A stretch of DNA of 37,078 nucleotides from Planctomycetia bacterium (GTDB taxonomy: Bacteria; Planctomycetota; Planctomycetia; Pirellulales; UBA1268). The notes under the pieces were generated by a model, which was given only the letters and a program-made list of their open reading frames with translations, did not search any database and had not been told where the DNA came from. This document shows positions 1 through 37,078 of this stretch, piece by piece. The stretch spans positions 1-37,078 of the forward strand of contig RFPF01000003.1 of the NCBI GenBank assembly GCA_009926295.1, written 5' to 3'. The position numbers and the translations under genes were made by a program. The stretch's first letter is position 1, and each line of letters begins with the position of its first letter.

Positions 1-2664
1 GGCGTAGGTCGCGATGCCCAGCGGCAGCGACGGCTCCACCTCCGGGCGGATCGACAGCGTCCGCCCCGCGAGCGGCTGGTCGATCACGCCCTCCTCGTCG
101 AGGCAGCACTCGATCCGCTCGGGCGTGACGCGGATCCGGATCGAATACCACCGACCCGTGTCGAACGCGCGGTAGAGCGTGGTGCCGTTGCGGGCCGCAT
201 CGAGGCCGTCGATGCTCGACAGCCCGACGACACTGCCCCCCCAGCCGCCCACGATCAGGCTGCACGGGTCGTCTCCCACCGGGAAGGTGAGCCCGCAGAA
301 GAAGTCTCCGCCGTCGCGGCGCTGGGCCTCCAGCACGAGTTCGTAGTTCTGGCGCGGAAAATCGCCGGTCCACGTGATGCCGCTGAGATCAGCCCCCATG
401 CCGATCTCGATCGCACCGTCCACGACGGACACCTCCCCCTCGCCGCCGAACTGCGTGGGCTTCCACCGCCCGAGCCCGCCGCCGTCGAACATCGGCCGCC
501 ACCCCCCGTCGCCGGCTGCGGTGCCGCCGGGAGCCGCGATCTCCGCCAGGAGCGCTCCCGCGGCATAGACCTTCTCCAGGGCCGCCCGGATTCCCGGGGC
601 AGCGACCGCCACGGCCCGGGCCCGCACGTCGTCGTAGGCGACGTCGAGGGCGAGCGACTGGATGTTGCCGTCGAAGATGAGCCCCACGAGCTCACCGCGC
701 ACGTTCACGACGGGGCTGCCCGAGTTGCCGCCGATGATGTCCGCCGTCGAGACGAAGTTGAAGGGGGTTTCGAGAAAGGCGGTGTCGCGTTCGAGCACGG
801 GCCGCAGGTCGCGCCACTTCGGCGGCAGGTCGAACGGGGGCGTGTCGTGCTTCGCGGCCGCCCGGGCGAAGAGGCCGCGGTAGTCGGTGATCGCCGGCAC
901 ACGTCGCCCCTCCTCCTCGTAGCCCGCCACCGTGCCGTACGCCAGCCGCAGTGTGAAGGTGGCATCCGGATAGTTGCTTTCACCCCCGGCCGCAAACACC
1001 GCCTCGGTGAGTTCGGCATGGGCCTGCCGCTTCAGCTCGCCTGCCGCCTCCACGATCTTCCTCAGTGACCGCGACTCGGCGTCCACGGTGCGGGCGAGCG
1101 CGAGCATCGGATCGGCGGACGCCGCCACGGCCGCCTTGCCGCCATCGTAGAGAGCGCGCCTCGTATCGGGCCGGCTGCCCCCGGGCCTCTTGCCGAGCCC
1201 GGTGCCGGCCACCAGTTCCGCGGCCCGCTCGCGCGGCGACTTCCCGGCGAACACCTGCACCACGAGCGGGTCGTCGGCCCCGAGCGCCGCGGCGAGGGCC
1301 GTGAGCGAGTCGGCGAGTTTCACCACCTCGAACGCGTCGTAGATCGGCTCCGGGGAAAAGAGCTGGAGTTCGAGCGACGCACGGTTGGAGTCCCGATATT
1401 CCCGGAGCCGCTCGCCGCTCGGCTTCGCCGCCTCCTCTGCGGCCCGCAGGAGCATCCGCGCATTCGCGAAATACTGGCAATTGAATCCGACAGCACCCTC
1501 GAGCATCGCGTGTCGGAGGGCCACGCGGGCGAGATCGTCCTCGGCACGGTCGATCCGCTCGAACGGCGACGGCCCCGCCTTGGCGGGTCTGGCTGCCAGG
1601 AGCGTTCGCAGCCGCGCCTCATCGGTCCGCTTCCGCGCCAGGAGCGTGGGCTCGAGGAGCGCCGCAAGCAGCCCCTCGCGGTTCTTGCGGGCATTCTGCA
1701 CGCCGAAAAGATCGCCCATCGCCTGCCGTCGCTCCTCGGGCCCCTCGCCCGCGTAGGCCGCATAGAGCGATTCGAGCCTGTTGATCGTCGCGAGCGCGAA
1801 CGGCACCTGCCGGTCCCGCATGGCGACGAGTTCACGCACGGAGTTGGCCCGGTCGGTGTGGCCTGGATGCCCCGACACGAAGACGAGGTCCCCTGGCTGC
1901 GCTCCCCGCGCGGCCCATGCGAGGTGGTGCGGTACCCGGGCCGGTCGACCCTCCTCGTATGCCCGGAAGAAGCACACGTCGAGGTTGTACCGCGGAAATT
2001 CGAAGTTGTCGGCGTCGCCGCCGAAGAAGGCGATCTGCTGCTCCGGGGCGAACACGAGCCGCACGTCGGTGTACTTCTTCGCGCGATAGAGGTGGTAGCG
2101 GCCTCCCTGGTAGAGCGTGACCACGTCGCTGCGGAGGCCCGTGCCGGCGAGCGACTCCTGCTCGATCTCGGCCATCACGCGCCGCCGGGCGGCGAACGCG
2201 GCCTCGGAATCCATCCCCGGCGTCACGGCCTCCTGCACGCGGGCCGTCACGTCCTCGATCGAGATCAGCACGTTGAGCTCGAGGTCGAGGCAGCGCACCT
2301 CCTCCTCGCGCGTGGCGGCGTAGAATCCGTCGCGGTACAGGTTGCGGTCGGGCGTGCCGAGCTTCTGGAGGGCGTCGGCACCCACATGGTGGTTGGTGAG
2401 CACGAGTCCGTCGGCCGACACGAACGAGCCCGAGCCTCCGGAGTTGAACCGCACCGATGCCTGCTGGAGGTGCGTGAGCCAGTCCGGCGTGATCTTCTCC
2501 TGCCCGAGTCCGGCGGCGTGGTCGCGTTCGAGCAGCGCGAGCGGCGGATGGCTGAACAGCCACATGCCCTCGTCGGCCAACGCCACGGCGGCCCACGGCC
2601 ACTCGGCGACGAGGAGGCAGAGCGGGAGGAAGCGGAGCACGGCCAGCGGGGAGGCGAGCGGCAT
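1..2664 (-). CDS. Peptidase S46 family (dipeptidyl-peptidase 7/11-like) with C-terminal DUF1080/3-keto-disaccharide hydrolase-like domain; truncated by window edge
   Basis: Reading the minus strand from ATG at 2664 gives an open frame to position 1 (not in the ORF track, as it has no stop in the window). Signal-like N-terminus MPLASPLAVLRFLPLCLLVAEWPWA..., then DEGMWLF, TNHHVGAD and TADIIGGNSGSPVVNVRGELVGLIFDGN (S46 His and Ser motifs), followed by MFDGGGLGRWKP...FCGLTFPVGDDPCSLIVGGWGGSVVGLSSIDG (DUF1080-like). Confidence 0.92.
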   Translation of the reverse strand, partial: MPLASPLAVLRFLPLCLLVAEWPWAAVALADEGMWLFSHPPLALLERDHAAGLGQEKITPDWLTHLQQASVRFNSGGSGSFVSADGLVLTNHHVGADALQKLGTPDRNLYRDGFYAATREEEVRCLDLELNVLISIEDVTARVQEAVTPGMDSEAAFAARRRVMAEIEQESLAGTGLRSDVVTLYQGGRYHLYRAKKYTDVRLVFAPEQQIAFFGGDADNFEFPRYNLDVCFFRAYEEGRPARVPHHLAWAARGAQPGDLVFVSGHPGHTDRANSVRELVAMRDRQVPFALATINRLESLYAAYAGEGPEERRQAMGDLFGVQNARKNREGLLAALLEPTLLARKRTDEARLRTLLAARPAKAGPSPFERIDRAEDDLARVALRHAMLEGAVGFNCQYFANARMLLRAAEEAAKPSGERLREYRDSNRASLELQLFSPEPIYDAFEVVKLADSLTALAAALGADDPLVVQVFAGKSPRERAAELVAGTGLGKRPGGSRPDTRRALYDGGKAAVAASADPMLALARTVDAESRSLRKIVEAAGELKRQAHAELTEAVFAAGGESNYPDATFTLRLAYGTVAGYEEEGRRVPAITDYRGLFARAAAKHDTPPFDLPPKWRDLRPVLERDTAFLETPFNFVSTADIIGGNSGSPVVNVRGELVGLIFDGNIQSLALDVAYDDVRARAVAVAAPGIRAALEKVYAAGALLAEIAAPGGTAAGDGGWRPMFDGGGLGRWKPTQFGGEGEVSVVDGAIEIGMGADLSGITWTGDFPRQNYELVLEAQRRDGGDFFCGLTFPVGDDPCSLIVGGWGGSVVGLSSIDGLDAARNGTTLYRAFDTGRWYSIRIRVTPERIECCLDEEGVIDQPLAGRTLSIRPEVEPSLPLGIATYA

Positions 2665-2801
2665 GCCCGCAGAGTATCCGAAAGCCCGGCCGCCGTCCCG
2701 GCCCTTCGAGGGCTTGCCGGCAGTAGTGTTCATGCGTACACTTCCACGACGACGGCCGTTTCGGCCGCGACGATCCCCACCATCACAACGAGGGTGCTCC
2801 C

Positions 2802-4340
2802 ATGCTCGCCCGACTCCGAACCTTCTCGCTGCTCGGCATCGACGCCGTGCCGATCGACGTCGAAGTCGACGTGTCGGCCGGAGCCCTGCCTGCCACCGTA
2901 CTTGTCGGCCTTCCCGATACGGCCATCCGCGAGAGCACGCACCGTGTGGCGCGGGCGATGGTCAACTCCGGCTTCAACCGCCCCAACGACCGGATCGTCG
3001 TCAACCTCGCCCCGGCGGAGATTCCCAAGCAGGCTGCCACGTTCGACCTCCCGATCACGCTCGGCATCCTGGCGGGGAGCGGGCAATTCTCCTCGCAACG
3101 ATTCGACGACTACGCCGTGGTGGGTGAACTGTCGTTGGAGGGCTTCACGCGGCCGGCCCGCGGCGCCCTGTCGATGGCGATCGCCGCCGCCCGCCAGAAG
3201 CGGCTGCGGGGGGTGGTGGTTCCCACCGCGAGCGCAACCGAGGCAGCCGTCGTCGAGGACGTCGAGATCATTCCCGTCTCGACGCTCTCCGAGGCGGTTC
3301 AGTTCTTCTCCGGCGATCTCGACATACCCCCCACGCCACCACGGGTGACGGAGTGGTTCGACCGCTTCGCGAACTACGACGTCGATTTCGCGGACGTCAG
3401 GGGACAGGAGGCGGCCAAGCGTGCGATCTGCGTCGCAGCGGCCGGGGGACACAACGTGGCCATGCTGGGGCCGCCTGGGGGCGGCAAGACGATGCTCGCC
3501 AAACGCATCCCCACGATCCTGCCCCAGCTCACGGCCTCCGAATCGATCGAGACCACCCGCATCTACAGCGCCCTCGGCCTCGTTTCCCCAGGTCAGCCGC
3601 TGCTGGCCACGCGGCCGTTTCGCGCCCCGCATCACACGATCTCGGAGGCCGGCCTCGTGGGCGGCCGGTCCATCCCCATGCCTGGCGAGATCAGCCTCGC
3701 TCACAACGGCGTCCTGTTCCTCGACGAACTGCCCGAGTTCAACCGGCGCACGCTCGAGGTGCTGCGGCAGCCGCTGGAGGACGGCACCGTGACGATCAGC
3801 CGCGCCCTCACGACGTCGCGTTTCCCGGCCGACTTCATGCTCGTGGCGGCCTTCAATCCCTGCCCGTGCGGCTACCGCGGCGATCCCCGGAGGCAGTGCC
3901 AGTGCACGCCGCCGCAGGTCGAGAAATACATGGGTAAGGTCTCCGGGCCGCTGCTGGATCGGATCGACATCCATTTGGAGGTTCCCGCGGTGCCGTTTCG
4001 CGAACTCTCGGCCGCACGGCCGGGCACGTCGAGTCGCCAGATGCGGGAGGCGGTGCTTTCCGCCCGAACGCGGCAGGCGGAGCGTTTCGCCGGTTTGGCG
4101 ACGCGATCCAACGCCAGGATGACGAGCCGCGAGGTGCGAGAGTTCTGCCCGCTCGACCCCCCCGCCGTCGACCTCCTCCGCGGCGCGGTCTCAGATCTCG
4201 GCCTCTCCGCCCGCGCCCACGACAAGGTCCTCCGTGTGGCTCGTACCGTCGCCGACCTCGACGGAGCCGATCGAATCGGCGCCGGCCACGTGAGCGAGGC
4301 GATCAACTACCGCCTGCTCGACCGCAGCCTGTGGACCTGA
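2802..4340 (+). CDS. YifB/ComM family Mg-chelatase-like AAA ATPase
   Basis: 512 aa; MLARLRTFSLLGIDAVPIDVEVDVSAG N-terminus, GPPGGGKTMLAKR Walker A, PCPCGYRGDPRRQCQC motif typical of YifB/ComM. Confidence 0.95.
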   Translation: MLARLRTFSLLGIDAVPIDVEVDVSAGALPATVLVGLPDTAIRESTHRVARAMVNSGFNRPNDRIVVNLAPAEIPKQAATFDLPITLGILAGSGQFSSQRFDDYAVVGELSLEGFTRPARGALSMAIAAARQKRLRGVVVPTASATEAAVVEDVEIIPVSTLSEAVQFFSGDLDIPPTPPRVTEWFDRFANYDVDFADVRGQEAAKRAICVAAAGGHNVAMLGPPGGGKTMLAKRIPTILPQLTASESIETTRIYSALGLVSPGQPLLATRPFRAPHHTISEAGLVGGRSIPMPGEISLAHNGVLFLDELPEFNRRTLEVLRQPLEDGTVTISRALTTSRFPADFMLVAAFNPCPCGYRGDPRRQCQCTPPQVEKYMGKVSGPLLDRIDIHLEVPAVPFRELSAARPGTSSRQMREAVLSARTRQAERFAGLATRSNARMTSREVREFCPLDPPAVDLLRGAVSDLGLSARAHDKVLRVARTVADLDGADRIGAGHVSEAINYRLLDRSLWT

Positions 4341-4376
4341 ACCCCCGAAATATCAGCCTCGACTGCTGGCGGAGGC

Positions 4377-5135
4377 ATGTGCGAAACTCCCGTCATGACG
4401 GTGCCGCTCCGACCCCTCGCTCCCTCCCCCGACGACTCGCGGCCGGCCATGGACGGGTGGGATCGCAGGACGCTCCTCGGCTCCGCAACGGCCCTGGCGA
4501 TCCTCGGTGCGATGGCTCTGGCGATCGATCTGCCGGTCGCGGAATGGTGCAAGATGGGCGGCGTGCCCAAGGAACTGCAGCGATTCCTCAACTTTTCGGA
4601 GGTCTTCGCGCATACGATGGGTGCCGCGGCACTCCTCGCGACGGCGCTCGTGCTCGACCCCGGATTGGCCTTCCCGTCGCTGCGGTGGCCGGCGATCCGC
4701 TGGCCGTCGTTCCAGCCGTCGGTGGAGCGGGAGCGGATGGCCCGCATGATCGGTGCGACGGCCTGCGGCGGGCTGGCGGTCGATGTCGTCAAACTCCTGG
4801 TGGATCGGGCACGCCCCCGGGCCATCGACGTCGCGGCCCAGTCGTCGGCGCTCGCGACCTTCGGCGTCGTTCCCGCCACCGGCAGCCATTCAGACGCCAA
4901 CAGTTTCCCCTCGGGGCATGCCGCCGTCGCCTGCGGTCTGTTGGCGGCGCTGGCGTGGCGGTATCCCCGCGGGCGGTGGCTGTTCATGCTCTTCGCCGCG
5001 AGCGCCGCCCTGCAGCGAGTGGCAACGGCGGCACACTACCCCAGCGACGTGTGCCTCGGTGCGGCCCTGGGCCTCGTCGGGGCGGCGATCTTTCTCGCGG
5101 GCCGGCCGGAATCAGCCATCTCCAGGGAGGCGTGA
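4377..5135 (+). CDS. PAP2 family phosphatase, membrane
   Basis: KLLVDRARP (KxxxxxxRP), FPSGHAAVACG (PSGH) and RVATAAHYPSDV (RxxxxxHxxxD) motifs, with several hydrophobic helices. Confidence 0.9.
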   Translation: MCETPVMTVPLRPLAPSPDDSRPAMDGWDRRTLLGSATALAILGAMALAIDLPVAEWCKMGGVPKELQRFLNFSEVFAHTMGAAALLATALVLDPGLAFPSLRWPAIRWPSFQPSVERERMARMIGATACGGLAVDVVKLLVDRARPRAIDVAAQSSALATFGVVPATGSHSDANSFPSGHAAVACGLLAALAWRYPRGRWLFMLFAASAALQRVATAAHYPSDVCLGAALGLVGAAIFLAGRPESAISREA

Positions 5136-5160
5136 GGGTTGGATGAGATTTTGCAGTCGT

Positions 5161-5190
5161 TTGGCACGCGTCTCGCGTTCTTGATACGAT
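5161..5190 (+). promoter_or_regulatory. Putative sigma-70 type promoter for the response regulator
   Basis: TTGGCA (5161-5166), 18-nt spacer, TACGAT (5185-5190), upstream of ATG 5245. Confidence 0.4.
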
Positions 5191-5244
5191 CGTGCGTCGC
5201 ACACAGGTGATCGTTCGCCGGATCGACCACACCGGATTGCCAGC

Positions 5245-5709
5245 ATGCCAACCCAGAAACGCTCGCGGAAAGTCGCCGCCCCTGCGGAGGCCCCCGATCG
5301 CGACGGCCCAACGCCGGCTGCCGCAGCCAAGGCGGGCGTTGCCGGCGGCGGCAAGCGGGTGCTCCTCGTCGACGACGACGTCGAGATCATCGAATCGATG
5401 AAGGCGGTTCTCGAGTCGAAGGGATACGAGATTTTGGTAGCGCGTGACGGCAACCAAGGGCTCGTGCTCGCCGAGCAGGAAAACCCCGACCTCGTCGTGC
5501 TCGACATGATGATGCCGAAACGCAGCGGGTTTCTCGTGCTTGAACGGCTTCGTCGCAGCCGCTCCGTGCCGCTGCGCGTGATCATGATCACCGCCAACGA
5601 GGGCAGCCGTCACAAGGCGTACGCCGAGATGCTCGGTGTCGACGACTACATCCGCAAGCCGTTCGCGATGGACAGGCTGCTGGACAGCGTGCAGCGGCTG
5701 CTTTCCTGA
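5245..5709 (+). CDS. Receiver-domain-only response regulator
   Basis: VLLVDDD..., LVVLDMMMPKRSG, IMITA, IRKPF motifs; no output domain. Confidence 0.93.
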   Translation: MPTQKRSRKVAAPAEAPDRDGPTPAAAAKAGVAGGGKRVLLVDDDVEIIESMKAVLESKGYEILVARDGNQGLVLAEQENPDLVVLDMMMPKRSGFLVLERLRRSRSVPLRVIMITANEGSRHKAYAEMLGVDDYIRKPFAMDRLLDSVQRLLS

Positions 5710-5779
5710 GCGGATTCGACCCCCACCGGGCCCCCGCAGCATCCGCAATCTGGGCAGGATGCGCAGCGAAAGCCTGAGA

Positions 5780-5808
5780 TTGACCCGGTTTTGACCGCCG
5801 CCTACATT
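5780..5808 (+). promoter_or_regulatory. Putative sigma-70 promoter upstream of dnaG-rpoD
   Basis: TTGACC (5780-5785), 17-nt spacer, TACATT (5803-5808), 42 nt before the GTG start of dnaG. Confidence 0.55.
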
Positions 5809-5850
5809 CCGGCGGTGACCTGAGCGCGGCTGGTTCCAGGGAAGGTTGGC

Positions 5851-7713
5851 GTGCCCATTTCTCCGGTTTCATCGTCGTCCGTGGCCGGAACGTCGCTCCA
5901 TGACGACGCCAAGGAGCGGGTGCGCGACGCGACCGACATCGTCGATCTGGTGGGTACGTACTTCGCGCTGCGTCGCGCCGGCAAGGCCATGGTTGGCCTG
6001 TGCCCATGGCACGAGGACTCCCGGCCCAGCTTCCACGTGAATCCCGAGCGGCAGACGTTCCGCTGCTGGGTCTGCAACGTGGGCGGGGATGTCTTCAGTT
6101 TCCTCATGCGGATGGAAAAACTGGAGTTCCGCGAGGCACTGGAGCATCTCGCCGAGCGGGCTGGCATCCAGCTCACCCGCGGCCGCGGACCATCCACCGA
6201 CGAAAAATCCGCGTTGCTCAAGGCCCTCGCGTGGGCCGCCGAGCGATTCGCTGGCTGCCTTCAGCATGGCGGGGAAGCCGGCGCGGCCCGCGACTACCTC
6301 GCCGAACGCGGCCTCTCCGCCGAGACGATCGCGAAGTTCCAGCTCGGGTTCGCCCCGCCGGCGTGGGACTGGCTGCTGCGACAGGCTTCTGCCGCGGGAA
6401 TCCCCACTCCCCACCTCGCCCGCACCGGTCTGGCCGTGGAGCGGCAGGATCGCTCCGGTCACTACGACCGGTTTCGCGACCGGGTCATGTTCCCGATCCG
6501 CGACCCGCTGGGCCGCTGCGTCGCGTTCGGAGGCCGCGTGCTCCCGGGCGCCGCGCCCGACGCCGCCAAATACATCAACTCGCCGGAGACGCCGCTGTTC
6601 TCCAAGAGTTCCATGCTCTACGGGCTCGACACGGCCCGCGACGCCATGACCGCCTCGCGCCGCGCCGTCGTCGTCGAGGGCTACACCGACTGCCTGGCGG
6701 CACGCCAGGCCGGCGTCGACGACGTGGTGGCCGTGCTCGGCACCGCCCTTGGAGAGAAACACGCCAAGCTGCTGCGTCGCTATGCCGATCGCATCGTGCT
6801 CGTCCTCGACGGCGACGACGCAGGCCGCCGCCGTGCCGACGAGATCCTCGACGTGATCCTCGCCGAGCCGATCGACGTGAGGATCGCCCGCCTTCCTTCG
6901 GGCGTCGATCCGTGCGAATTCGTCCTCGACCGCGGTCGTGACGCCTTCGAGGCGCTCCTCGACGCCGCGGTGGATCCACTGGAGTACCGCATGGATGAGG
7001 CGGTGGCGAGGCTGGCCGGCCGCCGGGGTGACGACGCCGTGCTGGCGGCCGTCGAGAGCGTGCTCCGCCCTCTCGCGAACGCGTCGGAACGCTCGCCCCT
7101 GAGCCCGTCTCAAAGGCAGCTCCGCGAGGACCAGGTGCTCGGCCGCCTGTCGCGCCGCTTCGGGCTTTCGCGCGACGCGCTGCGCGAGCGGCTTCGCGAG
7201 CTGCGGTCGCAGCGGGTGGTGCCCGTATCCGCTCCTCCGGGCGACCGTCCCGAGGCGCCGGCGGTCGGCCGTCTCCCGGCGTGGGACCGCGAGGTGATCG
7301 AGGTGCTCGTCGGCGTTCCCGACGGCATCGGGCTGATCGTCCGCGAGGTGCCCGCGTCGGATCTCGAAACTCCCGAGGGACGCGCCGTGCTCGAGGCCGC
7401 GCGGCGCATGCACGACGCCGGCAAGCCGGTCGCCCTGCCCGGGCTGCTCCTGGCCATCACCGACCCCGCTCTCCAGAGCCTGCTCGTCGCCGTCGATGAA
7501 TCGACCTCCGCGCGGGGGCCGGTCGATCCGGCCGAGCGGCTGCACCACCTCGAGGATGCCCTGCGACGCCGCTCCGCCCAGCGGCAGGCGCACGAGAGCA
7601 CCCTCGCACTGAAATCCTCCGGGCTGGATCCCGGCTCGGAGGCGGCTTTGTTGGAGCGACTCGTCGCACAGCGGCGGGTCGCCCAGGGCATGTCCGAACC
7701 CAAGGATGGGTGA
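5851..7713 (+). CDS. dnaG: DNA primase
   Basis: Zinc motif CPWHEDSRPSFHVNPERQTFRCWVC, TOPRIM VVVEGYTDCLA and LDGDDAG; 620 aa; GTG start. Confidence 0.97.
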   Translation: MPISPVSSSSVAGTSLHDDAKERVRDATDIVDLVGTYFALRRAGKAMVGLCPWHEDSRPSFHVNPERQTFRCWVCNVGGDVFSFLMRMEKLEFREALEHLAERAGIQLTRGRGPSTDEKSALLKALAWAAERFAGCLQHGGEAGAARDYLAERGLSAETIAKFQLGFAPPAWDWLLRQASAAGIPTPHLARTGLAVERQDRSGHYDRFRDRVMFPIRDPLGRCVAFGGRVLPGAAPDAAKYINSPETPLFSKSSMLYGLDTARDAMTASRRAVVVEGYTDCLAARQAGVDDVVAVLGTALGEKHAKLLRRYADRIVLVLDGDDAGRRRADEILDVILAEPIDVRIARLPSGVDPCEFVLDRGRDAFEALLDAAVDPLEYRMDEAVARLAGRRGDDAVLAAVESVLRPLANASERSPLSPSQRQLREDQVLGRLSRRFGLSRDALRERLRELRSQRVVPVSAPPGDRPEAPAVGRLPAWDREVIEVLVGVPDGIGLIVREVPASDLETPEGRAVLEAARRMHDAGKPVALPGLLLAITDPALQSLLVAVDESTSARGPVDPAERLHHLEDALRRRSAQRQAHESTLALKSSGLDPGSEAALLERLVAQRRVAQGMSEPKDG

Positions 7714-7737
7714 GGGTGCCCGCCTCGTCGCTGCAAT

Positions 7738-7769
7738 CGATCCGCCGCGGACTTCACCCAGGCGGATCG
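7738..7769. other. Intergenic inverted repeat (hairpin) between dnaG and rpoD
   Basis: CGATCCGCC (7738-7746) and GGCGGATCG (7761-7769), perfect 9-bp stem with 14-nt loop. Confidence 0.55.
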
Positions 7770-7814
7770 GGGGGCGGTGCGCGAGTGACGGTACGATGGT
7801 GAAGGAGACCCTCG

Positions 7815-9524
7815 ATGAGCATGCCCAACAGGATCGCGACCCAGGCCAGAGCCCTTCCGGCAACCGATGCCCGCAGCGGTGGCGCGCCGGCCACGCACGG
7901 TGACCACGAACTCACGGCCCTCGTCGCCACAGGCCTGTCGCAGGGCTATCTGACGTTCGACCAGGTCAACGCCTTCCTGCCCGACGAGGCGGTCGATCCC
8001 GAGAAGATCGACTCGCTGCTCGTCGCCCTCGAGGAGAAGGGAATCGATCTCGTCGACACGCCACCCGTCGCGGAATCGGCCGACGTTCCTGCGGCGCCCG
8101 TCAAGCCGCGACGTGACGAGCCGATCACGACCGCACCGTCGAACGCCGCCAACGACCCGATCCGCATGTACCTCGCCCAGATGGCCGAAATCCCGCTGCT
8201 CACGCGGCAGGAGGAGATCTCTCTGGCGAAGAGGATCGAAGTGACGCGGAAGCGGTTCCGCCGGGCGATCCTCGGCTGCTCTTATTCCCTCCGGGCCACC
8301 GTCGACACGCTGAAGCGGGTGCACGAGGGTGGCCTCCCGTTCGACCGTACGATCAAGGTGTCACTCACGGAGCGGCTCACGAAGGAGCAGATCCTCGCGC
8401 GGATGCCGCACAACCTCGCCACCCTCGACCACCTCATCGGGCAGAGCAGGGCCGACTTCCGCCTGCTGATCAGCAGGCGTACACCGCCCGCCGAGGCACT
8501 CGCGGCGCGAATGCGCTTTCGGCGGGCTCGTGCCAAGTCGCTGACCCTCGTCGAGGAACTCAGCCTCCGCACCCGGCGCGTGCAACCGCTGATGAAACTC
8601 TTGCGGGGCATGTCGTCGCGGATGGACCGGCTCCAGCAGGATCTGCGGGCGCTGGCCCACGGCGAAGGCTCCCGCGACGACCGCGCGGACATGCGGAAGG
8701 AACTGCGGGATCTGATGCTCACCACGCTGGAGAGCCCCCGGTCGCTGCGCACGCGGGTGGGGACGCTCGACAGGCTGCGCGACGAATACGAGGCCGCCAA
8801 GCGCAACCTCTCGGCGGCGAACCTGCGCCTGGTGGTCTCGATCGCGAAGAAATACCGCAACCGTGGCCTGTCCTTCCTCGACCTCATCCAGGAGGGCAAC
8901 ACCGGGCTGATGCGCGCGGTCGACAAGTACGAGTACCGCCGTGGCTTCAAATTTTCGACCTACGCGACCTGGTGGATCCGGCAGGCGATCACCCGCGCGA
9001 TCGCCGACCAGTCGCGCACGATCCGCATCCCGGTGCACATGATCGATGTCCTGTCGAAGCTGCGCACGACCGCCAAGAAGCTGCTCCATGAGTTCGGCCG
9101 CGAGCCGAGCGTCGAGGAGATTGCCCAGGCGGCGGGCGTCGGGCTCGAGGAGGCCCGCCGTGTGATCGACATGGGACGGCAGCCGATGAGTCTCGATCGG
9201 CCCGTCGGGGAAAGCGAGGACGCGAGCTTCAGCGAGTTCGTCGAAGATGTCGGCACTGCGAGCCCCACCGAGTCCACCACGACCGGCCTGCTCAAGGACC
9301 GCATCGAGTCGCTCCTCAAGACGCTCACCTACCGTGAACGGGAAATCATCCGCCTGCGCTACGGGCTCACCGACGGGTACACCTACACGCTCGAGGAGGT
9401 GGGGCGGATCTTCCGCGTCACGCGCGAGCGGGTGCGTCAGATCGAGGCGAAGGCCGTGAAGAAACTGCAGCATCCGGTGCGGTCGAAACAGCTCGAGGCG
9501 TTTCTCTCAGGCGTGGACGGCTGA
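7815..9524 (+). CDS. rpoD: RNA polymerase primary sigma factor
   Basis: Region 1.1-like N-terminus, region 2 ([61 protein letters not shown]), region 4 ([28 protein letters not shown]). Confidence 0.97.
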
Positions 9525-9540
9525 ACGTCGAGGCCTGCCC

Positions 9541-9578
9541 CTCGACCGGCCGATGCCCGGTTTTTTCGGCCGGTCGAG
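9541..9578 (+). terminator. Putative hairpin/terminator after rpoD
   Basis: CTCGACCGGCCGA (9541-9553) / TCGGCCGGTCGAG (9566-9578), perfect 13-bp stem; a T-run (9561-9566) lies in the loop and first stem position rather than after the stem. Confidence 0.45.
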
Positions 9579-9682
9579 CGGGGCCGCGACGGCGGCGCGG
9601 CATTGTGGTGGCCCACTTCCACGCGCTGCTACACTCGGGTCCCGGCGGATGGACACACCGTCCCCGATCCCGAGGAGCACGC

Positions 9683-10390
9683 ATGGCACTCGCCGTCTCA
9701 GCCGACGCCCTTCGCACCCTGCACCGACTGCAGCGTCAGATGACCGACCTGCGCGAGCAGCTCGCCGCAGGGCCGCGGCAGCTCGCCGTCGGCTCGAAGC
9801 AGGTCGAGGCCGCCGAGTCGGCCCATGCCGCCACGCTCGACGAGATCAAGAAGGCCAAGATGGCGGTCGACCAGAAGCAGCTCCAGCTGCGGTCGGCCGA
9901 ATCGAAGATCCTCGACCTCGAGGCCAAGCTCAACGCCTGCAAGACCAACCGCGAGTATCAGACTCTTCGCGACCAGATCGCCGCCGACCGGATGGCGACC
10001 AAGGTGCTCGAGGATGAGATCCTCGAGGCCCTCGACCGGCTCGACACCGTGAAGCGGAACGTCGCGCCGGCCGAGGCGGAGGTCGCCGCGGCGAAGAAGC
10101 GGCTCTCGGAGACGAGGGCCAAGGTCGACGGCGAAGCGACGCGGCTCGAGGCGGAGGTCGCCCGCATCCGGGCCGACCTCGATTCCGCCGAGAACGACCT
10201 GCCGCACGACTCCCGCGAGGTCTACCACCGGATCGTCAAGAGCAAGGGTGCCGACGCCATGGCGGCCGTCGAGGGGGAAAGCTGCGGCGGCTGCTTCCAG
10301 CAGCTGACCGGCAACATGCTCGCCGAGCTCTCGATGGGCCGCGTCGTCCCCTGCCGGGGCTGCGGCTGCCTGCTCTACGTGACCACCTAG
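9683..10390 (+). CDS. C4-type zinc-ribbon coiled-coil protein (DUF164 family-like)
   Basis: Long coiled coil then CGGCFQQLTGNMLAELSMGRVVPCRGCGCLLYV; start chosen at MALAVSADALRTLH. Confidence 0.85.
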   Translation: MALAVSADALRTLHRLQRQMTDLREQLAAGPRQLAVGSKQVEAAESAHAATLDEIKKAKMAVDQKQLQLRSAESKILDLEAKLNACKTNREYQTLRDQIAADRMATKVLEDEILEALDRLDTVKRNVAPAEAEVAAAKKRLSETRAKVDGEATRLEAEVARIRADLDSAENDLPHDSREVYHRIVKSKGADAMAAVEGESCGGCFQQLTGNMLAELSMGRVVPCRGCGCLLYVTT

Positions 10391-10462
10391 CGGGTGCCGA
10401 CGATTCGCGTCGGCGGCCCGATCCCGTTCACCAAGGACCCGTTCGTTTCCGGAAGCCCCGTC

Positions 10463-10942
10463 ATGTCAGACCGCATCCCGATGACCCGCGTCGGCTACGA
10501 CAAGCTCAAGGCCGAGATCGACCACCTCAACACCGTCGAAATGCCCAAGCTCGCGCAGCGGGTCGCGGCGGCCCGGAGCGAAGGCGACCTCAGCGAAAAC
10601 GCCGAATACCACGGCGCGCGGGAGAGCCAGGGGTTGATGCAGGCAAAGATCAATCTCCTCGCCGACAAGTTGGCCCGCGCCGTGATCGTGGAGCGGCCCA
10701 AGGAGGCGACCGACGAGGTGGTGTTCGGTGCCACGATCGTCGTCAGGGATCTGAAGTTTGGGGACGAGGAAATATTCGTGCTCGTCGGAGCCGGCGAGGA
10801 GGACTACGACGCCGGCCGGATCAACGTGGCGAGCCCTCTCGCGCAGGGCCTGCTCGGACGCCGGGTCGGCGAGAAGGTCTCGATCGACGTGCCGGCGGGC
10901 ACGATGAAGTTCGAGATCCTCGAGGTCCGTTTCGACGACTAG
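10463..10942 (+). CDS. greA: Transcription elongation factor GreA
   Basis: MSDRIPMTRVGYDKLKAEIDHLNTVEMP..ARSEGDLSENAEYHGARESQGLMQAKI...SPLAQGLLGRRVGEKVSIDVPAG. Confidence 0.95.
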   Translation: MSDRIPMTRVGYDKLKAEIDHLNTVEMPKLAQRVAAARSEGDLSENAEYHGARESQGLMQAKINLLADKLARAVIVERPKEATDEVVFGATIVVRDLKFGDEEIFVLVGAGEEDYDAGRINVASPLAQGLLGRRVGEKVSIDVPAGTMKFEILEVRFDD

Positions 10943-11670
10943 CCCGCCACCACGCCCTCCCAGAGGGCGCTGCCCACGCGCACGAGGGTGGCACCCTCGA
11001 GGATCGCGGCCTCGAAGTCGTCGCTCATCCCCATCGAGAGTTCGACGAGTTCCGCCGCGTCGCCGAGTCGCTCCCTCATCCGGTCGCGCAGCATCCGCAG
11101 CCTCGAGAACTGGCGCCGGGCGGAGTCCACGGTTTCGTCAGGAACGCTCGCCATGCCCATGAGTCCACGCACGCGGACGTGGGCCAGCCCGGCGAGCGCG
11201 GCCAGCAACGGCTCCGCCTCCGTCTCCGCCACGCCCGTGCGTCCCGGATCGCCGGCGAGGTTCACCTCCACGAGGACGTCGCAGGGCCTGCCGAGGAGTG
11301 ATGCCTCCTCCTCGATGGCCTCGGCCAGCCTCAGGCTGTCGAGCGAGTGGATCAGCGAGACGAGCCCGACCGTGCGGCGCACCTTGTTCCGTTGCAGGTG
11401 GCCGACGAGGTGCCAGCGCGGCGGCGGATCGAGACCCTCTAGCGCGGAGGCTTTCGCCCACAGGGCCTGCGGCCTGCTTTCCGCGAGGTCGGTACACCCG
11501 GCCGCGAGCAGCCGGGCGGCCCAGTCCGGCGACACGTACTTCGTCACGCCCACGAGGCTCACGGAGGCGGGGTCGCGCCCGGCCCTGCCGCAGGCGTCGG
11601 CGATCCGCCCCCGGACCGCGTCGAGATTCGCCCGGAGCCCCGCCATGGAGATGTCGTTCACGGGATTCAT
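10939..11670 (-). CDS. YggS family pyridoxal phosphate-binding protein
   Basis: SLVGVTKYVS...WHLVGHLQRNKVR...EVNLAGDPGRTG...RVRGLMGMA...LSMGMSDDFEAAILEGATLVRVGSALWE; start taken at MNPVNDISMAGLRANL. Confidence 0.93.
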   Translation of the reverse strand: MNPVNDISMAGLRANLDAVRGRIADACGRAGRDPASVSLVGVTKYVSPDWAARLLAAGCTDLAESRPQALWAKASALEGLDPPPRWHLVGHLQRNKVRRTVGLVSLIHSLDSLRLAEAIEEEASLLGRPCDVLVEVNLAGDPGRTGVAETEAEPLLAALAGLAHVRVRGLMGMASVPDETVDSARRQFSRLRMLRDRMRERLGDAAELVELSMGMSDDFEAAILEGATLVRVGSALWEGVVAG

Positions 11671-11690
11671 CGCCCCGGCGACTGGCGCGC

Positions 11691-13511
11691 CTACTCGATT
11701 TCGAGCGTTCGCGACACCACGCCGTCCCCACCGATGCGGCCGACGAGGAACTCGCACGACAGGTTGCAGCCCAGCACGCTCCGGTTCCTCGGCAGGTCGA
11801 GGGATCGATAGAGCAGCCACTGCTCGAGCCCCGACTGCACTCGGAACCCGGCCGCCTGGTGGCGGGGCAGGTTCCGCCTCGTGTCGGCCACGGTGAGTTG
11901 TCGCCAGGTGAGCGGTCGCCCGATCCTCGCAGGGCGGCAGTCGAGCCAGAGGGGAGAGTAGAGCCGTCCGCCCGGCGAATCCTGACGCAGGACGAGCCTG
12001 CCATCCCCGGCCTCGAGCCCACCCGCCGCCGGGGCCGCGGTCCATTCAGGCAGCGCCAGCGGCAGGGCGAGGAGCCGCATCGTCGTATCGTAAACGACGA
12101 CCTCCCGCGTTTCCTCGGCGGTCTCCGCCTCCAGCGCGCTTCCGAGCGAAATCCCCGACTCGATCCGCAGCGGCGCGGCACACGGGCCGGCCGTGGTCGT
12201 GATCGCATCGGCCAGCAGCACGACGGCGTCGCGAGCGAGAACCACGACCTGCCGCTCGAGCCTCAGATCCCCTCCGAGCGGCGCCGTGATCTCGAGGAAC
12301 GCCGCCTTGCGGTCCGACTCGAAGCCCGACACGGTCCAGGGGCCCTCCGCCTCGAGGGGCCGACCGTCGCACCAGACGCGCCACGACCACGGGCCGTCGA
12401 CCAGCAGCCTGTCGCCCGTCGCCACCTCGAGCCGCGGCACCGACTCCCGATAGTCCACCAGCACCCGCACGGAGTCGCGTTGCCAGCCGGTGCGGATCAC
12501 CGCCGTGGCGGAGTCGGCTGCGTGGAGGTCGCGTGGGAGGAGCCGCTTCGCCCTGCGCGAATCGATCTTCCGCGGCGGCTTGCGGAGCGCCGCCGCCGTG
12601 CGCGCGATGGCGCCCCGCTCGCCTTGGGCGGCATCGAGCAGCGGTTGAGAACACGACGCCGGCAGACGCCCCGCACCGGTGAGCGTGCGGCCGTGCCCGC
12701 CGAGCAGCCGCAGGGCCATGACCAGCGCCACCCGCCAGCGTTTTTCCGTGGCCTCGTCCCACGGCTCCGGTCCGCCGGTGGCGGCGGCCGCCTCGCGGAA
12801 CGCCGTCCAGCGCACGACCCTCTCGACGACTGCCGCCGAGCCGAGCGGCTCTCCGGAGATCGCCACCGCGCCGTCGTTCGAGACGAGCCTGCCGATCTCC
12901 TCGGCGAGCGCCGCGTTGGCGTCCCCCTCCAGGCACCGGCACGCCTCGATGTCGCGAAACAGCCGCGCGAGGGTCACCACGAAACGCGCCGGGGTGGTGT
13001 CGCGTGCCCGCAGGTCGTCAGATCCCTGCCGTGCGATCTTGACGAGTCGCTCGAGCAGTCCGCCCGCCGAGCCGCCCGCCCTCCGGGTGCGGGCGAGCCA
13101 CGCGAGCCCCCACGTCGCTGCCTCGCACGACAGCCAGCCCTCCTGCGGAGAGGCGCCGCACCGGGGGTCGTCGAGGCACTCCCCGAGCAGCCCCTCGATG
13201 AACGCGATCCCGCGCACGTCACGCGAGCCGTGGGCCACGAGCCGCGCGAGCCGGCGCAGCCGCCGCCGCCCCGGCAGCGATTCGCTCAGTTCCGCGAGCA
13301 CGCCGATCCTGCGGGCGGCAGCGCGGGCCTTGACCTTCATCGGCTGGCCGGCGTTCGGGGCCGAGGTCCGGCGGCTCGCCGTTGTGGAAGCGAGACCTGC
13401 GGCCGCGGCGGTCCGGTCGGCGGACGCCTTCCCCGGCCGGGCGGCCTCGGCCTCGCGGCCGGATGCTCGGCGGTTCCGACGGCGCTGGTCATCCTTCTTC
13501 GTCGCGGGCAT
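11691..13511 (-). CDS. Conserved hypothetical protein, possibly heparinase II/III-like C-terminal region
   Basis: 606 aa open frame; basic low-complexity N-terminus (true start may be the internal ATG at 13340, MKVKARAAARRIGV); beta-rich C-terminus resembling heparinase II/III-like proteins, a weak family call. Confidence 0.6.
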   Translation of the reverse strand: MPATKKDDQRRRNRRASGREAEAARPGKASADRTAAAAGLASTTASRRTSAPNAGQPMKVKARAAARRIGVLAELSESLPGRRRLRRLARLVAHGSRDVRGIAFIEGLLGECLDDPRCGASPQEGWLSCEAATWGLAWLARTRRAGGSAGGLLERLVKIARQGSDDLRARDTTPARFVVTLARLFRDIEACRCLEGDANAALAEEIGRLVSNDGAVAISGEPLGSAAVVERVVRWTAFREAAAATGGPEPWDEATEKRWRVALVMALRLLGGHGRTLTGAGRLPASCSQPLLDAAQGERGAIARTAAALRKPPRKIDSRRAKRLLPRDLHAADSATAVIRTGWQRDSVRVLVDYRESVPRLEVATGDRLLVDGPWSWRVWCDGRPLEAEGPWTVSGFESDRKAAFLEITAPLGGDLRLERQVVVLARDAVVLLADAITTTAGPCAAPLRIESGISLGSALEAETAEETREVVVYDTTMRLLALPLALPEWTAAPAAGGLEAGDGRLVLRQDSPGGRLYSPLWLDCRPARIGRPLTWRQLTVADTRRNLPRHQAAGFRVQSGLEQWLLYRSLDLPRNRSVLGCNLSCEFLVGRIGGDGVVSRTLEIE

Positions 13512-13613
13512 GTGGCGTCACCGTGGGAAACTGGGGGAGGACCCTTCTGCGGACGGCCGTGACCGCGGTATGGTAGCGGAGGTTCTGATCCTCATCCACG
13601 GGCTGCCGCCGAG

Positions 13614-14303
13614 ATGTGCCTCCGCCGCCGACGCCTGCTCGTGCTGGGACTGACGCTGGCCGCGGCGGCACTCCTGCCGGTGCGGGCGTGGAGCGAGCCC
13701 GCCGATCTGCATCCCGAGCTCAAGCGGCTTTCCCCGGCCGAGGAGGTCTGGGTCGATCGCAATCGCGGGGAAGTGGTCGTCGGGGGACGGATCGCGCTCG
13801 ATCGCGGCCCCATCGAGTTCTTCGCCTGTCCCGAAGGCACGAAGGAACACGAGTCGATCGTCGCCACCCGGGCCTCGGCCCGGCTGATCCACGCCGCCCT
13901 GCTCGCCGTCGGCCTCGTGCCGGGAAAACCGGTCTCGTTCGATCCCGCCTACGTGGCGGCCTCGGGGCCCCGTGTCCGCATCCGCATCCGCTGGAAGGCT
14001 GCCGACGGCACCACCAACACGATCGACGCCCGCACGTGGGTCCGTGACGTCAGGACGGATAAACCGCTCGACGCCGACTGGGTGTTCGCGGGCAGCAGTT
14101 TCTGGACCGATCCCGCCGACGGCACCGAGTATTACCAGGCCGATGGGGGCGACCTCGTCTGCGTCTCGAACTTCCCCACCGCCATGATCGACCTCCCGGT
14201 GGAAAGTTCGCAGTCGAACGAGGCGCTGCTCTTCGAGGCCTTCGCGGGCCGTGTGCCGCCGCGCGGCACCTCCGTCGAGATGGTGCTCTCGGCGGCGCCA
14301 TGA
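13614..14303 (+). CDS. YdjY domain-containing secreted protein
   Basis: Signal peptide, then EVWVDRNRGEVVVGGRIALDRGPIEFFACPEGTKEHESIVATRASARLIHAALLAVGLVPGKP. Confidence 0.85.
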   Translation: MCLRRRRLLVLGLTLAAAALLPVRAWSEPADLHPELKRLSPAEEVWVDRNRGEVVVGGRIALDRGPIEFFACPEGTKEHESIVATRASARLIHAALLAVGLVPGKPVSFDPAYVAASGPRVRIRIRWKAADGTTNTIDARTWVRDVRTDKPLDADWVFAGSSFWTDPADGTEYYQADGGDLVCVSNFPTAMIDLPVESSQSNEALLFEAFAGRVPPRGTSVEMVLSAAP

Positions 14304-14318
14304 GCCTTCCCGCCGGCC

Positions 14319-15167
14319 CTACCCGATGCGGCAGTGCGCCAGAATGTCTGCGGCGTTCGCCGCATACCCGGTGTAAAACGGCCCGAATTCCGCATATCGA
14401 GCGCTCGCCTCGTCGAACCTCATCGTGTACACGATGTCCTTGAGGAAGTCGGGACGCCGCGCCCAGAGCGTGACGCCCCACTCCCAGTCGTCGAGGCCGA
14501 CGCTCACGGTGATGAGCTGCGTGACGCGGCCGCCGAACGACATCCCGGTGCGACCGTGCTCGGCCATCAGCCGGCTGCGGTCCTCGAACGGCAGCAGGAA
14601 CCAGTTCTCCCCAACCTCGCGCTTCTTGTTCATCGGGTAGAAGCAGGCGTTCGGCCAGGGCGGCAGGTCGGGCTCGATCCGCGCCTTCCGCATCGCCGGC
14701 TCCCTGGCGGCGTAGCCCTGCACCTTCGCCTTGTAGGCCGCGCCGTCGGGCGACTCGCCCTCGTCCACGAGTCGCTTGGCGTACTGCTCGACGTTCGGTA
14801 CGTACTCGCTCACCTCGGTGAGGCCGACGAACGAGTAGGTCGGCACGACCACCGACCCGAGGCCTCCGGAGAGCAGCCGCTGATGGACTCCCTCGACCAC
14901 CATGGGCGAGGGATCCATGGCCACGACGCCGAAGTCGGCCTTGTGGCCCGCCACGATCCATGCCTGGAGCCGCCGCGGCGCGTCGGATGCGGCCGGGTCG
15001 AGGACCGCGGCGAACCTCCGCCTCACGTCTTCGAGGCCCGCCACGCTCAGCTTCCCGAGCCGGCCGCGGTCGAAGGAGTAGAAGGAGTGCGTGACGTGCC
15101 ATCCCTTCGACGGCTCCAGTGACACCTCGTCGGTCTGCGGTTCGGTTTCGGGGCGGGCGGGCTGCAT
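14319..15167 (-). CDS. hemQ: HemQ-type coproheme decarboxylase (chlorite dismutase-like family)
   Basis: HSFYSFDR..., ACFYPMNKKREVGENWFLLPFEDRSRLMAEHGRTGMSFGGRVTQLITVSVGLDDWEWGVTLWARRPDFLKDIVYTMRFDEASARYAEFGPFYTGY. Confidence 0.93.
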   Translation of the reverse strand: MQPARPETEPQTDEVSLEPSKGWHVTHSFYSFDRGRLGKLSVAGLEDVRRRFAAVLDPAASDAPRRLQAWIVAGHKADFGVVAMDPSPMVVEGVHQRLLSGGLGSVVVPTYSFVGLTEVSEYVPNVEQYAKRLVDEGESPDGAAYKAKVQGYAAREPAMRKARIEPDLPPWPNACFYPMNKKREVGENWFLLPFEDRSRLMAEHGRTGMSFGGRVTQLITVSVGLDDWEWGVTLWARRPDFLKDIVYTMRFDEASARYAEFGPFYTGYAANAADILAHCRIG

Positions 15168-15325
15168 GCGGCGAATTTCCGGAGTTTCTCGCCCGCGAAG
15201 TCTACGCCCGCGGCCCGTGCATTCCCAGTGGCGGCGCGAGGCGTGCGGCTGTCCAAGCGTCGCGTCGCCACGATAAGATTGGGGGGCAGGAACGAACCGA
15301 GTACACGCACCAGGGGAGATCGACC

Positions 15326-15598
15326 ATGGGACAGGCGATCGTCGATCCGCAGGAACTGCGGCGTTTCGCCCAGCGACTGCGGCATTTCAGCAACGAGGTC
15401 ATGACCCAGATGCAGACGGTGCAGCGGCAGCTCGCCGCCCTCGGCGCCAGTTGGCGCGACCAGGAACACCAGAAGTTCCAGGAGGAGTTCGAACAGCAGC
15501 TCAACACGTTCGGCCGATTCGTCGAATCGACGGGCGAATACGTCCCCTACCTGATCCGCAAGGCGGAGCGGGTGGAGGAATACCAGCAGCAGCGCTGA
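15326..15598 (+). CDS. WXG100 family protein (ESX/type VII-like)
   Basis: 90 aa, all-helical; turn motif LGASWRDQEHQKFQEEFEQQL between two helices, matching WXG100 length and architecture. Confidence 0.8.
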   Translation: MGQAIVDPQELRRFAQRLRHFSNEVMTQMQTVQRQLAALGASWRDQEHQKFQEEFEQQLNTFGRFVESTGEYVPYLIRKAERVEEYQQQR

Positions 15599-15609
15599 CA
15601 ACTCCCCAG

Positions 15610-16218
15610 ATGTCCACCCAGGCCGATGTCAAATCGCTCGACACGCTCGCCTTCGTGAAGGCCGCGCTCGCGGCCTACGCCCACGAGAGCGCGGGGGCCC
15701 TCGACGAGATCGAACTCGAGGGCCGCAAGGCCGTCGACTACATCACCGTCGACCAGGCGGCCTTCTGGAAGGCGGAGGTGCGGAGGTGCAACGATCTTGT
15801 GAACCAGGCGATCAAGGATCTCGAGCACTGCCGGGCCTTCAAGAAGGTGGGCGACAACCAGCCCTCCTGCGCCGAGGAGAAAAAGGCGCTGGAGAAGGCG
15901 CGGGCGAAGCTCGCCCGCGCCGAGCGAAAGGCGGAGGCCGTGCGGCGCTGGACGCCGGTCGTGCTCCAGCAGTTTCGGGAGACGTGCGTGCGTCTCGTGC
16001 ACTTTCGCGAAGTGGTCGACGTCGACTGCCCGAAGGCGATCGCCCGGGTCGAGCGGATGCTCAGGTCGCTCGAGGCGTACGGCCAGCTCTCCGGGCCACG
16101 GCCGGACTCGACCGACGCCGCCGGCGGGAGCGCGGCGGCTGTGACGCGGCAGATTGAGGAAGCCCCGTCCGGAACGTCCGCCGCGCCGGTGGTGGACGAC
16201 GCGGGGGCGGCGACATGA
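15610..16218 (+). CDS. Hypothetical helical protein of the type VII-like locus
   Basis: 202 aa starting MSTQADVKSLDTLAFVKAAL; helical, five Cys, charged coiled coil, low-complexity tail; ATGA overlap with next gene. Confidence 0.75.
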   Translation: MSTQADVKSLDTLAFVKAALAAYAHESAGALDEIELEGRKAVDYITVDQAAFWKAEVRRCNDLVNQAIKDLEHCRAFKKVGDNQPSCAEEKKALEKARAKLARAERKAEAVRRWTPVVLQQFRETCVRLVHFREVVDVDCPKAIARVERMLRSLEAYGQLSGPRPDSTDAAGGSAAAVTRQIEEAPSGTSAAPVVDDAGAAT

Positions 16219-16451
16219 AGCACTTCGACCTGTCCAGTGGAGCGGCGAAGATGGCGCTGGCCCTCAAGCAGCTCGACCTGAAGTGGGAGACTGCCAAGGA
16301 GACCTGGAACGACTCCACCAGCAAGGCCTTCCACAAGGAGCACATCGAGCCGCTGATGCCCGAGGTCAAGCAGACGCTCGAGGCGGTGGGGCGGCTCGCA
16401 GAGGTGCTGGCCCGGGCTGCCCGCGACGTGAGCGACCAATTCGATGGCTGA
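16215..16451 (+). CDS. Small WXG100-like helical protein (78 aa)
   Basis: MKHFDLSSGAAKMALALKQLDLKWETAKETWNDSTSKAFHKEHIEPLMPEVKQTLEAVGRLAEVLARAARDVSDQFDG: helix - W-N-D turn - helix; overlaps both neighbouring ORFs. Confidence 0.7.
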   Translation: MKHFDLSSGAAKMALALKQLDLKWETAKETWNDSTSKAFHKEHIEPLMPEVKQTLEAVGRLAEVLARAARDVSDQFDG

Positions 16452-19400
16452 AGCCCCCGCCGAACCGGCTCCCGACACCCCCTACGATCGCGACGTGCTC
16501 CGGGCACAGATGGCGACGCTGCGCAGCGAGGCTGCGGCCCGGGCGAAGCTCGAGAACGAGATCGCGGCGGAACACGAGGCCGAACGCACCGCGGCCCAAG
16601 CCGACTCCGACCAGAAGCTCGCTGCGACCCGCGAGAAATATGCGCGGGAGATCGACGCCACCCGGCGGGAGTACGAAACGGTGCTCCAGAAGGTGGCGGC
16701 CCAAGCCGCAGCCGAGCAGAAGAAGCTCGACGAGCAGCGCAAGGGCTTCGCCGCCACGATCCTCCGCACCTGCGCCGCCCAGGAGAAGCAGCTCAAGGAC
16801 GACGACCAGTTCGAGGACTCGACGTTCCGCGACACCTGGAAGGACAAGCGCAAGGAACCCAACCAACGCCACGCCCGGGCGGAGAAGGAACTCACCCGCA
16901 CGCTCGCGCAGCTCGACGAGGCGGACCACAAGAGCCTCCAGGCGCTGGCCGGATGGCGGATCACCCCGCCGCCCGAGCCCGGCGACCAGGCTTCACTCGA
17001 CTCCTCGGCCCCGCTCGAATCATCCCCGCCGGCCGGAGACGTGCTCGCACAGCTCGAGCGGCTTCGGGCGGAAATCGTCGAGGCGGCCGCCGCGCTCTGC
17101 GGCCTCGCCACGGCTCGCACGGCGTTCTCCGGGGGCACCCTGGGCGCGGCGATCGTCCTGCCGATCGTCGCCGCTCTCGCCGCCGCTGCGGCAACCTTCT
17201 TCCTCGTGCCCGGCGACATGCAGCTCCGGTCGATCGTGGCGGGCACCGTCGCACTCCTCGTCGCGGGACTCGGCGCCGGACTGTCCGTGGTGCTGGTCGG
17301 GAGGCTGCGGAAGCGGGCTCGGGCGGAGGCCGTCGACCTGCGGGCGAGGCTCGGCGGCGAGATCACCCGCGCCCGCCGCCTGCACGCCGCGGGCCTCCAA
17401 TTCATCAAGGCCCGGCGCGACGACCAGGCCCGCGAACTCGAGGAGCGGTTCAATCGCGAGGTCGCCGAGCGGGCCGCCGTGCTGCAGGCGAAGCTCGCGG
17501 AGGCCGTCGCCCGAAAGGACAAGCAGTCGGCCGAACTCGAGGCGAAGTACCATGCGAAGGTCGCCGAGATCGCCCGCAAGCGGGATTCCTCGAAGCAGGC
17601 CGCCGAAGCGAAGTATCCACCCCGCTTGGCGGCCCTCGAGACCGGCTGCCGGGAGGATCTCGCCCGCCTCGAGTCGGCCAAAGTGGAGCGGCTGGCAGCC
17701 GCGGACGCCCGCCGTGACCAGCGCTGGCGGGAGATGACGGACCGCTGGCGTGAGGCCCGCACCTCGACGGCTGCGGTGTACGAGGAGGTGAGCCGCATCG
17801 ACGCCGAGGCGTTTCGTGGCTGGGAGGCCCTTGCCGACGAGGCCACCCCGCTGCCGGTCGCCTGCCCGCAGGGCCTGCGGTTCGGAACCCAGTCGCTGAC
17901 GCTCGAAAAGGTTCCCGGAGGCGTCTCGCCGCATGCCGAGCTGAACGCGTTCGGACCGGTATCGTGGACACAGCCGGCACTCGTGCCCTTTCCACGCCAC
18001 GCATCCCTCCTCATCAAGACGACGGCCGACCAGAAGGAGACGGCGTCGGCCATGATGCAGGCCCTCATGCTCCGCATCGCCAGCGGCATCCCGGCCGGGC
18101 AGAGCCGCTTCACGATCATCGACCCGCTCGGCCTCGGCAAGCAGTTTGCAGGCTTCATGCATCTCGCCGATCACGACGAACTGCTCGTCACCAGCCGCAT
18201 CTGGACGGAGCCGCAGCAGATCGAGCAGCGGCTCGCCGACATCACCGAACAGATGGAGGTGGTCATCCAGAAGTACCTCCGCAACGAATACGAGTCGATC
18301 GGGGACTACAACGCCGATGCCGAGGTGCCGGAGCCCTACCGATTCGTGGCCGTCGCCAATTTTCCCGCGAACTTCACGGAAACGAGCGCCCGGCGGTTGG
18401 CGAGCATCGCGGCCAGCGGCGCCCGCTGCGGCGTCTACCTCGTCCTCTCGGTCGACACGAAGGCGGCGCTGCCGTCCGACTTCAGCCTTGCCGACGTCGA
18501 GAAGCACTCCACGACGCTCGTCCTCAAGGACGGCACGTTCACGTGGACCGACCCGGAATTCTCCAGGTGGCCGCTGACCGTCGAGCAGGCGCCGTCCGAC
18601 GAGGTGTTCACGCAGATCATCCAGCGGGTGGGGAAGGCCGCCAAGGCGGCCAAGCGGGTGGAGGTGCCCTTCGACCGCGTCGCGCCGAAGGAGGAGGACT
18701 GGTGGAAGGGGAGCACGGCGAGCGAGGTGCTCGCGCCGCTCGGCCCGGCCGGGGCGAAGAAGCTGCAATACCTCAAGCTCGGCAAGGGCACGAGCCAGCA
18801 CGTGCTCATCGCCGGCAAGACGGGCTCCGGAAAATCGACGCTGATGCACGCCATGATCACGAGCCTGGCGTTGCAATACAGCCCCAACGAGATCCAGTTC
18901 TACCTCATCGACTTCAAGAAGGGCGTCGAATTCAAGCTCTACGACCACTACAAGCTGCCGCACGCCCGGGTGATCGCGATCGAGAGCGAGCGCGAGTTCG
19001 GGCTCTCGGTGCTCGAGCAGCTCGACCGCGAGCTCAAGCGCCGCGGCGACCTGTTCCGCGACCTCGCCGTGCAGGACGTGGCTGGGTTTCGCGCCACCGG
19101 CCACGCCGACCCGATGCCGCGGATCCTCCTCATCATCGACGAGTTCCAGGAAATCTTCGTCGAGGACGACAAGTTGGCGCAGGAGGCGGCCCTGATCCTC
19201 GACCGGCTGGTGCGTCAGGGCCGTGCGTTCGGCATGCACGTGCTCCTCGGGTCGCAGACGCTCGGCGGCTCCTACAGCCTCCCCCGCGCCACGATGGGGC
19301 AGATGGCGGTGCGGGTAGCGCTGCAGTGCAACGAAGCCGACTCCAGCCTGATCCTCTCGGAGGACAACACGGCGGCCAGGCTGCTCACGCGGCCGGGCGA

Positions 19401-20616
19401 GGCGATCTACAACGACGCCAACGGCATGGTTGCCGGCAACAACCCGTTCCAGGTGGTGTTTCTCAACGACGAGCGCCGCGAGCGCTACCTCGGGGCCCTT
19501 CGGGCCATGGCCGATCGCCGCACCGACATCCCCGCCGTGCCCCGGATGGTGTTCGACGGCAACGAGGCGGCCGATCCCGCGGGCAACCCGCTGCTGCGCG
19601 AACTCCTCGCCACGAATACCGTCCACGGACGCGAGTTGACGGCGCCCCTGGCGTGGCTCGGTGACGCGATCGCGATCAAGGATCCCACCGCGGCCATCTT
19701 CCGCCGCCAGGGAGGCGCCAACATGCTCGTGGTCGGTCAGCGCGAGGATCTCGGCACCGCTCTGCTGGCGATGTCGATCGTGAGCCTCGCCGCCGGGCAC
19801 GACCCGCACCCGGGCGGGGGCACCGGACGCCCGGCGCGGTTCGTGCTCTTCGAGCCGGCGATCGCCGAGGAGAAGCCGGAGATCATGCTCGCGTCGCTCG
19901 CCGGGAACCTGCCGCACGACGTCGAGGTGGTGGGGCGGCTCGGCGTCCCCGACGCCATGGAGCGGGTCGCGGCCGAGGTGCGACGGCGCGTCGATGGCCA
20001 GGTGCTCGACGGCGAGGCGGTGTTCGTGGTGATCCGCGACCTGGCCCGCTTTCGCGAGCTCCGCAAGGCCGACGACGGCTTCGGCTTCTCTTTCGGATCG
20101 GAGAAGAAGGTTGGGCCGGCACAGCACTTCCTCGACATCCTCAAGGACGGCCCCACCGTCGGCATCCACGTGCTCCTGTGGTGCGATTCGCTCACGAACC
20201 TGATGCGCACCTTCGAGCGGGGCGCCCTCAAGGAGTTCGAACTCCGCGTGCTCTTCCAGATGAGCGGCTCCGACTCCAGCCAGCTCATCGACAATCCGCT
20301 CGCGAGCAAGCTGGGGCCGCAGCGGGCCCTGTTCATCCACGAGGAGACGGGCACCTTCGAGAAGTTCCGCCCCTACGCCTTCCCGAGCCCCGCGTGGCTC
20401 GCCGGCCTGTCGGCCCGGCTCCGCGAGCGGCCGCAGGGCACGCCGGGAGAGCGACCGGCCGCGGCCGCATCCCCGCAGCCGCCGCCATCGGCTGCTGCGG
20501 AGCAGGGCGAGACGTTCGACTTCGGCTTCGGCGGCGCGGAGGGCGAGTTCAACTTCACGAAGTTCCTCGACGATCCGCCGAATCCCGGTGCCGACCCGAT
20601 CCCGCCTGCGCCTTAG
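16444..20616 (+). CDS. FtsK/SpoIIIE-EccC-like membrane ATPase, three tandem P-loop-like domains
   Basis: 1390 aa; N-terminal coiled coil; two TM helices (about 17140-17310); second coiled coil; central domain with AGKTGSGKST (18811-18840) and ILLIIDEFQE (about 19123-19152); flanking domains without canonical P-loops. Confidence 0.92.
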   Translation: MAEAPAEPAPDTPYDRDVLRAQMATLRSEAAARAKLENEIAAEHEAERTAAQADSDQKLAATREKYAREIDATRREYETVLQKVAAQAAAEQKKLDEQRKGFAATILRTCAAQEKQLKDDDQFEDSTFRDTWKDKRKEPNQRHARAEKELTRTLAQLDEADHKSLQALAGWRITPPPEPGDQASLDSSAPLESSPPAGDVLAQLERLRAEIVEAAAALCGLATARTAFSGGTLGAAIVLPIVAALAAAAATFFLVPGDMQLRSIVAGTVALLVAGLGAGLSVVLVGRLRKRARAEAVDLRARLGGEITRARRLHAAGLQFIKARRDDQARELEERFNREVAERAAVLQAKLAEAVARKDKQSAELEAKYHAKVAEIARKRDSSKQAAEAKYPPRLAALETGCREDLARLESAKVERLAAADARRDQRWREMTDRWREARTSTAAVYEEVSRIDAEAFRGWEALADEATPLPVACPQGLRFGTQSLTLEKVPGGVSPHAELNAFGPVSWTQPALVPFPRHASLLIKTTADQKETASAMMQALMLRIASGIPAGQSRFTIIDPLGLGKQFAGFMHLADHDELLVTSRIWTEPQQIEQRLADITEQMEVVIQKYLRNEYESIGDYNADAEVPEPYRFVAVANFPANFTETSARRLASIAASGARCGVYLVLSVDTKAALPSDFSLADVEKHSTTLVLKDGTFTWTDPEFSRWPLTVEQAPSDEVFTQIIQRVGKAAKAAKRVEVPFDRVAPKEEDWWKGSTASEVLAPLGPAGAKKLQYLKLGKGTSQHVLIAGKTGSGKSTLMHAMITSLALQYSPNEIQFYLIDFKKGVEFKLYDHYKLPHARVIAIESEREFGLSVLEQLDRELKRRGDLFRDLAVQDVAGFRATGHADPMPRILLIIDEFQEIFVEDDKLAQEAALILDRLVRQGRAFGMHVLLGSQTLGGSYSLPRATMGQMAVRVALQCNEADSSLILSEDNTAARLLTRPGEAIYNDANGMVAGNNPFQVVFLNDERRERYLGALRAMADRRTDIPAVPRMVFDGNEAADPAGNPLLRELLATNTVHGRELTAPLAWLGDAIAIKDPTAAIFRRQGGANMLVVGQREDLGTALLAMSIVSLAAGHDPHPGGGTGRPARFVLFEPAIAEEKPEIMLASLAGNLPHDVEVVGRLGVPDAMERVAAEVRRRVDGQVLDGEAVFVVIRDLARFRELRKADDGFGFSFGSEKKVGPAQHFLDILKDGPTVGIHVLLWCDSLTNLMRTFERGALKEFELRVLFQMSGSDSSQLIDNPLASKLGPQRALFIHEETGTFEKFRPYAFPSPAWLAGLSARLRERPQGTPGERPAAAASPQPPPSAAAEQGETFDFGFGGAEGEFNFTKFLDDPPNPGADPIPPAP

Positions 20617-20658
20617 GCCGGGATCGAGCCCGCTGCATCGTGGCCCCGCGCGGCGGCA

Positions 20659-21975
20659 TCAGCGCCGCAGCGTGTCGCTCGTGAGATGCCCGAAGAGCGT
20701 TTCGCGACCCCGCAGCACGTAGAACTTGAGCGGACCGAGGTTGTCCTCGCGGGCCTTGTCGAGCACGTACACCACGTTGTCGCCGGTGATCGTCTCCCAC
20801 ACGTGCAGGCCCACGAGGATGTCCCCGGCCCGAATGCCCTGCTCCGTCGCCGGACCGTCGTCCCGAACCTCGCGAACGAGCAGCCCGCCGCGGTATCGCG
20901 ACTGCAGCTTCTGCACCCTGGCAAGTGGCACAGCCTCCACCCGCAGGCCGAGCTCGAGCCAGCACCGCTCCTCGACGGTGAGCGACAGGTCGCGGGCGGC
21001 CGCCAGCGGCAGGTCGAGTCGCTCCTCGGCGCCGGCCCGCAGGACCGTCACCGGCACGCTGTCGCCCGCCTTACGGCCGAGTAACGCCCGCTCGAGGTCG
21101 AGCTGGCTCGCGACGGGCAGGTCGCACACCCGTGTGATCACGTCGCCGGCCTTCACGCCGATCGTCTCCGCGGGACTCTCCCCGTGGACGGCCTCGACGA
21201 CGACACCTCGTTGGCCGTCTCCCCTGCCGACGATGCCATGCCACGTACGGTCGACCCGCTCCACCGAGAGCAGTTCCGTCACCACGGCGAGCGCCTTGTC
21301 GATCGGGATCGCGAATCCGATACCCTGAGCCCCGGCACGAACCGCCACGTTGATCCCGATCATCTCCCCGTTGATGTTGAGGAGCGGCCCGCCGGAATTG
21401 CCGGGATTGATGCTGGCATCGGTCTGGATGAGGTCGTCGTAGCGTTGCGTCCGGCTCACCTCGACGTCGCGGTGGAGAGCCGAGATGATGCCGCGCGTCA
21501 CCGTGTGCTCGTAGCCGAACGCGTTGCCCAGGGCGAGCACCGTCTCGCCGATCATGAGGTCGCTCGACGTCCCGATCGTGATCACCGGGAGCGGGGCGTC
21601 GGCCGCGACTTTGATCACCGCGAGGTCGGTTCGCGGATCGTGCGAGACGAGCGTCGCCGACACCGTCCTGCCGGATGCGAGCGTGACCTCGATCCGCCGC
21701 ACCCCCTCGACAACGTGGTAGTTTGTCACCACGTACCCGCGGGGGTCGATCACGACCCCCGTGCCCATGCCGTTGACCTTCCGCTGCTCGGCGCCGGGGT
21801 CATCCTCACCGGCCGGGACGAACTTCTGGCCGTGGATGTTCACGACCGAGTCCCGCGTCGACTCGATGGCCCGGACGATGGCGGTGCGCCGCGACTCGAC
21901 CGCGGCCGCCGGGCGGATGAGCGCGGCGCCGCACGCGATGGCCGCGACCACGGCGAAGAACCGCGTACACCGCAT
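20659..21975 (-). CDS. DegP/HtrA-like trypsin-fold serine protease with PDZ domains
   Basis: Signal peptide; NYHVVEG (His), DPRTDLAVIK (Asp), INPGNSGGPLLN (Ser); C-terminal PDZ-like repeats. Confidence 0.93.
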   Translation of the reverse strand: MRCTRFFAVVAAIACGAALIRPAAAVESRRTAIVRAIESTRDSVVNIHGQKFVPAGEDDPGAEQRKVNGMGTGVVIDPRGYVVTNYHVVEGVRRIEVTLASGRTVSATLVSHDPRTDLAVIKVAADAPLPVITIGTSSDLMIGETVLALGNAFGYEHTVTRGIISALHRDVEVSRTQRYDDLIQTDASINPGNSGGPLLNINGEMIGINVAVRAGAQGIGFAIPIDKALAVVTELLSVERVDRTWHGIVGRGDGQRGVVVEAVHGESPAETIGVKAGDVITRVCDLPVASQLDLERALLGRKAGDSVPVTVLRAGAEERLDLPLAAARDLSLTVEERCWLELGLRVEAVPLARVQKLQSRYRGGLLVREVRDDGPATEQGIRAGDILVGLHVWETITGDNVVYVLDKAREDNLGPLKFYVLRGRETLFGHLTSDTLRR

Positions 21976-22182
21976 GTGGCTGTTGTCCCGTGACGATCCC
22001 GGCCCCGACCGCGCTCCCGGGGCGGCCCCGACCGGCCGCTCGCACCGCCGCGCAGCGTCCTGCCGTGGAGGTTGGATCGGACGACGGCGTCCGCCTATTC
22101 ACCGCCGCCGCCGCGGCCCGATACAGTTTTCCAGCCGCGTTCGCGGCACCCTTTCCGGTGGGGGGTGCGGATCGAAACGCCG

Positions 22183-23394
22183 TCAATCCCTGCCGCCCGG
22201 GCCAGATTTCCTCACGCTCCCGCCCGGGGCGGGCGGTGCGATCAGGAGGGGCAGGAGCTGCAGCGCGAGAAACAGCCCCAGCACGGAGAGCACCAGCGTT
22301 GGCCAGGCGGCGGCGATCCGCTCCCCGAGGCCCCATCCCGCCTCCCGGGCGACTCCGCCGAGCAGCGTCGCGACGAGCAGCACGAACAACCCCGCGAGCA
22401 CGATCCCGCACCCCAGCGACGCCATCGTCCCCTTGAAGGTGCCGATCTCTGAGAATTCCTCCTGGTGGAGGTCGATGCTCCGGCCGCGGGCCACGCTGCG
22501 AGGAACGGTCTCGGCGATCTCGATCGCCCGCGCGGCGTCATCCCAGCCCGCGGGGGCCACCGCCCCGCCGGACCGGCCGTCGTCCGCGACGACGGCGAGG
22601 ATCGCGGCGCCGCGATCGAATGCGACCCGTTCGGCCGGGCCCGGCCCCGACCAGGTCCACTCGGCGGCAGGTCCGCCGGGAATCTCGACGGTCCGGCTCG
22701 CCCTCGAGCCCACGAGCGTGATCGTGAGATCGTCGGCATCCCCCCGAACCACCCGCCATGTGACGGGCAGTGCGGCGCCGCCGGTGAATCCCACGGCCAG
22801 CGTCGCCCACGCGCTGGCTGGATCGGCGCCACCGAGCGTCGAGAGCCTCCGCGGATCGCCCGCGAGGGTGCGGACGAGGTCCGCGTCACGGGCCAGGTGC
22901 AGGAGAACGCTGTCCCGGCTGCGGTCGGCAAGCCGCCGCGTCATCTCCACCGTTTCCAGGACGCCGAGCGGGCCGCCCCCGGCGAGGGACGCCTCGATCT
23001 CGGCACGGAGCCGGCTCACGAAAGGATGCAATCGATCCGGCAGGAACGGCACGAGCCGGGCGCCGGAGTCCTTGCGGATCATGTCGAGTTCGTAGGCCCA
23101 GAGCATGGAGAGTTCGAGCGGCTGAGAGAGCACGAGCGTCCGCCCCGCCTGCACGAGCTTCCTGACGGCCTCCGACCGCGACTCCCCCCAGCCCTCCCCG
23201 CCGACCAACACCACGTCGCCGGCTGCCGCATCCATCAACGCCTCCCACGGCACCGTGCGGACCGTCGGCGGCACGACCCCTCCGGCCGCCCCCGCGGCCA
23301 CGTCGCAGGCAGCCGCGAGCTCGTCGCCCCGGGCGAGCGCAGCCCGCAGCACGGCCGCCACCTGCGCGTCGATCCCGAGCACCGCGATTTTCAT
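22183..23394 (-). CDS. Gfo/Idh/MocA-like protein with C-terminal transmembrane helices
   Basis: MKIAVLGIDAQVAAVLRAAL Rossmann-like start, VRKLVQAGRTLVLSQPLELS, C-terminal MASLGCGIVLAGLFVLLVATLLGGV and WPTLVLSVLGLFLALQLLPLLIAPP helices. Confidence 0.7.
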   Translation of the reverse strand: MKIAVLGIDAQVAAVLRAALARGDELAAACDVAAGAAGGVVPPTVRTVPWEALMDAAAGDVVLVGGEGWGESRSEAVRKLVQAGRTLVLSQPLELSMLWAYELDMIRKDSGARLVPFLPDRLHPFVSRLRAEIEASLAGGGPLGVLETVEMTRRLADRSRDSVLLHLARDADLVRTLAGDPRRLSTLGGADPASAWATLAVGFTGGAALPVTWRVVRGDADDLTITLVGSRASRTVEIPGGPAAEWTWSGPGPAERVAFDRGAAILAVVADDGRSGGAVAPAGWDDAARAIEIAETVPRSVARGRSIDLHQEEFSEIGTFKGTMASLGCGIVLAGLFVLLVATLLGGVAREAGWGLGERIAAAWPTLVLSVLGLFLALQLLPLLIAPPAPGGSVRKSGPGGRD

Positions 23395-23458
23395 CGCCCC
23401 ATTGTTGGCGGGGCGGCCCCACTTGACCAGCCGGCCGCGACGCGACGACGATCGGTGC

Positions 23459-24655
23459 ATGCATGCCGAAGTCATCGCCATCGGCGACGAACTGACGACG
23501 GGCCAGCGGCTCGACACGAACAGCCAGTGGATCTCGCGGGAACTGGCGGTGATCGGGATCCCGACGTCGTTCCACACCACCACGACCGATTCGCTCGACG
23601 ACGGGGTGGCTGTGTTCCGGGCCGCCATCGAGCGGGCCGACCTCGTGATTGCCACCGGCGGCCTCGGCCCGACGGCCGACGACCTCACCCGCGACGTGCT
23701 CGCGCTGGTCGCCCACGAGCCACTCGAACTCCGCACCGACGCGCTCGCCGCGGTGGAATCGCGGTTCTCGCGCCGCGCGGTGCCGATGCCGGAGAGCAAC
23801 CGTCGCCAGGCGCTCTTTCCGCGCACGAGCCGCGTGATCCCGAATCCAGACGGGACCGCCCCGGGGATCGACATCGAGATTCCCCGGCTGACGACCGGCA
23901 CGAGTCGCGTCTTCGCCCTCCCCGGCGTCCCGGCGGAAATGAAGGTGATGTGGTCCGGCACGGTCCTGCCCGCGCTCGCTTCCTGCCGCCCCGGCGGTGG
24001 CACGATCCTCTTCCGGCGAATCAAGTGCTTCGGCGCCGGCGAGAGCGCGATCGAGGCGCTCCTGCCCGACCTCATCCGCCGGGGCCGCGACCCGCTCGTG
24101 GGCATCACCGCACACGAGGCCACGATCACGCTGCGCATCGCGGCCCGGGGCCGCGACGAGGCCGCCTGCCGGGCCCGGATCGAGCCCACGGAGGACCTGA
24201 TCCGCGCGACGCTCGGCGGCCTCGTATTCGGCGTCGACGATGATGAACTCGAGGATGCGGCCCTCGCCGCGCTTACCCGCTCCGGCGGCTCGCTGGCCAC
24301 GGCAGAGATCGCCACCCGCGGGCGGGTGGCCACCCTCGCCTCGGAGGCCGCCGCCCGGTCCCCTTCGGCGTGCCTGCGCGGGAGCCTGGTTCTTCCCGAC
24401 CACGATGCGGCAACCGCGGTCGCCCTCGCCGAGCGAGCCCGGCGCGAGACGGGGGCGACCCACGGCCTCGGCATCGGTCAGGTGGGGGTGGTCGACGGCG
24501 TGGAGCAGGTGGGTATCGCGCTCGTCGGGCCGCACGGCACCCGCGTGGAGGAGCATCGGCTCGGCGGCGCCGGCACCGTGAGGCTCGCCCGTGCCGCGAA
24601 GACGGCGCTCGACCTCGTGCGCAAGAGCGTACAATCGGGCGGCCCCGCCTCATGA
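23459..24655 (+). CDS. cinA: CinA family protein (MoaB-like N-terminal plus deamidase-like C-terminal domain)
   Basis: MHAEVIAIGDELTTGQRLDTNSQWISRELAVIGI, ATGGLGPTADDLTRD, ALPGVPAEMKVMW; degenerate CinA C-terminal domain. Confidence 0.9.
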   Translation: MHAEVIAIGDELTTGQRLDTNSQWISRELAVIGIPTSFHTTTTDSLDDGVAVFRAAIERADLVIATGGLGPTADDLTRDVLALVAHEPLELRTDALAAVESRFSRRAVPMPESNRRQALFPRTSRVIPNPDGTAPGIDIEIPRLTTGTSRVFALPGVPAEMKVMWSGTVLPALASCRPGGGTILFRRIKCFGAGESAIEALLPDLIRRGRDPLVGITAHEATITLRIAARGRDEAACRARIEPTEDLIRATLGGLVFGVDDDELEDAALAALTRSGGSLATAEIATRGRVATLASEAAARSPSACLRGSLVLPDHDAATAVALAERARRETGATHGLGIGQVGVVDGVEQVGIALVGPHGTRVEEHRLGGAGTVRLARAAKTALDLVRKSVQSGGPAS

Positions 24656-25770
24656 ACACGCCCATCGCGACGTCCGCCGCCTCCCGACGCACCCTCGTTC
24701 TGGCGATCGGGCTGGCGGTCCTCGTCGGCATGATCGCCTGGCCCTCTTTCGTGGCCCGGATCCACTACGCCCGCACCCGCGCCGAACTGGCCGCCATCCG
24801 TGACGCCGCCATCGGCGCGGAACTCGCCCCCGTCGGCAAACTGTTCACGACGCTCGCCCGCGTGATCGGGCCAGCCGTCGTCAACGTGACGTCGAGACGT
24901 CGCGTGCTCACGCTGGCCGACGAGATCGCCGCCCTCGCCGGCGCGGTGCCCCAGGGCGTGAACGACGAGTCGGTGGGATCGGGCGTGATCATCGAGTCGG
25001 ACGGCACCATCATCACCAACTACCACGTCGTCGCCCGCAGCGACGAGATCGACGTCGCGTTGGCCGACGGCAGGCGGTTCCAGGCGCGGCTGGTCGGCGC
25101 CGACGCCGCGACCGATCTGGCAGTGCTCACGATAGACGCCGGTGGCCTGCCGAAGGCCGAGTGGGGAGACAGCGACTCGGTGCAGGTCGGCGAGATGGTC
25201 TGGGCGATCGGCAATCCTTTCGGCCTCGACCGCACGCTGACCTACGGAATCGTGAGCGCGGTCGGCCGTCGCGGGGTGATCGAGAATCCGCTCCAGGAAT
25301 TCCTTCAGACCGACGCCGCGATCAACCCGGGCAATTCCGGCGGGCCGCTCGTGGACGTGCATGGCCGCGTGATGGGAATCACCACGGCGATCGTGGGGAA
25401 GGACTACACGGGCATCGGCTTCGCCATCCCGAGCAACACCGCCCACCGCGTCGCCGACGAGATCCGCCGCACCGGGCACGTGGAGAGGGGATACCTCGGC
25501 ATGGCGCTGCAGGCGCGGGCTCCAACGCTGCCGGGCGGATCCAGCGCGATGGTGGCGGCGGTCGAGCCGCATTCGCCGGCGGCACTCGCGGGCATCGCCC
25601 CCGGCGACATCGTCACGGCGTTCGACGGCGAGGAGATCCGCGACCCCGCCGCCCTCGTGCTCCTGCTGACCCGCACCGAGGTGGGGAAGGAGGTGCCGAT
25701 CGACGTGCAGCGCGGCTCCGAATCGCTCTCGCTGTCGGTGCGAGTCGGTCGCCGGCCCCGTGAAGGATGA
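24652..25770 (+). CDS. S1C/HtrA-like serine protease, N-terminal TM anchor, one PDZ domain
   Basis: TLVLAIGLAVLVGMIAW anchor, TNYHVVARSDE, ATDLAVLTI, INPGNSGGPLVDVHG, PDZ region MVAAVEPHSPAALAGIAPGDIVTAFDG; ATGA overlap with cinA. Confidence 0.93.
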   Translation: MNTPIATSAASRRTLVLAIGLAVLVGMIAWPSFVARIHYARTRAELAAIRDAAIGAELAPVGKLFTTLARVIGPAVVNVTSRRRVLTLADEIAALAGAVPQGVNDESVGSGVIIESDGTIITNYHVVARSDEIDVALADGRRFQARLVGADAATDLAVLTIDAGGLPKAEWGDSDSVQVGEMVWAIGNPFGLDRTLTYGIVSAVGRRGVIENPLQEFLQTDAAINPGNSGGPLVDVHGRVMGITTAIVGKDYTGIGFAIPSNTAHRVADEIRRTGHVERGYLGMALQARAPTLPGGSSAMVAAVEPHSPAALAGIAPGDIVTAFDGEEIRDPAALVLLLTRTEVGKEVPIDVQRGSESLSLSVRVGRRPREG

Positions 25771-26719
25771 GGACCGGCCGCCCATGGAAAGAGAGTTCGT
25801 GGCCGACCTGCTCGCGAGGATCCCCGCGGACCCCCGGCTGGAGGTGCCGCCAGGCGACGACGCCGCCGTGCTCCGCCCTCCGGCCCGGGCCCGCACCGTC
25901 GTCACCGTCGACATGCTGATGGAGGGCACGGACTTCATCCTCGGGCCCGACTGCCAACCCGCCGCCGTCGGCCACAAGGCACTCGGCGTGAGCCTGAGCG
26001 ACCTCGCGGCGATGGGGGCCCGGCCCGAGGCGGCGTTCGTGGCGGTGGCGTTGCCCCGACGCGGGGGCAACGCGATCGGACGCGGCATCGCCGACGGCAT
26101 CGCCGCCCTCGCCTCGGTGCACGGCGTCGCACTCGCCGGCGGCGACACGAACGCGTGGGACGGCCCGCTCGTCGTCAGCACGACGCTCCTCGGAAGCGTC
26201 GCTCCGGGCCGGGCCTGGCGCCGCGACGGTGCCAGGCCCGGCGACCTGATCGTCGTCACCGGCGCCTTCGGCGGCAGCCTGCTCGGCCGCCACCTGCGGG
26301 TCGTGCCGCGGATCCGCGAAGCGCTCGCGATCGCGGCTCGCTACGAGGTGCACGCGGCCATCGACTGCAGCGACGGCCTTGCCCTCGATCTCGCCCGGAT
26401 GATGGCGGCCAGCGGCACGCGGGGAGTCGTCAGGACGGCCGCCGTTCCGATCCACGCCGACGCCCGTCGGCTCGCCGATCGCGACGGGCGCTCCCCGCTC
26501 GACCACGCCCTCGGCGACGGCGAGGATTTCGAACTCATCCTCGCCCTGCCCCCCGACGCCGCGGAGGCGCTCGCAGCCGCGGCGGGCCAGCCCCCGCTCG
26601 ACCTCGCGATCACGGCGATCGGCACGGTCGAGGAGGGCGCCGGACTCGTCGCGGAGGCTCCCGACGGCAGCCGCACGCCGCTCGAGCCACAGGGATACGT
26701 CCATGGCTTCGATTCCTGA
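25760..26719 (+). CDS. thiL: Thiamine-monophosphate kinase
   Basis: PPGDDAAVL, VDMLMEGTDFIL, VGHKALGVSLSDLAAMGARP, AGGDTNAWDGPLVVSTTLLG, AIDCSDGLALDL. Confidence 0.95.
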   Translation: MKDEDRPPMEREFVADLLARIPADPRLEVPPGDDAAVLRPPARARTVVTVDMLMEGTDFILGPDCQPAAVGHKALGVSLSDLAAMGARPEAAFVAVALPRRGGNAIGRGIADGIAALASVHGVALAGGDTNAWDGPLVVSTTLLGSVAPGRAWRRDGARPGDLIVVTGAFGGSLLGRHLRVVPRIREALAIAARYEVHAAIDCSDGLALDLARMMAASGTRGVVRTAAVPIHADARRLADRDGRSPLDHALGDGEDFELILALPPDAAEALAAAAGQPPLDLAITAIGTVEEGAGLVAEAPDGSRTPLEPQGYVHGFDS

Positions 26720-27215
26720 CGGCCCGCGCGCGGTGGCCGTCGCCGTCGACGACGAGGACGAACTCTCCCGCCTCGCGGGGCGGATGGCCGCCGCGCTGCC
26801 GGAGCGGGCATTCGTCACCCTCGAGGGCGACCTCGGCGCCGGCAAGACGACGCTCGTGAAGGCCATCGCTGCTGCGTCGGGAGGCGATCCGTGCGAGGTC
26901 GTCAGCCCCACGTTCGGGCTCATCCACGTGCACGAGTTCCCGCGCGGACGCATCGTACACGCCGACTTCCATCGCCTCGCGTCCGCCGCGGAGCTCCGTG
27001 AGACCGGCTGGGAGGACGCGGTCGCGACGCCGCCCGGCTGCGGCTGCTGGGTGTTCGTCGAATGGCCCGGACGGATCGTGGAATCCCTTCCCGCCGCCCG
27101 GCTCGACGTCGCGATCGCGATCGATTCTGAGCGCGGCCGAACGCTCGCGTTCACGGCCCGGTCGCCGGCGTACGACTCACTGGTGGACTCGCTGCGGAAT
27201 TGGCCGCGAGCGTGA
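26703..27215 (+). CDS. tsaE: tRNA threonylcarbamoyladenosine biosynthesis protein TsaE
   Basis: TLEGDLGAGKTTLVKAIA Walker A, SPTFGLIHVHEFPRGRIVHADFHRL, FVEWPGRI. Confidence 0.93.
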   Translation: MASIPDGPRAVAVAVDDEDELSRLAGRMAAALPERAFVTLEGDLGAGKTTLVKAIAAASGGDPCEVVSPTFGLIHVHEFPRGRIVHADFHRLASAAELRETGWEDAVATPPGCGCWVFVEWPGRIVESLPAARLDVAIAIDSERGRTLAFTARSPAYDSLVDSLRNWPRA

Positions 27216-27999
27216 TCAACTCGCGGGTGATGGCACCCGTGAGCATCTCCTCGAGCGCCATGAGCGCGCGGGCCGCCGGCACGCCGTCGATGAGGCGATG
27301 GTCGGCGAGCAGCGTCACCCGCATCCTCCCGGCGTCGTCGAGTGGGTCGTAGGAGAGGCTGCTCGTGAGAAACGTCGGGTGGCCGCGGTTGGAGCAGCCC
27401 TCACCCGCAAGCGTGGAGAGGCTGAACGTCCCGATCCGCAGCGCCCGCTTCGCGGAGGCCGACCGGAGGTTCCAGCGGAGCACGATTCTCCGCAGTAGAC
27501 GCGGTACCATGCGCAGTTCCAATTGCCGTCGGAACACCTCCTCGACGGGTTCGACCATGTGGCGGCTTACGAGAGCCTGCAGATCGGGCAGGGCAAATGC
27601 GTCCGGCTCGCGGATTCTCGCCCACCAGATCGCGTCGGGGTCGAGATTCCGATCGGCCGCGGGCGTCTCTTCCCCCCGGGGGCGGCTCAGGGCCAGTGAC
27701 GCCACGCTCACCGGGCTCGTCGCCCACCGCGGACGGCCGACCAGCGGAAGCAGCGCCGGCACGATCCAACTCCGCAGTGCGGGCCGATCACGGGCCACCA
27801 GCGCGTAGGCCTTGAGAAAGATCGCGGCCCATCCGATACGCACGCCGCAGCGCCGCCGGGCCTCGTCGACCACGCCCAGACGCATCAGCCGCTCCACCGG
27901 GAACACGGGAATGCGCCGCGAGAGCCGCACGATGTCGGCCACGAGCAACCGCTGGGCATCGAGGCGGCGCGTCGTGATCGTGAGCGGTTCGCCGGTCAT
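27151..27999 (-). CDS. Stand-alone 2-oxoacid dehydrogenase E2-type acyltransferase-like protein
   Basis: C-terminal LLADHRLIDGVPAARALMALEEML (DHRxxDG motif); no lipoyl or peripheral subunit binding domain in the frame. Confidence 0.7.
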   Translation of the reverse strand: MTGEPLTITTRRLDAQRLLVADIVRLSRRIPVFPVERLMRLGVVDEARRRCGVRIGWAAIFLKAYALVARDRPALRSWIVPALLPLVGRPRWATSPVSVASLALSRPRGEETPAADRNLDPDAIWWARIREPDAFALPDLQALVSRHMVEPVEEVFRRQLELRMVPRLLRRIVLRWNLRSASAKRALRIGTFSLSTLAGEGCSNRGHPTFLTSSLSYDPLDDAGRMRVTLLADHRLIDGVPAARALMALEEMLTGAITRELITLAANSAASPPVSRTPATGP

Positions 28000-28051
28000 G
28001 GACGAGGATCGTACCGCCGTGGGGAACCGGCACGAAAGAGAGGTTTTTCGC

Positions 28052-28057
28052 TAGACT
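28052..28057 (+). promoter_or_regulatory. Putative -10 element immediately before the isochorismatase ATG
   Basis: TAGACT ends 6 nt before ATG at 28064; no convincing -35. Confidence 0.3.
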
Positions 28058-28063
28058 GAGTCG

Positions 28064-28609
28064 ATGCGGCTCGAATCCACCAGCACGCTGCTCGCCGTCG
28101 TCGATATCCAGGAGAGGCTCCTGGCTGCGGTGCCGGCCGGCCCCCGGGTGGTGCGCGGAGCGATGCGTCTGGCGGCGGCGGCCCGCCTGCTCGACGTGCG
28201 GATCGCCGCCACGGAGCAGTATCCACGGGGTCTGGGGCCGACGCCGGCCGAACTCGCGGCGCTCCTGCCGGGCCCATCGGCGAAGACGGCATTCAGCAGC
28301 TGCGGCTGCGCGCCGTTCGCGACGCTCGTCGATGCTTCCACGCCGCCGATCCGGGCGGTCGTCCTGTGCGGCCTCGAGACCCACGTGTGCATCGCGCAGA
28401 CGGCACTCGACCTGCTCGCGCGCGGCATCTGGGCCTTCATCGCCGTCGACGGCGTTGCGTCACGCCGCGACATCGACCACGACGTGGCCCTGCGGAGGCT
28501 CGAGTCGGCGGGCGCGGTCCTCACGACCACCGAGGCGATCCTGTTCGAATGGCTGCGCGACTCGGCCCATCCGCATTTCAAGGCGGTTCAAAAACTCGTG
28601 CTCGATTGA
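28064..28609 (+). CDS. Isochorismatase family hydrolase
   Basis: LLAVVDIQERLL (Asp), KTAFSSCG (Lys), VLCGLETHVCIAQTALDLL (catalytic Cys). Confidence 0.93.
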   Translation: MRLESTSTLLAVVDIQERLLAAVPAGPRVVRGAMRLAAAARLLDVRIAATEQYPRGLGPTPAELAALLPGPSAKTAFSSCGCAPFATLVDASTPPIRAVVLCGLETHVCIAQTALDLLARGIWAFIAVDGVASRRDIDHDVALRRLESAGAVLTTTEAILFEWLRDSAHPHFKAVQKLVLD

Positions 28610-29448
28610 AGCGGAACCACGTCCACCGGCGGCGTCGTGAGATCGACGCCGTCTTCGGGGAGCGGCCGACCGATGAGTTTCCGCAGGGCGGCGAGTTTCA
28701 CGGCCGCCACGGGCTCACCATCTCGTTCGCGTCCCGGTGCGGAACCGAAGCGGATTTTCCGGCCCGCGGAATCGGTGAGCATCCACGTGCGCACCCCGTC
28801 CGCGACGACCGGCCGGCACTCCGCCAGGCCGAGCGCCGTCCAGTCGGAACCCACGACTGCCGCGATCGCGGCTCCCTCCTCGACCACGGCATCCCCCCAC
28901 CGGGCGCCCTCGGGGCCCTGGGGGCTGGAGTCGATGCCCGCCAGCCGCGGATAGCCGGCCGCCGACTCGGCAGAGAAGTCGGCGCTCGGCAACACCACCG
29001 ATTCGGCGTCGACGGCGAGGAGCCCGCCCTTCACGGCGACCATCGCCGCCGGTTCGCGGCACACCACCTCGACCACCGCTCCCGGCGGGTGCTGGAGCCG
29101 TACGCCGACCACACGCTTCACCCACGGGTGCGTGTCGAAGGCGCGGGCGAGCCTCGTGGCCAGCTCAGGGTCGGTGAGCGGCAGGCCGTGGTCGAGGCTG
29201 GCAGCCTTGAGCGCCTCGGCCTTCACGTCTGCGCACACCCAAGGCGCCACGCCGCGCACTTCGATGCGTGCCGGCTCGAGCAGATTGGCCTCGCGCCAGG
29301 TCACGTCGTCGCCGTACTGCCGCCACACCCAGCCGACACCGACGGCCGCCGCGAGCAGCACCGCGACGCCTCCGACACCCGCCCGCCGCCTCGTGAGAAA
29401 CGGCGCCGCGGCGGTCGGAACGGGGGGACGACGCGGGGATCCGTTCAT
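28588..29448 (-). CDS. ftsQ: FtsQ/DivIB-type POTRA-domain cell division protein
   Basis: Single N-terminal TM (GVGGVAVLLAAAVGVGWVW), IEVRGVAPWVCADVKAEAL...HPWVKRVVGVRLQHPPGAVVEVVCREPAAMVAVKGGLLAVDAESVVLP; directly after murB-like gene. Confidence 0.75.
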   Translation of the reverse strand: MNGSPRRPPVPTAAAPFLTRRRAGVGGVAVLLAAAVGVGWVWRQYGDDVTWREANLLEPARIEVRGVAPWVCADVKAEALKAASLDHGLPLTDPELATRLARAFDTHPWVKRVVGVRLQHPPGAVVEVVCREPAAMVAVKGGLLAVDAESVVLPSADFSAESAAGYPRLAGIDSSPQGPEGARWGDAVVEEGAAIAAVVGSDWTALGLAECRPVVADGVRTWMLTDSAGRKIRFGSAPGRERDGEPVAAVKLAALRKLIGRPLPEDGVDLTTPPVDVVPLQSSTSF

Positions 29449-29459
29449 CGCTGCCCCGC

Positions 29460-30368
29460 TCACCACATCTCGATCTGGGGCGTGAGTTCGACGCCGAGCC
29501 GCTCCCGCACCCGCGCCCGCACCGCCTCGACGAGACCGCGGACGTCGTCGCTCGAGCAGCCGGGGTGGGCCACCACGTAGTTCGCGTGGGCGGCGTACAC
29601 GCTGGCCTCGCCCACCCGCAGATCCCGGCCGCCGGCCTGATTGACCAGCGACTCGGCCGTCGTCCCATGGGGATCCTTGAACATCATGGCAACACTGCGG
29701 GCCCCGGACGGCTGCTCCGACCGCTGCACGATCCATTCCTTCTGCATCCGCTTCGTCAGTTGGGCGGGGCTCTCCTCGTCGAGTTCCAGTCGGCAGCCGA
29801 CCACGACCCCGTCGTCGAGGTTGCTCCACCGCGACCGGAACGCGAGGCGGGCGCCGCTGCGCACCTCGACGTCGCCCGTCGGCAGCATGATCCGCACCTC
29901 GCGCACCCGGCCTCCGAGGTCGCCGCCGTGGCCTTCGGCGTTGCCAACGACGGCACCGCCCACCGTGCCGGGCACGCCCACCAGTGTCTCGAGGCCCGAA
30001 AGCCCTGCCTGAACCGCCGCCGACACGAGGTGCACGAGCTTCGCACCGGCGCCGGCGCTGATCGCCGGCCGCTGGACGTCGATCGCACAGAACTGCGGCG
30101 CCGAGAGCCGAACCACCATGCCAGCGAAGCCCGATGCGGGCACGAGGATGTTCGATCCGCCGCCGATCACCCGCAACGGAATGCCCCGCTCCTGGCAGCG
30201 CTTGACCACGCGTCCCAGTGCCTCGACGTCGACCGGCTCGCAGAAGAAGGCGGCCGATCCACCGATCCCCAGCCACGTGTGCCGCGCGAGGGGCTCGTGA
30301 CACGAGACGGCGAGGCCGAGATCGTCGAAGGGTGTGTCGGGCACGGCGGTCTTGGGACCCTGCTTCAT
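29460..30368 (-). CDS. MurB-like (UDP-N-acetylenolpyruvoylglucosamine reductase family) FAD-binding protein
   Basis: HTWLGIGGSAAFF, IGGGSNILVPASGFAGMVVRL, VGVPGTVGGAVVGNAEGHGGDLGG, C-terminal MMFKDPHGTTAESLVNQAG; catalytic positions look altered. Confidence 0.88.
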   Translation of the reverse strand: MKQGPKTAVPDTPFDDLGLAVSCHEPLARHTWLGIGGSAAFFCEPVDVEALGRVVKRCQERGIPLRVIGGGSNILVPASGFAGMVVRLSAPQFCAIDVQRPAISAGAGAKLVHLVSAAVQAGLSGLETLVGVPGTVGGAVVGNAEGHGGDLGGRVREVRIMLPTGDVEVRSGARLAFRSRWSNLDDGVVVGCRLELDEESPAQLTKRMQKEWIVQRSEQPSGARSVAMMFKDPHGTTAESLVNQAGGRDLRVGEASVYAAHANYVVAHPGCSSDDVRGLVEAVRARVRERLGVELTPQIEMW

Positions 30369-30441
30369 CGCTGCGGACTCCGGCGCGGGACGACTTCGTA
30401 TTCTGCCGCGGCGGCCCCGGCCGCGCCTATGCGAAGCCGTC

Positions 30442-31917
30442 TCAGGCGGCCCGGTTCCGGCCCCACGTCGCGGGGTGCGCCAACTGCAGCCAGCCGTCCA
30501 CGAGCATCGACAGCGACGCTTCGGCCGGATCACCGGGGTCGCCGGGGATGCCGCCGCCGGCGGGTGCCCTGCCGAGCACGAGCACGCAGTCGCCCGGGCC
30601 GGCCCGGGACAGCAGCCGGTCGAGCCGGGCGTAAGCCGAGAGCGACTCCCCCCGGGCGTCCTCTTCGAGCACGGTCGCCGGAACCACCAGCGTCTCATCG
30701 CACCAGCGAGCGGCGCGGACCGCGAAGCGCGGCGACGGATCGACCGCGGCGACGAGCCTCTGCTCTGCGACGAGGATCAGCCGGCCGGGCGTGAGGCGGC
30801 GGAGGCTCGCCAGGGTGGCCGCCAGCGCGTGGCCACTCGTCGGCTGATCGACGAAGACGGCGGCCCGCTGCCCGCGGTCGATCCGCTCCAGCCGCCCCGG
30901 CACGCCGCCCGCGGCCTCGAGTCCGCGGGCGATGCGCTCGAGCGGGACGCGGTGCGTCAGCCCGACCGCCGCCGCCAGGACCGCGTCGCGGGCGAAGGCG
31001 GCGGTGGGCACCGCGAGCGAGACGGCCGCGGCATGGCTTCCCGCCGTGAGCAGGACGGTCTGACCGTGGAGCGACCGCTCCACCGGGACGGCACCGACCT
31101 CCGCCCCGGGCCGCAGTCCCGCGGCCACGCGCGGCCCGTGGTGCAATTCGGCGAGGCGGCGCGTCCGCCGGTCGTCGGGGTTGAACACGAGGCATCCGTC
31201 GGGCGCGAGGCTCTCGAGGATCCGCCGCTTGATGCCGTGATAGGCCGCCGTGGTTCCGTGCAGGTCGAGGTGGGCCGTCGCCAGGTTCGTGACGACGACC
31301 GTTTCCGCGACGACTCCCGCACAGCAATGCCTGGCGAGCATCTCGCTCGACACCTCCACGACCGCGTGCGAACAGCCCGAGGCCGCGAGGCGCCGCAGCC
31401 ATCCGGCCAGCACCTCCGGCCGGTCGAGGTCCGCGGCTTCCGGCAGCGTGCCGTCGGCATCGAGGCATCCGAGGTCGGAAAGAACCCCCACGCGGAGCCC
31501 CGCCTCCGCGAGCACGGCCGCCGTGAGCCACGTCGTCGTCGTCTTGCCGCTCGTTCCCGTGACGGCGACCAGTCGCAGACGACGGGACGGATCGCCGGCG
31601 CAGGCGTGGGCGAGGCGGGCGAACGCCCAGCCCGAATCTGGCACGATGCACAGCGGGACGCCACCCGTGGGAACCATCCTCTCGGCGACGACGGCCGCGG
31701 CACCGCGGGCCAGCGCCCGCGCGACGAGCTCGTGGCCGTCGCCGGACCGCGTCGTCTGAGCCACGAACACGTCGCCCCTCCGGCAGGCGGTTGCATCCGC
31801 CGTGAATCGCAGGGCGACGATGTCGTCGCAGCCCACGAACCGCGTTCGTTGAAGCACCGCGGCGAGGGAAATCCCCGGGACGTCCGCACTTTCGGGCAAC
31901 GGATCAGCGTCGAGCAT
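30442..31917 (-). CDS. Divergent MurE-like Mur ligase family protein
   Basis: GDVFVAQTTRSGDGHELVARALARGAAAVVAE, VAVTGTSGKTTTTWLTAAVLAEAG, VEVSSEMLARHCC, VVTNLATAHLDLHG, VPGRLERIDRGQ; AGGAGG Shine-Dalgarno before ATG 31917. Confidence 0.85.
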   Translation of the reverse strand: MLDADPLPESADVPGISLAAVLQRTRFVGCDDIVALRFTADATACRRGDVFVAQTTRSGDGHELVARALARGAAAVVAERMVPTGGVPLCIVPDSGWAFARLAHACAGDPSRRLRLVAVTGTSGKTTTTWLTAAVLAEAGLRVGVLSDLGCLDADGTLPEAADLDRPEVLAGWLRRLAASGCSHAVVEVSSEMLARHCCAGVVAETVVVTNLATAHLDLHGTTAAYHGIKRRILESLAPDGCLVFNPDDRRTRRLAELHHGPRVAAGLRPGAEVGAVPVERSLHGQTVLLTAGSHAAAVSLAVPTAAFARDAVLAAAVGLTHRVPLERIARGLEAAGGVPGRLERIDRGQRAAVFVDQPTSGHALAATLASLRRLTPGRLILVAEQRLVAAVDPSPRFAVRAARWCDETLVVPATVLEEDARGESLSAYARLDRLLSRAGPGDCVLVLGRAPAGGGIPGDPGDPAEASLSMLVDGWLQLAHPATWGRNRAA

Positions 31918-31980
31918 GTGGGCCTCCTGCCGCTTCACGAGCTCCGCCCGCGGCCTTCCCTGGCCCGAGCGCCGCACGGC

Positions 31981-32008
31981 ATTGTCAGCGGCCGTCGATG
32001 CCGGTCAA
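31981..32008 (-). promoter_or_regulatory. Putative sigma-70 promoter of the murE-like gene
   Basis: On the minus strand: TTGACC (32008-32003), 16-nt spacer, GACAAT (31986-31981). Confidence 0.4.
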
Positions 32009-32050
32009 TCCGCGTTCGGGCCCGCGCGGGCGAATTTTTTAGTCAACCCC

Positions 32051-32071
32051 AAAAAAATCCGGCGCCCCGCC
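32051..32071 (-). terminator. Putative intrinsic terminator after the DUF1570-type gene
   Basis: Minus strand GGCGGGGCGCCGGATTTTTTT: short GGCG/CGCC stem followed by a 7-T tract, 34 nt past the stop. Confidence 0.5.
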
Positions 32072-32104
32072 TGCCCATTCCCCGGAAAGCCTCGAACCGG
32101 GCCG

Positions 32105-32983
32105 TCAGCGGGGGGCGAGATTCTCCAGATGCGCCCGCAGGCCCGCGTTGTAGTTCACGACGCCTCCCTCGAGATGGGCGAGGCGGGCGGAGAGCGGGGC
32201 CGTCTGCGCGTCGCGACGCAGGTCGGTGAGGTAGTCCTGCAGGATTCGCTTCCGTTCCGGGGTCGTGTTCAGGAGCCAGTGCACCCAGCACCACGACTCG
32301 GCGTATTCGTCCTGCGAGAGATCACCCGCCGAGTGCAACGACTCGAGGCGTTCCAGGTCGATCCTGCACGTGCCCTCGACGAGCCGACCGGCGAGGTGGG
32401 CGAGGTGGGCATCGTGCCGCCCCTGTTCGCTGCGGGGCAACTCGAAGTATTCGGCGATTCCCTCGTCGAGCCAGAGCGGAACCGAGGGGACGACGGCATG
32501 AAGGTAGCCGTGCGTCGTCTCGTGGCGGAGATCCTCGGCGATCCGATCCTGCCACGGCGCGAAGACGGCGAGTCGGGTGTCGGTCTCGACGAAGAACGCC
32601 CTCCGAACCGGGAATCCGGGGAAATACCGGCTCGCGAACCGGTCGTAGCGATCCTGGCTCTCGAAAAGATAGAGGTGCACCGGCTCGTCGGAAATCGGCA
32701 GCCCGAGCCGCTGGCTCACCTCAGTCCGCAGCACGTCGAGCTCGCGCACGAGGCGATGCTGGCCGGCCAAGGGAAAATCGGCATGGATCACGAGTTGGCC
32801 CGCCACGACCTCGCTCCGTTGCGGGAGTTCGGAGGCGGACGACCAGCCGGCGTTCGCAGCGGCATGGACGAGCGTTGAATCGACGAGCGGCTGCGGAGCG
32901 AGCATCGCGAACCGGGCGCAGCCGGCCGCGAGCCCGGCACAGGCACAGGCAATGCATACGGTTCCAGCGGGTCGACGGGACAT
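32105..32983 (-). CDS. Lipoprotein with DUF1570-like gluzincin metallopeptidase motif
   Basis: Lipobox LAAGC; RHETTHGYLHAVVPSVPLWLDEGIAEYFE (HExxH plus downstream Glu). Confidence 0.8.
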   Translation of the reverse strand: MSRRPAGTVCIACACAGLAAGCARFAMLAPQPLVDSTLVHAAANAGWSSASELPQRSEVVAGQLVIHADFPLAGQHRLVRELDVLRTEVSQRLGLPISDEPVHLYLFESQDRYDRFASRYFPGFPVRRAFFVETDTRLAVFAPWQDRIAEDLRHETTHGYLHAVVPSVPLWLDEGIAEYFELPRSEQGRHDAHLAHLAGRLVEGTCRIDLERLESLHSAGDLSQDEYAESWCWVHWLLNTTPERKRILQDYLTDLRRDAQTAPLSARLAHLEGGVVNYNAGLRAHLENLAPR

Positions 32984-32994
32984 GGGCAAGGAGG

Positions 32995-33891
32995 CTAGCG
33001 GGACCGCACGGCCCCACCAAGGCCAGTCGGGACACGGTTTTCGCGACCCAGACGCTCCACCCGCCGCAGGGTTCCTTCGAGGCTGTCGAGGGCGACCGGC
33101 CGGGCGAGTACGGCCGCTGCGCCCGCTCGGATGGCCGCCTGCGTAGAATCGCCGCGCGGGAATGATTCCAGCAGCACGATGCCGAGGTTGGGACGGTTGG
33201 CGGCAAGCATCCGCAGCCAGGCGACGTCGTCGGCCTCGATGACGACCGCATCCCACACGAGCAGCGGGCTGGAGGCATCGAGTCTCGGCCGCCCGACCGT
33301 CGAATCCGCCACCCGCCGGCCGGCACCGGCGAGGAGGTCGGCGAGGCCCTCGAGGTCGGCACCCCGGCCGCCGGCGAGAGAGACCGCCCCTCCCCGCTCG
33401 CTCCGGGCCGAATCGACGACGGCCGCGACCGCGTCCACCAGCCGCTCCTCGCGGCGGGCCGTCGCCGGCGTACCCAGCGCGCCGGCGCGTCCCCGGGCGG
33501 AGTCCGCCAGCCAGCACTCGAGTTTCCCCGGAACGTCGTGCCACGAGACCTCTTCCATGCCCGCGAGTGATGGGCCGCTGCGCCGTCGCCCGTCGCCCAG
33601 GCTCGTGACCACTCCGACGAGCGTCGCGAGGGGCCAGCGTCGCGCCACATCCACCGCCGCAGCCTGCTGCCAATGCCCCGGCCGGTCGGCGGCGAACATC
33701 ACGATGGCGGGCGGGCGGGCTTCGTCCCCGTGCACCGCCTCGGCCACCGTGCGGAACGCCACGAGATCGACGCGGCCAGCCACAGCGGCGCGCACGAGGC
33801 CGAGTTCGGTGCCGCCCTCATCCCCGAGCCACACGCAGCGCGGCCTCCCGGCCTCGTGCGACGGAACGGACGCTGGAGACGGTAACGACAT
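32995..33891 (-). CDS. Hypothetical protein with two degenerate receiver-like regions
   Basis: 298 aa; RCVWLGDEGG...PPAIVMFAAD and LLVWDAVVIEADD...GIVLLESF...GAAAVLARPVALDSLEGTLRRVERL resemble receiver folds without canonical residues. Confidence 0.6.
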   Translation of the reverse strand: MSLPSPASVPSHEAGRPRCVWLGDEGGTELGLVRAAVAGRVDLVAFRTVAEAVHGDEARPPAIVMFAADRPGHWQQAAAVDVARRWPLATLVGVVTSLGDGRRRSGPSLAGMEEVSWHDVPGKLECWLADSARGRAGALGTPATARREERLVDAVAAVVDSARSERGGAVSLAGGRGADLEGLADLLAGAGRRVADSTVGRPRLDASSPLLVWDAVVIEADDVAWLRMLAANRPNLGIVLLESFPRGDSTQAAIRAGAAAVLARPVALDSLEGTLRRVERLGRENRVPTGLGGAVRSR

Positions 33892-33899
33892 GCCACCGA

Positions 33900-35228
33900 T
33901 TACAACAGTTCGCTCGCGAGGTCGGCAAGCGCCGAACGCTCGCCCTTCTCGAGGGTGACGTGGGCGTAGAGCGGCTGCCCCATCATCCGGTTGATCACGT
34001 AGGAGAGGCCATTGGAGAGCGCATCGAGATACGGCTGGTCGATCTGGCAGACGTCCCCCGTGAACACGATCTTCGTTCCCTCGCCCGCCCGCGTGATGAT
34101 CGTCTTGATCTCATGGGGGGTGAGGTTCTGCGCCTCGTCGACGATGAAGAAGATCCTCTGCAGGCTGCGGCCGCGGATGTAGGCCAGCGGCGTGATCTGG
34201 AGCTTCTCGGTCTCCCGCATCTCCGTGACCCGCTGGGCGGCCTGCGTGTTCTCGCCGCACTGATGACGGATCACGGTGAGGTTATCGTAGAGCGGCTGCA
34301 TGTAGGGATCGAGCTTCTCTCCCACGTCACCGGGCAGGAAGCCGAGATCGCGGTTCGACAGCGGCACCACCGGGCGGGCGAGGAGGATCTGCCGGTACTT
34401 CTGCCGGCACTCGAGCGCGGCGGCGAGCGCGAGCAGGGTCTTGCCGGTGCCCGCGGTGCCGGCGATCGTCACGAGCTTGATGTCGTCGTCCATGAGTGCC
34501 CGGAGCGCGAACGACTGCTCGGCGTTCCGCGGCGTGATTCCGTAGCAGGAGAGCTTCTCCACCCGCGTGAAGGCCCGCGATGCGGGCCGGTAGGTCGCCA
34601 GCGCCGACTTGCTGCCGTTGCGAAGGATGAAGTTCTCGTTCGCAACGGGCCGTGGGACGTGGGCGAACTCCCCGGCGGGAACCCCTCCCTCCGCGTAAAA
34701 GCGGTCGATCGTCTCCGAGTCGATCCCCTCCACCACCCGCTTGCCCGTGTACAGCTTGTCGAAGCTCTCGACCTTGTCGGAGGTGTAGTCCTGCGACCTG
34801 AGGCCGAGCGACTTCGCCTTCATTCGCAGGTTCGTGTCCTTCGACACGAGGACCACGGGACGGTCGGCGTGCTCGCGCTGCAGGCGGAGCGTGTGCCCGA
34901 GGATGCGGTGGTCGGGAGTGTCCTGGAGAAACGACTCGTGGAGCCGGTCGTCCGTGCAGCCGCCGAGCACCACGCGGATCGAGCCCAGGCCGTCTCCGAG
35001 CGGACTGCCGTCCGCCGAAAGCACGTCGCCGGTGAGCGAGTCGAGCCGCCGCAGGAACTCGCGGGCCTGGAAGTTGAGGTTCTCGTTGCCTCGCTTGAAC
35101 TGGTCGAGCTCCTCGAGCACCGTGATCGGAATCGCGACGTCGTTCTCCTCGAAATTTCGGATGCAGCCGGAATCGTGCAGGATCACGTTCGTGTCGAGCA
35201 CGAACAACTTCGGCCGGGCATCCCTCAT
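33900..35228 (-). CDS. PIN-PhoH family ATPase
   Basis: N-terminal [19 protein letters not shown]-terminal [84 protein letters not shown] before ATG 35228. Confidence 0.95.
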
Positions 35229-35350
35229 GGCACCTCCAGGGGCTTTCGATCGGTGGCGGTCCGGGCCGGGATGGTAGCGGACCATGGCCCGCGCGGGGAT
35301 GGCGCTTTTCGGCCACGCAGCGCGATATGTGAGCGTTGCGTGAAGGCCCC

Positions 35351-35512
35351 GGCTCGGGGTTGCCCCGGACCGTCTCGCCGGACGTTCGCCTTCGCCCTCC
35401 GGGCTTCGGCTCGCTCGGATCTGCCCGCGCTGGCGGGAGCGCCTCCGCTTGGCCATCCATGGCTTCGCTGGTCGGATACGCCGGCTCGACGGCAGGGGCA
35501 ACCCCTCGCCTC
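35351..35512. repeat. Putative intergenic element with imperfect terminal inverted repeats
   Basis: GGGGTTGCCCCGGACCGTCTCGCCGG (starting 35356) matches the reverse complement of the right end, GGGGTTGCCCCTGCCGTCGAGCCGG (35505 leftward), with a 2-nt gap and few mismatches; no coding explanation. Confidence 0.5.
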
Positions 35513-35523
35513 CCCACGCCCGC

Positions 35524-35554
35524 GTAGGACAGGCTTCAGCCTGTCATGCCCTAC
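35524..35554. repeat. Palindromic stem-loop GTAGGACAGGCTTCAGCCTGTCATGCCCTAC
   Basis: GTAGG/CCTAC outer stem, ACAGGCT/AGCCTGT inner stem; just downstream of the GNAT stop. Confidence 0.55.
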
Positions 35555-35560
35555 GCCGTC

Positions 35561-36508
35561 CTACGGCTTCCTGAAGATGGTGCCGTGCTCGGTGACCTCG
35601 AAGCCAAGCTTCGTGAACAGACTCATCGCAGGCGCGTTCGTCGACGATGCGTGCGTCTCGACGAGCGACACGCCCTCCTGCGAGAGGTCGTGCAGCGCCT
35701 CGGCGACGAGGTAATGGGCGAGGCCCTGCCGGCGGCGCGGACTCTCGATCTCCACGTCGAGCAGGCCGGCGGCGACCACGCCCCAGGCCCCCGCCAGCGG
35801 CTGCATGTCCCAAAACGACGCGCTGCCCAGCAGTTCCTCCTCCTGGCCGAGCAGTTCGTATCGCCGCAGGGCCACGCCCGTCGTCGTGGCCGCCTCCCAC
35901 CACGTGCGTCGCGCGGGTTCGTCGATGGCCCGCAGCGCCGTGGTCCTTCTGATCGCCAGCTGCGTGCGGTTGACCGGCGGCCTGAAGCCGTGGAGCGAGC
36001 GCCGCAGAACGGCGATCCGCTCTCCCGTCTCGTAGCCCGCCCGCTCGAAGAGCCGACGCATCGACGCCGACGAGTCGAGAATGCCGGGCAGATCGGAGCC
36101 GCCGTAGAGGCCGAGGTAGAAACTCCGCAGTTCGGCCGAACCGCCGCCGAGAATGGTGCCCGCGCCCCGCCGGCGAAGATACGCCTCGCAGCCGCGCAGC
36201 AGTTCGTCGCCGATCTGCTCCTGCAATGGATGCGGGACGACGGCCACGAGAAGCGTCGTACCCACCTGAGTGTCGACGCCGGTGCGGCTGCGGTTCGGCC
36301 CGAAGGCGGCATGCGCGAATCCCACGACGCGGTCGTCGTCGGCAGCCACGATCAGGCCCTCGCGGTCGAAATAGGGCTTGGAAAACACGCTGGCTTCGAG
36401 GAGCGCGGCGGTCATCGGCTGCATGGCCGCCGGCCCCAGATCGGCCGACCGCCACACGTCGGCGAGCCGCGGCGGATCGGCGTTGCGGAAGCAGCGGATT
36501 TCGATCAT
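35561..36508 (-). CDS. GNAT family N-acetyltransferase (probably tandem domains)
   Basis: LIVAADDDRVVGFAHAAFGPN, LLVAVVPHPLQEQIGDELLRGCEAYLRRRGA; second unit VEIESPRRRQGLAHYLVAEALHDLSQEGVSLVETHASSTNAPAMSLFTKLGFEV. Confidence 0.88.
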   Translation of the reverse strand: MIEIRCFRNADPPRLADVWRSADLGPAAMQPMTAALLEASVFSKPYFDREGLIVAADDDRVVGFAHAAFGPNRSRTGVDTQVGTTLLVAVVPHPLQEQIGDELLRGCEAYLRRRGAGTILGGGSAELRSFYLGLYGGSDLPGILDSSASMRRLFERAGYETGERIAVLRRSLHGFRPPVNRTQLAIRRTTALRAIDEPARRTWWEAATTTGVALRRYELLGQEEELLGSASFWDMQPLAGAWGVVAAGLLDVEIESPRRRQGLAHYLVAEALHDLSQEGVSLVETHASSTNAPAMSLFTKLGFEVTEHGTIFRKP

Positions 36509-36873
36509 GCCCCCTCCGCTCCGGAAGCCGGACCCGCGGCGTTGACGCGGACGTACACGCCGCCCTCGCGCTCCTGCACGTCGTACACCGGTTGCCGCAC
36601 CGTGGCAGACAACTTATGGCGACCGGTCACGACGTCGAACTGCCATCCGTGCCACGGGCACGTGAGGATGGTGCCGCACAAGTGACCGGTGCCGAGCGGG
36701 CCGCCCTGGTGCGGACAAAGCCCGTCGAGGGCGTGCCATGTGCCGGCCACGTTCGCCAGCGCGACAACCCGCCCCGCGACGATCCGCTCGACGCTGGTGC
36801 CGGGCGGGCACTCGTCCACGGAGGCTGCGCGAAACCACACGGCCTCGTCGAGCGGTTCGGGCGGGTCGGTCAT
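36505..36873 (-). CDS. Rieske (2Fe-2S) domain protein
   Basis: LCPHQGGPLGTGHLCGTILTCPWHGWQFDVVTG (CxH...CxxH); start at MTDPPEPLDEAVWF. Confidence 0.92.
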   Translation of the reverse strand: MTDPPEPLDEAVWFRAASVDECPPGTSVERIVAGRVVALANVAGTWHALDGLCPHQGGPLGTGHLCGTILTCPWHGWQFDVVTGRHKLSATVRQPVYDVQEREGGVYVRVNAAGPASGAEGA

Positions 36874-36908
36874 GGGCGGGCACCGATTGGGCTCCGCGCG
36901 GACCAGCA

Positions 36909-37078
36909 TCACGCCGCGGAGCGGCCCACTGTAGCCTGTGGAGGCTGTCCTCGCCATCGGCGGTGCACCCACCAGTACTGGGCCGGGGCGCGCCGGATCG
37001 CCCGCTCCAGGATCGAGGTGTACCACTGCGAGACCGCCCGCAGGTCCGCGGTGCCGGCCCCGCCCGCGGCGGGGTCGG
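36909..37078 (-). CDS. C-terminal end of an LpxL/HtrB-like lysophospholipid acyltransferase (truncated)
   Basis: Minus-strand frame entering at the right edge reads ...DLRAVSQWYTSILERAIRRAPAQYWWVHRRWRGQPPQATVGRSAA*, typical of this family's C-terminus; not in the ORF track. Confidence 0.75.
   Translation of the reverse strand, partial: DPAAGGAGTADLRAVSQWYTSILERAIRRAPAQYWWVHRRWRGQPPQATVGRSAA

What the first reader, a model, noticed from the sequence alone, without database searches (positions are those of the whole stretch)
15326..20616. Minimal type VII secretion-like locus: WXG100 + Cys-containing helical protein + WXG-like 78-mer + EccC-like ATPase
Four same-strand genes with a 4-nt and an 8-nt overlap encode a WXG100 protein, a 202-aa helical unknown, a second WXG-like protein and a two-TM FtsK/SpoIIIE ATPase. 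EccC/EssC plus WXG100 is the conserved core of ESX/T7SS in Actinobacteria and Firmicutes. Here no EccB, EccD, EccE, EsaA, EssA, EssB or mycosin homologue is recognisable in the flanks, so this may be a reduced or different export machine in a cell with an outer membrane. That it is a secretion system is inference.
Basis: partly seen in the sequence, partly recalled or inferred. Interest (0 to 1): 0.82.

Follow-up and report, generated by a model that had tools for sequence, protein, structure and literature searches.

The report
Toxin-free WXG100/EccC-like ATPase module
A planctomycete carries a four-gene relative of the type VII secretion engine (a motor ATPase and three small helical proteins) that is kept as a set across its phylum, but it has no toxin cargo and several relatives have cleanly deleted the motor's membrane anchor, so 'secretion system' is only one possible reading.

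Summary
The four genes exist as described: WXG100-like (15326-15598), a 202-aa protein "C202" (15610-16218), a second WXG-like 78-mer "S78" (16215-16451) and an EccC-like ATPase (16444-20616). All are under strong purifying selection. In 296 sampled Planctomycetota genomes WXG and ATPase are both present in 41, both absent in 254 and discordant in 1; some genomes keep the parts scattered. The ATPase folds like EccC, not FtsK, but end to end it matches another family: FtsK-like ATPases beside WXG100 genes on Caballeronia (TerY-P operon), Deinococcus, Rhodococcus and Helicobacter plasmids. The nearest solved WXG relative is H. pylori HP0062. Zhang et al. 2012 (PMC3482391) already noted solo-WXG modules in planctomycetes, so the kind is known. 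What I found no report of in the papers searched: C202-S78 lacks any toxin domain; the set is chromosomal and mostly single-copy, not visibly mobile; and the ATPase's transmembrane hairpin, present here, was precisely lost about three times. No EssB-type part or export motif was found. Best reading: an EccC-type motor acting on a fixed, non-toxic helical-hairpin client complex. Export is possible but unproven.

The parts
15326..15598 (+). WXG: 90-aa WXG100 helical-hairpin protein with W-R-D in place of W-x-G
   Evidence: Pfam WXG100 2.2e-10, 43 of 43 relatives match; best solved structure H. pylori HP0062, 2.6e-10
15610..16218 (+). C202: 202-aa protein, predicted long antiparallel alpha-hairpin with a disordered tail; no toxin domain
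   Evidence: AlphaFold2 model, helices 2-77 and 88-161, pLDDT about 98 there; no Pfam match; weak match to helical N-termini of Deinococcus and Rhodococcus module proteins
15829..15870 (+). Cys74 and Cys87 codons flanking the C202 hairpin turn; candidate disulfide or metal pair
   Evidence: both present in 46 and both absent in 14 of 60 orthologues, never one alone; a paralogue (L123) has only one
16215..16451 (+). S78: 78-aa second WXG100-like protein (invariant W-x-D), always next to C202
   Evidence: 29 of 52 relatives match Pfam WXG100 at E up to 0.1, best 3.6e-5; profile cross-match with WXG weak, E 0.0022 but probability 13%
16444..20616 (+). EccC/EssC-like ATPase, 1390 aa, of the 'three FtsK domains, only the middle active' family
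   Evidence: Pfam FtsK_SpoIIIE 1.6e-31; fold EccC 2.4e-31; end-to-end match to TerY-P-type ATPases
17119..17310 (+). transmembrane hairpin of the ATPase (residues 226-289), cleanly missing in 16 of 63 orthologues
   Evidence: tree
18814..18837 (+). Walker A (GKTGSGKS) of the middle, active ATPase domain
   Evidence: conserved across the family
19123..19146 (+). Walker B (ILLIIDEF) of the middle ATPase domain
   Evidence: D and E conserved across the family
19621..20463 (+). C-terminal degenerate ATPase-like domain (no Walker A)
   Evidence: AlphaFold2 secondary structure and sequence at the P-loop position; boundary approximate

Best explanation
The locus is a stand-alone, toxin-free member of the 'solo WXG100 + three-domain FtsK/HerA ATPase (only the middle domain active)' family, the one that accompanies TerY-P/CoCoNuT loci and resembles the H. 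pylori HP0062-HP0066 locus. Shown by computation: the genes form one co-retained set, the ATPase has an EccC-like fold with degenerate-active-degenerate domains, C202 is predicted to be a long alpha-hairpin and is encoded with S78, and the TM hairpin is optional in the family. Inferred: C202 and S78 pack into a rod like an LXG-Lap or PPE-PE targeting complex, WXG acts as the EsxA-like partner, and an ATPase hexamer engages this fixed client complex and pulls or remodels it with its middle ring. In most species, this one included, the motor would sit at the inner membrane; in about three lineages it is predicted soluble. The conserved step is therefore taken to be client handling by the motor. 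Whether the client crosses the inner membrane is open (near even odds for anchored forms).
For: Co-retention of WXG, C202 and ATPase over 296 genomes and when unlinked. Purifying selection. Fold EccC first. End-to-end profile alignment to Caballeronia, Rhodococcus, Deinococcus and Helicobacter ATPases, E 4e-39 to 2e-86. WXG counterparts in Caballeronia, Helicobacter, Rhodococcus L093 and Deinococcus. In Helicobacter the C202 position holds a helical protein with a WHH nuclease plus a SUKH immunity gene. C202 hairpin model and link to module proteins. TM loss. PMC3482391 footnote and PMC11090510 describe the family.
Against: No direct evidence of complex formation; S78 is a sub-threshold WXG100 match and the A1-A2 profile probability is only 13%. 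C202's relation to toxin N-termini rests on E about 3e-4 for coiled-coil-like sequences, and the Helicobacter protein itself does not match. Most orthologues keep the TM hairpin, which favours a membrane task. The presumed client has not been shown to bind the motor.
Confidence: 0.55

Rival explanations
1. Minimal type VII-like exporter: the ATPase threads WXG and/or C202-S78 across the inner membrane as secreted products, without EccB/D/E- or EssA/B-type subunits.
For: WXG100 plus EccC-like fold; TM hairpin in 47 of 63 orthologues including this one; client hairpin and small partner recall PPE-PE and LXG-Lap; toxin-immunity pair in the Helicobacter module suggests delivery outside the cell there; paired Cys in C202 would fit an oxidising compartment.
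Against: TM hairpin deleted about three times with the operon kept; no YukC in six genomes and no YukD in five of them; no YxxxD/E motif; no signal peptide or effector repertoire recognised; usually one WXG100 per genome.
Confidence: 0.3
2. DNA translocase: an FtsK-like DNA pump with WXG100 accessory proteins, in line with the DNA-processing setting of TerY-P loci.
For: FtsK_SpoIIIE domain; TerY-P neighbours of the Caballeronia relative act on DNA by annotation; partial motor-domain matches to SspH and HerA defence models.
Against: Foldseek ranks EccC/EssC at 1e-17 to 1e-31, FtsK at 1e-9 to 1e-11; extra degenerate ATPase domains as in EccC; strict coupling to WXG100-like proteins; no nuclease or DNA-binding gene in the module.
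Confidence: 0.08
3. Decaying remnant of a mobile toxin-delivery element that has lost its toxin and is on the way out.
For: Relatives on plasmids carry nuclease and immunity genes; PMC3482391 called these modules mobile; L005 has a truncated C202.
Against: dN/dS 0.02-0.24; invariant active-site motifs; co-retention across orders even when unlinked; stable flanking genes in the near clade.
Confidence: 0.05

Closest known systems
Solo-WXG / three-domain YueA-like ATPase modules ('mobile versions of T7SS', Zhang et al. 2012, PMC3482391) and the EssC-like ATPase + two WXG100 extension of TerY-P / Type III-A CoCoNuT loci (PMC11090510)
   Same: ATPase with degenerate-active-degenerate FtsK domains, helical N-terminal extension, a WXG100 protein and a second WXG-like one, and a helical third protein; planctomycetes are named in PMC3482391
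   Different: No nuclease or toxin on the third protein, no VWA/kinase/phosphatase/CARF genes beside it, chromosomal and mostly single-copy, and a TM hairpin inserted in the helical region of most planctomycete ATPases
Helicobacter pylori HP0062-HP0066 locus and the module on plasmid pNHP190012_1 (L096)
   Same: WRD-type WXG100 (HP0062 is the best solved match), small partner and FtsK-like ATPase in the same order
   Different: In L096 a WHH nuclease and a SUKH immunity gene stand where C202 is; ATPase shorter (823 aa) and without a TM hairpin. HP0063-HP0066 sequences were not examined here
Type VII secretion systems T7SSa-T7SSj (ESX, Ess; PMC11217815)
   Same: FtsK/SpoIIIE ATPase with EccC-like fold plus WXG100; helical-hairpin client with small partner recalls PPE-PE and LXG-Lap (PMC9600955)
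   Different: Separate ATPase family with one domain after the active one, no YukC, no YukD in five of six genomes, no recognised effectors, TM hairpin dispensable

Membership tests
Type VII secretion system (T7SSa-j) | WXG100 protein | tested here: met
   Pfam above cut-off for WXG; solved WXG100 relatives
Type VII secretion system (T7SSa-j) | EccC/EssC-family ATPase by curated model or full-length alignment | tested here: not met
   EccCa 110.8 bits against a cut-off of 509, EssC 104.9 against 778; alignment mainly over the active domain. The fold is EccC-like
Type VII secretion system (T7SSa-j) | ATPase anchored by transmembrane helices | tested here: inconclusive
   present in this window; absent in 16 of 63 orthologues
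Type VII secretion system (T7SSa-j) | Further membrane components (EssB/YukC, EccB, YukD-like) | tested here: inconclusive
   YukC absent from six genomes, YukD from five of six, with B. subtilis positive; EccB search had no positive control; EccD, EccE, EsaA, EssA and mycosin not searched genome-wide
Type VII secretion system (T7SSa-j) | Export motif YxxxD/E at the C-terminus of a partner | tested here: not met
   0 of 60 WXG, 0 of 66 S78, 0 of 60 C202
Type VII secretion system (T7SSa-j) | Demonstrated ATPase-dependent secretion | not testable with these tools
   needs a secretion assay
Solo-WXG / three-domain ATPase module (Zhang 2012; CoCoNuT/TerY-P) | Three FtsK/HerA-like domains, only the middle active | tested here: met
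   Walker A/B only in the middle domain; three alpha/beta domains in the model
Solo-WXG / three-domain ATPase module (Zhang 2012; CoCoNuT/TerY-P) | End-to-end similarity to module ATPases from other phyla | tested here: met
   E 4e-39 to 2e-86 with five plasmid ATPases
Solo-WXG / three-domain ATPase module (Zhang 2012; CoCoNuT/TerY-P) | Helical third protein carrying a nuclease domain (CoCoNuT version) | tested here: not met
   C202 is a bare helical hairpin with no toxin domain
Solo-WXG / three-domain ATPase module (Zhang 2012; CoCoNuT/TerY-P) | ATPase without transmembrane helices (CoCoNuT version) | tested here: not met
   this window has them; 16 orthologues do not
Solo-WXG / three-domain ATPase module (Zhang 2012; CoCoNuT/TerY-P) | Mobile element | tested here: not met
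   conserved flanking genes in the near clade, mostly single copy; full phylogenetic congruence not tested
FtsK/SpoIIIE DNA translocase | Motor fold closest to FtsK | tested here: not met
   EccC/EssC at ranks 1-8, FtsK from rank 9 at E about 1e-11

The most novel reading that the evidence does not exclude
A non-secretory use of the WXG100/EccC machinery: in Planctomycetota a former toxin-delivery module was domesticated into a chromosomal, toxin-free motor that remodels a fixed helical-hairpin complex inside the cell, so that the membrane anchor became dispensable and was deleted several times.
Probability: 0.35. Interest if true: 0.8.

Novelty: new variant of a known kind. Interest (0 to 1): 0.52.

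Why it matters
If export is confirmed, this would be a very small protein exporter in a bacterium with an outer membrane, with three small proteins and no recognised pore subunits: a simple test bed for what EccC-type motors need. If export is refuted, it would show that WXG100 proteins with an EccC-like ATPase, usually taken as the signature of type VII secretion, can serve an intracellular role, which would affect how many 'T7SS' annotations are read. The natural anchored and soluble forms make the question directly testable.

Tried and rejected
Foldseek with the C202 model found only unrelated coiled coils, nothing at E <= 0.001. A PDB profile search with S78 found designed helical bundles and similar chance hits. 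PADLOC gave only partial motor-domain matches to SspH, mad8 and HerA, so no known defence system. I looked for a replacement membrane gene just downstream on the same strand in the soluble-ATPase loci: none recurs. The promoter/terminator scan found nothing, uninformative at this GC. The idea that C202 has no relatives outside Planctomycetota was set aside for a weak link to helical N-terminal domains of module proteins (controls at E >= 0.05). The L005 'C202-S78 fusion' looks like a truncated, frame-shifted C202, not evidence for fusion. The EccB search cannot count as absence because its control did not ring.
Full report
Observation. I call them WXG (15326-15598), C202 (15610-16218), S78 (16215-16451) and ATPase (16444-20616). 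Pfam recognises WXG (WXG100, 2.2e-10) and the ATPase (FtsK_SpoIIIE, 1.6e-31) above cut-off, S78 below it (1.2e-3), and C202 not at all. NCBIfam sees EccCa, EssC and EccCb in the ATPase, far below their cut-offs.

More than chance. A scan of 85,462 species genomes with the ATPase returned 79 loci (the limit of 80 was reached), with titles naming Planctomycetota almost throughout (several 'Kuenenia' titles and the generic ones are MAG labels I would not trust). Where upstream sequence exists, the order WXG-C202-S78-ATPase recurs in nearly all loci, with WXG almost always 90 aa long and usually the same 4-nt C202/S78 overlap. dN/dS against four relatives is 0.02-0.08 for WXG, 0.06-0.11 for S78, 0.14-0.20 for C202 and 0.19-0.24 for the ATPase.

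Functional unity. In 296 Planctomycetota genomes WXG occurs in 42, the ATPase in 41 and C202 in 38; all ATPase genomes have WXG, and only one WXG genome (72% complete) lacks the ATPase. Fisher p is about 1e-49 (relatedness not corrected). In some genomes the set is split: C202-S78 together, WXG alone and the ATPase alone (WXG was not found in one of the four, G304). In the single-contig genome G032 they lie near 4.30, 2.50 and 5.92 Mb. Co-retention without linkage is strong evidence for one function. Singulisphaera and Paludisphaera have a second C202-S78-ATPase set without WXG beside it. The module is patchy: absent from the four sampled genomes of the window's own order other than itself and from all five of one genus of its class.

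The ATPase. A model of residues 446-1345 (mean pLDDT 83) finds T. curvata EccC first (2.4e-31), EssC next, FtsK only at about 1e-11. Walker A and B are intact only in the middle of three alpha/beta domains. Profile alignment shows it is not simply EccC: it aligns from residues 349-536 through 1254-1316 with ATPases of Caballeronia, Helicobacter, Deinococcus and two Rhodococcus plasmids (E 4e-39 to 2e-86), whereas EccC/EssC align mainly over the active domain (E 1e-16 to 1e-21) and have further ATPase domains after it.

Those plasmid relatives place the module. Caballeronia: VWA, WXG100, 436 aa, 113 aa, 76 aa, FtsK, CARF, VWA, PP2C, kinase: a TerY-P operon. Helicobacter sp. NHP19-012: an 89-aa WXG100-like protein, a 340-aa helical protein with a C-terminal WHH nuclease, a SUKH immunity protein, a 77-aa protein, then FtsK. 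Deinococcus: FtsK, WXG, a second WXG-like protein, a 326-aa helical protein and a 144-aa protein; the WXG, S78 and ATPase profiles each find a counterpart there (weak for S78, 0.0035), and C202 does. The WXG profile's best solved structure is H. pylori HP0062 (2.6e-10, full length, same W-R-D), whose neighbourhood contains an FtsK-like ATPase and a nuclease (PMC3397514, PMC4978471).

Literature. Zhang et al. [quoted passage not shown] PMC11090510 describes the same ATPase type beside CoCoNuTs, with two WXG100 proteins and a coiled-coil nuclease, without TM helices, and notes stand-alone copies (citing Anantharaman 2012, not read here). The T7SSa-j survey covers Bacillota and Actinomycetota only (PMC11217815). 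So the kind is known; I found no description of the planctomycete set itself in the papers searched.

The small proteins. C202 is modelled as two antiparallel helices of about 75 residues, pLDDT about 98 over the helices, plus a disordered tail. It holds no recognised toxin domain. Its profile weakly but specifically matches helical N-termini of module proteins from Deinococcus (2.7e-4) and Rhodococcus (3.9e-4), with reversed and coiled-coil controls at 0.05 or worse; the Helicobacter protein does not match. Cys74 and Cys87 bracket the turn; 46 of 60 orthologues have both, 14 neither, and similar Cys pairs are visible in the Caballeronia, Rhodococcus and Deinococcus proteins (sequences). The pattern follows clades, so it is not 60 independent observations. 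S78 follows C202 in every locus where both were seen. By analogy with LXG-Lap and PPE-PE complexes (PMC9600955) I infer that C202-S78 form a rod-like client or targeting complex. In 13 genomes the C202 search found one or two copies each, and no extended toxin-bearing version was noticed.

The anchor. Forty-seven of 63 full-length planctomycete ATPases have hydrophobic segments; 16 have none (maximum 19-residue hydropathy 1.38 or less against 1.78 or more), with nothing between. Sister sequences show an in-frame absence of about 50-60 residues between the helical regions. The trees need three or four changes, strongly supported branches alone force two, and a single origin is rejected (p-AU 4e-5). 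The soluble forms keep the same operon where upstream sequence is available. Caballeronia and Deinococcus ATPases have no TM-like segment either. A motor whose anchor can be deleted repeatedly is unlikely to need its own membrane pore for its conserved task, although an anchored form could still export.

Other T7SS parts. YukC was absent from six genomes and YukD from five of them, with B. subtilis as positive control; the EccB search had no positive control and cannot count. Usually one WXG100 protein per genome was found. No YxxxD/E export motif. Conserved neighbours are HemQ-like and HtrA-like genes, limited to the near clade.

Verdict. Membership in T7SS proper is not supported; membership in the solo-WXG three-domain ATPase family is. 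What looks new is the toxin-free, apparently non-mobile set, spread over several orders of the phylum, with a dispensable anchor. Mechanism beyond that is inference.

Noticed in passing
window 14319-15167 (-) and 20659-21975 (-): A HemQ/chlorite-dismutase-like gene diverges upstream and an HtrA/Do-like protease lies convergent downstream; relatives recur beside the module in 25 and 28 loci, which looks like shared descent of the region rather than function.
   Followed up: partly
L117 3257-3724 and 5732-7006; L118; L127: In Planctomicrobium-type genomes the split C202-S78 pair lies beside a universal stress protein (Usp), and in L117/L118 also a PP2C phosphatase; TerY-P loci also carry PP2C, and H. 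pylori HP0066 was reported to bind a Usp by yeast two-hybrid (PMC11944479).
   Followed up: partly
G001:C1:2165659-2165889 (L125), Singulisphaera: A YukD-like (ubiquitin-like) gene above the Pfam cut-off (5.7e-14), far from the WXG module; its context was only glanced at.
   Followed up: partly
L123 6297-11242 and L124 6413-11257: Second C202-S78-ATPase set without an adjacent WXG gene in Singulisphaera and Paludisphaera.
   Followed up: partly
L094 11683-16485 (Deinococcus actinosclerus plasmid): A five-gene module with FtsK-like ATPase (no canonical Walker A pattern found), two WXG100-like proteins, a C202-like and an S78-like protein, and no recognised toxin domain: a possible second toxin-free version outside Planctomycetota.
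   Followed up: partly
G002:C1:1025186-1025431 (L091): A second, sub-threshold WXG100 match in the KatS3mg108 genome, in a 500-aa open frame.
   Followed up: no
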